Origin: Fimbriimonas sp.
GTDB lineage: Bacteria; Armatimonadota; Fimbriimonadia; Fimbriimonadales; Fimbriimonadaceae
NCBI GenBank assembly: GCA_031292555.1
Contig: JARLGV010000106.1
Location: 1-64,000, forward strand
DNA length: 64,000 nucleotides
Reading direction: 5' to 3'
Made by a program: the position numbers and the translations under genes. The notes below the pieces were generated by a model. That model saw nothing but the letters and a program-made list of their open reading frames with translations, was not told where the DNA came from and ran no database searches. This document shows, piece by piece, positions 1-64,000 of the stretch (positions are counted from its first letter, which is position 1; each line of letters starts with the position of its first letter).

Positions 1-146
1 AAGCGCAGGCCATTCGGCAACGTAACTTCGATGTGCGGTTCGGCGGGGTCAGATTCCGGGATCTCGATTCCCAGTAAGCGATAGAAACGTAGCGATTCCG
101 CCATGTCGGCGACAACGATTCCGATGTAATCAAATTGAATGCTCAT
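1..146 (-). CDS. VOC (glyoxalase/dioxygenase-like) family protein, partial
   Basis: Partial gene: the frame runs off the left edge, so only the first 48 residues are seen. They contain FDYIGIVVADM followed by SLRFYRLLGIEIPE, the usual first beta-alpha unit of the vicinal-oxygen-chelate fold (glyoxalase, bleomycin resistance and extradiol dioxygenase families). The ATG is supported by a GAGGT ribosome site about seven bases upstream. It follows the AlkZ-like gene by about 30 bases on the same strand, so cotranscription is likely. The substrate cannot be judged, because most metal ligands would lie in the missing part. Confidence 0.75.
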   Translation of the reverse strand, partial: MSIQFDYIGIVVADMAESLRFYRLLGIEIPESDPAEPHIEVTLPNGLR

Positions 147-177
147 TGTTAACCTCGTATGAATTGAACGGAAACGA

Positions 178-1014
178 TTACTCGACCGGCTCGCTCTCAG
201 TAGTGGCGAGTGCTCCTTCGACCATCTCTGCCCGACCGCTCCCTATGAGACGGTCGGCCGCAACCTCCATCACGGCAGGAGCAAGCCGGAGGTTCTTGGC
301 GAGTACCTTCGGCGCCAGGAAGGCGACTTGTTGGAGATACCGCGCCAGAAATGTTTCAAGGGCTTCCTCCGGCGTTGCCCGCACGGCCTCGCTGACGCGA
401 TCGGCATATCTGACTGAGATCAGGGCATGGCGCATGTCGTCGCCTTCCGACTCCGCATCGAATATCTTCGCCAGCATCAGCCGAGTATCCAGTTCTTCGA
501 CTGCCTTCAGATAGGCCGCCCGCTCCGACTTACCAGTCGGGAATCCCGCCCGGTTCCGCAGTTCTTTCGTGGAAAGCACGCCTGCCGTCCCTTCGAACGC
601 TCGCACCACGCGAATCGCATCGTTAGACATGAGCCCGTCGCGGTAAAGATCCTCCGGATGACGGCGCTCCATCGCAAAACCCAGCACACTCGGCAAGACG
701 CCCCACGCGATCCAGGTCGGCTTCTTTGCGACCAGTGCCCCATAAAAGGCGGCCGATGCTTTACCCAGGTCCCAGCGCCAGGTGTATACGTGCCCGGAAG
801 GACTGTCCCAACTGGAGTCCAACTTCGCGTTAGGCTCACTCATGTAGGCGTCGTAGAGGTTGGGAACCTCAGTCGAAGCCCCATAGTGGGTGACCATTCC
901 GATGCGGTCGATAAATCGCCTTGCTTCCGCCGGATTCGCAACCCGTCGCATCCCATCCTGACACCAAGACCGCCGCCGCCTTTCCAGTAACCTCTCGAGT
1001 TCCACGCCCATCAT
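178..1014 (-). CDS. AlkZ-related winged-helix protein (putative)
   Basis: A 278-residue soluble protein without signal peptide or membrane segment. The N-terminal half has ELERLLERRRRSW, EARRFIDRIGMV and TWRWDLGKASAAFYGAL; the middle has LSTKELRNRAGF, which looks like a winged-helix strand-helix unit. The overall pattern recalls AlkZ-related proteins, whose relatives unhook DNA crosslinks, but this assignment is from memory of the pattern and is not proven; the QxQ-type catalytic motif of AlkZ is not obvious. A GTG at 1047 would lengthen the protein by 11 residues, but it falls inside a perfect inverted repeat (1028-1049), so the ATG at 1014 is preferred; neither start has a clear ribosome site. 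Confidence 0.6.
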   Translation of the reverse strand: MMGVELERLLERRRRSWCQDGMRRVANPAEARRFIDRIGMVTHYGASTEVPNLYDAYMSEPNAKLDSSWDSPSGHVYTWRWDLGKASAAFYGALVAKKPTWIAWGVLPSVLGFAMERRHPEDLYRDGLMSNDAIRVVRAFEGTAGVLSTKELRNRAGFPTGKSERAAYLKAVEELDTRLMLAKIFDAESEGDDMRHALISVRYADRVSEAVRATPEEALETFLARYLQQVAFLAPKVLAKNLRLAPAVMEVAADRLIGSGRAEMVEGALATTESEPVE

Positions 1015-1027
1015 GATAGCGACCGAT

Positions 1028-1049
1028 CGGTGACACCGTCCTGTCACCG
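1028..1049. promoter_or_regulatory. Perfect inverted repeat upstream of the AlkZ-like gene (candidate operator)
   Basis: The arms CGGTGACA (1028-1035) and TGTCACCG (1042-1049) are exact reverse complements separated by 6 bases. The 22-bp dyad sits 14 bases before the preferred ATG at 1014, a normal place for a repressor operator or a hairpin hiding the start. Function is inferred from position and symmetry only. Confidence 0.5.
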
Positions 1050-1131
1050 AGTCCGAGATTTTCGGGTTCTTTGCGCAATCGCGAATTCCAACGGGGTTCG
1101 GAGGTACACGGCCGCCCTTCGCTTTGACCAG

Positions 1132-1149
1132 GAACCCGCTTCGGGGTTC
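1132..1149 (-). terminator. Short hairpin after the WYL regulator gene
   Basis: GAACCC (1132-1137) pairs with GGGTTC (1144-1149) around a 6-base loop, 12 bases beyond the stop of the WYL gene on the minus strand. There is no U-tract, so this is a weak terminator candidate. Confidence 0.3.
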
Positions 1150-1160
1150 GGGGACGGGCG

Positions 1161-2063
1161 TCAGCTATAAAGGTCTAGCGTGGATTGGGCTCGACGCCGG
1201 ATTCTTTGTCGTAAGTCTTCGGGTTCCAGGACTTCGGCGTCGGGGGATAGGCCACCGAAGTAGGATGTGTACCAGTCGAATTCGGATGGGGGGCAGCGGA
1301 ATTCGAGGGTTTGTTCGCCGACTTCCTGGATTTGGCCGCCCAAGTGGGGTTCGCCTTGGACGATACGGGCGCCGCGACGGGTCAGGCGGACCCGGATGAG
1401 GGGATGGGACGGGTGTCCATAGGGCAATGGCTCCTCGACCGACGCGGGCGGCTCCGCTGAGTCGATTTCCAGTATCCGGTCGACTCGTAAGAGACGACTG
1501 CCCTGCTCCTCCGTCGCCTCCAAATACCAGAACCCACGCTCGGCGAATAGCCGATCGGGACGAACAACCCGCTTGGATTCTCCTTGCTCCGAGTCGTAAG
1601 AAACCTGGATCCATAGACTGGCGCCAACCAAACCTACCAAACGATCTAGCATCGGAGCCCGTGCCTGCCGCTTGGGCACCTCCAGTTGCACATTCTGCCT
1701 AAGCACTTCGAGCTTCGCCAAGTGCTTGTGCGGAATCAAGTGCCTCACTTTGGAGGCGAGGGAGGCCCGCTCGGCCGAAAACGGAGAGTCAGACATCTTC
1801 GAGAGGCTGTCGACCGCCATGATCAGCAAAAGCGCCTCCTGCCAACTCAGCTCCAGCGGTTCGAGCTTATGCCCGGCGGGCAGCGAATAGCCGCCTCCGA
1901 TCCCGTCCTGCGAGATGATGGGCACACCCATCTCGTACAAGGCTTGAACGTCCCGCATGACCGTGCGGCGGGAAACCTCCAGACACTCCGCAATCTCCTC
2001 GCACCGCCGCCGCCGCTCCTGCAGAAGGAGCACGACGGCCATAAGGCGTTCGGTCCGGGTCAT
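1161..2063 (-). CDS. WYL-domain helix-turn-helix transcriptional regulator
   Basis: A 300-residue cytoplasmic regulator of the DeoR-like YafY/WYL type. Residues 1-60 form the winged helix (MTRTERLMAVVLLLQERR, then SRRTVMRDVQALYEMGVPI and GGGYSLPAG). The centre (about 150-205) has the WYL-type barrel, RVVRPDRLFAERGFWYLEA then RLLRVDRI; the C-terminal 80 residues fit the WCX extension. WYL domains bind small ligands or nucleic acid and often regulate DNA repair or defence genes. The start lies 4 bases after the stop of the amidase gene, and addB-addA lie further upstream, so it may be the last gene of one transcript and could control it. Confidence 0.85.
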   Translation of the reverse strand: MTRTERLMAVVLLLQERRRRCEEIAECLEVSRRTVMRDVQALYEMGVPIISQDGIGGGYSLPAGHKLEPLELSWQEALLLIMAVDSLSKMSDSPFSAERASLASKVRHLIPHKHLAKLEVLRQNVQLEVPKRQARAPMLDRLVGLVGASLWIQVSYDSEQGESKRVVRPDRLFAERGFWYLEATEEQGSRLLRVDRILEIDSAEPPASVEEPLPYGHPSHPLIRVRLTRRGARIVQGEPHLGGQIQEVGEQTLEFRCPPSEFDWYTSYFGGLSPDAEVLEPEDLRQRIRRRAQSTLDLYS

Positions 2064-2067
2064 GGAA

Positions 2068-2931
2068 TCAGAATTCCGAGCGAGCTACGAGCCGCCGAAT
2101 GTCTTCCCACGCGCTCTGCAGGTCGGATAGCAACGGCGACTGGGCACGGGAAATGGCTACGAGATACGGGTCAATCTCCGCGAGGAGCATGTACTCCTCG
2201 GCAACCGGCCCCTCCACCATCACTTTGCCGAATGGATCAACAACCATGGATCCGCCGATGAACCCTTTCCCGCCTTCGAACCCGCACAATTGGGCACTCG
2301 CGCAGAACACGCCATGCTCTTCCGAGATGCCCCGGAACAACCGGCGGTAACGGTCGTGATTCTCAACGTCCAACCCGGCGAATCCGCGCCCAGGAGATGC
2401 AGCGGGAACCAAGATCAGTTGTGCCCCGTTGACAGCGCAAAGGGTCGGCAACAGACCGTGCCAAACGTCCTCACAGATCAAGATGGCGACTTTGCCAAGG
2501 CGGGTCTCGAATATCCCAAGGTCACGACCCCGGCTAACGAAGCGCTCCTCATCGAAGACCCCGTACGTCGGCAAAAAGAACTTCCGGTATACGCCGACAA
2601 GCCGTGGTCCTTCGGGCGACAGTTCAATGTAGGCGGCGCTATTGAAGAGCGTCCCGTCGTTGTTCTCGTAGAAACCGAGCACGATGTCCAGCGCCCGGTC
2701 GATGTCCTTGGAAACGCGCTTCCAGATCGCGGCAAGTAGCTGAGTCGAGGTGAGTGACGACTCAAGCACGCCGCCTTCGAGAAAGTATCCGCTTGTCGAG
2801 GCTTCCGGCAAGAGAATCAGGTCGACCCCTTCGTGGTGGGCCTGCAAAACGATCTCACAGATCTTGTCGAGGTTCTTCTCGACCTCGGCCTTCAACGGGG
2901 CAAATTGAGCGCAAGCGACCTTGAAGGCCAT
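2068..2931 (-). CDS. Nitrilase-superfamily carbon-nitrogen hydrolase
   Basis: A 287-residue cytoplasmic amidase. The superfamily catalytic triad is visible: Glu43 in LLPEASTSGYF, Lys117 in GVYRKFFLPTYGVFDEER, and nucleophile Cys153 in ILICEDVWHG. The family hydrolyses C-N bonds of amides or carbamoyl compounds through a cysteine thioester. The GVFDEER segment after the lysine is like glutaminase-type and N-carbamoyl amidase branches, but the substrate cannot be fixed. The ATG is preceded by TAAACT and five bases, and the addA stop is only 10 bases upstream, so both read-through from addA and a leaderless promoter are possible. Confidence 0.87.
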   Translation of the reverse strand: MAFKVACAQFAPLKAEVEKNLDKICEIVLQAHHEGVDLILLPEASTSGYFLEGGVLESSLTSTQLLAAIWKRVSKDIDRALDIVLGFYENNDGTLFNSAAYIELSPEGPRLVGVYRKFFLPTYGVFDEERFVSRGRDLGIFETRLGKVAILICEDVWHGLLPTLCAVNGAQLILVPAASPGRGFAGLDVENHDRYRRLFRGISEEHGVFCASAQLCGFEGGKGFIGGSMVVDPFGKVMVEGPVAEEYMLLAEIDPYLVAISRAQSPLLSDLQSAWEDIRRLVARSEF

Positions 2932-2936
2932 GGGTT

Positions 2937-2942
2937 GAGTTT
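2937..2942 (-). promoter_or_regulatory. Candidate -10 box five bases before the amidase ATG
   Basis: TAAACT fits the TANNNT consensus and stands five bases before the start codon, so a transcript would begin at or next to the ATG. It overlaps the addA stop codon; the -35 is weak (TTACGC with about 19 bases spacing). Confidence 0.35.
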
Positions 2943-5274
2943 ACACTGGGCGAGGCTGTGGCGCGTAAGTGCTCCGGACCCTAATGCCAGGCATTTGCGC
3001 CGGATCGACGAAGCCGTCGATTAACTTCGAGGCAGTCGTAGCGTTGCTAGGCGGAACGATGCAAATGCAGAGTCGGCGTTGAGCACGAGTCAGGGCGACG
3101 TAAAGGACCCGCCGCTCCTCCGCTTCGTTTCGTGCCTTCTTCATATCTGTCAGCAGTTTGTGCATGATGCCTTGTCCCTTGCCAAACTTGGTAGCGACCA
3201 TTCCAAGGTTCGGTTCAACGACCACGTCCCTTGCACGGCTGGTCAGCGCCTTGTCGGTCTGCGGGAGGACGACGACCGGCCATTCGAGTCCCTTCGCTTT
3301 GTGGATCGTGAGGATCTTGACTAGGTCTGCGTCGTTGTCGTCGGCGGGAGCATCGCCCTCTTTGTGGCGCAGGTCTTGGATCTCGCGGATCCGGTCGGAA
3401 TACTCCAAAGGCCCCAATTCGGGTTCCTCGGTTGCAAGAGTAAGGAGCTTGCGGGCGTTGGCCAGCATCTGGTCGCCTTTGGCACGACGCGCCAGGGCAG
3501 GCAGGTAATCCGAGCAGGCATATATCTCGGCAAGCACCTCCCAGGCCGACAGACGGTCCGCAATCTGGTTCAGTGGCAGATACCACTCCAGAAAGGACCT
3601 GAGTTTCAGGCCATCGCCTTCCACCGGAGGTTCGAAGTCGCCGAGGCGCTCAATGACGAATGACTCCATTCCCAAAAGCGCGATCGAGTCGAGAGATAGC
3701 CCAACCATCGGGCTCCGTAAAGTCGCAAGAAGCGCGAAATCGTCATAAGGATCGGCAGTAGCCCGAAGGACGTTGGCCAGATCGCGCACCTCTAGCCGTG
3801 TGTAGAACCGTTCGGACCCGCCGGTTATTCGGTTCGCGATTTCGGCTTCGTCAAGCACTTTCTTCATCGCCAATGCGCCGGCTCCGTCGCGCACGAGGAT
3901 CGCGATATCCCCCTTCTCGACTCCTTCGTCTATCAATTCCCGAATGTAGCCGGCGGTCGAAGTGGGTGATTTTGCCGGCTGGCGCCAGATCTCCACTCCC
4001 TCATAGCTTCGGTCGTCGTCCAAGTCGAAGTCCATCGGACCAGTGTTCGTTTGCATCGGGGCATACTCTTGACCCCACAAGCCGCTAAATACGGCGTCGA
4101 CGAAGTTGAGTATCCCTGGGACCGACCGCCAGTTCTTGAGAAGTCGCTTTGTTGTACCGGAAACCGCACGAGATCGGAAAAGCTCGACATCGGCTTGCCG
4201 GAAGGCGTAGATCGATTGCTGAGCGTCGCCAACCATCATCACTCGCTCACATCCAAGATTGTCCAAGAGGCTGTACTGGATCGGATTGACGTCTTGCGAC
4301 TCGTCGACCATGATCACCAGATACTGACCCCGAATGCGTTCACGCGTGACTTGGGAATTCAAAAGGAGACGATTCGCCCTGATCTCGAGCGAGGAAAAAT
4401 CCAACTCCTGCAGCCTATCCATTTCGCGATCGAGCCGCCACCATGCCTCGCAAGCAAGATGCACCAGACCGCATGCGTGCAGCGCGCCCTCATACTCGCC
4501 ATCGGCATCCCCCTTCCCTCGCGCCCAACCGGGCACCGAAACGCTCGCTTCCTTGCACGCTTGCTGGGCGCGCTGCCTCAGGTCGGGAACATCCAGTTCG
4601 TCGAACACGCTCCGCGCACGCTCAGGAAGGCAATCCCGCATGACTTGTTCCCAAGTCTGCCTCAGCACGGTGGGGTTACTGAACCGGTCGACGACCGCCG
4701 TATAGTCGAATTTGCTTCCGCGCAATTCTCTCAGGACGGTCTCAACCGCCGATTCGAGGATCCCATAGGGAGACTTGTTGTCTCCGAACCCCTGACGTTT
4801 ACCGGCAAGGAATCGAATCAGAGCCTCCGCCTCCGGCTCGTCGTCAAACGGCGAGGCGAGCACCTCACGCACGCAGTTCGTCACCAGTCGTGCCGAACGG
4901 TCCTCCGCCATAATCTCAAATTGAGGATCAAGACCCGCTTCGAGGCTGTTCTCCCGTAGGAGGCGTTCGCAGAAGGAGTGGATCGTTTGAATCGGTCCCG
5001 TCTCTGCAATTTGGGCCTGTTCCATAAGTCCCTTCTGCCGAAGCCGCTGTACGATGCGCTTCTTCATTTCGGCCGCCGCCTTCTTAGTAAAGGTGATCGT
5101 CAAGATCTGGTCGGGCTGGAGTAGCTCTTCCTCGACATGACGCAGATATCGTTCGACGAGCACAAACGTCTTCCCCGCACCTGCCGATGCAATGACCGTG
5201 AAGTTCGGCTCCGGCGCCTCGATCACTTGACGCTGCTCAGCCGTTGGAATTTGAGTTTTCGAGTCCGAACTCAA
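2941..5274 (-). CDS. addA: AddA-like UvrD-family helicase without C-terminal nuclease domain
   Basis: A 777-residue superfamily 1A helicase. Motif I is ASAGAGKT (about residues 29-36), motif Ia region TITFTKKAAAEMKKR, motif II MVDESQD, motif III GDAQQSIYAFRQAD, motif VI VLYVALTRAQRRL. The TTG start is chosen because it overlaps the addB stop as TTGA and has a very strong AGGAGGAGGAAGC ribosome site just upstream; the frame's ATG further upstream would extend deep into addB. AddA proteins are usually about 1200 residues and end in a RecB-type nuclease domain; this one stops some 40 residues after motif VI, so the nuclease domain is absent. With AddB it should form a helicase that processes DNA double-strand ends. 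The coupling implies equimolar synthesis. Confidence 0.87.
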   Translation of the reverse strand: MSSDSKTQIPTAEQRQVIEAPEPNFTVIASAGAGKTFVLVERYLRHVEEELLQPDQILTITFTKKAAAEMKKRIVQRLRQKGLMEQAQIAETGPIQTIHSFCERLLRENSLEAGLDPQFEIMAEDRSARLVTNCVREVLASPFDDEPEAEALIRFLAGKRQGFGDNKSPYGILESAVETVLRELRGSKFDYTAVVDRFSNPTVLRQTWEQVMRDCLPERARSVFDELDVPDLRQRAQQACKEASVSVPGWARGKGDADGEYEGALHACGLVHLACEAWWRLDREMDRLQELDFSSLEIRANRLLLNSQVTRERIRGQYLVIMVDESQDVNPIQYSLLDNLGCERVMMVGDAQQSIYAFRQADVELFRSRAVSGTTKRLLKNWRSVPGILNFVDAVFSGLWGQEYAPMQTNTGPMDFDLDDDRSYEGVEIWRQPAKSPTSTAGYIRELIDEGVEKGDIAILVRDGAGALAMKKVLDEAEIANRITGGSERFYTRLEVRDLANVLRATADPYDDFALLATLRSPMVGLSLDSIALLGMESFVIERLGDFEPPVEGDGLKLRSFLEWYLPLNQIADRLSAWEVLAEIYACSDYLPALARRAKGDQMLANARKLLTLATEEPELGPLEYSDRIREIQDLRHKEGDAPADDNDADLVKILTIHKAKGLEWPVVVLPQTDKALTSRARDVVVEPNLGMVATKFGKGQGIMHKLLTDMKKARNEAEERRVLYVALTRAQRRLCICIVPPSNATTASKLIDGFVDPAQMPGIRVRSTYAPQPRPV

Positions 5275-8159
5275 GCTTCCTCCTCCTCTAAGGCGAATGG
5301 CGAGTCGTCCTCGCCGAAGCCCTGCGACCGGCGACAGAGTTCGCCGTAATCGCACCAGGCGCAATGCTCACCTCGCGTTGCCTCGACTCGTCCCTCCATG
5401 ATCGTCTGCACCGCTGTTCGAAGCGACTTCTTCACCTGATCGTAGAACTGCTTCTTCGCTTCGCTCAGGTCGTCGGCAGTGGCGAGATCGACGACCTGCA
5501 AACCGTCCACCGCGCTTGAGGCAAGCTCACGCGATGCGTTCCTTCCCAGAATGACCAAGGACCGCTTGGAGCCTGTCGTCTCCATCTCAATCGCCCCGTC
5601 TCGCCCCGGCTCGTGGACCGCCAGTAGGTGAAGTCCAAGATACAGTCGGTCAGAATCCGTCATCGATTTTGGATCGGCGTTCGTTGAGCCGTAGATGTGG
5701 GCCACGTTGTAGCCTCCCAGCCGCGAGATGCCGGCCAAAGTACCTTCAAGCTTGACCCCGCCGGGCATGACGTTCTTGGTGTACTCCCCACCGAAAGCGA
5801 CGCTTTGTTTGAGGCTGCCTGCGTCCTTGGTCCACTTCTCTCGTGAACGCTCCTCTCGTCGGAGCCAATCGCGGATCAACCGCTGGCCACCAGCGCGAAG
5901 TAGATTCATCTCCCAGTCGGGAACGTCCGCGTATAGTAGATCCAACTCGGACTCGAGCGCGCCCTGCAACGCATGCTCCGCATCCGCGAGATCCTGCTTC
6001 GAGAGAAGCTGGGCAGACTGGGGCAGTTTCCTTAAGGAGCCCCAACGTTCCGATTGTCGCTTGACCCTAAGGTTGAGACGATATCGGACAAGGTACAGAA
6101 ACGGACACTGTAAGGCATCGCGCAGCATGTGCGGCATGAACGGCGAACCGTCCGGCGGGCGAACTGCATTCTTTGCCGCTTCGGTCACCAGTTCAAGCGG
6201 AAGCGGCGACTCTGTTGGCCCTTCAATCGCCTGGCGCAAACGTCTGTCGGCATCGAACAGACTCTCTTCTCCCAAGGGAGCCAATTCCTGGCGCGGATAG
6301 TCGTGGGTATGGATTCTCGATTCACCGCCCATCGCTCGCTCCGCCTCGGTCAGATAGAAGGCCGGGATGTTGTCCCTTTGATCGTCGGCCAGAGGATAGC
6401 TGAATACGATCTCCGACTTACCTGCCGCACAAACCCGGTAGAACTCATCTCGCTCCTTCTGAGCCTTCGACTCAGAATCCGCGAGTTTCGGTGCGAAGGA
6501 CCGCAAGGCGCTGATGGCATGACGCTCCGCGTCGGTGAGGATCGGATCCTCCGACCGACGCCTCGGAAACACTCCCTCAAGCATGCCCAGTACGTGGATA
6601 CGTTCGATATCACCGAACAGCGCGGGGTCGGAGGCCACCCGTATTCCCTCCTCTGCGGTAGGAATGCTGACGTCACCGGACCGCCATATCCGTTCGCATA
6701 GCCTTGCGAAGCCTTCCAATGAGGTCTTCGACGGTTCGGTAACGTTGTCTACTGAGATGTGGTTTGCCAACAGGCGCTCCATCTGATTGAGCGCGCGCCG
6801 GTCACGCTCGTCCATCAGGCCGCCCTTGTTCTCCAGCCGGGCCCAGGGCAGACGCTGATCCCGGTTGAACTCCTGCAACAGCCCGAACCACTCGGGAAGA
6901 CTCCATCCGGAGTTGGCTGCCTTGCGCCGCCAATCCAGGATCGCTACCAACCATTCGTGCGATTCCGTGTGTTCCTTGGCCCAGTTCTCCAAAGTCTCCC
7001 ATTGCGCCTGTTTCTGGGCATAGCAAGTGCGAAGCTGTGTCCCCAACTCGTTCTGGTTCGGTCCCGATAGGCGGAGGTAACTGCTACGCAAGACAGTAGC
7101 GAGTGAGCGCACATCATTCGAAGCACTGAACTGAATGGCCGAAAGCGTTAGCCTTGCGAACGAGTTCGTGAGTAGCGGCGCACGTCGCGTCATGCGGATC
7201 GGAATGGCCAGCCGCTTGGCTGCCGCCTCGATCAACGGAGCATACGACTCCAAGTCTCGGACATAGATTCCGGTTCGGTCGGGCCGAGCGGCGGATGCAG
7301 ATCCCCGCAAAGCCCATTCGACTTCGGCGAGAGGATCGGCAGCGCTGACTTTGGTGACCCGCACCGCTTCATCAGGCTCGGACCGATCGGTGAACAAATT
7401 GCGCAGCAGTTGGTTGACGGGGCCGATCGTCCCCGGTTTGACTCCGAGTTGATCGATCATCGCCGTCGCCCCGCGGAAGATATTGGCGTCGGATGCATGA
7501 CGATCGAAAGCAATTGTGACGTCGATTCCCTGTCGAGAGGCCCATCGGAGCCAATCAACTCTCAGCGGACACTCCTCAGCCCCGGCTAGGACCAAGATCC
7601 GCGACTGATCTCCCTCAACCTCCATCACCGAGTCCAAGCAGCCTCGGATGTGCTGACTGTGCTGATGTCGGCCCAAGCGCTCTAGCACCTCGGCGACCGC
7701 AAGATCGATTTCCGCCAGGTCGTTCAGTTTGCGCATCAACCTGGGCTCGGCTCCTCTGGCCAGTTCCTTCATCTCGGCGGCGTCGACCCCCCAAAGATGA
7801 AGTTCCTCCAATGTCCGCATGAGGGCTTCGTGGAAACCCGGAAAGTCCCGGCACCGATAGAAGGGCGAATCGGACTCCAAACCCCGGACGGAGTAGGCCA
7901 ACGCAGCTTCTTTATGTCCGCTCTGGGCGAGCGGCAACGCCTCCTCGCCGCAGACGACCAGGAAGCTTCTGACGACTTCGGCAAAGGAAAGAACCTCGAG
8001 CGGAGAGTCTTCACCGAGGATTTGCCGGCATGCCGGCAACATCGAGTCAGCAAACGCGGTCACTACTCCCTCGGGCTTTTTGCTGAAATCCCGGAGGATC
8101 GACCCCAAGCTTGTCGAACCCGGTATTGCTCTCAGGACCCTGATTCGCCCAGTCGACAT
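5271..8159 (-). CDS. addB: AddB-like protein: inactive helicase fold plus degenerate PD-(D/E)XK nuclease domain
   Basis: A 962-residue partner of the adjacent helicase. The middle has the AddB-type segment VLGMLEGVFPRRRSEDPILT. The C-terminal 280 residues have the architecture of an AddB/RecB nuclease with an iron-sulfur staple: Cys685 (ALQCPFLYLVRYRL) plus Cys933, Cys936 and Cys942 (HCAWCDYGELC). The nuclease signatures, normally GxIDRID followed by DYK, read GTLAGISR (806-813) and AHIYGS (820-825), so the metal-binding Asp and catalytic Lys appear replaced. No Walker A motif is seen at the N terminus. The stop codon is used in a TTGA overlap to start addA. The start is divergent from the next plus-strand gene, 18 bases away. 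Confidence 0.83.
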   Translation of the reverse strand: MSTGRIRVLRAIPGSTSLGSILRDFSKKPEGVVTAFADSMLPACRQILGEDSPLEVLSFAEVVRSFLVVCGEEALPLAQSGHKEAALAYSVRGLESDSPFYRCRDFPGFHEALMRTLEELHLWGVDAAEMKELARGAEPRLMRKLNDLAEIDLAVAEVLERLGRHQHSQHIRGCLDSVMEVEGDQSRILVLAGAEECPLRVDWLRWASRQGIDVTIAFDRHASDANIFRGATAMIDQLGVKPGTIGPVNQLLRNLFTDRSEPDEAVRVTKVSAADPLAEVEWALRGSASAARPDRTGIYVRDLESYAPLIEAAAKRLAIPIRMTRRAPLLTNSFARLTLSAIQFSASNDVRSLATVLRSSYLRLSGPNQNELGTQLRTCYAQKQAQWETLENWAKEHTESHEWLVAILDWRRKAANSGWSLPEWFGLLQEFNRDQRLPWARLENKGGLMDERDRRALNQMERLLANHISVDNVTEPSKTSLEGFARLCERIWRSGDVSIPTAEEGIRVASDPALFGDIERIHVLGMLEGVFPRRRSEDPILTDAERHAISALRSFAPKLADSESKAQKERDEFYRVCAAGKSEIVFSYPLADDQRDNIPAFYLTEAERAMGGESRIHTHDYPRQELAPLGEESLFDADRRLRQAIEGPTESPLPLELVTEAAKNAVRPPDGSPFMPHMLRDALQCPFLYLVRYRLNLRVKRQSERWGSLRKLPQSAQLLSKQDLADAEHALQGALESELDLLYADVPDWEMNLLRAGGQRLIRDWLRREERSREKWTKDAGSLKQSVAFGGEYTKNVMPGGVKLEGTLAGISRLGGYNVAHIYGSTNADPKSMTDSDRLYLGLHLLAVHEPGRDGAIEMETTGSKRSLVILGRNASRELASSAVDGLQVVDLATADDLSEAKKQFYDQVKKSLRTAVQTIMEGRVEATRGEHCAWCDYGELCRRSQGFGEDDSPFALEEEEA
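5277..5288 (-). promoter_or_regulatory. Strong ribosome binding site deciding the TTG start of addA
   Basis: On the minus strand the last codons of addB read GAGGAGGAGGAA, a near-perfect anti-16S match ending a few bases before the TTG at 5274. This is the best reason for placing the addA start inside the addB stop codon. Confidence 0.75.
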
Positions 8160-8177
8160 CTAACAAGGCAGTGTATC

Positions 8178-8777
8178 ATGCTCCTGGTGAAAGCAACGGT
8201 GTGGACGGCTAGAAGGAAGTGGCTAGGCAACGTCGTGCCATCGCTGTTCTGGTTCCCCCTTGCCGCCATCGGGGTCTACCTTGTCGCCGCCCATGGGCAA
8301 TTTCTGGGAACCGGCCTTTGGTTTCTTGCCGTTTCGACAATTGCCGGCTGGCTGGCCGTCAACCAGTTCGGATTCTTCGAGAATGCCAAGATGCGGCGCA
8401 CCCTTGAGCTTATTCTAAAGGCCCAGGGCAACGAGATGACCGGCGAGTTTCTCTTCGTCGGATTTGCGACACCGAAATACTCGAGCATGGTCGACGCTCA
8501 CGAGGACGTAGGATTCCTTGAGATCCTAGAGGATCGGATCTGCTTCGTGTCCGAAACGCGCAAGGTCGAGATCCAGAAGGTGAACGTCAGCGGGGTCGGC
8601 ACCTACTTCAACGTACACTCGTTACTTGGCTTGGGCGGGTGGGTCGGCGTCGACGCGCTGGTCGGAGACAAGCGAATACGCATGCTCATCGAACCGCGCG
8701 AGCGCCCGACACTGTTGGGCAGCAAGAGCTATCGGGCGAGGTTGGCAAAGCGCTTGCGCGAGTGGGCTAAAGCGTAG
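8178..8777 (+). CDS. Two-TM membrane protein with cytoplasmic beta-rich domain, unknown function
   Basis: A 199-residue protein I do not recognise. Two hydrophobic segments lie near the N terminus (about 18-38, LFWFPLAAIGVYLVAAHG; and 44-62, LWFLAVSTIAGWLAVNQFG). The following 125 residues are soluble and beta-rich (FLEILEDRICFVSET, RMLIEPRERP), resembling small pleckstrin-like or lipid-interaction domains attached to membranes, but that is only an impression. The ATG is chosen because a longer frame would overlap the divergent addB start; an AAGG lies nine bases upstream. It shares an 18-base divergent gap with addB, so the two promoters must overlap each other's coding ends. Confidence 0.7.
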   Translation: MLLVKATVWTARRKWLGNVVPSLFWFPLAAIGVYLVAAHGQFLGTGLWFLAVSTIAGWLAVNQFGFFENAKMRRTLELILKAQGNEMTGEFLFVGFATPKYSSMVDAHEDVGFLEILEDRICFVSETRKVEIQKVNVSGVGTYFNVHSLLGLGGWVGVDALVGDKRIRMLIEPRERPTLLGSKSYRARLAKRLREWAKA

Positions 8778-8842
8778 AGGATCAATGCCGCTGCCGTCCA
8801 ATATAGCCTGAATCAATCTCCCTCCCGGTATTCTTGGAAGCC

Positions 8843-9727
8843 ATGACAACATTCCTCGGGACGTGGCGCGAGCCAGGAAAAACGGCGGTTGAGACTGCTT
8901 GGAGACACCGCCTTCAAGGAAGCGATCTCCGCACCTGTATCGAAATGGGGCTTGCCGCGTGCGAGATGGATCCGGATTTCCTCGCGATCGGCTTGGGCGC
9001 GCTCCCGAACGCAGACGGGGAAATTGAGCTGGATGCTTCGATGATGGACGGCTCCGATCTATCGGCTGGCGCTGTATGCTCCTTACAGAACATCGTTCCC
9101 GCGATCTCGGTCGCGCGGCACGTGATGGAGGATACGCCCCACCTGATGCTCGCCGGCGATCAGGCCAAGCGCTTCGCCATCTCAAAAGGCTTCGAGCCGC
9201 GTAATCTGATGACGGCCGAATCGATCAAGCACCTGGACGACTGGCGTGCCGGCAACGCTCCCTACAAGTATCTGCACGTGACAGACGATCACGTCCATGG
9301 CGATACTGTCACGATGATTGGCCTCGAAGATCCCGGTCACCTGGTTGCCGCCAGCTCGACGAGCGGCATCGCATGGAAGCTTCCCGGCAGAGTCGGCGAC
9401 TCACCGATCGTGGGCGCCGGAATCTACGCAGACGACGAGGTCGGGGCGGCGGGGGCAACCGGGTTGGGAGAGGAGTTGTGGAAGGCGTGTGCGTCCTTCC
9501 GCACGGTCGAGGCGATGAAGCGCGGCCTCACTCCGCAACAAGCGTGCGAGGAGACGATCCTCCACATGATTCGGCGCCAGGCTCGCGCCATGGAGCATGC
9601 CTGCGTCGTTTTTGCGATGAACAAAGAGGGCGAATACGGGGCCGCCATTACTGACGGCACATTCCACTTGTGGATCTGTCAAGACGGAGCGGTCACCGTG
9701 CGCGAATATAACGGCATGGGCCTATAG
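8843..9727 (+). CDS. Isoaspartyl peptidase/L-asparaginase family 2 (Ntn hydrolase)
   Basis: A 294-residue enzyme of the N-terminal-nucleophile asparaginase/aspartylglucosaminidase family. The autoprocessing site and nucleophile are HGDTVTMIGLE, with Thr at about residue 155; downstream are the family signatures GRVGDSPIVGAGIYADD and GAAGATGLGEE. The N-terminal alpha part holds CIEMGLAACEMDP and ELDASMMDG. The precursor is expected to cleave before the Thr to give alpha and beta subunits that hydrolyse beta-aspartyl or glycosyl-asparagine bonds. No signal peptide is seen, so a cytosolic isoaspartyl or asparaginase role is more likely than glycoprotein turnover. A TTG nine bases upstream is an alternative start. 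The SelB-like gene follows after 8 bases. Confidence 0.9.
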   Translation: MTTFLGTWREPGKTAVETAWRHRLQGSDLRTCIEMGLAACEMDPDFLAIGLGALPNADGEIELDASMMDGSDLSAGAVCSLQNIVPAISVARHVMEDTPHLMLAGDQAKRFAISKGFEPRNLMTAESIKHLDDWRAGNAPYKYLHVTDDHVHGDTVTMIGLEDPGHLVAASSTSGIAWKLPGRVGDSPIVGAGIYADDEVGAAGATGLGEELWKACASFRTVEAMKRGLTPQQACEETILHMIRRQARAMEHACVVFAMNKEGEYGAAITDGTFHLWICQDGAVTVREYNGMGL

Positions 9728-9735
9728 ATGCAATC

Positions 9736-10476
9736 GTGACCCTCAATCGCCTTGAGAACGATATTCTGAGCATTGTCGCCGACGAGCCGAACGGAGTAAC
9801 GACCGAGCGGATCTGCAAGAAGCTCCGGATGACGCCGCAGGAACTGGGAACGCCCTTCGAAAGTCTGAAAGCCAGGAATCTTGTCCTTGGTTTTGCGGGA
9901 TTGTGGCTCTCAATGACGGGCTTCGAGGTGGGCAGTAAGCGGTTTCTCGATGCGCTCGACCGCATGCACACGGCTTCCCCTCTCATCGAAGGTTTCGCCG
10001 CAGATGCAGTCGCCTCCACGGCGGAGCTTTCTTGGTCCGGGAAGGCGCTGGACCGAATCGTTGCTCGGCTTTCTGAGGACGGAAAAACGCGTACGACGCC
10101 TCACGGCATCCGCGTCAAGTCGGCCTCATTAGTTCTGACGCCGCGCCAGTCCGCCTTGCTTGCGCGCGTGTTGGAAGTGCTTGAGTCGGCGCCGGTCGAC
10201 ACGCCGACGCCGCATCAAATCGCCCAGATACTCGGCGTGCCACGACAAGCGATCGAGGAAATCCTGCGACTGGGAGTATCAGGAGGTTCGGTCGTTCAGT
10301 TGGCCGACGTGGTGTTCTACACGCCGAGCCAATTATCCAAGCTCAGGACGCAAACGGATGCACTGTTCGGGCCCCGGCCGTTCACGGTTGCCGAACTGCG
10401 CGATGCCTTGGGAACGACCCGCAAATACTCCGCTCCGTTGCATGCCTTCTTATCGTTGGAGCCCTCAGGAGACTAA
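9736..10476 (+). CDS. Stand-alone SelB-type winged-helix array (no GTPase domain)
   Basis: A 246-residue protein that matches only the C-terminal winged-helix repeats of the selenocysteine elongation factor SelB. The end (FYTPSQLSKLR, then FTVAELRDALGTTRKYSAPLHAFL) is very like SelB wing 3, whose pattern is RDxLGTSRKYxxPLLE; the middle (GKALDRIVARLSEDG, then LTPRQSALLARVLEVLE) fits wing 2, and residues 1-60 form another winged helix. There is no EF-Tu-like GTPase or domain II upstream, where the asparaginase lies instead, and the last SelB segment after the LGT-RKY helix is cut short. It could bind an RNA hairpin, be a split SelB partner, or be a reused relic. The GTG start has no clear ribosome site. 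Its stop overlaps the convergent ABC gene as CTAA. Confidence 0.75.
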   Translation: MTLNRLENDILSIVADEPNGVTTERICKKLRMTPQELGTPFESLKARNLVLGFAGLWLSMTGFEVGSKRFLDALDRMHTASPLIEGFAADAVASTAELSWSGKALDRIVARLSEDGKTRTTPHGIRVKSASLVLTPRQSALLARVLEVLESAPVDTPTPHQIAQILGVPRQAIEEILRLGVSGGSVVQLADVVFYTPSQLSKLRTQTDALFGPRPFTVAELRDALGTTRKYSAPLHAFLSLEPSGD

Positions 10477-11300
10477 AAGAGGGATAGGAGCGCCTCTTCG
10501 ATGGAGGCGCTTCGCGCAACCACGTACTGTACGTCGCCGTAGCCTTCGAGCAATAGCTTTGCAGCGAGTTCCTGGCCTTCGGGCGTTGAAAAGCAAAAGC
10601 CATCATCGCTTGATTCCACGCTAATCTGGAACGGCGCCACGAGCGCTCGCACCGTTTGCTGACGGGCAGTCGACACCTGAATCGACTGAGCCGGCCCCAA
10701 GCGTCTCAAGTCCTCGAGCGATCCGGCAAACCTCACCTGCTTCTCCTTGAGAACGATGATCGCCTCGAAGTTCACCAGCAATTCGGGTCGGTTCGTAGCT
10801 ACAACGAATGACGTGCCCGACGCCTGCAACCTGCGAATCACCTTGAGCACTTCGGCCAAAGTCCATGGGTCGAGCTGGTCAAGTTGGCCGTCAATGACGA
10901 TGATATCGGCATCGCTAAGTAGAGGGCCCAGCAACTCGCAAGCGGCGATCTGCCCGGGCGACAGTTCAGAAATCGGCTTGAACCGGACCTCGCCCAACCG
11001 CATCATGTAGAGCATGTCGTTAACACGAAGTCCTTTGGACGACGTGTCGAACCTTGGGATAGCAGACTGCACCTTGGTCCGACGAGAGAACCCGTCAGAA
11101 GAAGCAGAGGCGACCTTTCCATGTACCCTTGCCGAGCCCTGGGCAGGTCGCTCTTCGCCGGCGATCACATGGAGAAAGTGCGACTTACCGCTTGCCGCTG
11201 GTCCGACGACGGCCAACGACTGCCCGGATGAGACGCTCAAGGACAAAGTTGGGCCCGTCGATATGATTGCGATGTGCTCGAGCGCGAGAACCTCTGTCAT
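10473..11300 (-). CDS. ABC-type ATP-binding protein with altered catalytic residues
   Basis: A 275-residue soluble ABC domain. Walker A is GPAASGKS (33-40) and the signature is LSPGQ (113-117), so ATP binding and dimerisation look possible. Walker B is IIVID followed by Gly138 where the catalytic Glu belongs, and the switch His is Asn170 (FVVATNRPE). A C-terminal 70-residue extension (about 205-275) is not part of the usual fold. No membrane partner is encoded nearby. The ATG overlaps the stop of the M24 peptidase gene as ATGA, making it the last gene of a tight operon. It may be a slow ATPase switch rather than a transporter motor; that is inference. Confidence 0.8.
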   Translation of the reverse strand: MTEVLALEHIAIISTGPTLSLSVSSGQSLAVVGPAASGKSHFLHVIAGEERPAQGSARVHGKVASASSDGFSRRTKVQSAIPRFDTSSKGLRVNDMLYMMRLGEVRFKPISELSPGQIAACELLGPLLSDADIIVIDGQLDQLDPWTLAEVLKVIRRLQASGTSFVVATNRPELLVNFEAIIVLKEKQVRFAGSLEDLRRLGPAQSIQVSTARQQTVRALVAPFQISVESSDDGFCFSTPEGQELAAKLLLEGYGDVQYVVARSASIEEALLSLF

Positions 11301-12373
11301 ACCGAGGGCAGGATCGTCAATTCCTTGGGTGAATGAGTCAACACCTCGACTCCGGAATCGGTGATCAAGACGTCATCTTCGATGCGCACTCCTCCGAATC
11401 CCTCAATGTACACGCCGGGCTCGATCGTCCAGATCTGTCCCGGACCTATGACATTCGTGCTCGACTGGCTCAGTCGACCGCTGTCGTGCACCAGCCGGCC
11501 CAGGCCGTGACCGAGTCCGTGGCCGAAGTACTTGGCAAGGTCACGCTTGGCGAACATATCTCGGACGAGACCATCCACTGTTTTGGCCGTGACACCAGCT
11601 CGAATAGTATCGATTGCGGCCAGTTGAGCCTCCAGGACAGCGCTGTAGATCTCTCGGTGACGCTCGCTTGCCTCGCCAACCACCACCGTTCGAGTGATGT
11701 CGGAGTTATAGCCGTGGACGCGAGCGCCGAAATCAAGCGTCACGAAGTCGCCGACTTCGAGTTTCTTCTCGCTCGGTTTGCCATGGGGCCGGGCGCTGCG
11801 ATTCCCGCTGACTACGATGGAGGGAAAAGCGATGTCCGCCTCTTGCCGACGGATATAGAATTCCAGGTCCAAGCACACATCGATCTCGGTAACACCTGGC
11901 TGGATCATCCGCGTAATGTGTTCAAAAGCGGCGTCAGCGATCCCGCATGCCTCTCGGACCAGTGCTATTTCGTCCGCCGATTTCGTCATGCGCAAATCGG
12001 CCAGAAGATCGGCGGCTGGAACCAGGCAGATGCCATTGAACTTCTCAGTCATCTTCTGCCACTGCTCGTAGGGCGTGGTCGCCTCAAACGCCAGTGTCTT
12101 GACACCAAGTTTCTTTGCCTGAATCGCAACGAATTCGTCTCCATCGACAGGCGAGGCGAACCATGCGGTCGGCATGCTTCGTACTTCCTCGGATGCCTGC
12201 AGTGTGTATCGGCTATCGGTCACGAACACTGCATTGTCGGGCGTCACGATAACTCGCCCAAACGTACCGCTGAATCCAGTGAGCCATCCCACGTTGACGG
12301 GATCGGATACGAGGATGGCTTGGATTCCGCTCTCAGCCATTCCAATTCGAAGCCGGGCAAGTGTATCCATCAT
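11297..12373 (-). CDS. M24 family metallopeptidase (Xaa-Pro aminopeptidase-like)
   Basis: A 358-residue cytoplasmic enzyme with a creatinase-type N-terminal domain (about 1-125) and a pita-bread catalytic domain. The five metal ligands are present: Asp214 ([10 protein letters not shown]), Asp225 (SDITRTV), His289 (GHGLGHGLG), Glu318 (TIEPGVYI) and Glu332 (VRIEDD). The family removes an N-terminal residue before proline or cleaves Xaa-Pro dipeptides using two Mn or Co ions. The start is the ATG overlapping the aroQ stop as ATGA, with GAGG about six bases upstream; a much longer upstream frame exists but is antisense-like filler over aroQ. In this phylum as in Bacillus, peptidases of this type often sit beside efp, but no efp is seen here. 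Confidence 0.92.
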
Positions 12374-12825
12374 ACAACCTCTGTTTCCAGGTTCAAAAGC
12401 GCGTTGAGAGCCATCACGTAGCCATGCCCTCCAAAGCCGACGATCTGCCCGATCGTAATGGGGGCGATCACCGACACACGCCGAAACTCCTCTCGCGCAT
12501 GCACGTTGCTCAGGTGCACCTCGATGACGGGCAGCCGCACGCTTACCAGAGCATCGCGCAGCGCTATAGAGTAGTGAGTCAGCCCACCCGGATTGATCAC
12601 GATCGCGCTCGCCCATCGCCGATGCTCCTGAATCGTATCGATGAGCACCCCTTCCGAATTCGATTGGAGGATCCGAACCTCGACCCCAAGCTTGCCGGCT
12701 GCCGAATGGATGTCCCGGTCGATCTCGTCGAGAGGCTTCTTTCCGTACACGTCCGGCTCGCGAAATCCCGTCAGGTTGAGGTTCGGGCCATGGAGGACGA
12801 GGACATTGAGCTTGTTACTTGCCAT
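12370..12825 (-). CDS. aroQ: Type II 3-dehydroquinate dehydratase
   Basis: A 151-residue enzyme of the shikimate pathway that dehydrates 3-dehydroquinate to 3-dehydroshikimate. Signatures of the type II family are clear: [20 protein letters not shown] at the N terminus (active-site Arg and Tyr in REPDVYG), [22 protein letters not shown], and [16 protein letters not shown]. The family usually has INPGAYTHTS; here GLTHYS is a mild variation. Length is normal and the enzyme should form a dodecamer. It overlaps the Trm112-like gene by 11 bases and the peptidase gene by 4 bases, so translation is coupled. No other shikimate gene is in the window. Confidence 0.95.
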
Positions 12826-13009
12826 CGATCAGTTCCTTCAGCTTTTCCTTCTCGATGACGTCTTCCGGAAGCAAGTGCGGAATGCCGTCGACAACCGGAA
12901 AGCCGTGCCCGGAGACCGTGCAGACAAGGTAATCGCCCTGCAGTTTGAACGGGGGCCGCTCCGGGTGCAACGGACACCCAAGGATCTTCAAAAAATCGGA
13001 ATCGATCAT
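12815..13009 (-). CDS. Trm112/YcaR-like small zinc-ribbon protein with changed ligands
   Basis: A 64-residue protein matching the Trm112p/UPF0434 family (FLKILGCP at the start, [14 protein letters not shown] at the end). The family usually carries CPxC and CxxC knuckles; here they read C12-P-L-H15 and C30-TVSG-H35, so any zinc site would be Cys2His2 or lost. Relatives act as activator subunits of methyltransferases or as small accessory proteins. Its ATG overlaps the glycosyltransferase stop as ATGA and its end overlaps aroQ by 11 bases. A frame-shifted alternative of similar length exists but lacks family residues. Confidence 0.85.
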
Positions 13010-14088
13010 GCTGCTACTTCACGGTAGACCTTGAGCGTCTGCTCGGCAGTTTCCAACCAACTGAACTGCTTTTCACGCAGCAAACCTCGGTCCCTAAGGT
13101 TCCTGAGTTTACTCGGATCGTCCAACAGCATCTCCATCGAACTAGCCCAGTCCATTGAATCCCAGGTCTCCTGGACCAACGCCGCATCACCTGCCACCTC
13201 TGGAAGGGCGCCGCCTGAACTGCATATCACCGGGCAACCGCACCGGAACGCCTCCAAAATCGGTATGCCGAACCCCTCGTGACGACTCGGCGCCAGATAG
13301 AGATCGGCCGAGGAATAGAGGCACGAAAGCAGTTCAGAACTGACGTATCCGACCGCACGTCCTCTCCTACCCAGCCCGTCGTCACCCCAACCGTATTTGC
13401 CGGTCACGGCCAGCACGTGGGGATATCGGTCGGCAAGTGCGCCTGCCGCATCAATTGCCAAGCCCATGTTCTTCCTCGGCCAACGGGTGCCCACCGTTAA
13501 GAGGAATGGTCCGACAATCCCCAGTTCCGCCGACACGCGCTCGGTCGCCGCCACCCGATCGACAGCCTGAATCCATGAGGGGCAAGCGTTATAGGTGACA
13601 ACCGTCTTTCCTTTGGCGGCCAGGATGTAGTCCTCGATCTCCTTCCGGCACGTCTCCGATACCGCGATGACTCGACGCGCGCGTTTGACGCCCATCGGAA
13701 CGCTTCGGGAAAGCACGATTCGGTCTCTGGGTTTGAACCACTCGGGTCCGATCAGGAATGAGACGTCGTGAATCGTCGTAATCCCACGCTTGCCGACAAG
13801 CGGGCTCAAACTATATTGCGTGTGGATCGCCCGAGCGGCAAGCTTCCTTGCCATGAGCGGGAACTGGACCATGCTCCACCAACGCGACGACGACGAAGGC
13901 CGGCTGATCCATTCGAACCGCTGGTCCAGAACCAGACCAGACGGTTTGGGACCCCTGGATATTAGGAAAACGTGAAAGTCGCCCGCGGCGTTCTGTAGGC
14001 CCTCGACCAGCCCGGTCCAATAGGTGCTGTCACCGGTACTCGTTCCAAAGACGAGACGGGCATCGATGGCTATGCGCAATTTGCTCAT
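13006..14088 (-). CDS. GT4-family glycosyltransferase
   Basis: A 360-residue GT-B glycosyltransferase, first gene of the tight operon. The N-terminal acceptor domain begins LRIAIDARLVFGTSTGDSTYW; the C-terminal donor domain has TVGTRWPRKNMGLAIDA and the E-x7-E signature in SRHEGFGIPILEAFRCGCP. The family uses nucleotide sugars and retains anomeric configuration; mannosyl or glucosyl transfer to an envelope polysaccharide is typical. No transmembrane segment is evident. The ATG is preferred over a GTG three codons upstream; neither has a strong ribosome site. The operon partners (Trm112-like, AroQ, peptidase, ABC) give no hint of the acceptor. Confidence 0.9.
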   Translation of the reverse strand: MSKLRIAIDARLVFGTSTGDSTYWTGLVEGLQNAAGDFHVFLISRGPKPSGLVLDQRFEWISRPSSSSRWWSMVQFPLMARKLAARAIHTQYSLSPLVGKRGITTIHDVSFLIGPEWFKPRDRIVLSRSVPMGVKRARRVIAVSETCRKEIEDYILAAKGKTVVTYNACPSWIQAVDRVAATERVSAELGIVGPFLLTVGTRWPRKNMGLAIDAAGALADRYPHVLAVTGKYGWGDDGLGRRGRAVGYVSSELLSCLYSSADLYLAPSRHEGFGIPILEAFRCGCPVICSSGGALPEVAGDAALVQETWDSMDWASSMEMLLDDPSKLRNLRDRGLLREKQFSWLETAEQTLKVYREVAA

Positions 14089-14176
14089 CGCATACACTCA
14101 ATATTCCCGGAACGCTCAAATGGCGCGAGATGGTTCACAATAGATGTAATCATAATTCCTACGCGGATTGACCTTC

Positions 14177-14512
14177 ATGAAGAAACAGAAGAAACCGATT
14201 CTATTAGTTTTGTTCCTTGCCATCCTCTTTGGTGGAGTGGCGTTTATGAATCGGACGCCCCCCAAGCCTGGTGAGGAAAACCAAGCCCCCGCCCAGGGAG
14301 CCGAGCAGGATAAGCCGGCGGACGTGGCAAAGGACGTCGCCAGCCAAATCAAGTCCAAACCGAAGCCTGACATGCCGAAGATGGGTATGAAACATGGTGG
14401 CCCTCCTGGCGCCTTGTCACTTCAGAAGTTCAACGGAGCCAGCGAGCGACCGAAGCCGAACCCGAGTTCCACTTCGACCCACTGGTATTCCAACGAGTAC
14501 AACTCGAAGTAG
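14177..14512 (+). CDS. Small membrane-anchored, Pro/Lys-rich protein, unknown function
   Basis: A 111-residue protein with one hydrophobic segment right after a basic start (MKKQKKPILLVLFLAILFGG), so a signal anchor or uncleaved signal. The rest is disordered, rich in Pro, Lys, Gln and Ser. A TTG three codons upstream is an alternative start. It is a single-gene unit: divergent from the glycosyltransferase operon and followed within 25 bases by a good intrinsic terminator. No family is recognised. Confidence 0.6.
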   Translation: MKKQKKPILLVLFLAILFGGVAFMNRTPPKPGEENQAPAQGAEQDKPADVAKDVASQIKSKPKPDMPKMGMKHGGPPGALSLQKFNGASERPKPNPSSTSTHWYSNEYNSK

Positions 14513-14533
14513 TCCGCGTTCGGTTCGGTTTCC

Positions 14534-14576
14534 CAAGCTGTCTGCGTTCATTCAGGACGCGGACAGCTTGTTTTTG
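14534..14576 (+). terminator. Intrinsic terminator with U-tract
   Basis: CAAGCTGTCTGCGT (14534-14547) pairs with ACGCGGACAGCTTG (14557-14570) with one wobble and a 9-base loop, followed by TTTTTGGG. It ends the small plus-strand gene and also lies just beyond the 3' end of the minus-strand FecE-type gene. Confidence 0.8.
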
Positions 14577-14583
14577 GGAACCA

Positions 14584-15354
14584 CTATTTTGGAAAGACGG
14601 CGAGGCGACCGGAGTCAAGCTTGGTTCTCACGAACTCGACTTTGTAAATCTCATCCAGCAACCTGCTTTCCAGTACCTCTTGGATCGATGCGTCCATTCC
14701 GACTCGTCCATCGTGAATGAGGATCGCCCGATCGCCGACAAGCGGCGCCAAGTTAAGATCGTGGATGGCGGTTATAGTGCTTCGGCCAGTAGAAGCCAGG
14801 TGGCGTACGACCTTTTGTACGACCAACTGATGCTCGACGTCGAGGTGTGATGTCGGTTCGTCGAAGAGCACGAGCGGGGCTCCCTGCGCCAAGGCCCTTG
14901 CGATGAGCACCCGCTGCTTTTCACCGCCACTTAGGGCCATGACCGATCGGTCTTGAAGAAACAGGCAGTCTGCTTGCGTCATTGCCTCCGTGGCCGCTTC
15001 GACGTCTTCGGGCGTGTCCCAAAGCGAATTCGACAGTGGTAGCCGGCCCATCGTCACGACATCACGAACGAGAAAGTCGAACTTAAACGATTCTTCCTGC
15101 GGCACGAACGCTACTTGCCGGGCGACCTCCCTATGACTGAATGAGGCCAAAGGCCGGCCGGAAAGGAGGATGTCGCCTCCAGTGATCGGTCCTGAACGTG
15201 AGATCGACTTCAGAAGGGTTGACTTGCCGCTTCCGTTGGGTCCGAGGAGCACGACCGTTTCGCCCCGGCCAATCCTGAGGTCGATGCCGCTTAAGACCGA
15301 TCTCTTGCCGTATCCGCAAGAGAGCTGCCGGCATTCGAGGAGAACGTCCGGCAT
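14584..15354 (-). CDS. FecE/BtuD-type ABC transporter ATP-binding protein
   Basis: A 256-residue ABC ATPase with all motifs intact: Walker A GPNGSGKST (38-46), Q-loop VAFVPQEE, signature LSGGEKQR, Walker B LVLFDEPTSHLD, switch His in TAIHDLNL. The spacing and the DEPTSHLD / HDLNLA phrases are typical of the iron-siderophore, heme and cobalamin importer branch. No FecCD-type permease or binding protein is adjacent; instead it follows the MsbA-like exporter gene with a 2-base gap, so the pair is cotranscribed. The importer partner is probably elsewhere. Confidence 0.88.
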   Translation of the reverse strand: MPDVLLECRQLSCGYGKRSVLSGIDLRIGRGETVVLLGPNGSGKSTLLKSISRSGPITGGDILLSGRPLASFSHREVARQVAFVPQEESFKFDFLVRDVVTMGRLPLSNSLWDTPEDVEAATEAMTQADCLFLQDRSVMALSGGEKQRVLIARALAQGAPLVLFDEPTSHLDVEHQLVVQKVVRHLASTGRSTITAIHDLNLAPLVGDRAILIHDGRVGMDASIQEVLESRLLDEIYKVEFVRTKLDSGRLAVFPK

Positions 15355-15356
15355 CG

Positions 15357-17393
15357 CTACTCCAAGAGCCCTCCGCTGAAGGCCCGGAACAGACCGGCAT
15401 AGGAACCATCCATTTCCATCAATTGCGTGTGGCTACCGGTTTCAATGACCTCACCCTTGCGGAGGACCAGAATCCGATCCGCTCGGGCCGCCGTCGTAAG
15501 CCGGTGAGCAATGAAAAGCGAGGTGCGCTCCTTCATGATCACATCCAGTGCCTCGGTAACCGCCTTCTCGCTAGTTGCGTCAAGTGCGGACGTCGCTTCG
15601 TCCAGCAAAAGAAGCGCAGGCTGACGAACAAGTGCCCGGGCGATCGCGATCCGTTGCCGCTGACCGCCACTCAACCGAATTCCGCTCTCTCCGAGCTGGC
15701 TGTCGTAGCCGTGGTCCATCGTCACGATGAATTCGTCGGCAAAAGCTGCTCGGGCCGACGCCGCCACTTCTTCTTCGGTCGCGTCCTCCTTGCCCATCCG
15801 AATGTTCTCCGAAACTGTGCCGGCAAACAGAAAGGTCTGCTGAGGCACGACGCCGATCTGCTTGCGTAGCCAAGAAATCTGAAGATCGCGCAGGTCGACG
15901 CCATCGAGTGTGATCCGCCCCTCGGTGGGATCGTAAAACCTTAGAAGCAGATCGGCTATCGTGCTCTTGCCCGCCCCGCTCGGTCCGACCAGCGCCAAAG
16001 AGGTGCCCGGTTCGATCGTGAAGGTGACGTTTCGTAACGCCTCCGTGCCATCCGGATACCGGAACGTGACGTTCTCGAATTCGACTCGTCCGGTGACCTT
16101 CGGTAGCACGGCGCCGGAATTCTGGTCGACGACTTGATCCGGAATGTCGAAAACTTGCGAGTGGATTCGGTCCGAGGCGGCCTCGACTTGTTTGTAAGTA
16201 CTAGTCACCGCCCCGATGGACTTGAGCGACTGATTGACGCGATCCAGCGCGAGCAGAAGTGCGGCGACCGTGCCGAGATTGAGTTCGTCGATGTACGAAA
16301 GCCAACCGCTTGCCACCAAGACGGCTGCCAGCGAGCAGGCGCCTGTCAATTCGACCATCGGCCTTAGGGAGGCAACCGTTCGAGCCGCCCACATCTGACT
16401 CTCAAAGCTGGATTCGACGTGTTTGCGATAGAACGCGCCAATCCGATCCTCGGCTGAAAATGCCTTGATGACGCGCGTTCCGAGCAACGCCTCAGTGGTT
16501 ACGCCGCTCAGGTTTGCCAGATCGTCCTGAACCTTAGCCTGCGCTCGCTTCATCTTCCGGCTGTTGCGGTTGATGATCAGCACCATCGGAGGGAGGAAGA
16601 GCGACGCGACCAGCGCAAGACGCCACTCTGTGTAGATCACGTAACCCAGCGAGATCGCGATTCGAACAGGAGCTTCGATACTGTCCCGGATGATGGCGAC
16701 GGCGTTGATGTACACGTTGACGTCGTTGGTCAACACGCTTTGAATCTCGCCCGACCGCTTTTCGCCAAAGTAGGAGACGGGAAGCCGCTGCAGTTTGGCG
16801 AATAAACGTTCGCGCAGATCGCTTGTCAAACGCGTGCTGGCACGCGATAGGTAGTAGATCTGCCCGCGAATGAACCAGTAGCGGAACCCAAATAGGATCA
16901 CGACACCCAGCGCGACCCATGCCAATCGCTTAACGGAGTCGATATCCCCTTTGACCTTGTATCCCGTCTCATTTAGGGCATTAAGGATGGTTCGAGGCGG
17001 CTTGCCAATCTGGTCGGACAGGAGGTTCGCAGTGAGAGTGCTCACTGCCGCCGCGTCGCGGTCCTTGGCATCGGCGATTCGGGGTTGGATTTGGTCGAAC
17101 GCCTTCTCGAGTCGCTTCACGTCCATCCCCAGAGCGGGCGCGATTCGGTCAGCCTGAGAATGCAGCTCGTTCTGAAGCGATTTCGCCTTCTCGCGCTCGT
17201 GGGAACTGATTGGAGCTGCCGCCAGAATGAGCGAGATGCTGAGCGCGATTAATGGCAGAACTAGTGCATCAAAGAGGTTGCTGATGACGACGCAAGCCAT
17301 TCCCGACGTCAGGGATCGGCGTTGCTGTCGCAATTCCGCCGCGAGGCGTGGGTCAAATCGGCGAAAGAGCCTCAGCTTGGCGAGTGTCTTCAA
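15357..17393 (-). CDS. MsbA/LmrA-type ABC exporter with enlarged TM1-TM2 loop
   Basis: A 678-residue half-transporter: six membrane helices fused to an ATPase. TM1 is about residues 30-62; TM2 begins near 155. The 90 residues between are helical and charged (SHEREKAKSLQNELHSQAD onwards), much longer than the short loop of MsbA, and would lie outside the cytoplasmic membrane. ATPase motifs are intact (GPSGAGKST, LSGGQRQR, LLLLDEATS, AHRL). Such exporters flip lipids or extrude drugs and peptides as homodimers. The start is a TTG without an obvious ribosome site, so a start nearby is possible. The FecE-type gene follows immediately. Confidence 0.87.
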   Translation of the reverse strand: MKTLAKLRLFRRFDPRLAAELRQQRRSLTSGMACVVISNLFDALVLPLIALSISLILAAAPISSHEREKAKSLQNELHSQADRIAPALGMDVKRLEKAFDQIQPRIADAKDRDAAAVSTLTANLLSDQIGKPPRTILNALNETGYKVKGDIDSVKRLAWVALGVVILFGFRYWFIRGQIYYLSRASTRLTSDLRERLFAKLQRLPVSYFGEKRSGEIQSVLTNDVNVYINAVAIIRDSIEAPVRIAISLGYVIYTEWRLALVASLFLPPMVLIINRNSRKMKRAQAKVQDDLANLSGVTTEALLGTRVIKAFSAEDRIGAFYRKHVESSFESQMWAARTVASLRPMVELTGACSLAAVLVASGWLSYIDELNLGTVAALLLALDRVNQSLKSIGAVTSTYKQVEAASDRIHSQVFDIPDQVVDQNSGAVLPKVTGRVEFENVTFRYPDGTEALRNVTFTIEPGTSLALVGPSGAGKSTIADLLLRFYDPTEGRITLDGVDLRDLQISWLRKQIGVVPQQTFLFAGTVSENIRMGKEDATEEEVAASARAAFADEFIVTMDHGYDSQLGESGIRLSGGQRQRIAIARALVRQPALLLLDEATSALDATSEKAVTEALDVIMKERTSLFIAHRLTTAARADRILVLRKGEVIETGSHTQLMEMDGSYAGLFRAFSGGLLE

Positions 17394-17634
17394 CTGGTTA
17401 AGAAGTGTGGCAGATATGCCGCCGGTATAGGGAGGCTAGCCGATTCCATCAGCCTCGCCTCTCCGTCTTTGGGTCCCTGCTACGCCTCTGCCGTAGGTTG
17501 AGTGAAATTTGGCGTTCCTCTTGCGTCGGGTGTGCTGAGTACTACGCTGCGTTCACCTCTGCGACCGCTTCGATGAATTCAAAACGAATCACAGGGGACG
17601 CTGACGACTCGCAGTGAACGCGTCAGGAGCACCC

Positions 17635-18873
17635 TTACAGGAACGTGTCCAGCACACCGATTAGCCTGTCGATCTCGTCGGGGGTGTTGTAGTGCACCAT
17701 GCTGACGCGGACGACGCCTTCGGCAAGGTCGATGCCCAGAGCTTCGCATAGTCGGACAGCGTACATGTGCCCATACCGGATCCCAATGTTGTGCCGATCG
17801 ACGCTTGCCACGATCTGCGTGCTCGGCAAGTCGTTGTGGAGAAAGCTGATCGTGCCCACGCTCTTCGTTCCCTCGTCAGCCAAGCCGATCAAACGGACCT
17901 TCGGCTTGCTTCGCAGGTACTGGATCAACCTCGTCCGCATCGGAGCTTCGAGTTCTTCCATGATCGCGAAGGCGTCAACGACGGTCTGGCGATCGTCGAC
18001 CTCCCAGCCGGCGAGAAATCTCAGATACGAACGCAAGGCGAGAATTCCCGCGCAACCTTCGTGCGAGATCGATCCGAGCTCGAATTTGTACGGAATCGAT
18101 TCCTTCGGGATGAAGAAATGATTCGGTCCCGTCAAACCAGCAAAGGCGTCGTGGCGGCCGTAGAGTGCCGCCATGTGCGGACCGTACACCTTGTAGGTGG
18201 AGTACACGTACCAGTCGACTCCCCAATCGGCCACGTCGATTGCGCGGTGAGGCGCATACGCGACTCCATCGGCGACGACGCGAGCTCCGGCCCGATGGAC
18301 AAGTTCAGTGATCGCCTTCACGTCGACCACCTCGCCCAGAAGGTTTGAGACGTGGGGGAAGGCGACGATCTTTGTCCGATCGTTCAGCAATTCCGCCAGC
18401 GCCTCAAGCGGACAACCGAACGTTTCCGGATTCACCTTCCAGGTTCGAAGAACGATGCCCCTCTTGGCAAGCTTCACCCACGGTCCCGCGTTGGCCTCGT
18501 GGTTGGTCTCGGCGATAATCACCTCGTCGCCCGCTTGCCATGTATCCATGTAGGCGTCGGCCAATACATGAAGGAGCGATGTCGTCGACTGCCCCAGTAC
18601 GACCTTCCCTATTCCGGTCGCATTTACGAGCGTTTCGACGTACGCGTGGGCGTCCGCAACAACTCCGCTCGCCTCGATCGACTGCCGATACCCGGCCCCC
18701 AACTGAACGTACCGCGACAACATGTAGTCGCGGATCGCGTCTGCCACAACGCCCGGAACTTGAGATCCGCCCGCATTCTCAAGGAACGCGAAGTCGGTGG
18801 CAAGGGTGGGAAACCAGGCACGGATGTCGGATCGGGACGGTGCGATCGGCGCTGAACGGGACACGGAACTCAT
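17635..18873 (-). CDS. Class V aminotransferase / cysteine desulfurase-like protein
   Basis: A 412-residue PLP enzyme. Lys228 in VYSTYKVYGPHMAALYGR is the expected Schiff-base lysine, Asp202 in VVADGVAYAPHR binds the pyridine nitrogen, and HEANAGPW and SNLLGEVVDV are family signatures. The branch is the cysteine desulfurase-like group often annotated VC1184-like; the mobile-loop catalytic Cys of true desulfurases is not evident (IRYGHMYAVRLCEALG), so the reaction is unclear. The ATG is six bases after a TAATAT -10 box, suggesting a leaderless message. The gene is divergent from the small lipoprotein. The 240 bases between it and the exporter gene contain nothing recognisable. Confidence 0.87.
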   Translation of the reverse strand: MSSVSRSAPIAPSRSDIRAWFPTLATDFAFLENAGGSQVPGVVADAIRDYMLSRYVQLGAGYRQSIEASGVVADAHAYVETLVNATGIGKVVLGQSTTSLLHVLADAYMDTWQAGDEVIIAETNHEANAGPWVKLAKRGIVLRTWKVNPETFGCPLEALAELLNDRTKIVAFPHVSNLLGEVVDVKAITELVHRAGARVVADGVAYAPHRAIDVADWGVDWYVYSTYKVYGPHMAALYGRHDAFAGLTGPNHFFIPKESIPYKFELGSISHEGCAGILALRSYLRFLAGWEVDDRQTVVDAFAIMEELEAPMRTRLIQYLRSKPKVRLIGLADEGTKSVGTISFLHNDLPSTQIVASVDRHNIGIRYGHMYAVRLCEALGIDLAEGVVRVSMVHYNTPDEIDRLIGVLDTFL

Positions 18874-18879
18874 ACAGAG

Positions 18880-18885
18880 ATATTA
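18880..18885 (-). promoter_or_regulatory. -10 box six bases before the aminotransferase ATG
   Basis: TAATAT on the minus strand is followed by CTCTGT and the ATG, so transcription would start at or within a base or two of the start codon. The -35 region is weak. It mirrors the divergent promoter 30 bases away. Confidence 0.5.
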
Positions 18886-18890
18886 GTCCA

Positions 18891-18920
18891 TGGACGTTCG
18901 CGACGATTCTCTCCTATAAT
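18891..18920 (+). promoter_or_regulatory. Sigma70-type promoter for the small lipoprotein, leaderless layout
   Basis: TGGACG (18891-18896) and a perfect TATAAT (18915-18920) are 18 bases apart. Only GTGCCC separates the -10 from the ATG, so the start site should coincide with the start codon; no ribosome site can fit. Confidence 0.65.
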
Positions 18921-18926
18921 GTGCCC

Positions 18927-19133
18927 ATGAAATGGACTTCTACAAGATATGTATTGCCGGTGCTGATCTTGGCAACTGTTGCCATCGGCTGTAAATCGAA
19001 CCCCCTCAACGACCAGATCCAGGGCGAAAAGCAGGTCATCGACAAAGATAAAGCCAAAGTCGACGATCGATCAAACGCGATTGACAAGCTGAACAGCCAA
19101 GCCGCTTCCCCTGGCACCTCGAGCCCGAACTAG
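18927..19133 (+). CDS. Small helical lipoprotein
   Basis: A 68-residue lipoprotein precursor. The signal peptide MKWTSTRYVLPVLILATVAIGC ends in a usable lipobox (VAIGC, Cys about 22). The mature 46 residues are polar and probably a short coiled coil (QIQGEKQVIDKDKAKVDDR), ending in a Ser/Pro tail. The start follows a perfect TATAAT by six bases. Its TAG overlaps the convergent isomerase stop as CTAG. Role unknown; small Lpp-like or envelope-stabilising proteins look similar, but this is only resemblance. Confidence 0.7.
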   Translation: MKWTSTRYVLPVLILATVAIGCKSNPLNDQIQGEKQVIDKDKAKVDDRSNAIDKLNSQAASPGTSSPN

Positions 19134-19924
19134 AACTGAAGCTCGGACAGGTATTCCCAACTGCTTCGCAGGCAGTCGACGGGGTCCCTTCGGCAGTCGT
19201 CTTGTTCGACGACATACCATTCGGTTCCGGAATCTTCACAGACCTGCACAATGTGGGGCCAGTCGAGGTTGCCTTCTCCGACCGGGCACATCACGGAGCC
19301 GATCTTCTCCACCACTTCCATGTCCTTCACATGGATGACCGGCACGCGGGCCTTGCCGCGTGCCAACAGCGCTGCCGCATCGATTCCGGCGACGACTGCC
19401 CAGTAGGTGTCGACCTCCAGCATGAGGTCGGCGCCTCCCTCATCGATCAAAATGTCGTAGCAGGGCCGCTTAGTTTCGGGATTGCGAATGAACTCATGGG
19501 CGTGGTTGTGGTAGCCGAATCGTATCCCCTCCGACTTCAGTTTTTCGATTACCGGTATCGCGTCGGCGAGGAATTGGCGATACCCGTCCGGTCCGAACCC
19601 ATATTCGCCCGAGATACTTCCAACTGCCGTGTAGTCGCAACCTAGCACCTTGTGAAACTCAATCTCCTCGTCAATGTTCTCAACTAGCCGTTTCCAGGGT
19701 CGGTGAGTGGCGCAGCAGACGAGACCATAGTTCTCAAGCATCTCTTTGGCCGCTCGAGCGTCAACTTCAGGTGCGTCGCCATTCATGCAGCCGATCGCAG
19801 ACAGTTGCACCCCGGCGTAGCCGATCTCGTGGCAAACCTGAAGCACCTGCCGAAACATGTCGGCGGTCTTGGTGTATTCCCGCATCGTGTACAACTGGGC
19901 GGCGAGCTTGGTGACCATGACCAT
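19130..19924 (-). CDS. Sugar phosphate isomerase/epimerase-like TIM-barrel protein
   Basis: A 264-residue xylose isomerase-like TIM barrel (AP endonuclease family 2 fold). Visible elements are KLAAQLYTMREYTK at strand 1, GYHNHAHEF and LMLEVDTYWAVVAG with likely metal ligands, and VIHVKDM near the end. Relatives act on inositols, hexuloses or keto-sugars with a divalent metal; the substrate is unknown. Two in-frame ATGs (19924 and 19918) lie at the start. The gene is divergent from the peptide-binding lipoprotein, with a palindrome (19926-19939) directly before its start. Confidence 0.87.
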   Translation of the reverse strand: MVMVTKLAAQLYTMREYTKTADMFRQVLQVCHEIGYAGVQLSAIGCMNGDAPEVDARAAKEMLENYGLVCCATHRPWKRLVENIDEEIEFHKVLGCDYTAVGSISGEYGFGPDGYRQFLADAIPVIEKLKSEGIRFGYHNHAHEFIRNPETKRPCYDILIDEGGADLMLEVDTYWAVVAGIDAAALLARGKARVPVIHVKDMEVVEKIGSVMCPVGEGNLDWPHIVQVCEDSGTEWYVVEQDDCRRDPVDCLRSSWEYLSELQF

Positions 19925-19925
19925 G

Positions 19926-19939
19926 GTTTACCCGTAAAC
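19926..19939. promoter_or_regulatory. GTTTAC-CC-GTAAAC palindrome between divergent genes
   Basis: GTTTAC (19926-19931) and GTAAAC (19934-19939) are exact inverted repeats two bases apart, placed one base before the isomerase ATG and 17 bases before the -10 of the opposite gene. The position suits a repressor controlling both directions. The size and AT/GC pattern are like LacI- or GntR-type operators, but the regulator is not in the window. Confidence 0.5.
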
Positions 19940-19955
19940 GGGAGATTCGGCGTGA

Positions 19956-19961
19956 TATGAT
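19956..19961 (+). promoter_or_regulatory. -10 box eight bases before the TTG of the peptide-binding lipoprotein
   Basis: TATGAT fits the TANNNT pattern; GAGCAATC separates it from the TTG start. No clear -35 or ribosome site is seen. Confidence 0.4.
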
Positions 19962-19969
19962 GAGCAATC

Positions 19970-21556
19970 TTGAAGCGCTTCGCCTTACTCCTCCCTCTTC
20001 TTGGCATGATAGTCGCCGGTTGCGGCAAGGGAGGGTTCTCCGAACGACAGGCGGCGGGCAAGGCAGACACCTTCCGCTACGCCATCAACAACACTCCCAC
20101 CACGTTCGATCCAGGAATGGTCCAGGACGTAGACACGAGCGACCTGATCGTCAACATATACGACGGCTTGGTCGCCTATGGCGAGAAAAACACGATCGAA
20201 CCGCGCATCGCCGAGAGCTATTCTTCGCCCGACGGCGGGAAAACATGGATCTTCAAGATTCGTAAAGGCGTGAAGTTCCATAACGGCCGCGAAGTGACCG
20301 CCGAGGACGTCAGTTGGACTCTCGACCGCAACTGTTCAAAGGAAATCGCGTCACCCACCGCTCGCGACTACCTCAGCGACATTGTCGGAGTCGAAGACCG
20401 GTTCAGCGGAAAATCGAACCACATCGCAGGAGTCCAGGTCGTCGACTCGTCCACCCTCAAAATCGAACTCGACCAACCCCGAGCCTATTTCATCGGCAAG
20501 CTAACCTATCCCTGCGCATTCCCGCTCTGCAAGGAGGCGGTGGGATCGGGAGCGATCGACAAACCCGATCAGATCGTCGGAACCGGCCCATTCAAAATCG
20601 AGAGCTACCAGCCGGATCAGCAGATCAACCTCGTGGCGTTCAAGGACTACTATCTTGGCGCGCCCAAGGTCAACCGAATTGAGCGGCCTGTCATAAAGGA
20701 CCCGGCCACGAGGCTAAACAAATTTCGGTCAGGAGAGCTGGACGTCCTCAATCTCGACCGCAAAGATATTCCGGGCGTTCAGCGCGACCCCTCTCTGAGC
20801 AAGCTGATGCGCCCGATTCCACGGCCGGCGGTCTATTATCTCGGATTCAACGAGATCCAATGCGCGGTCCTGAAAAACGCCAAGGTTCGGCGTGCGATTG
20901 CGATGGCAATCGACCGCACTCGGATCGCGAGGGACTTACTCGGCGGAATGCCGGAAGCCCATGGCCTGGTGGCGCCTGGAGTCATGAGTTACCGAGATGA
21001 CTACAAGGGGCTGCCGTTCGATCCAGCAAAAGCTAAGGCCGAGCTGTCCGCTGCCGGGTATCCCGACGGTAAGGGATTCCCTTCGATCGAAATGACCTAT
21101 CGTGCCCAGGCCGGAGACGCTCAGATCGTATGCGAGGCGGCGCAGCAACAACTCAAGCAGAACCTGGGCATTGCGGTCACCGTACGCCCAATGGAGTGGG
21201 GCGCCCTGCTCCAATCGCGGAACGAGAACAAGCTGGACTTGTACTACCTATCGTGGTACGCCGACTACTTGGACCCCCAGAACTTCTTGAGCTTCCTGTT
21301 CATGAGCGATGCGAAGCTGAACCACGACGGGTACAAGAACGCGTCCTTTGATGCTCTCTGCCGGAAGGCGGATGCAATTACGGACGAAGCCCAGCGCATT
21401 CAACTCTATAACCAGGCTGAAGACATTCTGATTCAGGATGGAGCACGGGTGCCGCTCTATTACCAAGTCGACGAAGAACTTGTGAGCGATCGCGTCAGCG
21501 GGCTCAAGAGCAACCTCTTCGGTCAGCTACCGAACACGAGCGTCACCGTAAAGTAG
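19970..21556 (+). CDS. Family 5 peptide/oligosaccharide-binding lipoprotein (OppA/DppA-like)
   Basis: A 528-residue extracytoplasmic binding protein. The TTG start gives a lipoprotein signal, MKRFALLLPLLGMIVAGC, with the lipobox at VAGC. The family 5 landmarks are FDPGMVQDVDTSDLIVNIYD, GKTWIFKIRKGVKFHNG and VRRAIAMAIDR, and the C-terminal LYNQAEDILIQDGARVPLYY. Length is typical. It would deliver peptides or related solutes to a DppBC-type permease, but no permease or ATPase follows: a hairpin and a convergent gene end the unit. It is therefore an orphan binding protein. Confidence 0.92.
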   Translation: MKRFALLLPLLGMIVAGCGKGGFSERQAAGKADTFRYAINNTPTTFDPGMVQDVDTSDLIVNIYDGLVAYGEKNTIEPRIAESYSSPDGGKTWIFKIRKGVKFHNGREVTAEDVSWTLDRNCSKEIASPTARDYLSDIVGVEDRFSGKSNHIAGVQVVDSSTLKIELDQPRAYFIGKLTYPCAFPLCKEAVGSGAIDKPDQIVGTGPFKIESYQPDQQINLVAFKDYYLGAPKVNRIERPVIKDPATRLNKFRSGELDVLNLDRKDIPGVQRDPSLSKLMRPIPRPAVYYLGFNEIQCAVLKNAKVRRAIAMAIDRTRIARDLLGGMPEAHGLVAPGVMSYRDDYKGLPFDPAKAKAELSAAGYPDGKGFPSIEMTYRAQAGDAQIVCEAAQQQLKQNLGIAVTVRPMEWGALLQSRNENKLDLYYLSWYADYLDPQNFLSFLFMSDAKLNHDGYKNASFDALCRKADAITDEAQRIQLYNQAEDILIQDGARVPLYYQVDEELVSDRVSGLKSNLFGQLPNTSVTVK

Positions 21557-21566
21557 CTCCTCACAA

Positions 21567-21607
21567 ATCCAACTGCGGTGCACGCGGCACGTGCTCCGCA
21601 GTTGGAT
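21567..21607. terminator. Perfect 12-bp hairpin between convergent genes, no U-tract
   Basis: ATCCAACTGCGG (21567-21578) pairs exactly with CCGCAGTTGGAT (21596-21607) around a 17-base loop. It lies right after the peptide-binding gene and just before the 3' end of the PQQ/Ig gene, so it can serve both strands. Neither strand has a following U-run. Confidence 0.6.
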
Positions 21608-21611
21608 GCAC

Positions 21612-24600
21612 TTACTGGAGGATGGTCAGACCGGCGGAGACCGTCTTCGTGCCCAAACTTGCTTTGACCGTCGCAGAGCCCTCTTTGAGCGGGCTGACTG
21701 CGAATGTAGCCGAATTCGAACCGGCAGTCACAATTACCGATGCAGGCACTGAAGCCAAGGTCGGATTCGCCGAACTTAAGGCAACCGTGACGCCCGAAGG
21801 TCCCGCCTTGCCGCTCAGGGTGACCTTACCGGTGACCGCCTTCGAACCGGACAGGTAGACGAGAGTTGGGGCTAGAGTGAGCCCGGTCAGAGTTGCCGGA
21901 GTCACCGTGACCACACACGTCACCGTCGCTTCGCCAAGCGATGCAAAGACCGTCACCTGGGTGGGCTTGTCGACCGTTTGAGTGGTGGCCGTGAACTTCG
22001 CCGTCTTGGTTCCGGCCGGGATCGTGACTGAACCCGGCACCGATACCGAAGGATCGGTCGAACTCAATGCGACCAACGCGCCACCGGTCGGAGCCGGGAT
22101 ACTCAACGTCACCAAGCCGCCGTTTGTCGAGTTGCCCCCCACGATCGTCGCCGGCGTCAGGCTGACTGACTGGATCCCGGGCGGGTTGACGACAAGGGTC
22201 GCCGTTTCAGTCACTCCATTGGCGGTTGCAGTGATCGTTACCGCCTGCGGCGCCGAGACCGTCGAAGTCGCAACCGAAAAGGTCTTGCTGCTCGTCGACC
22301 GGGCAATCGTCACTGACGACGGCACCTTGGCAGCGGCGGAGTTTGAGGACGTAAGCGTCACGACGACTCCGGATGCCCCGGCCTTCCCATTCAGGACGAC
22401 GGTCCCGACGAGCTTCTGGGTTCCTCCAACTGCAGTCGCCGGAGCAACCGTAACTGAAGTCAGCACCGCAGGAAGCACCGTCACCGAACAGGAGTTCGTG
22501 CTTCCGTTCAGCGATGCGGCAATCGTCGCGGATGTGCTCGAGTTGACGCCAGTCGTTGTGCCGGTAAACGTCGCCGACGATGCGCCCGCCGACACGCGCA
22601 CGACGGCGGGAACGAGGACGCTCGAGCTGTTCGATTTGAGGGTGACGGTTAGCCCGGTGCTGGGGGCGGGACCGCTGAGTGACACCAGGCCACCGGTCAG
22701 CGGGATTCCTCCCGTCACGGTGGATGGCGTTACGCTGATCCCCGCGACCGTCGGAGGAGTTACCTGAAGAGTAGCCTTCACGACCTTGCCGCCAAAGGTC
22801 GCCGACAAGGTCACCGAACGGGCAGTGACAACGGGAGTCGTCGATACCGTAAAGCTCGCCGAATTCGCTCCGGCGGCAATCGTTACCGTAGCCGGTGTCG
22901 TGGCGACCGCCTTGTCCGAGCTGGACAGGGTCACCGTCGCTCCCGAAGCCCCGGCAAATCCGCTGAGGTTCACGGTTCCGGTCACCGAAGTTGAGGATCC
23001 GCCCACGACTGATGTCGGCGACACCAGGAGATTCGAAAGGCCCGACGGTTGCAGGGTCAAAATGCACGACTTCTCGGTCGAGCCGTAGTAGGCGGTGATC
23101 GTGACGTTGAGCGCCTTGGTCACCCCCAATGTCGTCACGTTGAAGCTGGCCGAGGTCGCCCCCTCCGCTATCGTCACCGATGTCGGCATGACCGCGTTGA
23201 GACTGGTCGACGTCACGGTCAGCGCTGCGCCGCCTGTGGGAGCCGGATTGGCCAACGTCACTGTGCCAGTGGTGTTATTCCCGCCGACCACCGAGTTGGG
23301 GGTTACCGAAACGCTCGTGAGGTCAGCCGGATTCACAGTCAAATCCGCATTAGCGGAAACGCCGTTGATCGTGGCTGAGATCGTAACGGTCTGCGTTATC
23401 GGCGGGGAAAGTGCGGTCACCGTGAAGGTTGCCGATACGCCGCCAGCCGGCACAGTCACGGATGCCGGCACTGTCGCAACCGTCGCGTCGGAACTTGATA
23501 GCGTCAATGTCGTGCCGGACGGACCGGCAGGAGCGTTCAACAGGATCGTGCCGGTTGAGGTCTTCCCGCCTACTACTGCCGTCGGATTCAGGTAGAGCGA
23601 GGTGAGGCCCGCCGTCTGCACCGTGATCGAAGTGGTGGCGTTTACTCCGCCTGAGGTCGCGGTGATTATGGCGGCGGTGTTAACCGAAACGGGATTCGTG
23701 TTTACGGCGAAGGAAGTAAAGGTTGCGCCGCCGGGCACGACGACGAACGGAGGAACAACCACCGCCGGATCGCTGCTAACCAGGGCCACAACATCTCCGC
23801 CGGCAGGAGCGGCGGCAGTGAGGGACACAAAGCCGGTGGCACGGGCGCCTTCCTGAACCGTGTCCGGGGTAGTTGAAACGGCATTCACCGGAACCGTGTT
23901 TACTTCGGTTCCGATCGCATGGAGGTTCCCATCGGCGCATCCGACATAAACCACGCCATTCGCCCCGATTGCGGGAGAGGAAGTGATCGCACCGTTCGCG
24001 AGGAAGTACCAGATCCCCCAACCGTCAGGCGCGGTCGCCCATAGGTGGCCGGAGCTGTCTCCAACGTAGATCGTTCCATCGGCGCCGATTGCCGGCGACG
24101 ATGTGGTCTGCCCCTCGGTAACGTCCCACCACTTGAGGTAACCGTTGGCGGTGAAGGCGTTCAGCGTGTTGCCGGAGCCGACATAGACCGAACCGTCTGG
24201 CCCGATAGCTGGGGATGAGTAGATCGCCGAGTAGGTGTAGAACGACCACTTGAGGGCCCCACCTGGGCTGACGGCGTATATATTGCCGTCCTGGGAGCCC
24301 ACGTAGATCGTTCCGTCGGATCCGATCACCGGCGAGGAAACAATCCCGCTATTGGTTGAGAAAGACCATTGGACCGTTCCATTCGGGTTGATCGCGTAAA
24401 GCTTGCTATCAGTGGACCCGACGTAGATCGTACCGTCCGATCCAATTGCTGGAGAAGACTGAACCGGATTGCCCGTCACGAAGGACCACAGCATCACGCC
24501 GCCCGATGAAATTGCATACACGCTGTTGTCGTCGGACCCGACATAAACCGTGCCGTCACTTCCCACCGCCGGCGAAGACTGGACGACGTTGCCCGTGAGG

Positions 24601-25103
24601 AAAGCCCATTTCTTGGTGCCGTCGGCATTCAACGCATAGATATTCGCGTCGCTGGACCCGAAGTAGATCGTGCCGTCGGAAGCGATCGCCGGGCTCGAGA
24701 TCACGCTGCCGCCCGTTGCATAGCGCCACTTCATGGTGCCGTTTGGATTGACGGCATAGAGGTTGCCGTCGTTTGAACCGACGTAGACCGTGCCATCCGC
24801 ACCAATTGTCGGTGACGACTGTATGTTGTTCACCGTTGTGAAGCTCCAAAGCAGCGTGCCGTTGGAGCCGCCCGACACCGCCAAGCCGGTATTGGCGTTC
24901 GTGCTGTGGAATTTTGGCCACGGCGAACCGTACTGGAGACTTAACCGGTTAACCCTTGAGACAGCCTCGTTTCGATTCACGATCGGCAATTGCCGGACAT
25001 GCCGGGATGCCGAGCCCGACGCAATGGGTCCTCGGAGCTGCGCCACACTAGTCGATGCCAAGGCAACGACGCCCAGTATCACCGAAAAGCACACTCGATT
25101 CAT
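21612..25103 (-). CDS. Large secreted PQQ-like propeller protein with eight Ig-like repeats
   Basis: A 1163-residue exported protein. Signal peptide MNRVCFSVILGVVALASTSVAQ. Residues about 55-400 form a PQQ-type beta-propeller, opening SPWPKFHSTNANTG and repeating a roughly 40-residue blade of the form SSPAIGSDGTIYVGS-x-D-x-N-x-YA. The remaining 760 residues are eight Ig-like repeats of about 85 residues (VVGGxxSTGTVTLxxPAPxGG, then VTVPAG, ATFTV). No sorting signal, LPXTG or PEP-CTERM end is seen. It is a smaller paralogue of the 1975-residue protein at 54.6-60.6 kb. The ATG with GAGGT seven bases upstream is chosen over a TTG nine codons earlier. A surface adhesion or display role is inferred. 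Confidence 0.9.
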   Translation of the reverse strand: MNRVCFSVILGVVALASTSVAQLRGPIASGSASRHVRQLPIVNRNEAVSRVNRLSLQYGSPWPKFHSTNANTGLAVSGGSNGTLLWSFTTVNNIQSSPTIGADGTVYVGSNDGNLYAVNPNGTMKWRYATGGSVISSPAIASDGTIYFGSSDANIYALNADGTKKWAFLTGNVVQSSPAVGSDGTVYVGSDDNSVYAISSGGVMLWSFVTGNPVQSSPAIGSDGTIYVGSTDSKLYAINPNGTVQWSFSTNSGIVSSPVIGSDGTIYVGSQDGNIYAVSPGGALKWSFYTYSAIYSSPAIGPDGSVYVGSGNTLNAFTANGYLKWWDVTEGQTTSSPAIGADGTIYVGDSSGHLWATAPDGWGIWYFLANGAITSSPAIGANGVVYVGCADGNLHAIGTEVNTVPVNAVSTTPDTVQEGARATGFVSLTAAAPAGGDVVALVSSDPAVVVPPFVVVPGGATFTSFAVNTNPVSVNTAAIITATSGGVNATTSITVQTAGLTSLYLNPTAVVGGKTSTGTILLNAPAGPSGTTLTLSSSDATVATVPASVTVPAGGVSATFTVTALSPPITQTVTISATINGVSANADLTVNPADLTSVSVTPNSVVGGNNTTGTVTLANPAPTGGAALTVTSTSLNAVMPTSVTIAEGATSASFNVTTLGVTKALNVTITAYYGSTEKSCILTLQPSGLSNLLVSPTSVVGGSSTSVTGTVNLSGFAGASGATVTLSSSDKAVATTPATVTIAAGANSASFTVSTTPVVTARSVTLSATFGGKVVKATLQVTPPTVAGISVTPSTVTGGIPLTGGLVSLSGPAPSTGLTVTLKSNSSSVLVPAVVRVSAGASSATFTGTTTGVNSSTSATIAASLNGSTNSCSVTVLPAVLTSVTVAPATAVGGTQKLVGTVVLNGKAGASGVVVTLTSSNSAAAKVPSSVTIARSTSSKTFSVATSTVSAPQAVTITATANGVTETATLVVNPPGIQSVSLTPATIVGGNSTNGGLVTLSIPAPTGGALVALSSTDPSVSVPGSVTIPAGTKTAKFTATTQTVDKPTQVTVFASLGEATVTCVVTVTPATLTGLTLAPTLVYLSGSKAVTGKVTLSGKAGPSGVTVALSSANPTLASVPASVIVTAGSNSATFAVSPLKEGSATVKASLGTKTVSAGLTILQ
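21615..23905 (-). repeat. Tandem Ig-like repeat-coding array (eight units)
   Basis: Eight consecutive coding units of about 250-270 bases, each encoding a VVGG-like turn, a TGTVTL strand, a GG-V-L-SS strand and a VPAG-ATF strand. Units are diverged at DNA level, so this is an old protein-domain repeat and not recent tandem duplication. Confidence 0.7.
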
Positions 25104-25331
25104 GAAAGCTACCTCAGCAAGTTTATTCAAAAGTTCTTCTCGCGAACACGATTTGAAGCTATCTCGGCATAAAGCACAAGAAACCTAAACAACAGGACGA
25201 TTGATGGGTGGCGAGCGATGCTCGCGAGGGTGAGTCACGACGGAGAAAGGCGCTTGAATTCGGATCGAAACGTTAAGGCTTGCAGAAAACGACTTCCAAA
25301 TTGTCCGCATTCGTGGAAAGCTAGTGTCGAC

Positions 25332-27761
25332 ATGGCTCCCTCGCGAGACTTCTCGATTGGCTTGGCCGCATTTGCTGCAATTGGCATTCTAATGGCTTCA
25401 ACCTCCAGACGAAAGCCCGTCTTGCCGAATCTGACCAGCTTGGACGGCGCAACTCTACTTCCGAACGGCTGGAAAGTGACTCCGGCAGGTAGATCGATCG
25501 ACTTGGCAGGCGATATGCCGCTCAAGATGGCATTCTCAAATGACGGCTCTCGGCTCTTCGTGGTCACCGCCGGCTGGCATAACCAAGGGATCACTTCGAT
25601 CGATACTGCGAACGGCCTAGCCGAGGGTTTCACGGACCTGGGAAACGCATGGGCTGGTCTTGCCGTTGGCGCCAATCGGATTTTCGTCTCCGGTGGGGCA
25701 ATGCCGGTGCGATCGCTTCAGGTCGAACCGACCTTGGCGAGGCTGGAGGACATTCAGGCCACACTTGAAGCTCCGAAGGCGAATGGACGAAAGCGGGCGA
25801 CCGGTCAGTTCGTGGCCGGACTGGCGCTTGCCGACGGTGACCTTTTTGCGGTCGACACTTCTGCAGACAGCATAGCCAAGCTTGCTGGCCCTTCATTCAA
25901 GGAGATTTCAAGCCTCAAGGTGGGCTACCGGCCCTTTGGGATCGCAGCTTCGCCGGACGGAAAGGTGCTCGCCGTGTCGAACTGGGGCGACCAGTCGGTT
26001 TCGCTCATCGACGCGGCCCATTTGGTCGAAACCCAGCGCGTGCCGGTCGGCAGTCACCCAAACGAGCTTGTGTGGTCCCCTGACGGCCGGCTCTTTGTGG
26101 CGAATGCCGGATCGGACGACGTGACGGTTATCCGCGATGGCAAGGCCATCGAAACGATCAAAACCCGCCTGAGTCCACGCGACTCCATGGGGTCCACGCC
26201 GGATGCTCTGGCCATCTCCCCCGACTCGAAGACGCTATATGTGGCAAACGCCGATAACAACGATGTCGCAGTGATCGATGTCTCCCATGCCACGTCGATC
26301 GTTACTGGCTTCATCCCGACCGGCTGGTATCCATCCGCGCTTGCGGTTTCGCCTGATGGGAAGAAGCTCTATATTGGAACCGGCAAGGGGCTCAAGTTCG
26401 ACGCCAATGCGCCTGCTCAGACGAAGTTCGTGCGCACGGAATACGACGGCAAGAAGAAGTACGACTATATCGGTGGAGTTCTATCCGGCCACGTCAATGT
26501 CGTCGACATTCCGGACGAGTCACGTTTGTCGCGATACACGCGTCAAGTGACCTCGAACATGCCCACGGCTGCAGCGGGAGGAATCAGTCCGACCCAGCAG
26601 GAGACGGCAGTACACGGGATCCTTCGCAAGATCAAACACGTCGTATACGTCATCCGCGAAAACCGAACGTACGACCAAGTGTTCGGTGATCTGCCGAAAG
26701 GGAACAACGACCCGAACCTGGTGCTCTTTGGCAAAGAGGTCACTCCAAACGCCCATGCACTTGCAACCCGGTTCGTCCAACTTGACAACCTTTATTGTAA
26801 CGGCGAGGTCTCGGAGGATGGACATCAATGGTGCGATTCGGCATACTGCACCGACTTCACGGAGAAGGCGTGGGTCAACTCTTATTCGGGGCGAGGAGAG
26901 CCTGCTGCCGATGAACGATTGACGGCGTCTCCCGCCGGCTACCTGTGGGACGATTGTCGGGTGCATCACGTCAGCTACTACACCTACGGGGAGTTCTCCA
27001 GCTTCAAGTCGGATCCGAACTCGCCGCCGGTATTCACGGGGGTCAAGGGGTTGGAAGGCCATGCTAGTCTGGCATGGGCCCAGGCGGGACGAGAAGCGGG
27101 ACTAGATCGAGACTACAAGAAGGCCAAGGTATTCATCGACGATCTCCATCACGCGGAGAAGGCCAACGACTGGCCCTCCTTCATGGTCATGTCGCTCGGC
27201 GAAGACCATACGAGCGGGCTCAGGGCCGGTTCCTATACGCCACAAGCCTCGGTTGCTTCGAACGATTTGGGCCTTGCCGAGATGATCGACGCAGTGAGCC
27301 ACTCAAAGTTCTGGAAGGACACCGCTTTCTTCGTGATCGAGGACGATGCTCAAAACGGCCCCGACCACGTCGATGCCCATCGCACGGTCGGACTGATCAT
27401 CTCGCCGTACATCAAGCGCGGCACACTCGACAGCACCCAGTACACGACGGCAAGCTTCGTTCGAACAATCGAGCTCATTCTAGGATTGCCTCCGATGACT
27501 CAGTTCGACCAGAAAGCGACCCCGATCATCGCGCCGTTCACACCCAAGCCCAATCTCACTCCGTACACGGCGCTCTCCGAAACCGTCGCGCTGGAGTCTC
27601 GCAACGGTGAGAACACGGCCCTTGCTCAAGAGAGTGCAGAACTCGACTGGTCAGCCTTTGATCGCGCCGATCCAGACAAGCTAAACGAGATTCTGTGGAA
27701 GGCAATCAAGCCTGGCAAGGCGATGCCTTCGCCGACGCGAAGCGCGCACATTGTCCGGTGA
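25332..27761 (+). CDS. YncE-type beta-propeller fused to phosphoesterase/alkaline phosphatase-like domain
   Basis: An 809-residue exported protein. Hydrophobic N terminus FSIGLAAFAAIGILMAS acts as signal or anchor. Residues about 40-420 are YVTN/YncE propeller blades (GYRPFGIAASPDGKVLAVSN, LFVANAGSDDVTVI, TLYVANADNNDVAVID). Residues about 430-760 are a phosphoesterase-type (alkaline phosphatase superfamily) domain: VYVIRENRTYDQVFGDL, GEVSEDGHQWCDSAY, MVMSLGEDHTSG and FFVIEDDAQNGPDHVDAHR, which hold the likely metal ligands. The fusion is a known bifunctional layout. The ATG is chosen because it directly precedes the signal segment, with GGAAAG about 11 bases upstream. The M1 peptidase follows closely. 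Substrate unknown. Confidence 0.9.
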   Translation: MAPSRDFSIGLAAFAAIGILMASTSRRKPVLPNLTSLDGATLLPNGWKVTPAGRSIDLAGDMPLKMAFSNDGSRLFVVTAGWHNQGITSIDTANGLAEGFTDLGNAWAGLAVGANRIFVSGGAMPVRSLQVEPTLARLEDIQATLEAPKANGRKRATGQFVAGLALADGDLFAVDTSADSIAKLAGPSFKEISSLKVGYRPFGIAASPDGKVLAVSNWGDQSVSLIDAAHLVETQRVPVGSHPNELVWSPDGRLFVANAGSDDVTVIRDGKAIETIKTRLSPRDSMGSTPDALAISPDSKTLYVANADNNDVAVIDVSHATSIVTGFIPTGWYPSALAVSPDGKKLYIGTGKGLKFDANAPAQTKFVRTEYDGKKKYDYIGGVLSGHVNVVDIPDESRLSRYTRQVTSNMPTAAAGGISPTQQETAVHGILRKIKHVVYVIRENRTYDQVFGDLPKGNNDPNLVLFGKEVTPNAHALATRFVQLDNLYCNGEVSEDGHQWCDSAYCTDFTEKAWVNSYSGRGEPAADERLTASPAGYLWDDCRVHHVSYYTYGEFSSFKSDPNSPPVFTGVKGLEGHASLAWAQAGREAGLDRDYKKAKVFIDDLHHAEKANDWPSFMVMSLGEDHTSGLRAGSYTPQASVASNDLGLAEMIDAVSHSKFWKDTAFFVIEDDAQNGPDHVDAHRTVGLIISPYIKRGTLDSTQYTTASFVRTIELILGLPPMTQFDQKATPIIAPFTPKPNLTPYTALSETVALESRNGENTALAQESAELDWSAFDRADPDKLNEILWKAIKPGKAMPSPTRSAHIVR

Positions 27762-27785
27762 TCATGCCGAGGAGGCGGGGCCTGG

Positions 27786-27791
27786 TAGTCT
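27786..27791 (+). promoter_or_regulatory. TANNNT box seven bases before the M1 peptidase ATG
   Basis: TAGTCT lies seven bases ahead of the ATG at 27799, in the short gap after the phosphoesterase gene. No good -35 is evident, and read-through from upstream is also possible. Confidence 0.25.
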
Positions 27792-27798
27792 CACCGTC

Positions 27799-29172
27799 AT
27801 GTCTCGTACGACCTGCATACTCGTTTGCGCTGCCTTGGCCCCCTGTGTATGGGCGCAGGATGCCGGAATCGGGGATCCAGCGTTCCCGACGTTGGGGAAT
27901 AGGGGCTACTTGGCAGGCCACTACGCGCTCAAGCTGACGTTCGACCCGTCCACCGACGCGATGGACGCGGACGTGACGATGAGCGGGGTTGCCACTTCGC
28001 GCCTCAGTGAAATCAGTCTGGATTTCACAGGGTTCACGATACGTTCGGTAACGCTTAACGGGCATCCCGTCAAGTTCCGCCGCTCGATCGGCAAACTCTA
28101 CGTCAAAACAGGCCTCGGCTCGGGCGAGAAATTCACGTTGGAGACTTGCTACTCGGGCAAGCCGGTACAGACGCAATCGGCGGCGCTCCCCGCCGGGATG
28201 AAATCTGGCTGGATACCCTATTTGGGCGGTGCAGTCGCGGCGTGCGAGCCGGATCTCGCTCACACGTGGTTCCCGTGCAACGATCATCCGCTCGACAAGG
28301 CAACCTTCGATTTCCAACTCACCACGCCTCGACCCAATGTGGCAATCGCCAACGGCAAGCGCGTCCAGTCGACCGGTACGAATTACCGGTTCTCCTTGGA
28401 CAAGCCAACTCTAACCTGCATGGCAACTGCCGTCTTTGGTCAGTTCACAGCGGTCTCAGGGCCATCTGCCCAAGGCGTCCCCATCACGAGCTACGTAGCG
28501 AAGGGGGTCAGCCAAGCGGCCAGAGATCGATTGAAGTTGCTGCCGAAATACATGAAGATCCTGACCGATCGCCTTGGTCCCTATCCTTTCGACACCTACG
28601 GAGCCGTGCTGCTTCCGACAGCGCTTGCCCAATCCAATGAACTGATGGCAGGGTCAGCACTGGAGACGACTACTCTTCCCCTATTCGGTCCGTTCACGGA
28701 AGCGGCTCCAGCCATTCTGATCCACGAGCTATCGCATCAGTGGATGGGAAACTGCGTGAGCGTCACCCACTGGGGCGACGACATTTGGTGGGTCGAGGGC
28801 TTCGCTCAATACGCGGAGTGGCTGCTTGTCGAATCCGAGCATGGACGCGAGGCATATGAGAACGAGGTGGCATCGGCTTATAGCCAGGCGACAGCCCAAA
28901 CGCACTGGCTGAAACCGGGCCATCTACCCACCGAGGATCTTTTTTCGATGCGCAGCTATATCGGCGGTGCGCTTACGTTTCACGCTCTGAGGCGAACGGT
29001 CGGCGACGTGCAGTTCAATCAGATTCTCCGTCAGTTCGTCGAGAAGCACCGGTACGGCAACGCGTCCGCCAAGGACTGGATCGCGATTTCAAGCCAAATT
29101 GCGAAACGAGATATGTCCCCGTTCTTCAACGCGTGGCTCTACGGAGACAAAAATCCGCCATTACCGCGGTAG
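27799..29172 (+). CDS. Secreted M1-family zinc aminopeptidase
   Basis: A 457-residue exported metallopeptidase. Signal peptide MSRTTCILVCAALAPCVWA with cleavage before QD. The zinc site is HELSHQW (His309, Glu310, His313) followed by Glu333 in WWVEGFAQYAEW, the gluzincin arrangement of the M1 family. The N-terminal 200 residues are the beta-rich M1 saddle domain (TWFPCNDHPLDKATF is the usual WFPCxDxP phrase). The exopeptidase motif GxMEN is replaced by SALETTTL, so aminopeptidase specificity is uncertain. It is short, lacking the C-terminal helical domain. The ATG is chosen at the signal peptide. Confidence 0.9.
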   Translation: MSRTTCILVCAALAPCVWAQDAGIGDPAFPTLGNRGYLAGHYALKLTFDPSTDAMDADVTMSGVATSRLSEISLDFTGFTIRSVTLNGHPVKFRRSIGKLYVKTGLGSGEKFTLETCYSGKPVQTQSAALPAGMKSGWIPYLGGAVAACEPDLAHTWFPCNDHPLDKATFDFQLTTPRPNVAIANGKRVQSTGTNYRFSLDKPTLTCMATAVFGQFTAVSGPSAQGVPITSYVAKGVSQAARDRLKLLPKYMKILTDRLGPYPFDTYGAVLLPTALAQSNELMAGSALETTTLPLFGPFTEAAPAILIHELSHQWMGNCVSVTHWGDDIWWVEGFAQYAEWLLVESEHGREAYENEVASAYSQATAQTHWLKPGHLPTEDLFSMRSYIGGALTFHALRRTVGDVQFNQILRQFVEKHRYGNASAKDWIAISSQIAKRDMSPFFNAWLYGDKNPPLPR

Positions 29173-29265
29173 CCTGGCGCTTACGAGCGATAGCCCACTA
29201 CGGAGCCCCGTCCGACTCGCACAACCCCAACCTTCCAATACTCCTCAATCTCCAACTAGCTTGGC

Positions 29266-29805
29266 TTACTGCTCGGGCAGCCAAATATCCAGACCGGTCT
29301 GCTGAGAGATTCGGACAATATCGATTCCGACTGGATCGGTCATCCTCCCGGGCGAAACTAGCGAGTGGGTCGTGACGTACTTCAACGACTTGAGGGTTGC
29401 GGCCAGCTCTTTGATGAGCCCGATGCACGCATCGATCTGCTCCCTCGGATAGGGGTCGGCGCCATCATTGTCATTGACGAGGCTGATACCGATCGAATAC
29501 TCGTTGACACTCGTCAGTTCCACGAAGTTAAAGTGGGCATCCTGCTGTTTCGATGTGCCACGGGCAGCTTCGTGTGGACCATAAGAGTTGCCGGCGTGAA
29601 ACGCAACTGCCGAATAGGGGACGCACTTATGTGAAAGTCCGGTCCGGTCGATAATGTAGTGGTAGCTCAGGCCCTGAGACTTGAGCTGGGCGACAGCGCT
29701 GCTGACATTCTCGCAAGGAGTCGCGTGCAACACCACCGTATCAATATGCGTCGCGCCCCGACGCGGACGGTGAGCCAACCATGGCTGAATCGTCTCCACA
29801 CTCAT
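29266..29805 (-). CDS. Amidase_2 family N-acetylmuramoyl-L-alanine amidase
   Basis: A 179-residue T7-lysozyme/AmpD-type amidase. Zinc ligands and catalytic phrases are VVLHATPC, LSYHYIIDRTG, VAFHAGNSY and TTHSLVSPGRMTDP. The family cleaves the bond between MurNAc and L-Ala in peptidoglycan. No signal peptide is present, which fits an AmpD-like recycling enzyme in the cytoplasm, although export by another route cannot be excluded. The ATG has a GAGGGGG site eight bases upstream. No ampG or ampC is nearby. Confidence 0.88.
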   Translation of the reverse strand: MSVETIQPWLAHRPRRGATHIDTVVLHATPCENVSSAVAQLKSQGLSYHYIIDRTGLSHKCVPYSAVAFHAGNSYGPHEAARGTSKQQDAHFNFVELTSVNEYSIGISLVNDNDGADPYPREQIDACIGLIKELAATLKSLKYVTTHSLVSPGRMTDPVGIDIVRISQQTGLDIWLPEQ

Positions 29806-29905
29806 TTCCGGTCCCCCTCGATCAGAATCGCATCTTCATTATTCGATGAAATACGCACTGAACGAAACGGTTTTCGCCCGCCAGGCCGGACTATCCGAAA
29901 TACCT

Positions 29906-29929
29906 GGTAACGGCTCAAAGGCCGTTACC
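29906..29929 (-). terminator. Perfect 9-bp hairpin after the SGNH hydrolase gene
   Basis: GGTAACGGC (29906-29914) pairs with GCCGTTACC (29921-29929) around TCAAAG, 15 bases beyond the stop of the minus-strand hydrolase gene. Only a short T-group follows on that strand. Confidence 0.5.
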
Positions 29930-29943
29930 GAAAGCAAACTCTC

Positions 29944-30750
29944 TCAGCGCAATCGAGCCTCTTTAGCGACTTCACCTTGAACTCGTTCCTGCTCCGAAGG
30001 CGAGATGCCCAGGCCAGACAGGATGGTGTGAGCCATGACCTCATTGCCCGAACCGTTCATGTGGACTCCGTCGATCGTCAGAAGGTTGTCGTGTCCGCCC
30101 GTGCCCTTCCGATAGGCTTGAATCAGGGCGCGGAACGGTTTCTGAAAGTCCACGAACGGGCAGTGGTGGGCGCGCGCGATCTCTCGGAGTACCCCATTGT
30201 ATTTCGCAGCCTTCGCGTTCTCGCGGTTAGAGAGATCCTCTTCGATAACCGTAGTGGAAAGCATCACGACCCTGATACCGGCCGTCTGAGCTTGAGCAAC
30301 CATCGTATCGACGTTTCGACGGTAGTCGTCGATTGGAACCCCTCGTGGCCCGTCCCCAAGCGGGTGGTTGTCGTAGAACCCATGCCAAACGTCGTTAACA
30401 CCCACACTGATCGTAACCAAGTCAGGTTTGCGATCCAGCACATCTCTCTGGTAGCGGGCGATCATGTCCGTCGATTTATGTCCGGAGATCCCTGCATTCA
30501 GAGTTTCGATGGTCTGGTCCGGATAAAGGTTCTTCAGGTAGTGCCGAACCAGCCAAACGTACCCACCCGGCCCCTCACCCATTTGGGTGATGCTGTCGCC
30601 CAGGCATACGACCCGGTGCACGCCCTTAAGTAGCGGAGGAATCTCTCCGGTCCGCCCCAAAGCCTGAAGAGAGATCACAAACAATAATGCGGTCGACCAA
30701 ACAGTCGTGCCGATTCGAAAGATAGTGCGGGAAGCAGTCTTGCTCAACAT
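29944..30750 (-). CDS. Secreted SGNH/GDSL hydrolase
   Basis: A 268-residue exported esterase. The N terminus has a basic stretch then WSTALLFVISLQALG, a signal peptide. The four SGNH blocks are visible: CLGDSITQMG (Ser53), AGISGHKS (Gly), SVGVNDVW (Asn), and TIDGVHMNGSG (Asp and His). This branch includes rhamnogalacturonan and carbohydrate acetylesterases and lysophospholipases; with the GH172 and DUF4038 enzymes in the window, deacetylation of glycans is plausible but not shown. A TAACAT box is nine bases before the ATG. Confidence 0.9.
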   Translation of the reverse strand: MLSKTASRTIFRIGTTVWSTALLFVISLQALGRTGEIPPLLKGVHRVVCLGDSITQMGEGPGGYVWLVRHYLKNLYPDQTIETLNAGISGHKSTDMIARYQRDVLDRKPDLVTISVGVNDVWHGFYDNHPLGDGPRGVPIDDYRRNVDTMVAQAQTAGIRVVMLSTTVIEEDLSNRENAKAAKYNGVLREIARAHHCPFVDFQKPFRALIQAYRKGTGGHDNLLTIDGVHMNGSGNEVMAHTILSGLGISPSEQERVQGEVAKEARLR

Positions 30751-30759
30751 GCTTCGCCC

Positions 30760-30765
30760 ATGTTA
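30760..30765 (-). promoter_or_regulatory. TAACAT box nine bases before the SGNH hydrolase ATG
   Basis: TAACAT fits TANNNT and lies nine bases ahead of the ATG at 30750, implying a leader of only a few bases. Confidence 0.3.
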
Positions 30766-30791
30766 TCACGCGAACCGGCGATGAAGGATTT

Positions 30792-31088
30792 CTAGGCGGT
30801 CGGGCTTGCGCTGATCGGAGGGGGAGGAGGTGGCGGTGTGCCGATTCTCGTCACCACGACAGTGAAATGTGAAGCATACACTGCGACTGCGGCGACCGCA
30901 GCCAAAATAGGTACCAATACGGCACCGATAACACCGACGATTATGGGGAACTCGACGACAGTATGCCCTTCCTCGTTTTTTACCACGAGGTGGGTGACAT
31001 TCCCTTCCTGAATAAGCTTCTCAGTCTCTTTGAGAAGCTCTTCACCGGATATCTTCAGTTCTTCGGTCCACGATCTCGATTCGTCCAT
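30792..31088 (-). CDS. DUF4342-containing membrane protein
   Basis: A 98-residue protein matching the DUF4342 pattern: WTEELKISGEELLKETEKL, EGNVTHLVVKNEEG, VVEFPIIVGVIGAVLVPILAAVAAVAVY (one long hydrophobic segment) and TVVVTRIG. The end is a PPPPPPP tail. The start at 31088 has a GAGGAG site ten bases upstream and is preferred to an upstream in-frame start that would add 21 atypical residues. It lies 100 bases after kdpE on the same strand and may share its transcript. Function of DUF4342 is not known. Confidence 0.83.
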   Translation of the reverse strand: MDESRSWTEELKISGEELLKETEKLIQEGNVTHLVVKNEEGHTVVEFPIIVGVIGAVLVPILAAVAAVAVYASHFTVVVTRIGTPPPPPPPISASPTA

Positions 31089-31188
31089 TTGTCTACTACT
31101 CCTCATACATCGGCGATATGCCTCATTGGATACCGCTAATGAGCTGTCCACGTTGCTGTTTACCGACTTTGACGTTCGGAATCGGACT

Positions 31189-31884
31189 TCAGTCCACTAA
31201 AAGCCGGTAGCCCACGCCAGGTTCGGTAGCGATGTGCTTTGGCCGGGCGGGTTCGCTTTCCAGCTTGTGGCGCAACTGCCCCATGTAGACGCGCAGATAG
31301 TGCGTCTCTTCGCAATAGGCCGGTCCCCACACCTCCATAAGAAGCTGCCGGTGCGTCAGCACCATGCCCTGATGGCGTACGAGCATCGACAGCAGTTTGA
31401 ATTCGATCGGAGTTAGGTGAACTTCTTTACACGCGACAAAAACCCGACGCATGGGCAAATCGACCTTGAGCTCGCCAGACTCGTAGACCGGTTCGGCCTC
31501 AGCGCCCTTCGATCTGGCAACATGGCGAAGCGTAACGCGGATGCGTGCCAGCAACTCGCCGACGCCGAACGGCTTCGTCAAGTAATCGTCGGCTCCCGCG
31601 TCGAGTGCCTCAATCTTGTCCTTTTCGCGCCCCCTGGCAGAAAGAACGATTATTGGAACCTGGGTCCACTCGCGTAGTTGTCGGGCAACGTCGATTCCGT
31701 CGATATCGGGCAGGCCCAAGTCTAGGAGAACCACGTCGGGATTGGTTCGAGCCACCAACCGAATCCCCTCGGTTCCGTTTTCCGCTTCGAAAAACTCCGA
31801 ATCGGAAGGGTCAAAACTCGCCCGCAAAAAGCGGCGCATCTGCACTTCATCGTCAATAACGACGATCTTAGGACGATCAGCCAA
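31189..31884 (-). CDS. kdpE: KdpE-like OmpR-family response regulator
   Basis: A 231-residue two-domain regulator. The receiver (1-115) has the acidic pocket VVIDDE, the phosphoryl Asp in DVVLLDLGLPDIDG, IIVLSARG and the conserved Lys in YLTKPFG; the C-terminal winged helix (135-231) has HLTPIEFKLLSMLVRH and THYLRVYMGQLRHKLE, very like KdpE. The TTG start overlaps kdpD by 8 bases and has GGAGGTG five to six bases upstream; a start further upstream would lie deeper inside kdpD with no ribosome site. It would be phosphorylated by KdpD and normally activates kdpFABC, which is not in the window. Confidence 0.92.
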   Translation of the reverse strand: MADRPKIVVIDDEVQMRRFLRASFDPSDSEFFEAENGTEGIRLVARTNPDVVLLDLGLPDIDGIDVARQLREWTQVPIIVLSARGREKDKIEALDAGADDYLTKPFGVGELLARIRVTLRHVARSKGAEAEPVYESGELKVDLPMRRVFVACKEVHLTPIEFKLLSMLVRHQGMVLTHRQLLMEVWGPAYCEETHYLRVYMGQLRHKLESEPARPKHIATEPGVGYRLLVD

Positions 31885-34555
31885 GCGGCACCTCCGGCAC
31901 CGATTCACTCATGGGCAAAGTCATCATAAACGATACCCCTCCCTCCTGGTTGTTTATCGCACGGATCGTTCCGCCATGTGCCTCCATGATGGACTTACAG
32001 ATCGTAAGCCCGAGACCAAAGCCCTGAGTCGCCTTCGGGGAAGTCCGATAGAACTTGTCGAAGATGCGGTCTTCCTCGCCCTCCGCCAAGCACGGCCCGT
32101 TGTTCGCCACTTCGAGAATGACCTGCCCTGGAGTCGTATGGGCGCTCACCTTCACTTCGGTTCCCGCCGGCGTATGGCGTGCGGCGTTCTCAAGCAGGTT
32201 GACGATGGCCTGCTCTACCAAGACGCCGTCGACCATGAGCAATGGAATATCGGCTGCGAGTTCTGTTTTGACGATATGGCACTGAAGCAGGTGCTCCGTC
32301 CGTGATAGCGCCGATCCCACAAGCTCTTCGATCGACTGCCACTCTCGATTAAGTTCCACGCCGCCCGAATCGAGTCGTGTCATGTCAAGCAGGTTCCGAA
32401 CCTGACGTCCCAAACGTTCCGATTCCACCGCGATCGCCTGGGCCAACTCGAGGTCTCGCGAGTCGGTCAAATGGACGCTTTCCCGCAATCGGTCAGCAGC
32501 CCCGGAGATGATTGTCAGCGGTGTTCGCAAGTCGTGAGAGACCGAGCTAAGCAGGCTGTTGCGGAGCCTTTCCTTTTCCACCTGAAGCATCGCCTGGTGG
32601 GAGTCTTTTGCGAGATTCGTGCGCTCTACAGCGACGGCCAACTGGTTGGCGAAGTTCTCGAGAAAATGCAACTGTGCCGGATCTCGAACCGGGTCGCCAG
32701 TCCACTTCACGGCTAGAACACCCACGCATCCGTTCTCGGCGTTCAGCGGCAGAAAGAGTCCCTCCGATCCCGGGAGAGTGTCGGTGCCTGCGCCGGCCAT
32801 TTTCCCGTGGTCCAGCACCCAAAGCGCCACCGCGTTTTCGTTCGGCTTGAACTCGAATTTCGATTCGGATTCGGGTCCGGAGAAGAGTTTCCCGGTGGCC
32901 CTGCTTTTGATCAGGACGCCGACATCGCAACCGAAGACCTCTTTGATCTTTGCCGCGGTAAAGGTACCGATCTCGATGCGGCTGCGAGTAGCCGACAGCT
33001 TTCGGCTCAAGTTGAACAGGGCCGCCGTACGGCGCTCTCGAATCGAGGCGGCAACCGTCTGCTCGCGAAGCCTGGCGGTGAGTGTGCTGGTAAGGAGCGC
33101 CACCACGAGCATAACCGCAAACGTGAAGATGTATTGGACGTCGGAGACGGCAAAGGACTTGGTTGGTGGAACGAAGAAGAAATCGAATGTCCCAACCGCC
33201 AAGAACGCGGCGAGGGTAGCCGCCCATCGGCTCTTTCGGCTAGCGACGTAGGTCACCCCGAGCAGATAGACCATCACAAGATTGATCCGCTCAAACCTGT
33301 TGAACATCAGTGAGCAGATACCAGTCGCAGCAAGAGTCACGCCAGCCGCCAACCCGTACCCGCGCCAATCCGTTCTCTCGGTCTGCTTGGGAATCAGCCG
33401 TTGGGGGGTACCGGTCGTGTCCGTTCCGGTGATAACAAGAACGTTTATATCTCCGCTATGCCGCACCATGGTATCGACGACCGAGCCAAATACCAGTTCT
33501 CGCCAACGATGACGGATCGGCTTTCCGACCATGATCGTCGTCACGTTGCGCGACTGGGCAAACCGGATGACCTCGGAGACGATGTCCTGTCCGCTTAGGG
33601 TGACTGTCTCGGCGCCCAGGTTCTCGGCCAAACGCAGGGCCTCAACGACCCGCACACGATCGGCCTCGCCGAGCATCGACTGGCGAGGGCTATCGACACT
33701 CACCGCGATAAGCTCGGCATGGAGCGTTCCAGCCATCCTGGCCGCCGCCCGAACGACGCGAAGGCTCATTTTGTTGGGACCGACGCAAACGACAATGCGC
33801 TCTTTGGTGTGCCATGGCTCCAGCGCGCCTTCCGCCGCCCGGTATGTACGGACCTGGCGGTCGACCCGCTCGGCAGTATGGCGCAAAGCAAGTTCGCGCA
33901 GCGCCGAGAGATTGCTCTTCTTGAAGAAGCTGCTTAGGGCTTGGTCCACTTTCGTCGGAACGTAAACCTTTCCTTCATGGAGCCTTTGGATTAGCTCCTG
34001 CGGTGGAATATCGACGACTTCGACCTCGTCGGCATCGTAAACGAGAGAGTCGGGAATCGTCTCCGTGACGACAATTCCTGTGATCTGTGCCACCACGTCG
34101 TTGAGGCTCTCGATGTGCTGAATATTCACGGTAGTGAACACATCGATTCCCTCTTGAAGAAGCTCCTGAACGTCTTGCCAGCGCTTCTTGTGGCGCGCCC
34201 CGGGCGCATTGGAATGGGCGAGTTCGTCAACCAGGACAAGCTGAGGCTTACGGCGCACCGCCGCGTCCAGGTCGAACTCCTTGATCGAAACTCCCCGATA
34301 ATCGTGCGTCGCCAAAGGCACTTGTTCGAGGCCCACCGTCAGAGCCTCCGTTTCCGGACGACCATGGGGCTCTACATAACCGATCACGACGTCTTCCCCG
34401 CGACGCTTGGCCTCTTGGCCGTCGCTCAACATCGCGTAGGTCTTTCCAACGCCGGCGGCCATGCCAAGGTAGATCTTGATTCGGCCGCGCCCGTTGCTGC
34501 GCTCCTCTTCCTTCAACTGCGCAAGCAGTGCGTCCGGGTCCGGTCTATCGGCCAT
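31877..34555 (-). CDS. kdpD: KdpD osmosensitive potassium-channel sensor histidine kinase
   Basis: An 892-residue sensor kinase of full KdpD length. Order: N-terminal KdpD domain with Walker-type GMAAGVGKTYAM (about 30-40) and VDELAHSNAPG; universal stress domain (about 250-375, ERIVVCVGPN, TTIMVGKPIRHRW); four membrane helices (about 400-510); GAF domain (about 530-665); HisKA with SHDLRTPLTIISG; HATPase with LLENAARHTP and FGLGLTICK. KdpD senses low K+ or osmotic shift, and c-di-AMP in some lineages, and controls KdpE. The gene overlaps kdpE. kdpFABC is absent nearby, so this is an orphan pair in this window and may control other K+ uptake or stress genes. Confidence 0.95.
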   Translation of the reverse strand: MADRPDPDALLAQLKEEERSNGRGRIKIYLGMAAGVGKTYAMLSDGQEAKRRGEDVVIGYVEPHGRPETEALTVGLEQVPLATHDYRGVSIKEFDLDAAVRRKPQLVLVDELAHSNAPGARHKKRWQDVQELLQEGIDVFTTVNIQHIESLNDVVAQITGIVVTETIPDSLVYDADEVEVVDIPPQELIQRLHEGKVYVPTKVDQALSSFFKKSNLSALRELALRHTAERVDRQVRTYRAAEGALEPWHTKERIVVCVGPNKMSLRVVRAAARMAGTLHAELIAVSVDSPRQSMLGEADRVRVVEALRLAENLGAETVTLSGQDIVSEVIRFAQSRNVTTIMVGKPIRHRWRELVFGSVVDTMVRHSGDINVLVITGTDTTGTPQRLIPKQTERTDWRGYGLAAGVTLAATGICSLMFNRFERINLVMVYLLGVTYVASRKSRWAATLAAFLAVGTFDFFFVPPTKSFAVSDVQYIFTFAVMLVVALLTSTLTARLREQTVAASIRERRTAALFNLSRKLSATRSRIEIGTFTAAKIKEVFGCDVGVLIKSRATGKLFSGPESESKFEFKPNENAVALWVLDHGKMAGAGTDTLPGSEGLFLPLNAENGCVGVLAVKWTGDPVRDPAQLHFLENFANQLAVAVERTNLAKDSHQAMLQVEKERLRNSLLSSVSHDLRTPLTIISGAADRLRESVHLTDSRDLELAQAIAVESERLGRQVRNLLDMTRLDSGGVELNREWQSIEELVGSALSRTEHLLQCHIVKTELAADIPLLMVDGVLVEQAIVNLLENAARHTPAGTEVKVSAHTTPGQVILEVANNGPCLAEGEEDRIFDKFYRTSPKATQGFGLGLTICKSIMEAHGGTIRAINNQEGGVSFMMTLPMSESVPEVPLG

Positions 34556-34656
34556 CCTTACTTCTCGCTTACAGTGTGGCAGTCCACTCCTGTCGCGCGA
34601 ATCAATTTTTCATCAATTCGGGCCCGACCCATGAGAGCCGGACCCGTCATGGAATC

Positions 34657-35658
34657 CTACTTGGCCAAGTTAGGATTGTCTTTGAGGTATTGGTCGGCGG
34701 TTTCCTTGGTGACCAATACTGTCGGGAGGACAACCTTCTTGTCGGTCGGCATCTTGCCCTTGAGGATGTCAGCGGCAATCTCAATCCCTTTGGGGCCGGG
34801 ATCCGGATAGCGGAATGTCGCATCCAGTTTGCCGTCCTTGATCATCTGAACAACCTCTTTTTGACAGCCGTCGATGCCAACGAAGATCGGCTTGACCTTC
34901 GGCTTGGTGGCTGCATGGTCGTAAGCCTGATAGGCGCCGATCGCCATCTCGTCGTTGTGGGCGTACACCGCATCGAAGGGCTGCCCCTTCTGAAGGAACG
35001 TCTCCATGAAGTTCTGGGCGGGAAGGCGCTGGAACTTGCAGTCGTCACCCATGATCACTTTGATCCCGGGATACTTCTTAAACGACTCCATCGCGCCGTT
35101 GCGCCGATCGTCCGCCGCATCGACGCCGCCGAGGCCCTGAATCATCAGCACGGTGCCCTTGCCGTTCAGCCTCTTCGCGATATACTCGCCTGCTTGGCGG
35201 CCGATATCCACGTTGTCACCGCCGACATGGACGGTGTACTTGTCGCCCGGGATACCGCGATCCAGGAGGATCACGGGGATCTTGGCGTCGTACGCCTTCT
35301 CCACCGCGCTCTGAACTGCAACCGTCACGGGGCTGACGAGCAACACTTTCGGCGACTTCACGAGAAACGTCTCGATAACGCCTATCTGCTTGCTCGCATC
35401 GTCTTCGGCAGGCTGTTCCTCGAACCGGAATTCGCTCGTATGCTTTCCGACTTCCTCCTTGGTCTCCGCATCAAACTGCTGCCTCCACGGATCGGCGCTA
35501 TTCGCCTGCGCGAAAGCAACCAGCGGCAGACTATCCGGCGATTTCGCCTCGGTAGCCCCACCCGACCCGGACGATGTGACCGCTGACTTGTCGTCACTCC
35601 CGCAACCGGCCAAAACCACTGCCGCCACTGCGGCCATAGCCAAGAGCCCTAACTTCAT
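34657..35658 (-). CDS. RbsB-like sugar-binding lipoprotein
   Basis: A 333-residue periplasmic-binding protein of the ribose/galactose class. Signal peptide MKLGLLAMAAVAAVVLAGC ends in a lipobox with Cys19, followed by a Ser/Gly-rich linker. Class landmarks are LVAFAQANSADPWRQQFD, VLLVSPVTVAVQSAVEKAY, VILLDRGIPGD, VHVGGDNVDIGRQAGEYIA and AVYAHNDEMAIGAYQAY. The ligand is probably a monosaccharide or polyol. It follows the permease gene by 4 bases. No ATPase of the RbsA type is adjacent. Confidence 0.92.
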   Translation of the reverse strand: MKLGLLAMAAVAAVVLAGCGSDDKSAVTSSGSGGATEAKSPDSLPLVAFAQANSADPWRQQFDAETKEEVGKHTSEFRFEEQPAEDDASKQIGVIETFLVKSPKVLLVSPVTVAVQSAVEKAYDAKIPVILLDRGIPGDKYTVHVGGDNVDIGRQAGEYIAKRLNGKGTVLMIQGLGGVDAADDRRNGAMESFKKYPGIKVIMGDDCKFQRLPAQNFMETFLQKGQPFDAVYAHNDEMAIGAYQAYDHAATKPKVKPIFVGIDGCQKEVVQMIKDGKLDATFRYPDPGPKGIEIAADILKGKMPTDKKVVLPTVLVTKETADQYLKDNPNLAK

Positions 35659-35662
35659 TGTC

Positions 35663-36646
35663 CTAAACCCTCCGTCCCAAATTCTGAAGGTACACGGCGA
35701 GAAGAATGATCACTCCCTTCCAGCCCTGCCCCACGTAATAGCTAACACTGTCCAAAATAAGGAATACGTTCAGGCAAACGATAAACAGTGCACCGACGAA
35801 CGTTCCCAGAACATTACCGTACCCGCCAACCAGGGCGGTTCCGCCAACAACGGCAGCAGTTATCGCGTCAAGTTCATAGCCCATTCCTGCGCTTGGCTGA
35901 GCACTCGAGTTTCGGGCAGTAAAGAGGATCGCCGCGATGGCGATACAAAGGCCGTTGATCGCGAACGCCCCGATCCTGACGCGACTCACCGGAACGCCCG
36001 CATAGTATGCGGCGTCGGTGTTACCTCCCACCGCATAGACGCGGCGTCCAAACACAGTTTTGGAGAGGACAAGGGCGCCCACCGCGGTTGTGGCGAATAG
36101 TATCCAGCCAGCGATCGGGATGCCGAGCCACGGCGATTCGAAGAACGCAATTTGGTCGTGCAGACCCGAGATGTTGGCATTGTTGGTATACACGAACGCG
36201 ATGCCGCGAATGCTCACCATGCCTGCAAGCGTGACCACGAAAGGCTGCAGCTTGGTATAGCTGATGATCGCGCCGAGGATGGCACCCGTAAGCGTCCCCA
36301 AAAAGAGAACCCACGCGATTGTCATGGGGGTTGAACCACCATTGACTAGCCAAGTTGCGGTGATACAGTTCAGCAAGCCGAGCAGCGAACCTGCGCTGAG
36401 GTCGATTCCACCTATGAGAATGACGAACGTTGCGCCGATCGCCAGGATGCCGGGCACCGCAAGCTGGCTCAGGATATTTCTTAGGTTCGCCAGCGTGTAG
36501 TAAGTCGAATGGAATAGTGCGGCTGAATCTTCGGAATGAGGCGACTTCCAGAGCGCCCAAGCAAGGAGGATCACAAGGCCCACCAGCCCCTGATACTTCT
36601 GGATCAAGGGGAGCCATCGGCGTAGAGTGACTGCGGAAAACGGCAT
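35663..36646 (-). CDS. RbsC-type sugar ABC transporter permease
   Basis: A 327-residue integral membrane protein with about ten hydrophobic segments, of the ribose/xylose branch of ABC permeases (ILSQLAVPGILAIGATFVIL, GGIDLSAGSLLGL, ISGLHD, VYAVGGNTDAAYYAGVPVSR). The GGIDLS and GGNxxAAxxxGV phrases are family hallmarks. It is the first gene of a two-gene unit with the binding lipoprotein; an RbsA-type double ATPase would be needed but is not here. The ATG is used; a TTG two codons upstream is possible. It is divergent from the GH172-type enzyme, which suggests a common sugar-utilisation theme. Confidence 0.92.
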   Translation of the reverse strand: MPFSAVTLRRWLPLIQKYQGLVGLVILLAWALWKSPHSEDSAALFHSTYYTLANLRNILSQLAVPGILAIGATFVILIGGIDLSAGSLLGLLNCITATWLVNGGSTPMTIAWVLFLGTLTGAILGAIISYTKLQPFVVTLAGMVSIRGIAFVYTNNANISGLHDQIAFFESPWLGIPIAGWILFATTAVGALVLSKTVFGRRVYAVGGNTDAAYYAGVPVSRVRIGAFAINGLCIAIAAILFTARNSSAQPSAGMGYELDAITAAVVGGTALVGGYGNVLGTFVGALFIVCLNVFLILDSVSYYVGQGWKGVIILLAVYLQNLGRRV

Positions 36647-36719
36647 CTTCAAATCGGGTCGGTAGTCTCGATCGCTGCGCCGGATCGCTCGCTGAAAACA
36701 CGATTGTCCGGCACCTCAA

Positions 36720-36757
36720 ACATACCCTCGGAATAGTTCCCCTCGAAGGTGGTATGT
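36720..36757. promoter_or_regulatory. Spaced inverted repeat ACATACC-N24-GGTATGT between divergent sugar genes
   Basis: ACATACC (36720-36726) and GGTATGT (36751-36757) are exact inverted repeats whose centres are about 31 bases, close to three helical turns, apart. They lie in the 140-base gap between the permease and the GH172-type gene. A regulator dimer or loop could control both; this is inference from geometry. Confidence 0.35.
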
Positions 36758-36786
36758 TCCTGCCATTCCCCCGGAAACGGTGATCG

Positions 36787-38784
36787 ATGAAGATTCTCAG
36801 CCTTGCCATCCTTGTTTCGTTAAGCGCCCCCGTTTTGGCCCAAGAGGTCAGCGTTCGAAGCCTGTTGCCCCAGATGACCGACTTGACCTTTCTGACCCAT
36901 CGGCCAAGTCCCCGATTCAAGATGGCGCAAGCAAGCAGCTATGACCGCCGGTCCGATCCGGGACCCAACAGCGATCCCTTCGCCAACGGCGACGCCGGGA
37001 ACTTCGTGCGAGTCGAGAATACGACAGCCGGAAAGGAATACGTAATGGCCGATCTGAAAGGCCCGGGCGCTGTCGTCCGGCTCTGGTCAGCTAATCCAAG
37101 CGGAAATCTGCGTTTCTATTTCGACGGCGAAACAACGCCTCGCATCAAGGTGAAGATGTCCGAATTCCTCACCGGAAAGATCGCCCCTCTGGAGATGCCG
37201 TTTGCCTATGCAGCCGCTTCGGGCTGCGACGTGTACTTCCCGTTCCCGTATGCAAGGAGCTTAAAGATCACGGCCGATGCCGCCGACGGAGGACAGCCCA
37301 CGTCACTCTACTACCACGTCGGCTATCGGACGTACGCGCCAAGTGCCAAGGTCAAGACTTTCACTTGGGACGAATTCGCGGCGAACAAGCCTCTGATGGA
37401 CAAGGTAGCGACGGGTCTGATTCATGCCGATATCCCCGAAATGAAGACGATCGCCCACGGGATGGTGGGGACGGGAGGCGCCTTGGTCGGAACAGTGACC
37501 CAGCCGATCAGTTCTTCTTTCCGCACGTTTCAGGTGAAGATTCCGACGATCACTCCGGAGGAGTCGAAGTCGCTCGATTGGGACGATCCAAAGCAACCGC
37601 ACAATGTGCTGCGAAACCTACTGCTCAGCATGTCGTTCGATAATGAGCCCTGTATCGAGGCGCCCTTGGGAGACTTCTTTGGGTCGGCGCCGGGCTTGAA
37701 CCCCTATACGAACGTTCCGATGACGGTCGCAGCCGACGGGACGCTTACCTGTCGGTTCGTCATGCCGTTCCAGCACACCGCATCGATCCGCATCGAGAAC
37801 CTAGGGCCAGCCATCCCAGTGACCGTCAATGCGGAGATCAAGCCGTTTCCGTGGAGCGCCGGCACCTATCACTTTCACGCCCAATGGCTAGGAGAGCACG
37901 CCCGGACCCGGCCATTCAGAGACATGCCATTCCTCGACGTTAAGGGAGAAGGGTACTTCGTCGGAACAAACCTGCACGTGGCCAATCCTGCCCCCGACTG
38001 GTGGGGCGAAGGGGACGAGAAGGCCCGGGTGGATGGCGAGAGCTTCCCGAGCACCTTCGGTACAGGTTCGGAAGACTATTACGGTTACGCGTGGGGAAGC
38101 GGCGAGTTGTTCATCCGCCCTTACCATGCACAGACGCGGATGGATGGCCCGGGCTCAATGGGCCACACGAGTCTGAACCGGTGGCAGATCTTCGACCCGA
38201 TTCCCTATTCCACTTCCCTTATCTTCACCCTTGAAATGTGGCATTGGGCGGACGTGGTGGCGACGTATGTTCACACCACCTATTGGTATGCCTTGCCAGG
38301 AGGAACCGGACCGGCGGCGATCGACCGAACGATCCTCGCCCCGCCGAAGATCGAACCGATGAAACCCGTTCCCGGCGCGCTCGAAGGTGAGGCGCTTGAG
38401 ATCGCAAGCAAGACGGGAGGCGTGACCGAGGTCCAGGACGGTTTCTGGAAATGCAGCGGGGGTAAGCAGCTGTGGTGGCGCGATGCCCAAACCGGAGACA
38501 AGTTGGTGCTGAAGATCCCGGTCAGCGAGGACGGGACGTACGAGATCGTCGGCAACTTCTGCCAAGCGAGGGACTACGGTATCCACAAGATCAAAGTGAA
38601 CGGGAAAGAGGTCGCCCCCATCGACTTCTTCAGCCCCGATCTCGATTGGAACAAGCACACACTCGGACTGTTCTCCCTGGCGAAAGGCACCGCCCTGCTC
38701 GAAATCGAGTGCATGGGCCATCACGAAGGCGCCGACCCACACAACATGTTCGGCCTTGACTACCTACTCCTTAAGAAGATCTGA
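36787..38784 (+). CDS. Secreted GH172-type (DUF2961) glycoside hydrolase with C-terminal beta-sandwich
   Basis: A 665-residue exported enzyme. Signal peptide MKILSLAILVSLSAPVLAQ. The DUF2961 domain spans about residues 70-480, with GAVVRLWSANPSGNLRFYFD, PFPYARSLKI and the hallmark FGTGSEDYYGYAWGSG. GH172 enzymes act on fructofuranosides and arabinofuranosides; which one cannot be told. Residues about 525-665 form a carbohydrate-binding-like sandwich (LEGEALEI near its start, FGLDYLLL at its end). It is divergent from the RbsC-type permease and is followed by a 9-bp hairpin. GGAAACGG lies about ten bases before the ATG. Confidence 0.92.
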   Translation: MKILSLAILVSLSAPVLAQEVSVRSLLPQMTDLTFLTHRPSPRFKMAQASSYDRRSDPGPNSDPFANGDAGNFVRVENTTAGKEYVMADLKGPGAVVRLWSANPSGNLRFYFDGETTPRIKVKMSEFLTGKIAPLEMPFAYAAASGCDVYFPFPYARSLKITADAADGGQPTSLYYHVGYRTYAPSAKVKTFTWDEFAANKPLMDKVATGLIHADIPEMKTIAHGMVGTGGALVGTVTQPISSSFRTFQVKIPTITPEESKSLDWDDPKQPHNVLRNLLLSMSFDNEPCIEAPLGDFFGSAPGLNPYTNVPMTVAADGTLTCRFVMPFQHTASIRIENLGPAIPVTVNAEIKPFPWSAGTYHFHAQWLGEHARTRPFRDMPFLDVKGEGYFVGTNLHVANPAPDWWGEGDEKARVDGESFPSTFGTGSEDYYGYAWGSGELFIRPYHAQTRMDGPGSMGHTSLNRWQIFDPIPYSTSLIFTLEMWHWADVVATYVHTTYWYALPGGTGPAAIDRTILAPPKIEPMKPVPGALEGEALEIASKTGGVTEVQDGFWKCSGGKQLWWRDAQTGDKLVLKIPVSEDGTYEIVGNFCQARDYGIHKIKVNGKEVAPIDFFSPDLDWNKHTLGLFSLAKGTALLEIECMGHHEGADPHNMFGLDYLLLKKI

Positions 38785-38797
38785 TAGTGTACTTGCT

Positions 38798-38832
38798 GGC
38801 CTTTGGGAACGCCCACGTTCGCGCCAAAGGCC
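38798..38832 (+). terminator. 9-bp hairpin after the GH172-type gene
   Basis: GGCCTTTGG (38798-38806) pairs exactly with CCAAAGGCC (38824-38832); the loop contains a second small pairing (GAAC with GTTC). It starts 14 bases after the stop codon. No U-tract follows. Confidence 0.55.
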
Positions 38833-38862
38833 TCTGCCAACTCAGGCAGATTCGCCTGTCGG

Positions 38863-39000
38863 ATGGGACCAGGACCCGGAGACTATCTATGGAGCCGCCG
38901 CCCTTCGAGGAGGAAGGACTATCTCATAGACCCCAAACCGTTGCTGCTATTGTCTGTTCAAAACAAGGAGCATATCGGCGAGACCAAGAAGGGCAAGTAA
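38863..39000 (+). CDS. Doubtful 45-codon ORF in the gap after the GH172-type gene
   Basis: An open frame giving a basic peptide with RRKDYLIDPKPLLLLSV and ending NKEHIGETKKGK. The composition is protein-like, but there is no ribosome site at its ATG, and its stop overlaps the hairpin that probably ends the porin transcript. No family is recognised. It is listed so that the gap is accounted for. Confidence 0.2.
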   Translation: MGPGPGDYLWSRRPSRRKDYLIDPKPLLLLSVQNKEHIGETKKGK

Positions 39001-39027
39001 GGCATCGTAGCCATACTTGCCCATCTT
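38986..39027 (-). terminator. Long hairpin after the porin gene
   Basis: GGGCAAGTA (38991-38999) pairs with TACTTGCCC (39014-39022), and the stem continues with AAGA/TCTT after one mismatch. The loop contains GGC-GCC. On the minus strand it follows the porin stop by about 33 bases and is trailed by TTCTTGG, a poor U-tract. Confidence 0.55.
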
Positions 39028-39059
39028 GGGTATCTCTTTACATCTGCCAAGCCACGGCT

Positions 39060-40181
39060 CTAGAATTTGAGAACATGGGACAGACACAGGGTCGTTCGAT
39101 TGTTCTTCACCGAGCCGTTGTCTGCGTTAAACACGGCGGCATTGGACGTATCGTATCGAAGCTCCAAACGGAATAACGCATCCTTGGTCATCTGATAGTC
39201 CAGCGTTCCGGTTAACGAATCGAAGCGACCAGGATTGCCCGTGCCTCGCAACCCGTCGGGATCGTTGAAGTTCTCATATCGAATCGTTCCCGCGAACTTA
39301 TCGGTGAACTGATCCTTCACATACCCGACGATTCCGTTCCACTTTCCGCCGGCGGTTCCGTCGAACCCTTTGGCATCCGCATAATCGGCATTCAAAGCGA
39401 GTTTGATGCTTTTCGTCAGCTGGTGCGTGATCACGAGGTCGCCGAGGCTGATCGTTCGAGCTCCTGCCGAGGTGAAAGCGATGCCGCTCAGTCCCCCGCT
39501 TCCCTCTTCCCCACCGTAATAGTTGGCCGTGATCGAAGTCGCGGATGAGGGTGTATAGCCGATGGTGGCGCCGTAGCTCTTTCCGCCGTTCGAATCCTGG
39601 GTCTCGTTCCACCCATTGACGAGGTAAACGCTACCGGTAAGGTTCTTGGTGATAGATTTCGTACCACGCAGTCCCGCGTGGTAGATCGGCTGACCGAGCG
39701 TGTAGAGGAAAGAACGCGAGTAGTTGTCGTTCGCCGAACTGTCGACACCTTCGTATCCAATCCAACTCGAAAACTTGCCTAGGTCGATCGTCGCATCCGA
39801 ATTTGGAACCGCGTAGGTCACATACAGCTGCTGAATGAGTTTGGAAGCGCCGCCGTCAGGATCAAAACCTGAAACAATGTCGGCATTGTTACCTGCCGTA
39901 AAGTTAGCCGTTAAGCCGAATGGATCTTTCGCAGTAGGCTTCTTGGCCACATCGACTTCAAGAACCGCAAAACCGAACTGGTTGTTGTTGACGTCGAACT
40001 GCCTGAAGTTTACGCCTTGCGCCATACCGGGCGTCCCGAAGTCGTACATGTAGTAGAAATCTAGGTGACCATTATAGGTCCATCCAGATGTGTCATCCGC
40101 AGCGTTCGCTAAGATGGATGTGCCGAAGAGGGCCGCGAGCATCATCGATCGCAGGAATTTAGGATGTATTTGGATTTTCAT
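39060..40181 (-). CDS. Outer-membrane beta-barrel porin (BBP2/OmpL-like)
   Basis: A 373-residue exported protein. Signal peptide FLRSMMLAALFGTSILANA, cleaved before ADD. The body is amphipathic beta strands with many aromatic and Gly residues (WTYNGHLDFYYMYDFG, ATIDLGKFSSWIGYEG, GATIGYTPSSATSITANYYGG) and it ends in a terminal strand, LCLSHVLKF, with the C-terminal Phe typical of BAM substrates. The pattern is that of putative beta-barrel porin 2. This supports a diderm cell. The ATG at 40181 precedes the signal; the longer upstream frame reads through the promoter. A TATAAT and a palindrome lie in the leader. Confidence 0.88.
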   Translation of the reverse strand: MKIQIHPKFLRSMMLAALFGTSILANAADDTSGWTYNGHLDFYYMYDFGTPGMAQGVNFRQFDVNNNQFGFAVLEVDVAKKPTAKDPFGLTANFTAGNNADIVSGFDPDGGASKLIQQLYVTYAVPNSDATIDLGKFSSWIGYEGVDSSANDNYSRSFLYTLGQPIYHAGLRGTKSITKNLTGSVYLVNGWNETQDSNGGKSYGATIGYTPSSATSITANYYGGEEGSGGLSGIAFTSAGARTISLGDLVITHQLTKSIKLALNADYADAKGFDGTAGGKWNGIVGYVKDQFTDKFAGTIRYENFNDPDGLRGTGNPGRFDSLTGTLDYQMTKDALFRLELRYDTSNAAVFNADNGSVKNNRTTLCLSHVLKF

Positions 40182-40191
40182 AGCGGTTGGT

Positions 40192-40204
40192 CCAGCATTG
40201 CTGG
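40192..40204. promoter_or_regulatory. CCAGCA-T-TGCTGG palindrome in the porin leader
   Basis: A perfect 6+6 palindrome with a one-base centre, between the -10 box and the porin ATG, about 10 bases before the start codon. It could be an operator or, as RNA, a site affecting translation. Confidence 0.4.
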
Positions 40205-40214
40205 AATCGCGAGC

Positions 40215-40220
40215 ATTATA
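40215..40220 (-). promoter_or_regulatory. TATAAT -10 box of the porin gene
   Basis: A perfect TATAAT on the minus strand, 33 bases before the porin ATG, giving a leader of about 27 bases that contains the palindrome. No good -35 at 17 bases is seen, so an activator may be needed. Confidence 0.5.
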
Positions 40221-40670
40221 GGGCGATGAATTGCTCCAATCTGGAGCAGAAATGACAGCACTCTTCGAGTTGCTTATTATTTGGCAATCATCTGAAAGTG
40301 CTTTCCAACCGCAATGAATTTCTGTTATTCGCGCACGCGACTTATTCTTGCCCGGCAGCAATTCCGAAGGCGAGGTTGATCGCCCACTGATGTTAACCGG
40401 GACAGTCGAGGATTACCCTGCCCATCACGGTTTCTCGCCGAGACACTCCGGAAGGGGCTTCGCCTCCTTCCCAGACAAGGGTTTCGCTCGTGCCCAGGGC
40501 GAAGTCCCACCGATCAAGGCGATGGAGTTTCCACACGGGGAATCGGCGCTGTCCACCCCGGGGAGCCATTCGGCTTTCAGCCGATTGAGGACAAAGGAAC
40601 CCCAGATACCCTTGCCGAGGGTATAGGACGCAGGCAAATTACCAGGATTCACATAAAAACAAAATAAAAC
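40221..40670. other. Gap of about 450 bases without a recognisable gene
   Basis: The stretch is GC-rich and has several strong hairpins, the clearest at 40450-40471 where GGAAGGGGC pairs with GCC-T-CCTTCC. A minus-strand frame of 101 codons covers much of it but has no ribosome site and no family-like residues. I see no gene, RNA family or mobile element that I can name. Confidence 0.4.
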
Positions 40671-40699
40671 TTGGCTTTCGGGATCACTTCCCATACAAT
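40671..40699 (+). promoter_or_regulatory. Sigma70-type promoter for the amt-glnB leader
   Basis: TTGGCT (40671-40676) and TACAAT (40694-40699) with exactly 17 bases spacing. The start site would be near 40706, leaving a leader of about 310 bases before amt. No sigma54-type GG-N10-GC element is obvious. Confidence 0.55.
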
Positions 40700-40705
40700 G
40701 TCCCC

Positions 40706-41017
40706 CAACCGCAAGGGCGCGGCCAACCAATCTTGATCCGGAGGGACCAGTGATGAGGCTTCGCCTTCATACCCGCGTCGTTACCCCGTCTGCCTATTTG
40801 GGCGGACTTTGTTTCATTAGCGCACCCTTGCGCATCGATGGAGGTCACCGCTGTTGACCGTCCGTCTTTCCCCTTACGTTTTGCTTGAACCCCTCGCCTT
40901 CGACTCAGGTCAGGCGTCAGCCACTTTCAGAGGGCTGAACCGCTCTAGATTTCGCACATTGAAGTCGTCCTGTGGCCATAAGTCCACATCGAAATCCAGC
41001 ATGGGAGGTTCAAAGCG
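40706..41017 (+). other. Long structured 5' leader of amt (candidate attenuator or riboswitch)
   Basis: About 310 untranslated bases follow the likely start site. The first 80 bases are rich in potential stems (for example GATGAGGC-TTCG-CCTTCAT near 40752-40770) and end in an intrinsic terminator at 40788-40815; the remaining 200 bases lead to a GGGAGG ribosome site. I compared it by eye with the glutamine (glnA), TPP, cobalamin, ZTP and c-di-GMP aptamers and see no match. Control of amt by premature termination is inferred from layout. Confidence 0.4.
40788..40815 (+). terminator. Intrinsic terminator inside the amt leader
   Basis: GTCTGCC (40788-40794) pairs with GGCGGAC (40801-40807), one T-G wobble, 6-base loop, followed directly by TTTGTTTC. 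Its place between promoter and amt suits an attenuator. Confidence 0.55.
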
Positions 41018-42577
41018 ATGAACGCAGTCCGAACACTACTTCACTACAAAGAGCGAAACGAGCGTACGATTCCGCGCAAGTCCCTGTCGACCGCCGAAAA
41101 GTGGAAGTTCTGCCTGACGATCTTCTCAGGGAAGATAATCGGCCTTGGGATTCTTCTAGCGGGCATCCACTTCGTGATGGGCATGATGTCGCCTGCTCAT
41201 GCCGCCGATACCTACACCGCCCACGAGACGGCGATGATGAACTCCATCAACACGGCCTGGACCTTGGTCGCCGCGTTCTTGGTCTTCGGCATGCAGGCCG
41301 GTTTCGTCTTCCTGGAAGCAGGATTCGCTCGGCAGAAAGAGACCGTCAACGTACTCATGGAGTGCATTTTCGATACCTGCCTATGCGGTTTCCTCTTTTG
41401 GGCAATCGGCTATGCCTTCATGTTCAGCCACGGCAACGGTTTCGTCGGAACGCACTGGTTCTTCCTAAGCGGCGCACCCGACACTTACGAAGCGACCGGC
41501 ATACCGATTCTCGCTCACTGGATCTTCCAGTTCGCCTTTGCCGATACCTGCTCCACGGTAACTTCCGGCGCTATGATCGGCCGAACCGGGTTCCGCGGCG
41601 ACATCCTCTATAGCATGGGCGTCACCGGCTTTATCTACCCGATCATCGGTCACTGGGCTTGGGGCCCCGACGGCTTCCTCGCTACGATGGGGAGCGACAA
41701 GAACTTCCTGCCCGCCCTCGGTCAGGGCTTTCGTGACTTTGCCGGATCGACGGTTGTGCATACCATTGGCGGGGCGATATCGCTCGCCGGAGCGATCGTA
41801 CTTGGCCCACGGTTGGGACGGCTTTTCGCCCGGGACGACAAAGAACGTGGAGGCATGCCTCCCCCTCACAATTTGACGATCGCAGCTGTCGGCGGCTTCA
41901 TTCTGTGGTTCGGATGGTACGGATTCAATCCAGGCAGTTCGCTGTCGGCAATGGATGCCCAGGGAATCGGCCGTATCTCAGCCAACACGACGCTTGCAGC
42001 TTGCGCCGGCGGAATGGCGGCCATGATCGTGGCCTTCCTGTTCGGCAACACCAAGGGCAAATTCGACCTTGGCTTCTCGGTGAACGGAATGCTCGCCGGT
42101 TTGGTAGCCATCACATGTCCCTGCTATTGGGTCAGCCCGCTGGGCGCGATTCTGTTGGGCCTCGTTGCCGGTGTTATTGTCTACGTGGGCGTCAATCTGC
42201 TCGAGTGGTTTCGGATCGACGATCCGGTCGGCGCCGTCTCCGTACATGGCTTCTGCGGAATCTGGGGCACCTGGTCGCTGGGTCTCTTTGCGACCGGTCA
42301 GTATGGAGCCACCGGCCCAACCGGACCGGACAACTCAGCCAGCCAGTTGGTTAAGGGCCTGTTCTATGGGGGTGGCATCGACGTACTCAAGGCACAGGTC
42401 ATCGGCAACGGGATCATCACCTTGGCGACCTTCGGCATCGCATTCGCTATGATGTGGGTCATTCGCAAGCTGCCGCATCCGTGGAATCTACGCGTAGCGC
42501 CAGAGGGCGAACTTGGTCAGGGAGGTCTCGACGTGTTCGAACACGGTATCGAGGCGTACCCTGCGCAATCCATGTGA
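41018..42577 (+). CDS. amt: Ammonium transporter Amt
   Basis: A 519-residue transporter of the Amt/Mep/Rh family. The N terminus has an extra hydrophobic segment (FSGKIIGLGILLAGIHFVMG) before the 11 core helices, which may be a signal or anchor. Core landmarks are FGMQAGFVFLEAGFARQKETVN, FADTCSTVTSGAMIGR, DFAGSTVVHTIGG with the first pore His, and SVHGFCGIWGTW with the second. The tail ends FEHGIEAYP as in PII-regulated Amts. It imports ammonium and would be blocked by the PII protein encoded 31 bases downstream. The ATG has GGGAGG about ten bases upstream. Confidence 0.95.
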   Translation: MNAVRTLLHYKERNERTIPRKSLSTAEKWKFCLTIFSGKIIGLGILLAGIHFVMGMMSPAHAADTYTAHETAMMNSINTAWTLVAAFLVFGMQAGFVFLEAGFARQKETVNVLMECIFDTCLCGFLFWAIGYAFMFSHGNGFVGTHWFFLSGAPDTYEATGIPILAHWIFQFAFADTCSTVTSGAMIGRTGFRGDILYSMGVTGFIYPIIGHWAWGPDGFLATMGSDKNFLPALGQGFRDFAGSTVVHTIGGAISLAGAIVLGPRLGRLFARDDKERGGMPPPHNLTIAAVGGFILWFGWYGFNPGSSLSAMDAQGIGRISANTTLAACAGGMAAMIVAFLFGNTKGKFDLGFSVNGMLAGLVAITCPCYWVSPLGAILLGLVAGVIVYVGVNLLEWFRIDDPVGAVSVHGFCGIWGTWSLGLFATGQYGATGPTGPDNSASQLVKGLFYGGGIDVLKAQVIGNGIITLATFGIAFAMMWVIRKLPHPWNLRVAPEGELGQGGLDVFEHGIEAYPAQSM

Positions 42578-42608
42578 TCCCACTCGATATTCCTAGAGAC
42601 TTACAGAT

Positions 42609-42950
42609 ATGTACAAAATTGAAGCCATCATCCGACCGCACCGCTTGGAGGCGGTGCGGAATGCTCTCAAAGAGCACGACTTGATCGCCATTACTGTGAG
42701 CGACTGCCGCGGCGCGGGACGCCAGGCAGCGCCCACTCACACGTTTCGCGGCTCGCAGTACTCGCACGGCCTTGAACTGCGGCTGCGGATCGAAGTATTC
42801 GTGAACGATTCGCATCTCGAGGTCGCCCTCGATGCCATCCAAGAAGCCGCCTGTACGGGCGAGGTAGGGGACGGCAAGATCCTGGTCTTCAAGGCCGAAC
42901 AAGCCGTGCGAATCCGCACGAACGAGCGCGGCGAAACCGCCGTTCACTAG
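42609..42950 (+). CDS. glnB: Nitrogen regulatory PII protein (GlnB/GlnK)
   Basis: A 113-residue PII signal protein. Family phrases are MYKIEAIIRPHRLEAVRNAL, the T-loop GRQAAPTHTFRGSQYSHGLE with Tyr51 in the uridylylation position, TGEVGDGKI and AVRIRTNERG. Gln39 is kept, but residue 58, usually Lys that helps bind 2-oxoglutarate, is Arg. Coupling to amt suggests a GlnK role: sensing 2-oxoglutarate and ATP/ADP and gating Amt. Whether Tyr51 is modified depends on a GlnD elsewhere. Confidence 0.95.
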   Translation: MYKIEAIIRPHRLEAVRNALKEHDLIAITVSDCRGAGRQAAPTHTFRGSQYSHGLELRLRIEVFVNDSHLEVALDAIQEAACTGEVGDGKILVFKAEQAVRIRTNERGETAVH

Positions 42951-43293
42951 CATTGACTCCACAAATCGGGAGGCTGGAAGTCGACGAAGTTGCCGACAAC
43001 CCGCTTTCCGATTTCGCTATAGGCGTGAGTAGTGCAACCCGTTCCTTTCTCCCAAAGAGTGACGCGGGTACAAGGTAAGTGAAGCCTCGCCAGGAACTCA
43101 TTGCGTGCCGATCAATTCTGACATCCTTCCGCAACTCCCTTGCCGCTACTCCGGCTCGCACCCTCCCGTCGCTCCTTCGATCATTCTGCGGATTTGGGTA
43201 TGAGACGGAGGTTTTGCCTCTTTTGCACCTGTCCGACGGGCAATCCTTCGGAACACTGGCAGGAAGTGCTCACAATCGGGACAATAATAGGCC
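42951..43293. other. 343-base gap between glnB and the ferredoxin gene
   Basis: No gene is convincing here. The minus strand holds two protein-like open stretches, one ending DFQPPDLWSQC just at the glnB stop and one containing YYCPDCEHFLPVFRRI, but neither has a plausible start and ribosome site. They may be remnants or chance. The right end carries the ferredoxin promoter region. Confidence 0.35.
43283..43288 (+). promoter_or_regulatory. AATAAT box five bases before the ferredoxin GTG
   Basis: AATAAT is one base from TATAAT and lies five bases before the GTG start, with no ribosome site between, again a leaderless layout. The -35 is unclear. Confidence 0.3.
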
Positions 43294-43542
43294 GTGCCGT
43301 ATGTTGTAACCGAACCGTGTATCGGAGTTAAAGACAAGTCATGCATGACCGTCTGCCCCGTCGACTGCATTTATGAGGCTGACGACCAAGTCTATATCAA
43401 CCCGGATGAATGCATCGACTGCGGTCTTTGCGAGCCAGAATGTCCTGTCAATGCGATCTTTGTCGACACCGACGTTCCGCCGAATTGGAAAGACTTCATC
43501 GAGCGAAACGCGGTGGAAGCCAAGAAGCTCGCTGAAAAGTAA
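43294..43542 (+). CDS. fdxA: 7Fe ferredoxin ([3Fe-4S] plus [4Fe-4S])
   Basis: An 82-residue ferredoxin of the FdxA type. Cysteines 9, 17, 21, 25, 40, 43, 46 and 50 are present; the C-x7-C-x3-CP spacing at the N terminus and C-x2-C-x2-C-x3-CP in the second half are those of Azotobacter-type 7Fe ferredoxins, with Cys9, 17 and 50 for the 3Fe cluster and Cys21, 40, 43 and 46 for the 4Fe cluster. The frame starts with GTG and MPYVVTEPCI matches the family start exactly. Partners are not evident nearby. Confidence 0.93.
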   Translation: MPYVVTEPCIGVKDKSCMTVCPVDCIYEADDQVYINPDECIDCGLCEPECPVNAIFVDTDVPPNWKDFIERNAVEAKKLAEK

Positions 43543-43585
43543 CCTCCACAGGGGCTTTTGGAGCTAGGATCTTTAAGGGATCTCC

Positions 43586-44209
43586 GTGATCGTAGATCGC
43601 GGCGACCGTTTGTGTATGGACGACATGACTATCGACGTGCCTGAAGACGCCTGCCCGAAGCCTGAGATCGAGCCTCGTTCGAACCTCCAGCGCGCACAAG
43701 ACCAGTTCATCCTTGAATGGGGTCGCATGAGCAGCAGTTGGGGCATCAATCGTACGATGGCCCAAATCCATGCCCTGCTCTTCGTGAGCGGCATTCCGCT
43801 TGAGGTGAATGAGATCATGGATCGCCTCCAGATCAGCCGTGGCAACGCCAGCATGAACTTGCGCGAACTGATGGACTGGGGTGTCGTGCGCCGGTTCCGG
43901 CAGCCAGGCGACCGAAAGGACACCTACATCAGTGAGACCGATCCTTTCCAGATGTTCGTTCGAATCGTCAAGGAGCGAAAGCGTCGCGAGATCGATCCGA
44001 CGAACGATGCGATTCGCGAAGTGCTTACGAAGCTCCCAGAGAACGACCACGGCGAAGGAGTGCAAACACTTCGCGCCCGCCTTCAGGCGTTACTCGAGAT
44101 TTTTGACCTTATCGACGCTGCATTCAAGCAGGTCTTCAGCAACGACATTTCACTCCAAGACCTAAGCGATTTGTTCCATGGCGCGACCGACGGACGGGAA
44201 TTGCGCTAA
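43586..44209 (+). CDS. GbsR/MarR-type transcriptional regulator
   Basis: A 207-residue winged-helix regulator. The core (about residues 35-130) has AQDQFILEWGRMSSSWGIN, MAQIHALLFVSGIPLEVNEIM, LQISRGNASMNLRELMDWGVV and RRFRQPGDRKDTYI, the GbsR family pattern. The C-terminal 75 residues are helical and probably dimerise. GbsR proteins repress osmoprotectant genes in Bacillus; the target here is unknown. The GTG start has a partial AAGGGA site; an ATG ten codons later is possible. Its TAA overlaps the convergent nadA stop as CTAA inside a GCGC-TAA-GCGC symmetry. Confidence 0.85.
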   Translation: MIVDRGDRLCMDDMTIDVPEDACPKPEIEPRSNLQRAQDQFILEWGRMSSSWGINRTMAQIHALLFVSGIPLEVNEIMDRLQISRGNASMNLRELMDWGVVRRFRQPGDRKDTYISETDPFQMFVRIVKERKRREIDPTNDAIREVLTKLPENDHGEGVQTLRARLQALLEIFDLIDAAFKQVFSNDISLQDLSDLFHGATDGRELR

Positions 44210-45303
44210 GCGCAGACGGTAAGCATTCGCTGAAGCGCCACAAGAGCGTACATCTTCGTAGCCTCCGGGACTCGAACCTCGTTGACTACATTTCCGGCCA
44301 CCAGATTCTCCAGCGTCCAGCACAAGAAGCTGGGGTGGATTCGGTACATCGTCGAGCAAGGACATATTTGCGAATCGAGACAGAAGATAGTCTTGTCCGG
44401 GTGCTCTTTGGCAAGTCGATTGACAAGGTTGATTTCAGTCCCGATCGCCCATGTGGATCCGGTTGCCGCCTTCTCGATCGTATGGATGATGTACTCGGTC
44501 GAGCCATTGAAGTCGCTGGCTTGCACGACTTCAAGCGGGCACTCTGGGTGAACCAGCACGGAGACGTCGGGGTGCGCGAATCGGGCGGCTGCGATTTGCT
44601 CTACCGTGAAGCGCTGATGCACTGAGCAATGGCCCTTCCAGAGGATGAACTTCGATTCCCGAAGCTTCTCCGGCGTATTGCCTCCGAGGGGCTTGAACGG
44701 GTCCCAAACGCACATCTCCGCATCCGGATCGAATCCCAGCTTCACGCCCGTGTTCCGGCCCAAATGCTGATCAGGGAAGAACAGCACCTTTTCGCCCTGC
44801 TCGAGCGCCCACTTCACAGCGGTTGGCGCATTAGTAGACGTGCAGACGCTTCCGTTTCTCTCTCCTACGAAGGCCTTTAGATTTGCCGCCGAGTTGATAT
44901 ACGTGATCGGAATGACCGACATATCGGTCCCAAGCACTCCTTCGAGAGCCCGCCAACAACTCTTGACCTGGAAGATGTTCGCCATGTCCGCCATCGAACA
45001 GCCGGCCGCGAGGTTCGGGAGGATGACCCGCTGGCGGTCTGGGGTCAAGATATCGGCGCTCTCCGCCATGAAGTGGACTCCGCAAAACACGATCGTTTCC
45101 GCCTCGGGTCGTTTGGTGGCGTCCTTGGCGAGTTTATAGCTGTCCCCTCGGAAGTCGGCGTGTTTGATGATCTCGTCCCGCTGATAGTGGTGACCCAGGA
45201 TCACGCATCGGGAGCCAAGGGCGGCTCTTGCCGACTCTATTCGGGCGTCGGCCTCTTCAGAAGAGAGGTCGGCATACTCCGGAGGAAGGGGTGCCTGAAA
45301 CAT
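44206..45303 (-). CDS. nadA: Quinolinate synthase
   Basis: A 365-residue enzyme of NAD biosynthesis that condenses iminoaspartate with dihydroxyacetone phosphate to quinolinate. Family phrases are VILGHHYQRDEI, FCGVHFMAESADIL, PNLAAGCSMADM, INSAANLKAFVGERNGSVCT, FFPDQHLGRNTG and VLVHPECPLEV. The three cluster cysteines fit GCSMAD, HPECP or GHCSVH, and the CPCSTMYR region near the end. Start is ATG. It is a single-gene unit here; nadB and nadC are not in the window. Confidence 0.95.
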   Translation of the reverse strand: MFQAPLPPEYADLSSEEADARIESARAALGSRCVILGHHYQRDEIIKHADFRGDSYKLAKDATKRPEAETIVFCGVHFMAESADILTPDRQRVILPNLAAGCSMADMANIFQVKSCWRALEGVLGTDMSVIPITYINSAANLKAFVGERNGSVCTSTNAPTAVKWALEQGEKVLFFPDQHLGRNTGVKLGFDPDAEMCVWDPFKPLGGNTPEKLRESKFILWKGHCSVHQRFTVEQIAAARFAHPDVSVLVHPECPLEVVQASDFNGSTEYIIHTIEKAATGSTWAIGTEINLVNRLAKEHPDKTIFCLDSQICPCSTMYRIHPSFLCWTLENLVAGNVVNEVRVPEATKMYALVALQRMLTVCA

Positions 45304-45440
45304 AAATATCTCGACCCGTCTGGGGCCCTGCTTCGGAAACAGTCCGACTTACGGACGGGGATGTTGTCTCCGAGATCACTTGACTGGTTCTACGAGCCGC
45401 TTTGACGATTCGTTCGGGTTTGGCGCAACTCGTGATAGTC

Positions 45441-45472
45441 CGGCAAGGGATCAACGGAACGATCCCTTGCCG
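45441..45472 (-). terminator. Perfect 12-bp hairpin after secA, no U-tract
   Basis: CGGCAAGGGATC (45441-45452) pairs exactly with GATCCCTTGCCG (45461-45472) around an 8-base loop, nine bases beyond the secA stop on the minus strand. It is followed by GACTATC, not by a U-run. Confidence 0.6.
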
Positions 45473-45480
45473 TGAATGAA

Positions 45481-48400
45481 CTAGATCACTCCTTCCGCTC
45501 TCAAGGTTGGGTAGTGGCAAGCCTTGAACTTCTTGCCGCTGCCGCAAGGGCATGGCTCGTTGCGACCCACGCGCTTCCAATCGATGTTGCCGAGATTAAC
45601 TGGCGCGATCGGCGTTGGGGCACCCTGTGTCTGAGTCCCATGCTGCTCCTGAAGCTCAGGCGGCAGATCGTCCATATTGAACATCAGCGGGGTGCTGTCC
45701 ATCTGTTCCTCGACTTGCTGGATCTCTTGCGGCTGGACGCGCATGTGGAAGATCATCTTCGAAGCCTGGTCTCGGATGTTCTTCAGAGTCAACTGGAACG
45801 TATCGTACGTTTCCTTCTTGTAGGCGATCAGAGGGTCAATTTGGCCATAACCGCGCAGACCGATGCCCTCGCGGATGTACTCGATCGTCTGAAGGTGCTC
45901 CATCCATCGATCGTTGACCGCTCGAAGCAGCACGTGCTGCTCAAGTAACTTCATCGAGTCGCCAGTGTCGGCGATCTTGACATCGTACGCCTGGTCAGCG
46001 ATGCCTTGCAGGTGCGTTACGAGCTCGGGGCCCGGTTTGATCTTGGAGAGGTCGTCGACCGTGGCGTAGTCGACAAGCGGGAAGACCTCGTTTAGGTCCT
46101 CAAAGAGCACCCCGTAGTCGTATACCTTGGTGCCATCCTCTTCCACCATCCACGCGTTGTTGACGACATCTACGATCAAGTCGCGAATGTAGGTTTTGAT
46201 TTCAGTTCGGACGTCCTTGCCAAGCAGGATTTCGCGACGCAGGCCGTAGATGTGCTCACGCTGAGCGTTAAGCACGTCGTCGTATTCGAGAACGTTCTTT
46301 CTAGCTTCGAAGAAGTGGTTCTCGATTCGTTCCTGCGTCTTCTGGATCATTCGGCTGAGGAAGCCCGCTGTAACCTCCTCCATCGGCGGCCACATCTTCA
46401 GCGCGGGGTTCTCCATCATGTTCGCGTTGAAGATCTTCCAAAGCTGATCCTCAAGCGCAACGAAGAAACGACTCTCGCCTGGGTCTCCCTGACGACCGGC
46501 GCGTCCTCTCAACTGGTTGTCGATGCGGCGGCTCTCATGCCGCTCTGTACCGAGGATAAAGAGTCCGCCCAGAGCGCGCACCTCTTCGGCAAGCTCACGA
46601 CGCTCCTGATCGTCCAAGGGAAGCGGAGGGGCTGCACGCTCCTTTCCTCCTCGGCGGTAGCTTACGAACGTGTCGCCGTAGGCATCCAATGATCCTTCGA
46701 CTTCCTCATCTTCGCTCTTACGGGCAAGCTTCACTAGATCGTCCTCGACGCGCCCGCCCAGCAGAATGTCGACGCCACGACCGGCCATATTCGTCGCGAT
46801 CGTGATCTGGCCCCGACGCCCGGCCTCAGCGATGATCAGAGCTTCCTGCTCGTGGAACTTCGCGTTGAGAACGTTGTGAGGAATGCCGTGCTTTAGCGCC
46901 TCTTCGAGGAACTCGCGTTTGGCAGCCGGTAGGTTCCACGTCTCCAAGCACCAGTCGATCCAGTCTCCCTTGAGCACGTCGCCGCTCAAGTCTATCTTGC
47001 TGAGAAGGCTGGATAGGGCTCTCCGGTCGATGTCAGGCAGATCGATAAGGTACAGCCTGGACGCTTCGTCTCGTAGTTCGCCTTTCAGGTCCTTCTTGAC
47101 CTCAAGCCGCTCCTTGAGCCGCTGCGAGATGATGAGTCGTTGCAGCATGTCGGGGCCCAATCGAGTGGACACCTTCTCGGTCATTTCAATCGAACGAGTT
47201 CCCACCAAGACCGGCTGTTGCTTCGTGAAGAGGCGTAAGATCTCCCAACCGATGCCTCGGAACTTGGCTTCAATCGTCTTGTAGATAATGTCCGGCTGGT
47301 CGGTTCGGACCATCGGCCGGTGAGTTGGGATCGAAACAACGTCGAGTCCGTATATTTTACGGAACTCGTCTTCTTCTGTCTTCGCCGTACCGGTCATACC
47401 GGCTAGCTTGTTGTAAAGACGAAACAGGTTCTGGAACGTAATCGTCGCGATCGTCTGGCTCTCGCGCTGAACCGTAACGCCTTCCTTTGCTTCCAGAGCT
47501 TGGTGTAGGCCATCGCTGAAGCGCCGTCCGAACATCATACGGCCGGTGTTCTCGTCAACGATAATGACCTCGCCGTTGCGCACGACGTAATCGATGTCTT
47601 TGTCGAACAACGCATAGGCCTTGGTCGCCGCGTTGACGTGGTGGAACAGCTTGGGATCGGCCGAAATGTTGTCGATGCCGAGCAACTCCTCGCAGTAATC
47701 CATTCCTTCTTCGGTCAACGACGCAGAGTGGTTCTTCTTGTCTGCCGTCCAGTGAACGTCCTTTTGAAGCTTATTGACGACCGTGTTGACCAGGTTATAA
47801 ACCGACACGTCTTCCATCGACGGCCCTGAGATGATGTGCGGGGTTCGTGCCTCGTCGATTAGAATCGAGTCAACTTCGTCGATCATCGCGTAGTTCAACT
47901 CGCGCATGACGAGGTCCTCTTCCGAGAACGCCATGTTGTCGCGGAGGTAGTCGAAACCGAACTCGTGGTTGGTTCCATAGGTGATGTCGCACCCGTATGC
48001 CTCGCGTCGAGTGCATGGAACAAGATTCATGTATCGCGGGTCATCGTGCTGAGCGCCCGGCTCATAGTAGTAGGAACCGCCAAGCTCGTCGGAATCCGGC
48101 GATTGGCCCTGAATAATGCCGACGCTAAGACCCATCGTGTGGTAAATCGGACCCATCCAAACCGCATCGCGACGGGCAAGGTAGTCGTTCACCGTAACTA
48201 GGTGAGCCCCTCGTGCGGAAAGAGCGTTCAAGATGATTGGCGCAGCTGCGACAAGCGTCTTGCCTTCACCGGTCTTCATTTCGGCAATGCGTCCCTGATG
48301 AAGAACCGCGCCACCAATCAACTGCACGTCGAAAGCACGCATGCCCAGGGTCCGTTTGCCCACCTCGCGGACAACGGCGAAAACTTCGACAAGCAACTTG

Positions 48401-48573
48401 TCGAGGGTTTCGCCTCCCCTGGCTCGTGTCTTGAATTCCTCAGCCTTGGCGCGAATCTGCTCATCGCTCCAGGCAGAGATCTGGGATTCGAGCGCGTTGA
48501 TCTGCTCGACAATGGGTGCGAGCAATTCAACGTCTTTCTTGCTCGTGTCAAATAGTTTTCTTAAAAAATTCAT
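45481..48573 (-). CDS. secA: Preprotein translocase ATPase SecA
   Basis: A 1030-residue SecA motor. Motifs are MKTGEGKTLVAAAP (Walker A), MIDEVDSILIDEARTP (Walker B), MTGTAKTEEDEF, NAKFHEQEA, TIATNMAGRGVDILLGG, GTERHESRRIDNQLRGRAGRQGDPG, and the C-terminal zinc knuckle NEPCPCGSGKKFKACH. It drives Sec-dependent export with SecYEG. It is longer than the usual 840-900 residues, mainly because of an insertion of about 85 residues in the second nucleotide-binding domain between VLVGTRSIEMTEKVSTRL and HGIPHNVLNAK. The small upstream gene on the same strand is separated by a strong hairpin. Confidence 0.97.
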   Translation of the reverse strand: MNFLRKLFDTSKKDVELLAPIVEQINALESQISAWSDEQIRAKAEEFKTRARGGETLDKLLVEVFAVVREVGKRTLGMRAFDVQLIGGAVLHQGRIAEMKTGEGKTLVAAAPIILNALSARGAHLVTVNDYLARRDAVWMGPIYHTMGLSVGIIQGQSPDSDELGGSYYYEPGAQHDDPRYMNLVPCTRREAYGCDITYGTNHEFGFDYLRDNMAFSEEDLVMRELNYAMIDEVDSILIDEARTPHIISGPSMEDVSVYNLVNTVVNKLQKDVHWTADKKNHSASLTEEGMDYCEELLGIDNISADPKLFHHVNAATKAYALFDKDIDYVVRNGEVIIVDENTGRMMFGRRFSDGLHQALEAKEGVTVQRESQTIATITFQNLFRLYNKLAGMTGTAKTEEDEFRKIYGLDVVSIPTHRPMVRTDQPDIIYKTIEAKFRGIGWEILRLFTKQQPVLVGTRSIEMTEKVSTRLGPDMLQRLIISQRLKERLEVKKDLKGELRDEASRLYLIDLPDIDRRALSSLLSKIDLSGDVLKGDWIDWCLETWNLPAAKREFLEEALKHGIPHNVLNAKFHEQEALIIAEAGRRGQITIATNMAGRGVDILLGGRVEDDLVKLARKSEDEEVEGSLDAYGDTFVSYRRGGKERAAPPLPLDDQERRELAEEVRALGGLFILGTERHESRRIDNQLRGRAGRQGDPGESRFFVALEDQLWKIFNANMMENPALKMWPPMEEVTAGFLSRMIQKTQERIENHFFEARKNVLEYDDVLNAQREHIYGLRREILLGKDVRTEIKTYIRDLIVDVVNNAWMVEEDGTKVYDYGVLFEDLNEVFPLVDYATVDDLSKIKPGPELVTHLQGIADQAYDVKIADTGDSMKLLEQHVLLRAVNDRWMEHLQTIEYIREGIGLRGYGQIDPLIAYKKETYDTFQLTLKNIRDQASKMIFHMRVQPQEIQQVEEQMDSTPLMFNMDDLPPELQEQHGTQTQGAPTPIAPVNLGNIDWKRVGRNEPCPCGSGKKFKACHYPTLRAEGVI

Positions 48574-48633
48574 CTTCTCGTCAACGGAGTTTCACGCAGG
48601 CGAACACGATCGTGCCCGGCCCTTTACGACGCG

Positions 48634-48665
48634 CCTACTTGGCTCAGCATGCCGAGCCAAGTAGG
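48634..48665 (-). terminator. Perfect 12-bp hairpin between a small gene and secA
   Basis: CCTACTTGGCTC (48634-48645) pairs exactly with GAGCCAAGTAGG (48654-48665); the 8-base loop contains GCATGC. It contains the stop codon of the small minus-strand gene upstream and sits 60-90 bases before secA. No U-run on either strand. Confidence 0.55.
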
Positions 48666-49021
48666 ATTGGCCCGTCACGCGTCCGTTGACATCGGGAGAA
48701 ACCGTCCGAAGTGCACCGGCGATGCCGTCCGTTCGAAGCCCATCGGGCACGATCGTCAACAATGATGGCCGGCGCATGCCTGCGAGGCTGATCTCCCGTG
48801 AAAATTGCCCAGAGGACTTGCGATAGCGGAGATTCGATGCCATTGAGCAGGGACGCGAGTGCTTCCTGGTCTCGCACCGACATGCCGTCGACTTCTGGAC
48901 GTTCCAGACTTCGATGCACGGCATCGAGAGCCGCCGGCAGTCGCCCATCGACAGCAAGCCGTTCGAAGTTCGAAGGCCCCTGAAGCAGGAGCAAAATCAA
49001 TGCCGGTAACAAAGGAAACAT
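48644..49021 (-). CDS. Small secreted protein, unknown, perhaps frameshifted
   Basis: A 125-residue frame beginning with a hydrophobic signal (MFPLLPALILLLLQG) followed by a helical segment (FERLAVDGRLPAALDAVHRS, ALASLLNGIESPLSQVLWAI). From about residue 80 this frame becomes Arg/Cys-rich and less protein-like, while the next frame reads MRRPSLLTIVPDGLRTDGIA and GALRTVSPDVNGRVTGQSYL, so a frameshift near 48780-48800 is possible. A TATAAT lies at 49043-49048, 22 bases before the ATG. No family is recognised. Confidence 0.45.
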   Translation of the reverse strand: MFPLLPALILLLLQGPSNFERLAVDGRLPAALDAVHRSLERPEVDGMSVRDQEALASLLNGIESPLSQVLWAIFTGDQPRRHAPAIIVDDRARWASNGRHRRCTSDGFSRCQRTRDGPILLGSAC

Positions 49022-49042
49022 GCGGAAAAATCGGTCCTACCA

Positions 49043-49048
49043 ATTATA
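49043..49048 (-). promoter_or_regulatory. TATAAT -10 box upstream of the small secreted protein gene
   Basis: A perfect TATAAT on the minus strand 21 bases before the ATG at 49021; -35 weak (GGCAGG at 17 bases). Confidence 0.4.
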
Positions 49049-49110
49049 TACGTCTGGAGATTCGCCCTGCCCGCGATCAGACGCAACCGACTTACAGAAA
49101 CCTACCGGTT

Positions 49111-49440
49111 CTAGTGATCTTCGATCCGAACCTTGATACCACGCGAATGGGTGTAAAGAGTTATGCCTCGATTCGCAATCCATGAGCCGACTAGACCCAT
49201 GATCAAAAGCAGGAAGATTCGAAGAATAATCGCGGTTAAAGACGTGCCGGCGGCGGTCAAGTCGAGCGGCTTTCCCTTGTGAAGATCGAGCGACGTGCTG
49301 GTCGGGACGCTGAACATATCGAATGCCAGCCGAAAAACAAACACCAGCAGCCCGATACCACCCAGAAAGACTGCGATCCCGATCGCCGATCCCACGAAAT
49401 CGCGATGAGCGTGGGGATGCGAACCGGATGGGTTGGGCAT
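49111..49440 (-). CDS. Two-TM membrane protein, unknown function
   Basis: A 109-residue protein with a His-rich start (GSHPHAHRD), two hydrophobic helices (about 20-42, SAIGIAVFLGGIGLLVFVF; and 68-92, SLTAIILRIFLLLIMGLVGS), and a short basic tail. The ATG with GGAG seven bases upstream is preferred; a TTG at 49524 with a weak AGGA site would add a 28-residue polar N terminus. It may share a transcript with the small secreted protein gene downstream. No family recognised. Confidence 0.55.
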   Translation of the reverse strand: MPNPSGSHPHAHRDFVGSAIGIAVFLGGIGLLVFVFRLAFDMFSVPTSTSLDLHKGKPLDLTAAGTSLTAIILRIFLLLIMGLVGSWIANRGITLYTHSRGIKVRIEDH

Positions 49441-49657
49441 CAAGCGCACTCCGTTCGTGCGATCCGGGGAGTTGTTCTCGCTGGATTCAGGGTCATTAAC
49501 TTGTTTGACGCTCGTAAGTTCCAATTAATCCTATCCCAAACGAATCGCGGTGCGGAAGGTTGCTGTCAAAAGGACGTTGCTGACTCAGGTTTCGGTTTCT
49601 GTCAGCAGTGAGCATAGCAAAACCGGACTCCAATCGGTACGTCCGGAATAGCTCGGA

Positions 49658-49677
49658 CCCTGCCTAAACGAGCAGGG
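49658..49677 (-). terminator. Short hairpin after the 94-residue protein gene
   Basis: CCCTGC (49658-49663) pairs with GCAGGG (49672-49677) around an 8-base loop, about 30 bases beyond the stop on the minus strand. No U-tract. Confidence 0.4.
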
Positions 49678-49707
49678 CCAATTTGCTGATCGTCGCATCC
49701 TGTGAAT

Positions 49708-49992
49708 TCAGGTGATGCTAATCGTGTTTCGACGCCCCAGGCATATCACCTCATAGGCGGCATCCTTCACGTCGGAAAGGAGCATTTGCGTATTGGCTGC
49801 CATCCGGTTCAACCCGGCAGCACTATTTCGATCGGACGTTTGAGAAATACGAGCACATGCTTGGTGCAACGATCCTGCCTGGCGATTGAGCGATTTGCTC
49901 AGCCTAAGTAGCATCTTTGCCTTCCGCATCGGGGACATTCTCGAGGCGCGAATCGCAGCGATTCGGCGCCGGACCTCAAACTCAGTCAACAT
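49708..49992 (-). CDS. Small basic helical protein, unknown function
   Basis: A 94-residue soluble protein rich in Arg, Lys, Ala and Leu (VRRRIAAIRASRMSPMRKAK, MLLRLSKSLNRQAGSLHQ), likely all-helical. The start is firm: ATG with GGAGGT seven bases upstream. A CCGAGAG-A-CTCTCGG palindrome lies 22-36 bases before it. The basic helices could bind nucleic acid, but there is no recognisable domain. Confidence 0.65.
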   Translation of the reverse strand: MLTEFEVRRRIAAIRASRMSPMRKAKMLLRLSKSLNRQAGSLHQACARISQTSDRNSAAGLNRMAANTQMLLSDVKDAAYEVICLGRRNTISIT

Positions 49993-50013
49993 GAATCAAC
50001 CTCCGCCTTCCGG

Positions 50014-50028
50014 CCGAGAGACTCTCGG
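50014..50028. promoter_or_regulatory. CCGAGAG-A-CTCTCGG palindrome upstream of the basic protein
   Basis: A perfect 7+7 palindrome with one central base, just upstream of the GGAGGT site of the 94-residue protein. Too tight for a stable RNA loop without opening two pairs, so an operator is as likely as a hairpin. Confidence 0.35.
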
Positions 50029-50076
50029 TCGAAGGTGTCTTGTATTCGGCCTGCGAAGTTAGCTGACGGATTCGGA

Positions 50077-50190
50077 TCAAGTACTATCCGCTCCCTCATC
50101 ACGAAGGAGTTCACCCCTAAAATCGGTTCCCCCGCTGACGCTCTCGCGCCATTCGGCCAGGTTAACGGGAAGCTCCATTGCTTCACTCAA
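50077..50190 (-). CDS. Possible 37-residue protein coupled to the preceding ORF by TTGA
   Basis: The frame reads from TTG through EAMELPVNLAEWRESVSGG to LLRDEGADST, a protein-like sequence. Its TTG overlaps the stop of the previous small ORF as TTGA, the same arrangement used by addB-addA, with AAGGT just upstream. A different overlapping frame of 66 codons (49986-50186) is an alternative but has a less natural composition. The two small ORFs could also be one gene broken by a frameshift. Confidence 0.35.
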   Translation of the reverse strand: MSEAMELPVNLAEWRESVSGGTDFRGELLRDEGADST

Positions 50191-50306
50191 ATGACCTTAC
50201 CGAATCCAGGGCGGTTTGCGCCGCCAATTAGATGAATTAGGTCGAAATGCCATCTCTGTTCTTGGGCCGATTCCTTGAGAATACGTATCCACAGTTCAAT
50301 TCCCAT
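50187..50306 (-). CDS. Possible 39-residue protein divergent from the sugar ABC operon
   Basis: The frame gives MGIELWIRILKESAQEQRW then HFDLIHLIGGANRPGFGKVI. Its ATG follows a TACACT box by seven bases, again the leaderless layout. It is only 29 bases from the divergent MalEF-like gene. No family recognised. Confidence 0.35.
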   Translation of the reverse strand: MGIELWIRILKESAQEQRWHFDLIHLIGGANRPGFGKVI

Positions 50307-50313
50307 GACAAAA

Positions 50314-50319
50314 AGTGTA
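50314..50319 (-). promoter_or_regulatory. TACACT box seven bases before the 39-residue ORF
   Basis: TACACT fits TANNNT. It overlaps the opposite-strand TACGAT (50318-50323), a candidate -10 for the divergent ABC operon, so the two promoters would exclude each other. Confidence 0.3.
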
Positions 50320-50335
50320 CGATGTCTAAGACGCG

Positions 50336-52789
50336 ATGAAGAGCCCCCGCATCCTTCTGGCACTGGCTTGCGCCTTGACGGCGTTGCCAATTCAAGCATC
50401 CGCCCAGACCCACAAGAAACGGGACCTCGTAATATGGGGCATCAGCTTCGGCCCCGACACCAAGGGTTCGGAAGCGGTCGTCCGCGAGTTCTCACGCCGC
50501 CATCCCGACGTCAACGTGCGCATCTTGAGCATGGGCGCGGGAAACATGAACCCGCAGAAGCTGATGACCAGCATCGTGGGCAACGTGGCGCCCGACGTGA
50601 TCAGCCAGGATCGGTTCTCGATTTCGGACTGGGCGAGCCGCGGCGCATTTCAGCCTCTCGACGATTGGATCAACCGGGACAAAGGCAAGGATCCGCTTTG
50701 CCCCCGCAAAGAGCAGTACTACCCGGCAGTCTGGACCGAGGCATCCTACGACGGCAAAGTCTACGGCATTCCGACCGGAGCCGACGATCGCATCCTGTAC
50801 TACAACAAATCGATCTTCCGCGAGAAGGCTGCCGACCTGCGCGCTGCCGGACTCGATCCGGAGCGTGCGCCGCGAACTTGGAGTGAGCTTCTCAAGTACG
50901 GCAAGGTCCTGACTGAAGTCAACAAGCAGACCGGTCAGTTCAAACGAGTTGGATTCCTGCCCAATTTCGGAAACTCCTGGCTGTACATGTACGCTTTCCA
51001 GAACAATGCCAGCTTCATGGGCGATCGGGACGGCATTCATGGGCGCATTTGCACGATGGACACGCCGGAGGCCGAGCAAGCGCTCCAGTTCATCGTCGAC
51101 GGTTACGACCAGATTGGCGGCTACGAAAAGGCGAAGGAGTTCGAGTCCGGTTTCCTTTCGAACGAAAACGACCCGTTCGTACTCGGCAAAGTCGCGATGA
51201 AGATCGACGGCGACTGGATCTTGAACTCGCTTTCCCGATACGGCCCCGCCACCGATATCGGCGTGGCGCCGCCGCCGATTCCCGATGATCGCTTCTATCA
51301 CAGAGGCCGTTTCGCGAACGAAAAAGAGACCTATATCACCTGGGTCGGCGGCTTCTGCTACGCGATTCCTAAGGGAGCTCGAAACGTCCAAGACGGTTGG
51401 GAGTTCATCAAGTTCGCGACCAGCACCGAAGGACGCATGGTTGAGAACTCGGCCCAAAAGCAGTGGGAACAGCTTAAGGGACGGGCCTTCATTCCTCGCC
51501 AACAAGGGAGCATGGAGGCGAACGAGGCCATTTTCAAGGCGTTCACGCCAGCAGATCCCAAATTCGCGGCCGCCCTGCGCGAGCACATCGACCTCATGCC
51601 GTACGGGCGGATCCGGCCCGTCACCTTCGTGGGCCAAACGCTTTGGGACAACCACGTAAAGGCGATGGAGAGCGCCTGCTACCACAAGGCCACGCCCAAA
51701 GAAGCCCTCCTTACCGCCCAGCGCGTGGTGCAGCGTGACCTCGACGCTTTCTTCGACAAGAGCCAATACCCCGTCATCAATTTGAGCATTCCGCTCGAGA
51801 TCGGGGTCGTGATCGGGCTGGTCACCCTTGTCGTGTTCACCGTGATCTTCCTCAGGAAGAGGATGGGGCGCCTGGAGCGGATCGAAGCGTGGTGGGCTTA
51901 CCTGTTTGTATCGCCTTGGATGATCGGGTTCCTACTCCTTGTTATCGGTCCGATGATCGCCTCCCTCTTCTTCAGCTTCACCCAATACGACGTGTTGAAC
52001 GAAGCGCGGTGGGTTGGATTCAAGAACTACGAGGATATCGGCGGAGCCGACTGGCTGAACGTCGCGAAGGGCTTGGTCAATGCGGTCTACCTCGCCGGCC
52101 TCACCGTCCCGTTAACCTTGGCAGTCGGACTCGCGATCGCCCTCCTTCTCAACCAGGCAACTCGCGGAATGCGGTTCTATCGAACCTTCTTCTACATGCC
52201 AGCGATCGTTCCCGGCGTTGCCAGCGCAGTTCTCTGGACGTGGGTTCTGACCCCCGACTCCAACAAAGGACTCCTGAATGCGGGCTGGCAGCAGGTGGTC
52301 ACGCCCCTCATCGGCGTTCAGCCACCCGGATGGGTGCAGAGTGCCGACTGGTCCAAGAACGCGCTCGTGGTCATGAGCATGTGGGCAGCCGGCAGCGGAA
52401 TGATCCTCTGGCTCGCCGGGCTCAAGGGCATCTCATCCACGCTCTACGAAGCGGCGAGCATCGACGGGGCTAACCCCAGACAGACGTTTTGGTCGATCAC
52501 GTTCCCGCAACTGAGCCCGATCATCTTCTTCAATGCGGTCATGGGCTTCATCGGTGCAATGCAGGAATTCGACCGTATCTACATCATGAAGCCTTCCTCG
52601 GACGGCCCGGTCGGACCGGATGACTCGCTTTTGACACCGGTCTACCTGCTCTTCAATAACGGATTCGCCTACTTCAAGATGGGATACTCGTCTGCCATCG
52701 CTTGGATGATCTTTGGAATCATTCTGCTATTGACCTATGTCCAGTTCAAACTGGCGCCGCGCTGGGTCCATTACGAGAGTGACAAATGA
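50336..52789 (+). CDS. Fused sugar-binding protein and MalF-type permease
   Basis: An 817-residue polypeptide joining two ABC importer parts. Signal peptide MKSPRILLALACALTALPIQASA, then residues about 25-475 form a family 1 (MalE-type) binding protein (DLVIWGISFGPDTKGSEAVV, PDVISQDRFSISDW, VYGIPTGADDRILYYNKS, GKVAMKIDGDW). A hydrophobic helix (about 485-506) links to a full MalF-type permease (about 515-817) with the EAA loop EAASIDGANPRQTFWSITFP near 705-725. The binding domain is thus tethered to the outer face of its own permease. The second permease follows after 49 bases. No ATPase is encoded here; a shared MsmK-like ATPase elsewhere is the likely motor. Confidence 0.93.
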   Translation: MKSPRILLALACALTALPIQASAQTHKKRDLVIWGISFGPDTKGSEAVVREFSRRHPDVNVRILSMGAGNMNPQKLMTSIVGNVAPDVISQDRFSISDWASRGAFQPLDDWINRDKGKDPLCPRKEQYYPAVWTEASYDGKVYGIPTGADDRILYYNKSIFREKAADLRAAGLDPERAPRTWSELLKYGKVLTEVNKQTGQFKRVGFLPNFGNSWLYMYAFQNNASFMGDRDGIHGRICTMDTPEAEQALQFIVDGYDQIGGYEKAKEFESGFLSNENDPFVLGKVAMKIDGDWILNSLSRYGPATDIGVAPPPIPDDRFYHRGRFANEKETYITWVGGFCYAIPKGARNVQDGWEFIKFATSTEGRMVENSAQKQWEQLKGRAFIPRQQGSMEANEAIFKAFTPADPKFAAALREHIDLMPYGRIRPVTFVGQTLWDNHVKAMESACYHKATPKEALLTAQRVVQRDLDAFFDKSQYPVINLSIPLEIGVVIGLVTLVVFTVIFLRKRMGRLERIEAWWAYLFVSPWMIGFLLLVIGPMIASLFFSFTQYDVLNEARWVGFKNYEDIGGADWLNVAKGLVNAVYLAGLTVPLTLAVGLAIALLLNQATRGMRFYRTFFYMPAIVPGVASAVLWTWVLTPDSNKGLLNAGWQQVVTPLIGVQPPGWVQSADWSKNALVVMSMWAAGSGMILWLAGLKGISSTLYEAASIDGANPRQTFWSITFPQLSPIIFFNAVMGFIGAMQEFDRIYIMKPSSDGPVGPDDSLLTPVYLLFNNGFAYFKMGYSSAIAWMIFGIILLLTYVQFKLAPRWVHYESDK

Positions 52790-52838
52790 GGTTCGAAGCG
52801 ATGACACCGACTGGAAGTGAGACGATGGAAGGCGTACG

Positions 52839-54584
52839 ATGACCACCGCAAACGCTCTCTACGCTTTCGCGACCGTCCTTTCGTGGGTGGGGTGGATCTC
52901 GGGAGTGACCGCGCTCTGGATCCTATTCAAGATGATCTTCGACGGTAAGGCGGCGGACACCAGCCGAGGTTTTCGTTCGTTGGCCATTTCCAGCCTGCTC
53001 GCAGGTGGTTGCCTTTTGGTCACCGCCCTGATTCCGATGCACGAGTCCGCAAAGGAAGGCCACGGTTTTCGTGTTCCGATCGTCTGGTTCGTGATGCCGT
53101 TCTCCGCCTGGTTGGCCACATGCTCCGTGGCGATGGCGCTCTACCGTGTCGTGCAAGGTCTCCTTGGGCTCAACGCCGAGGATCGCCTTGAGCGTTTGAA
53201 GGCGGCAGGTATTTGGGTCGTCGTCGCGGTGGCCTTCGTGGGGCTCTATCGACACGACCCAACCAACAAGATCGACATCTTGACGGGTGGCCTTTGGCTG
53301 GTACCTCAGACTCTCGCAGCTATCGTCTTTCTTGCAGGCGCCGGCATGGCGGCGATGGTCATCGCCGGGCGTGCCACGAAGACAAGGGGATACGCCCGAA
53401 CGATCGTCACCCAAGCCGCCTTGCTTGCTGGGTCGGTGATCTTCGGCCTACCCTTCGCTTTCCTCGTGATCACCAGCTTCAAGGAGGACCGCGACATGTC
53501 CTCGCCGAACGGCATCGTTTGGGTCCCGCGCGTGCAGGACACGGTTCCGTACTTCGACAAGAAGAAGCCGGTCTACGAAGGCACTTACGCCGGACAGACC
53601 GTCCAGGGCACGCCCATCGCCACGAATCCGGATGGCACGATCAAGATCGACATTTCAAAGCCGATGGCGATTCGTGGGACCACTTTTTCTGCGCAGATTT
53701 CCTCGCTTAAAGTTGTGCCGGTGCAGATCCCGATCGTATCCGGCGTTGCTGACGGTGTCCCCTTCGAGGGAAAGGTTATCGAGGAGATGGATGACGGTCA
53801 CCGTCGCATATCGTTCCTTAGGCCGCCCTCTCTGGCGGGAAAGGAGCAGGTATTCGCTCCCGCCGACGTGCAACCGGTGCGCCACATCGGCCTGCGGTGG
53901 GAGAATTACTCCGATGCCCTGAACTTCCTACCTCCGGAGACCGATAGCGGGCTGGTCTACCTGAAGAACACGCTGATCCTTGTGGTCATGTCGGTCCTCG
54001 GCACGATCTTGAGTTCGTCGATCGTCGCCTATGCCTTTTCGCGCATGCGTTTCCCCGGACGCGATCCGCTGTTTGCGGTGCTGCTGAGCACGATGATGCT
54101 TCCGGCGGCGGTGACGCTCCTGCCCCAGTTCCTGATCTTTCGGTACCTGGGCTGGATCGACACGCTCTATCCTCTTTGGGTGCCGGCATTCTTCGCCAGC
54201 GCATTCAATGTCTTCCTGCTTCGCCAGTTCTTTAAGGGCATCCCGATGGAACTGGAAGATGCGGCGAAGATTGACGGCTGTTCGTACGCCAAGACGTTCT
54301 GGTCTGTCATGCTCCCGCAGATTAAGCCGGCCCTCGCCGTAATCGCCGTATGGACGTTTATGGGCGCGTGGAACAACTTCATGGGCCCGCTCATTTACGT
54401 GAACTCCCCGGAGAACATGCCGTTGAGCTACGCCCTGCAGCTATTCCAAGGCGATCGCGGGGGGGAACCCGGTTTAATGATGGCGTTTGCGACGATGTGT
54501 ATCCTCCCCGTGCTCGCAGTCTTCTTCTTCGCCCAGCGCTACTTCATCGAAGGCGTGACGCTGAGCGGGCTTGGTGGGCGCTGA
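52839..54584 (+). CDS. Enlarged MalG-type sugar permease with extra N-terminal helices and an external domain
   Basis: A 581-residue permease, twice the usual 280. Residues 1-180 hold five additional hydrophobic helices (about 6-34, 45-68, 80-106, 122-138, 150-178). The canonical first MalG helix is at about 190-213 (SVIFGLPFAFLVITSFKEDR). Between PNGIVWVP and GLRWENYSDAL lies an insertion of about 115 residues (231-350), beta-rich and predicted extracytoplasmic. The rest is standard: YLKNTLILVVMSVLGT, AYAFSRMRFPGRDP, EAA loop EDAAKIDGCSYAKTFWSVML (473-492). GGAAGG lies six bases before the ATG. It pairs with the fused binding protein-permease just upstream. Confidence 0.92.
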   Translation: MTTANALYAFATVLSWVGWISGVTALWILFKMIFDGKAADTSRGFRSLAISSLLAGGCLLVTALIPMHESAKEGHGFRVPIVWFVMPFSAWLATCSVAMALYRVVQGLLGLNAEDRLERLKAAGIWVVVAVAFVGLYRHDPTNKIDILTGGLWLVPQTLAAIVFLAGAGMAAMVIAGRATKTRGYARTIVTQAALLAGSVIFGLPFAFLVITSFKEDRDMSSPNGIVWVPRVQDTVPYFDKKKPVYEGTYAGQTVQGTPIATNPDGTIKIDISKPMAIRGTTFSAQISSLKVVPVQIPIVSGVADGVPFEGKVIEEMDDGHRRISFLRPPSLAGKEQVFAPADVQPVRHIGLRWENYSDALNFLPPETDSGLVYLKNTLILVVMSVLGTILSSSIVAYAFSRMRFPGRDPLFAVLLSTMMLPAAVTLLPQFLIFRYLGWIDTLYPLWVPAFFASAFNVFLLRQFFKGIPMELEDAAKIDGCSYAKTFWSVMLPQIKPALAVIAVWTFMGAWNNFMGPLIYVNSPENMPLSYALQLFQGDRGGEPGLMMAFATMCILPVLAVFFFAQRYFIEGVTLSGLGGR

Positions 54585-54595
54585 TTTCGGGTTCT

Positions 54596-54629
54596 GGCCT
54601 CAATCCTCTGCGATCCGAAGATTGAGGCC
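54596..54629. terminator. Perfect 10-bp hairpin between convergent genes
   Basis: GGCCTCAATC (54596-54605) pairs exactly with GATTGAGGCC (54620-54629), between the MalG-type stop and the 3' end of the giant PQQ/Ig gene. It can act on both strands; no U-tract. Confidence 0.6.
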
Positions 54630-54634
54630 CATTG

Positions 54635-57600
54635 TCACTTGGTTACGGTCAAATTCGCGCTCTTGGACGATGTTGCAAGGGTCGCGGATATCTTGGCTGT
54701 CGTCTGGGCAGTGACTGCCGTTGTCGTCACCGTGAACTTGACCGAAGTCTTCCCGCTCGGGATCGTGACGGTTGCCGGAACGCTCGCGGCTGACGAACTG
54801 CTTCCAAGTGACACCGTCAAGCCCGCGGCAGGGGCCGCCACCGAGACGGTGACCGTGCCGGTCGACGTCTTCCCGCCCTTTACGCTGGTCGGGCTAAGTG
54901 TCAAGCCAGTAATCGCAGGTGGCTGGATTGTCAGGCTTGCCGATTGGGTGGTTCCGTTCAGGCTCGCCTGAATCTTGACGGTCTGAGTGCTCGCCACCGC
55001 CGTCGTCTTGACGGTGAACGTCGCCTTCGTCGCGCCTGCCGGGACCGTCACCAAACTGGGAACGGTCGCAGCGGACGAACTGCTCGACAGGCTCACCGAG
55101 AGTCCACCGGAGGGCGCCGCCCCTGAGAGCGTGACGGCGCCCGTCGAGGTCTTGGAGCCCACCAGCGTCGTCGGGTTCAAGCTAAGCGAAGTCAGGTTCG
55201 GAGGCAAGATCGTCAGGGTTGCCGTCATCGAACTGGAACCCAGCGTCCCCATGATCGTAACGACCGTACGAGATGCGACCGCGAACGTCTTGACCGTGAA
55301 CGTCGCCGAACTCTTCCCTGCTCCGATCGAGACGCTTGCCGGAACGGTCGCCTTGGCCGAACTGCTCGTGAACTTAACGGTAGAGCCTCCCGTCGGAGTT
55401 GGGCCAGTCAGCGTGACCGTGCCGGTCGAGGAGACGGTTCCGCTCACTGTCGCCGGGTTCAGCGAGAGAGAGGCGATTGCGGGAGGGTTGACGGTCAGCG
55501 TCTGGCTCAACGTGACCGATCCATGGCTCGCCGAGATCGTCGCCGACTTCAGGGCCGTGACCGGCGTGGTCGTCACCGACAACGTCGCGCTCGTCTGACC
55601 GGGGGGAATCGTGACCGACGCGGGAACCTTGGCGACGGTGGACGCGCTGCTCGACAGAGTTACCGTAAGTCCGCCGCTTGGAGCCGGTCCGTTGAGCGAG
55701 ACCGTTCCCGTCGACGAAGCCCCTCCCGTCACTGCCGACGGGTTAATCGCCAGCGAAACCAATGCGAGCGGACTGATCGTAAGGGTCGCCGTCTTGGACG
55801 TGCCTCCCTGAGAAGCGGTGATGGTCGCGGTCACCGAATTTGTGACGCTTCCCGTGCTGACGGTGAACGTCGCGCTGCTTGCTCCGGCAGGAACCGTCAC
55901 CGACGACGGGACCGACGCGGAGGAGTTGTTCGACGACAGGCTCACCGCCATTCCGCCCGGAGGCGCAATCCCGCTCAGCGTGACCGTCCCGGTTGCCGGG
56001 TTTCCGCTCGCGACACTCGACGGGGTCACCGTCAGACCGGAGAGACCGGCGGGCGTCAGCGTCAGCGTCGCCGTCTTGGACGTAGCGCCCAATGTCCCCG
56101 TGATGGTGACGTTTGTGTTCGCGGAGACCCCGGATGTCGCGATGTTGAACGTCGCGCTTGTTGCCCCGGCCGCGACCGTCACCGAGGACGGCGGCTGGGC
56201 GCTTTGAGGGCTCGCCGTCAAAGCCACACTCGTCCCTCCCGACGGCGCGGGGCCGTTAAGCGTAACCGTCCCCGTGCTGGGGTTACCACCGATGAGCGAC
56301 GACGGCGAAACCGACAGGCCGGTCAAAGCCGGCGAGGAGATTGTAAGCGTCGCCGACTTCTGAACCCCCGCCAATGTGCCGGAGATCGTCGCCGTGACGG
56401 TCGCACTCACCGGAGTCGTGTTCACCGTAAACGTCGCCGTAGTCGCTCCCGCCGCCACCGTTACCGAGGCTGGGAGGGTCGCGGCCGACGACGTCGAACT
56501 CAGGGCGATGCTTGCACCACCGGTTGGGGCAGGGCCGCTCAAGGTTACGGTTCCGGACGAAGAAAGTCCGCCGATCACGCTGGTCGGATTGAGGGCCAGG
56601 CTTTGGAGCACCGCCGGATTGATCGTAAGCGTCGCCGTTTTGGAAGTGCTGCCTTGGGTGGCAGTAATCGTAGCGGTAACCAGGGCGGATACGGGCGTCG
56701 TGTTGACCGAGAACGTGGCGGTAGTCGAGCCGCTGGAAACCGTAACACTTGCCGGAGCGGATGCGCTAGAGCTACTCGACGATAGCACCACCTGGGTACC
56801 GATTGGGCCGGCGGGCCCGTTGAGGGTTACGGTGCCGGTTGATGAACTTCCACCTATCACCGACGTTGGGGTCAATGTCACGGAACTCAACGTCGCTGCC
56901 GCTATCGTCAGCGTGGCTTGCAGGCGTGTGGAGACGTAAGTTGCCGTAATCGTTGACGTCGTCGTCGACGAGACGCCAGATGTCGTGACCTTGAAGGTCG
57001 CCGTCGAAGCGCCCGCCGGTACGGTTACCGTGGGTGGGACGCCTGCCGTCGTTCCGGTGGCAGAAAGGCTCACTGCGACACCGCCTGTCGGCGCATTGCC
57101 GTTCAAGGTGACGGTGCCCGTCGAATTGGTACCGCAAACAACCGTGGTCGGAACGAGCGCGAAGCCGGTCAATGACGGTGCGCGTATCGTGAGCGAAGCA
57201 GTGGCCGACACGCCCGCCACGGTCGCCGTGATGTCAGCCGCAGTATCCGAGGCGACCGGCGAGGTCGCAATGGTGAAAGTCGCGGTAGTCGAACCAGCCG
57301 CTACTGTCACGGTCGAGGGAGTTGAAGCAGAGGCGCTATCCGAGTTCAGGGTCACGACAACGCCCCCAGCCGGGGCTGCCTGATCCAGGGTGACGGTGCC
57401 GATCGATGAGATGCCGCCAATCACCGAAAGCGGAGCCAGCTTCAAGTCGGTCGGCACGGGAGGCGTTACGCTAAGGCTCGTCGTGATCGACGTGATATCG
57501 ACGGTCGCAGTAATCGTCGTATCGGTCTGAGTCGATACGGGCGTCGTGGTCACGTTGAACGTGGCTTGATACTGGCCGGACGGGACGATCACCGTCGCAG

Positions 57601-60562
57601 GAGGAACAGCGCTCGGAGAACTTGAGCTGAGGGTCACCGTAACGTCCCCGGGAACCAGGGCGCTCAATTGCACGGTGCCGGTTACGGTTCCGCCACCTTC
57701 TACCTGGCTGGGCGACATGGTAAGCGTGACCGGTACAGGTGGGGACAGAGTCAGGGTCGTCGTTTGCGTCACCGACCCTGACGTGGCCGAGATCGTGACC
57801 GGAGTCACGACCGCAACCGTTGTACTCGTGATCGTGAAATCCGCACTCGTGTTCCCCGAGGTCACCTTCACATAAGATGGGACTCTCACATTGGGTGAGG
57901 AACTCTCAAGGAATACGATATCACCGCCCGACGGAGCAGGCTGGCCGATCGTGACCGTGCCAACGGAGTTCGTACCCCCAACGACATCAGTCGGGTTGAC
58001 GGTCAGGCCGGTGGCGGGAATCGTAGTAACCTCCGTTCCGACCGCGTAGAAGCTACCGTCTGCGCCCCAGAAGTAGACGACGCCGTCTGCCCCAATCGAA
58101 GCTTCGCCGTATGTGCCTCCGTTCGGTTGAACGCTCCACAGCTGGGTTCCGCTTGGGCTCACCGCATAGAATGCACCGAACAGCGAGCCGATGAAGATAG
58201 TGCCGTCGGCCGACACGACGGGCGAACCCGTCACCGTGCCGCCAAGCGACAACTGCCATACTACGCTCCCGTTGGCCGAGACCGCATAGAGCACTGAGCT
58301 CTGTCCGCCCGACACGTAGACCGAACCGTCCGCTCCCAAAGCCGGCGCGCTGATCTGGCCGGATTGGACAGACACGCTCCACTTCTTCGTTCCATCCTTC
58401 TTGATCGCAAACAGTGTTCCGCTGTTGGCCCCAATGTAGACGACTCCCAACGAGTCGATCTCGGGAGAACACTGGATCTTGCTCTGCGTTCCGTACTTCC
58501 ACTTGACGGAGCCATCCGGGTTGACTGCGTAGAGGTTCTGATCGTCAGACCCAATATAGATAGTTCCATCCGAGCCGATCGCCGGAGACGACTCGATCGT
58601 GCCTCCAGTCGTCAAACTCCATTTGACGGTCCCGTCCGGCTTGACGGCATACAGAACAACATCGCATGCGAAGTAGATCGTGCCATCCGCACCGATTGCG
58701 GGAGACGATGACGAGCTTGGCGTAGACTCGCCCGTCACCTGCAAGGTCCACCTAAGCGTTCCATCTGGGTTCAATGCATATAGGTAACCGGCAAGAGACG
58801 CAGCGTAGATCGTGCCGTCGGCCGCGATTGCTGGGGTTGCCCAAGCGTTGCCAATCGGAAGAAAACGCCATTTGATCGAGCCGTCCGAGTTCAGCGCGTA
58901 AATGCGATCGTTCCAAGCGTTGACATAGATGGTTCCATCGGCTCGGACCGCGGCAGATGCGTTCACCGCGGCTCCCAGAGGCCATGTCCAGCGAATGGCG
59001 TTATTGGCGCCGCCTCCAATGGCGACACCGGAGTTGGCGTTGTTTTGGTGGTACTTGGGCCAAGGCGATGGGCGAGAGGTTTTCAACGTGATCGACGCGG
59101 TCACCGAAACACCACCGGACGTCGCAGTCAGAATTGCCGACTTGCCCGAGGTCACAGAGGCGCTGGTCACCGGGAAACTCGCTGTCTTTGAACCGGCGGA
59201 GACGATCACGAATAGGGGGGTCATAACCGAGTGATCGCTGCTTTGCAGAGCAACCTCGTCGCCTCCGCTTGGCGCTGCTTGGGTCAGCGTTACGGTCGCC
59301 GTCGTCCCGATTCCGCCCACAACCGTGTCAGGGTTCAAAGTGAGCGAGGCAACCGGTGTCGTCGTCACCTGCGAACCGACGGCGTATACGCTTCCATCGT
59401 TGGAGCCCACATAAACCACTCCGTCGAGTCCGATGGCAGGCGAGGACAGAATGGGACCGCCGGTCGCGAACTGCCACCGCTTCGTCCCGTTCGGGTTGAG
59501 AGCGTACAAGTTGCCGTCATCGCAGCCCGAATATACGGTCCAGTCGGTCCCAATTGCAGGAGATGAATGTACTGGGCCGCTCGTCGAATACGCCCAAACC
59601 TGGCGTCCGTTCACTTCGTCGACCGCATAGACCTTGCTATCGAGACCACCGAAGAACAGAACGGCATCCGGCGAGGCCGCGGGGGTCGACCAAAGGGCGC
59701 CACCGGCGGTAAACGGATTCCAACGATCGCCATGCGAGTCAAAGGTGTAGATGTTGTTGTCCGGACAAGCTACATACAGTGCCCCATTGAGGCCAACCAC
59801 CGGCGAAGCTTGGATTGCCTGAGGGACTGAGCTGTACCAGAGCTGCGATCCGCTCGAATTCAAAGCATAGATGTTCGCATCGTCCGATCCGAAATAGATG
59901 GTGCCGTTCTGATCCACCGCAGGTGCGACATGAATGGCGCCTTTGGTGCCAAACACCCACTTCTTGGCGCCTGCACTCGTGATCGCATAAAGACTACCGT
60001 CGGCAGAACCGACGTAAAGAGTGCCATCCGACGCAATCGCGGGCGACGAGTCGATCGCCCCACCGGTTTGGTATCTCCACATCACCGTCCCGCTCGCACG
60101 GACGGCGTAGAGGTAGCCGTCCGACGATCCGACGTAAACAGTGCCATCTGATCCAATCGCTGGCGAAGAGCTGATTGCGCCCCCGGTTGCTGCATTCCAC
60201 AACTTTGCGCCGTTGAGGCCGATGGCATAGAGGTTTCCGTCAGAGCAACCCACGTACACTGTGCCGTCTGAACCTATAGCCGGCGAACTAGAGAACTTAG
60301 CCCCGGCAACCGTGAATTTCCACCGCAAGAGACCGTTGGTTCCTCCTCCCGCGCCGACGCCGGAATTCAAATTGTTCTGGTGAAATCTCGGCCACGGAGA
60401 ACCCGGCTGAAATAGTGCCGGCCGTGAAACCCTTCCCGGCGCCTTATCCGCCACCGAGTTCGCATGACTGGCAACGGCAAAGGCACCCATGTTCCACGAA
60501 CATGCCAAGGCAGACATTACTAGCACGAGGAACCGAAGACGCAAGGCAGATACATTCATCAT
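54635..60562 (-). CDS. Giant secreted protein: two PQQ-like propellers and thirteen Ig-like repeats
   Basis: A 1975-residue exported protein, largest in the window. Signal peptide LRFLVLVMSALACSWNMGAFA. First propeller about 55-400 (opens SPWPRFHQNNLNSG), one Ig-like repeat, then a second propeller about 495-845 that reopens with SPWPKYHQNNANSG, then twelve tandem Ig-like repeats of about 88-95 residues to the C terminus. Blades repeat SSPAIGSDGTIYVGSDD-type phrases; Ig units repeat VIGGxSSTGTVTLNGPAPxGG and VTVAAGATTATF. There is no sorting or anchoring motif. It appears to derive from the same ancestor as the 1163-residue protein at 21.6 kb, with an extra propeller-Ig unit added at the front. 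Surface or matrix role inferred. Two adjacent ATGs mark the start. Confidence 0.92.
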   Translation of the reverse strand: MMNVSALRLRFLVLVMSALACSWNMGAFAVASHANSVADKAPGRVSRPALFQPGSPWPRFHQNNLNSGVGAGGGTNGLLRWKFTVAGAKFSSSPAIGSDGTVYVGCSDGNLYAIGLNGAKLWNAATGGAISSSPAIGSDGTVYVGSSDGYLYAVRASGTVMWRYQTGGAIDSSPAIASDGTLYVGSADGSLYAITSAGAKKWVFGTKGAIHVAPAVDQNGTIYFGSDDANIYALNSSGSQLWYSSVPQAIQASPVVGLNGALYVACPDNNIYTFDSHGDRWNPFTAGGALWSTPAASPDAVLFFGGLDSKVYAVDEVNGRQVWAYSTSGPVHSSPAIGTDWTVYSGCDDGNLYALNPNGTKRWQFATGGPILSSPAIGLDGVVYVGSNDGSVYAVGSQVTTTPVASLTLNPDTVVGGIGTTATVTLTQAAPSGGDEVALQSSDHSVMTPLFVIVSAGSKTASFPVTSASVTSGKSAILTATSGGVSVTASITLKTSRPSPWPKYHQNNANSGVAIGGGANNAIRWTWPLGAAVNASAAVRADGTIYVNAWNDRIYALNSDGSIKWRFLPIGNAWATPAIAADGTIYAASLAGYLYALNPDGTLRWTLQVTGESTPSSSSSPAIGADGTIYFACDVVLYAVKPDGTVKWSLTTGGTIESSPAIGSDGTIYIGSDDQNLYAVNPDGSVKWKYGTQSKIQCSPEIDSLGVVYIGANSGTLFAIKKDGTKKWSVSVQSGQISAPALGADGSVYVSGGQSSVLYAVSANGSVVWQLSLGGTVTGSPVVSADGTIFIGSLFGAFYAVSPSGTQLWSVQPNGGTYGEASIGADGVVYFWGADGSFYAVGTEVTTIPATGLTVNPTDVVGGTNSVGTVTIGQPAPSGGDIVFLESSSPNVRVPSYVKVTSGNTSADFTITSTTVAVVTPVTISATSGSVTQTTTLTLSPPVPVTLTMSPSQVEGGGTVTGTVQLSALVPGDVTVTLSSSSPSAVPPATVIVPSGQYQATFNVTTTPVSTQTDTTITATVDITSITTSLSVTPPVPTDLKLAPLSVIGGISSIGTVTLDQAAPAGGVVVTLNSDSASASTPSTVTVAAGSTTATFTIATSPVASDTAADITATVAGVSATASLTIRAPSLTGFALVPTTVVCGTNSTGTVTLNGNAPTGGVAVSLSATGTTAGVPPTVTVPAGASTATFKVTTSGVSSTTTSTITATYVSTRLQATLTIAAATLSSVTLTPTSVIGGSSSTGTVTLNGPAGPIGTQVVLSSSSSSASAPASVTVSSGSTTATFSVNTTPVSALVTATITATQGSTSKTATLTINPAVLQSLALNPTSVIGGLSSSGTVTLSGPAPTGGASIALSSTSSAATLPASVTVAAGATTATFTVNTTPVSATVTATISGTLAGVQKSATLTISSPALTGLSVSPSSLIGGNPSTGTVTLNGPAPSGGTSVALTASPQSAQPPSSVTVAAGATSATFNIATSGVSANTNVTITGTLGATSKTATLTLTPAGLSGLTVTPSSVASGNPATGTVTLSGIAPPGGMAVSLSSNNSSASVPSSVTVPAGASSATFTVSTGSVTNSVTATITASQGGTSKTATLTISPLALVSLAINPSAVTGGASSTGTVSLNGPAPSGGLTVTLSSSASTVAKVPASVTIPPGQTSATLSVTTTPVTALKSATISASHGSVTLSQTLTVNPPAIASLSLNPATVSGTVSSTGTVTLTGPTPTGGSTVKFTSSSAKATVPASVSIGAGKSSATFTVKTFAVASRTVVTIMGTLGSSSMTATLTILPPNLTSLSLNPTTLVGSKTSTGAVTLSGAAPSGGLSVSLSSSSSAATVPSLVTVPAGATKATFTVKTTAVASTQTVKIQASLNGTTQSASLTIQPPAITGLTLSPTSVKGGKTSTGTVTVSVAAPAAGLTVSLGSSSSAASVPATVTIPSGKTSVKFTVTTTAVTAQTTAKISATLATSSKSANLTVTK
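54638..58020 (-). repeat. Tandem array of twelve Ig-like coding repeats
   Basis: Twelve consecutive units of about 265-290 bases, each with the VGG turn, TGTVTL strand, APSGG turn and VPAG-ATF strand. Similar composition makes long antisense frames, which are not genes. Neighbouring units are similar but clearly diverged, so recombination between them is possible but not evident. Confidence 0.75.
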
Positions 60563-60701
60563 CTGTCCAACCTAGCCCGTAAGTCTACGCGCGAAACATG
60601 CGAAGTACTTTGACCACCGCGAATATTACGGTCGGATTCTTGCTTAGGTTTGGTGCTGGCTGCCTGTATATGTGCGAGGAGTGAGAAAAGGCGTACCGCG
60701 C

Positions 60702-60707
60702 CATAAT
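60702..60707 (+). promoter_or_regulatory. CATAAT box five bases before the DUF4038 gene
   Basis: CATAAT followed by CGGTC and the ATG at 60713; no ribosome site fits between. -35 weak. Confidence 0.4.
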
Positions 60708-60712
60708 CGGTC

Positions 60713-62035
60713 ATGGCGCCATTGGCTCCGGTTACGATTTGCAGCACCAACCCTCATCTGCTTTCAATCGGCGATCGGCCGTTCCTCCTTCTGAGCGACA
60801 CCGCGTGGAACCTGCTCCATCGCCTCGATCTCGAGTCCGCCAAGGAGTACATGAGGGTCCGCGCCTCCCAGGGGTTCAACATGATTTGGATCACCGGGCT
60901 CGGGGAATTCGATGGCGTTCGGGTTCCCAACTGCCAGGGCGATTTACCTTTGGTGGACCAGGATCCCCTTAGGCTCGGCGGTCCGTTCTGGGAATACGCC
61001 AGAGCGGTCATCGAATTTGCCGGCGATCAGGGCCTCTATGTCGGGTTCCTGCCAACATGGGGCGATAAATTGACGTGTCCTTGGGGCATCGGCCCGTTGC
61101 TCTTCCCCGAGGGCAGCGAAGAGGTTTGCCGCGGTTTTGGGACTGCAGTGGCCCAGCGATTCCAAGGGCTAACGAACATCGTATGGGTCTTGGGAGGAGA
61201 TCGACCGGCACGCCTAGACCCGGGTTCATGGAACCAACAACATGCCATTGAAGCGGGCCTGACCGGCACCGAAGATTGGACAAGCCGATGGACTGCGATG
61301 GCTGAGGGAATACGCAGCGTCGATAGCGTCTCGTTGATTACCTATCATCCCCAAGGCGGATCGGAATCCACATCCTGTTTCCTGAACGGCGCTTCATGGT
61401 TGCAGATGCATGCAATGCAATCGGGGCACGGCGGAGGAAGAGATTCAGAAGTGTGGGATATGATCCACCGAGACCGCGCTCTGGAACCGAAACGTCCCAC
61501 ATTGGACGCCGAGGTCAATTACGAAGACCATCCCGTTAGCCCCTGGCCAGTTTGGGATCCTGCTCTCGGACATTTCGACGACTACGACATCCGGCGCCAA
61601 ATCTACCGATCCGTATTTGCCGGGGGGTGTGGGGTGGTCTATGGGCACCACAGCGTTTGGCAGTTTGCGGAAGACCCCTCGAAATGGTTGCTGCACTGCA
61701 AAATGGGATGGCGCGAAGCGGTGCAGCGGCCAGGAGCTTGGCAGGTGCGACATCTTGCCACCCTCTTGGTTGAGAACGACTACTTCGAGCTATGCCCACA
61801 GCCGGATTGGATGGTGGACAATCCGACGGACCGAGGCCGGCACTGCGAAGCTCTGGCATCTGGCCGACGCCTTCTTGTCTACATTCCAGTTGGCTTCCCG
61901 CTCCAATTGTCGATCGACATCGCTCGGGCGAATTGGTTCGATCCGCGTACGGGGTGTCGGCGTGATGCCGAACGCAGCGGTACTCGGTGGCTTCCTCCAA
62001 ACGATATCGACTGGGTGCTTGAGGGGTACCTCTAG
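60713..62035 (+). CDS. DUF4038-type glycoside hydrolase (GH140-like)
   Basis: A 440-residue TIM-barrel enzyme without signal peptide. The family opening is FLLLSDTAWNLLHRLDLE, followed by YMRVRASQGFNMIWI, GPFWEYARAVIEFAGDQGLY and NIVWVLGGDRPARL; the acidic residues in LGGDRP and TLDAEVNYEDHP are likely active-site candidates. The C-terminal 90 residues form the small beta-sandwich that is usually labelled putative collagen-binding (PF12904). Relatives include apiosidases acting on pectin side chains. Absence of a signal suggests a cytosolic substrate. It ends 3 bases from the convergent phospholipase B-like gene stop. Confidence 0.88.
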   Translation: MAPLAPVTICSTNPHLLSIGDRPFLLLSDTAWNLLHRLDLESAKEYMRVRASQGFNMIWITGLGEFDGVRVPNCQGDLPLVDQDPLRLGGPFWEYARAVIEFAGDQGLYVGFLPTWGDKLTCPWGIGPLLFPEGSEEVCRGFGTAVAQRFQGLTNIVWVLGGDRPARLDPGSWNQQHAIEAGLTGTEDWTSRWTAMAEGIRSVDSVSLITYHPQGGSESTSCFLNGASWLQMHAMQSGHGGGRDSEVWDMIHRDRALEPKRPTLDAEVNYEDHPVSPWPVWDPALGHFDDYDIRRQIYRSVFAGGCGVVYGHHSVWQFAEDPSKWLLHCKMGWREAVQRPGAWQVRHLATLLVENDYFELCPQPDWMVDNPTDRGRHCEALASGRRLLVYIPVGFPLQLSIDIARANWFDPRTGCRRDAERSGTRWLPPNDIDWVLEGYL

Positions 62036-62038
62036 CGC

Positions 62039-63376
62039 CTATTTCGCTGCGGGGAAGACGGTCCAGGGCCGCGACGGGATGTCTCGCAAGAACGGCCGGA
62101 TGGCGGCGTAGGCGGGGTTGCCGGCAAGGAACGTCTTGGCTTCGAAGGTGCTGCCGTTCGAAATCCCCATTCGGGCCCAAATTCGCATGGAATTTGCCAT
62201 CGTAGAATCGACGACCTTCGTGTTGACCGCCCCAGAAAGACCCGATACTCCACAAAGCGTACTGTCGCTAGCTCCATCCCGGTCAAGCACCTCGTCGTAC
62301 GTATCGGCGAGGAACTTCTTTGCCATTTGCGCATCGACCTGGCCCTTGTTCCTGGTGAGCAGTGTATTCCAACGCACTCGGCGGCGCTCGCAGCCATTCG
62401 TCATCGGGTTTGCATCCCATCCGCCTGGAATCTCTTCGGCGATCAGCTTGGAGCTCTCTGGGAAGTTGCTTCCCACGAAGTAGCCGCTGTTCTTGCGTTG
62501 AAAATCGACTACCTTCAATCCGAGTTCCAACTTTCCGATTTCATTTGTCTTTGTATCGCCGATGAGCCACGTGTTGGCGTACCCGCCGTTGTTACCCTTC
62601 ACGAAGATCCTATCGACATCGTCCAGAGAGTTCGAGTATTGAATCGCCTTGCGCATTCTCATGAACTCGGGAATGCCGTTCGGGTCGAACCCTGAGAAAC
62701 CTGAGATCGTGGTTTCACAAAGGAGGATTCCGGTCGAATTCACCGCGAAATCGCTTCCGCTGTGGATGAATCCGCAAAACGCATCCATGAGGACCCGGTT
62801 ACCCTTCTCTGGCGTGATGTCCAACAACACGTTGGCACGCTGCCCCATGAGATAGTCCCACCAAAGGTTGTGACCCATCACGATCTTGCCGTCTTTAGTA
62901 GTCTTGCCGGTGGCTATAAATGCGCTGCACGAAGTCCGTGTCGTTCCCTCGCGCACTCCTCCTGGCTTCCGAGATTGAAGATAGGGGATGTAGTAGCCCT
63001 GAATCTCGATGTACGCGTTATAGGCGAGCACATCCCACTCATCGTACGCATATCCCTTTGCCTTGAGGCCTTCCGCTTGGCCGGCTATCTCCTCCTGATA
63101 TTCCTTGTCCAGCTTCGGCCAGAAGACGTCGCGGGCCGCCTTTCGGCACCAAGCCCAATCGTAGGGCGGCTGCTTGAAGCTGAGCAATAGGGCACGGTGG
63201 GCATCGTCGATCTCCTTTGCGGCGAGCGATCCATATTGAAATCCAACGTCTCGAGGGCTGCCTTGTAGGTGAAGATAGATCCACCCCGCGTCGTCGGATC
63301 GGAACGCGCCCTTCGTCCGGATTTCGGCTTGGCCGGGAAAACCGAGAACTACAAGAGCGCAGATCAGACAGGACAT
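62039..63376 (-). CDS. Phospholipase B-like / C45-type Ntn hydrolase, secreted
   Basis: A 445-residue exported protein with a short signal (MSCLICALVVLGFPGQA). The fold is that of phospholipase B-like and C45 autoproteolytic enzymes: the nucleophile is Cys150 in RTSCSAFIATGKTTKDGKIV, followed by MGHNLWWDYL, FIHSGSDFAVNSTGILLCET and YANTWLIGDTKTNEIGKLEL. Autocleavage before the Cys would give two chains. Substrates in the family include acyl amides and phospholipids. The ATG is six bases after a TATCAT box. It is divergent from the MFS gene by 40 bases. Confidence 0.85.
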   Translation of the reverse strand: MSCLICALVVLGFPGQAEIRTKGAFRSDDAGWIYLHLQGSPRDVGFQYGSLAAKEIDDAHRALLLSFKQPPYDWAWCRKAARDVFWPKLDKEYQEEIAGQAEGLKAKGYAYDEWDVLAYNAYIEIQGYYIPYLQSRKPGGVREGTTRTSCSAFIATGKTTKDGKIVMGHNLWWDYLMGQRANVLLDITPEKGNRVLMDAFCGFIHSGSDFAVNSTGILLCETTISGFSGFDPNGIPEFMRMRKAIQYSNSLDDVDRIFVKGNNGGYANTWLIGDTKTNEIGKLELGLKVVDFQRKNSGYFVGSNFPESSKLIAEEIPGGWDANPMTNGCERRRVRWNTLLTRNKGQVDAQMAKKFLADTYDEVLDRDGASDSTLCGVSGLSGAVNTKVVDSTMANSMRIWARMGISNGSTFEAKTFLAGNPAYAAIRPFLRDIPSRPWTVFPAAK

Positions 63377-63382
63377 CCCAAT

Positions 63383-63388
63383 ATGATA
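63383..63388 (-). promoter_or_regulatory. TATCAT box six bases before the phospholipase B-like ATG
   Basis: TATCAT then ATTGGG then ATG on the minus strand; no ribosome site possible. The -35 is weak. Confidence 0.45.
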
Positions 63389-63416
63389 GACGCAGTGCCA
63401 AAATCATCCTAACCTC

Positions 63417-64000
63417 GTGCCAGTAAATCGCCTCGAAAACCTGAAAAGCCTTCGCTACGCCAACGCCGACGGATCGTTTGCCACGGCTTTCGGCACCCTC
63501 GTGTCCGGAGCGTTTCTGGTCGGCTTCATTCAGAGGTTGGGGGGCTCAGATCTTTGGATCGGACTGCTTACCGCCATCCCCAACTTGGTCGGCATCCTAC
63601 AGATTGTTGGCGCGATCTGGGGCCGTGGCTTTACTTCCTATAAGCGTTTCGTGTTCCCCGGCGGCCTCATTTGGCGCCTGATGTATCTTCCGTTGATCGC
63701 CTTGCCGCTATTACCGATCCCGAACGCGGCAAAGCTCACAATCTTGGCCGTTTGCGTCCTTGGCGGTTCGGTATCGACGATGCTCGTGAACCCGATCTAT
63801 AACGATTGGCTCGCGGAGATGGTCCCTTCCAACTCGATTGGGTTCTACTTCAGCCGGCGCAGCGCGATCCTGACCGCCGTCGGAGCGACCGTAGGCATCC
63901 TCGGCGCCTTTGTCCTCGACATGATCCGCACCGGTGGGCAGGCCGATCTCGGATTCTCGTTGATCTTCGCGAGCGGATTGCTATGTTCGGCGATCAGCTT
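63417..64000 (+). CDS. MFS-type transporter, partial
   Basis: Partial gene cut by the right edge; 194 residues are visible. It starts GTG and reads RLENLKSLRYANADGSFATA, then hydrophobic helices (GTLVSGAFLVGFIQRLGG, LWIGLLTAIPNLVGILQIVG, LTILAVCVLGGSVSTMLVN) with the loop NPIYNDWLAEMVPSNSIGFY. The helix-loop pattern is of major facilitator proteins of the type found beside glycoside hydrolases. The substrate cannot be told. The gap to the divergent gene is 40 bases. Confidence 0.8.
   Translation, partial: MPVNRLENLKSLRYANADGSFATAFGTLVSGAFLVGFIQRLGGSDLWIGLLTAIPNLVGILQIVGAIWGRGFTSYKRFVFPGGLIWRLMYLPLIALPLLPIPNAAKLTILAVCVLGGSVSTMLVNPIYNDWLAEMVPSNSIGFYFSRRSAILTAVGATVGILGAFVLDMIRTGGQADLGFSLIFASGLLCSAIS

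Follow-up and report, generated by a model that had tools for sequence, protein, structure and literature searches.

Resection by a nuclease is commonly regarded as what defines AddAB and RecBCD. The window studied here (64,000 nucleotides of a Fimbriimonas sp. contig, JARLGV010000106.1) holds an addB/addA pair in which a first-pass annotation had read both nuclease centres as lost, raising the question of what such a pair could do at a DNA end without cutting it.

The addB/addA pair

Both genes were found where that annotation had placed them (Table 1). The addA start TTG at 5274 overlaps the addB stop TGA as TTGA, and is a likelier start than the far end of the open frame.

Table 1. Features of the addB/addA locus, in window coordinates
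Feature	Position	Strand	Description and basis
addB	5271..8159	-	962 aa; AddB scaffold lacking Walker A and nuclease residues; ORF, TIGR02773 and PDDEXK_1 matches
addA	2941..5274	-	777 aa from likely TTG; open frame to 5364; SF1 helicase lacking the C-terminal nuclease domain
AddB nuclease-like domain, residues 679-943	5331..6125	-	PDDEXK_1 match; profile alignment with live AddB domains, probability 99.8%
GTLAGISR, dead motif replacing GxIDRID, residues 806-813	5721..5744	-	
AHIYGS, dead motif replacing IDYK, residues 820-825	5685..5702	-	
Cys685, first Fe-S ligand	6105..6107	-	Alignment of AddBs
Cys933, Cys936, Cys942, other Fe-S ligands	5334..5363	-	Alignment of AddBs
AddA Walker A region ASAGAGKT, intact	5163..5190	-	

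AddA keeps the motor and ends before the nuclease domain

Pfam matched AddA with UvrD_N and UvrD_C and with no nuclease family, and motif reading found every helicase motif intact, so that AddA carries the SF1 motor expected of an AddAB. The AlphaFold2 model of AddA (pLDDT 86) covers residues 7-957 of the about 1230 of Bacillus subtilis AddA (4ceh_A, Z 35.5) and then stops; in the B. subtilis protein the nuclease domain follows where this alignment ends. Across the AddAs of the order the median distance from motif VI to the C-terminus is 45-56 residues, and Walker A is kept in 79 of 80 AddAs (76/77 within f1, the family of the window, and f5, a second family). The Pfam result, the order-wide lengths and the model thus agree with the first-pass reading of a motor that is intact and stops just past motif VI, the active C-terminal nuclease domain of a standard AddAB being absent. 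A nuclease domain displaced by a frameshift past the addA stop, which the same annotation had named as a refuting result, was ruled out because a CN_hydrolase gene begins 9 bp past that stop and stop codons fill the other frames.

AddB keeps the fold and has lost the active site

The Pfam PDDEXK_1 match to the AddB nuclease-like domain is weak (E 8e-9), and a phmmer search of AddB against PDB sequences gave nothing useful; the structure model did find AddB. This AlphaFold2 model, built with 29 related AddBs, is confident (pLDDT 87.4) and has B. subtilis AddB chains as its best matches (Foldseek E 1.5e-31). Aligned with 4ceh_B by VIA-align, it superposes 897 residues (model 5-954, rmsd 5.4, Z 29.4), and the best chains are all AddB (Z 28.6-29.4), giving an AddB fold over the whole length; AddB or RecC chains ranked lower in the structure alignment were not counted against kinship. 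Because the best matches of the model are B. subtilis AddB chains, we conclude that the nuclease-like domain is still present as a predicted fold.

Profile-profile alignment with live AddB domains sets GTLAGIS against GVIDRID and VAHIYG against VIDYKL, and a multiple alignment agrees with this placing. The metal-binding Asp and the catalytic Lys are gone, as first proposed, and with them all the catalytic residues of the PD-(D/E)XK centre: E680, H714, E786, D809, D812, D822, K824 and Q840, invariant in live AddBs, are lost in f1. The four cysteines, read in the translation at the positions first given for them, stay at about 99% in f1 AddBs together with Arg943, and would still bind a putative Fe-S cluster of the four-cysteine kind that marks AddB. 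The reading that both nuclease centres of the pair are lost is therefore supported.

Could AddB still cut DNA through a rebuilt active site that escapes recognition? The kept fold and the purifying selection on the domain (below) would suit such a site, but the f1 alignment offers no conserved lysine anywhere in the nuclease-like domain and no conserved acidic pair and base in place of the triad, and the residues that have become newly conserved are E858 and R866. A triad rebuilt elsewhere in AddB, the other outcome that the first annotation had asked about, was accordingly rejected, every invariant live-site residue being lost as well, and we consider continued cutting by AddB highly improbable. 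Glu858 and Arg866 (window 5562-5588, minus strand) are conserved at 71% and 94% respectively in dead f1 AddBs and far less in live ones; they may serve a new role of the dead domain.

Distribution and age of the loss

The clade with dead AddB lies within Fimbriimonadales (Armatimonadota) and comprises Fimbriimonadaceae and a sister family. A scan of genome contigs with AddB alone gave no loci, and loci were recovered with an alignment as query; AddB is present in 111 of the 113 genomes of the class. We read the nuclease motifs in 108 AddBs. DYK has lost its D and K in all 88 AddBs of f1 (80/80) and f5 (8/8), while D, D, K and the QxxxY glutamine are kept in all 20 from f2, f3 and f4, the families with live AddB. 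Loss in 88/88 of two families against 0/20 of the sister families is far beyond chance. In f5, and in about 30% of f1, the first Asp is still there, a pattern suggesting that DYK was lost first. The four Fe-S cysteines occur in every AddB sequence that covers them (about 99% in f1). Walker A of AddB is lost in all 83 dead AddBs tested; among live relatives several keep it and others are without it. Some f2 genomes (e.g. G041, G051 and G037) have addA far from addB or on another contig, though their AddB is nuclease-live.

In a tree of 52 AddBs, built with the nuclease domain excluded, all dead AddBs form one clade (100/100), requiring a single change on the tree; the AddB nuclease was therefore lost once, anciently. 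Elsewhere in the phylum, those AddBs that can be read carry the live motif. The short AddA is found throughout the order and also, outside the class, in one genome (G202); full-length AddAs with a nuclease motif occur in G228 and G225. One locus (L208, in G191) was left out of the AddA comparison for its masked bases and interrupted frame. The AddA truncation is older than the AddB loss, and the phylum thus contains pairs with two, one and no nucleases.

For the dead AddB domain, eight close pairs give dN/dS values of 0.02-0.14, similar to those of the rest of AddB, and one more distant pair (G027-G100) gives 0.28. With values this low, the domain is under strong purifying selection and is kept for a function. 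The same values, together with the census, refute the idea that the pair is an assembly error, a pseudogene or a gene being lost: the frames are open in dozens of independent assemblies, complete chromosomes included, and the tree has one ancient loss. We give this explanation practically no weight.

Several relatives carry, beside the nuclease-free pair, an additional and apparently complete AddAB with PDDEXK_1 in both subunits (G011:C1 187940-191955, G012:C9, G005:C146, G009:C266, G027:C42 and G038:C40). This extra AddAB looks sporadic and was possibly acquired; in the few f1 genomes that have it, the genome of the window not among them, it would mask a defect.

Other nucleases and repair genes

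No full-length AddAB, AdnAB or RecB was found elsewhere in the genome of the window; the AddA search there returned only AddA and one UvrD-like protein, and no RecB with a nuclease. NurA had no match in this genome and matched in 9 of 61, 8 of which belong to f2; SbcD gave weak matches, none above the cut-off. The genome does encode RecJ (G000:C77), RecO (G000:C128) and RecR (G000:C56), and a stand-alone Cas4/COG2887-like PD-(D/E)XK protein of 257 aa (G000:C76:81264-81986; L082:9232-10005) with an intact GRIDRVD/VVDYKSG site and four cysteines, its sole other PDDEXK_1 protein.

The first-pass annotation had held that the pair would need a separate nuclease or have another role at DNA ends, and had advised searching the genome for a RecJ- or AdnB-like nuclease. 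The search found two candidates, RecJ and the stand-alone protein; both are equally common where AddB is live, so that neither is tied to a takeover. This bears on the explanation that a dedicated nuclease, likeliest the stand-alone protein or RecJ, docks on AddAB and restores a helicase-nuclease in trans. The intact site and four cysteines of the stand-alone protein would suit that role, and in G039 (f4) its gene is two genes away from addB, a CorA gene lying between them, and in G049 (f2) it is near addB and addA, a closeness that is suggestive of partnership at most. But in the genome of the window the gene and addAB are on different contigs, and across the class, where the stand-alone nuclease and RecJ are near-universal, neither co-occurs with AddB loss; being present also where AddB is live, the stand-alone nuclease does not track that loss. 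We regard docking of a nuclease in trans as rather unlikely, though likelier than the other rivals.

Relation to known systems

The pair resembles B. subtilis AddAB (PDB 4CEH, 3U4Q) in gene pair, AddA motor, full-length AddB fold and four-cysteine Fe-S staple. B. subtilis AddAB however has two active nuclease domains, and here both are lost, with the AddB Walker A as well. It is not RecBCD, which has RecB and RecD motors, RecC and a RecB nuclease, the AddA search having shown no RecB with a nuclease in the genome; nor is it AdnAB, with motor and nuclease motifs in both subunits, this AddB lacking Walker A and nuclease residues and this AddA its nuclease domain. Gene order, motor, fold and Fe-S ligands make it an AddAB, but it lacks the two defining nuclease features, so that the pair is a nuclease-free AddAB variant and not a standard AddAB helicase-nuclease.

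We found no published natural AddAB without any nuclease in open-licence papers. Partial parallels exist. The addA of Wolbachia strains from isopods has its nuclease domain naturally deleted (PMC4224334), but that deletion is recent and confined to one endosymbiont group, and loss of the AddB centre is not mentioned in the available part of that paper. AdnAB without nuclease has also been described (Gupta 2017, as cited in PMC12748557). A doubly nuclease-dead B. subtilis AddAB, likewise a motor whose two nuclease centres are switched off, supports repair at a nick, for which the helicase and RecFOR are needed and RecJ is not (PMC12748557); that enzyme is engineered, whereas the present state is natural and ancient, and known from sequence and models. 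Pseudomonas syringae Lz4W can do without the RecB nuclease, with help from RecJ (PMC2828478).

RecC is a helicase-like scaffold subunit whose dead nuclease domain forms a strand aperture in RecBCD (PMC1185551), and an inactivated domain guiding a strand is what we propose for this AddB. RecBCD nevertheless keeps an active nuclease in RecB, and this AddB keeps its Fe-S ligands and is AddB by sequence and fold; RecC and this AddB are a case of parallel evolution.

Proposed function

We infer from the loss of both nucleases that this AddAB probably acts without resection. In our proposal AddA would be the single ATP-driven motor and AddB a non-catalytic scaffold, whose Fe-S-stapled nuclease-like domain would hold the broken duplex end and guide the unwound strand as in RecC. 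The two proteins would form a complex that binds the DNA end, separates the strands and exposes single-stranded DNA for SSB, onto which RecFOR would load RecA; where the 5' strand needs trimming, this may be done by RecJ, by the stand-alone Cas4-like nuclease or by some other enzyme. AddB requires its Fe-S cluster to bind double-stranded DNA, and loss of the cluster in AddAB harms that binding (PMC7311471), which would account for the retention of the cysteines despite the loss of the catalytic residues. The single motor, scaffold and Fe-S staple, the parallels in RecC and B. subtilis and the presence of RecJ, RecO and RecR favour an end processor that only unwinds. A possible objection is that the B. 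subtilis and P. syringae data come from mutants of other enzymes, in one condition each. On balance we think it probable that this is a natural AddAB that acts as a helicase and itself has no nuclease, with the Fe-S domain as DNA-end and strand guide, feeding SSB, RecFOR and RecA.

The pair might instead have left break repair for another job at DNA ends or forks, such as fork remodelling, with RecJ and another helicase repairing breaks. Loss of all cutting and of the AddB Walker A is a large change and would fit such a move, but nearly every genome of the class keeps the pair, with the AddB architecture complete and the Fe-S ligands in place; this speaks for a role in end binding that has been retained, and a helicase-only AddAB suffices for repair in B. 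subtilis (PMC12748557). We therefore think a change of job very unlikely.

The helicase-only reading can be extended to the lineage as a whole, which may start break recombination by strand separation alone: the sole catalytic centre would be one motor, the former nuclease would be an Fe-S clamp and strand guide that evolved in parallel to RecC, and cutting by the break-binding enzyme would not be universal in bacteria. This wider claim is one we put forward tentatively, being somewhat inclined to doubt it as a whole.

The B. subtilis work (PMC12748557) suggests that the helicase alone is enough, and evolution seems to have run the same experiment here. The helicase-only state seems to have been kept in dozens of genera, and the pairs of the sister families still have one nuclease. 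In this clade the parts played by Fe-S end binding, motor and nuclease come apart; the prediction is that this AddAB degrades linear DNA little and does not require chi to attenuate a nuclease.

Within the class, the described strain Fimbriimonas ginsengisoli Gsoil 348 has a complete genome (PMC4072686); AddA is not named in the main text of that report. Two very large proteins elsewhere in the window, of 1975 aa (54635-60562) and 1172 aa (21612-25130), have matches to PQQ/ACSF4-like beta-propellers.
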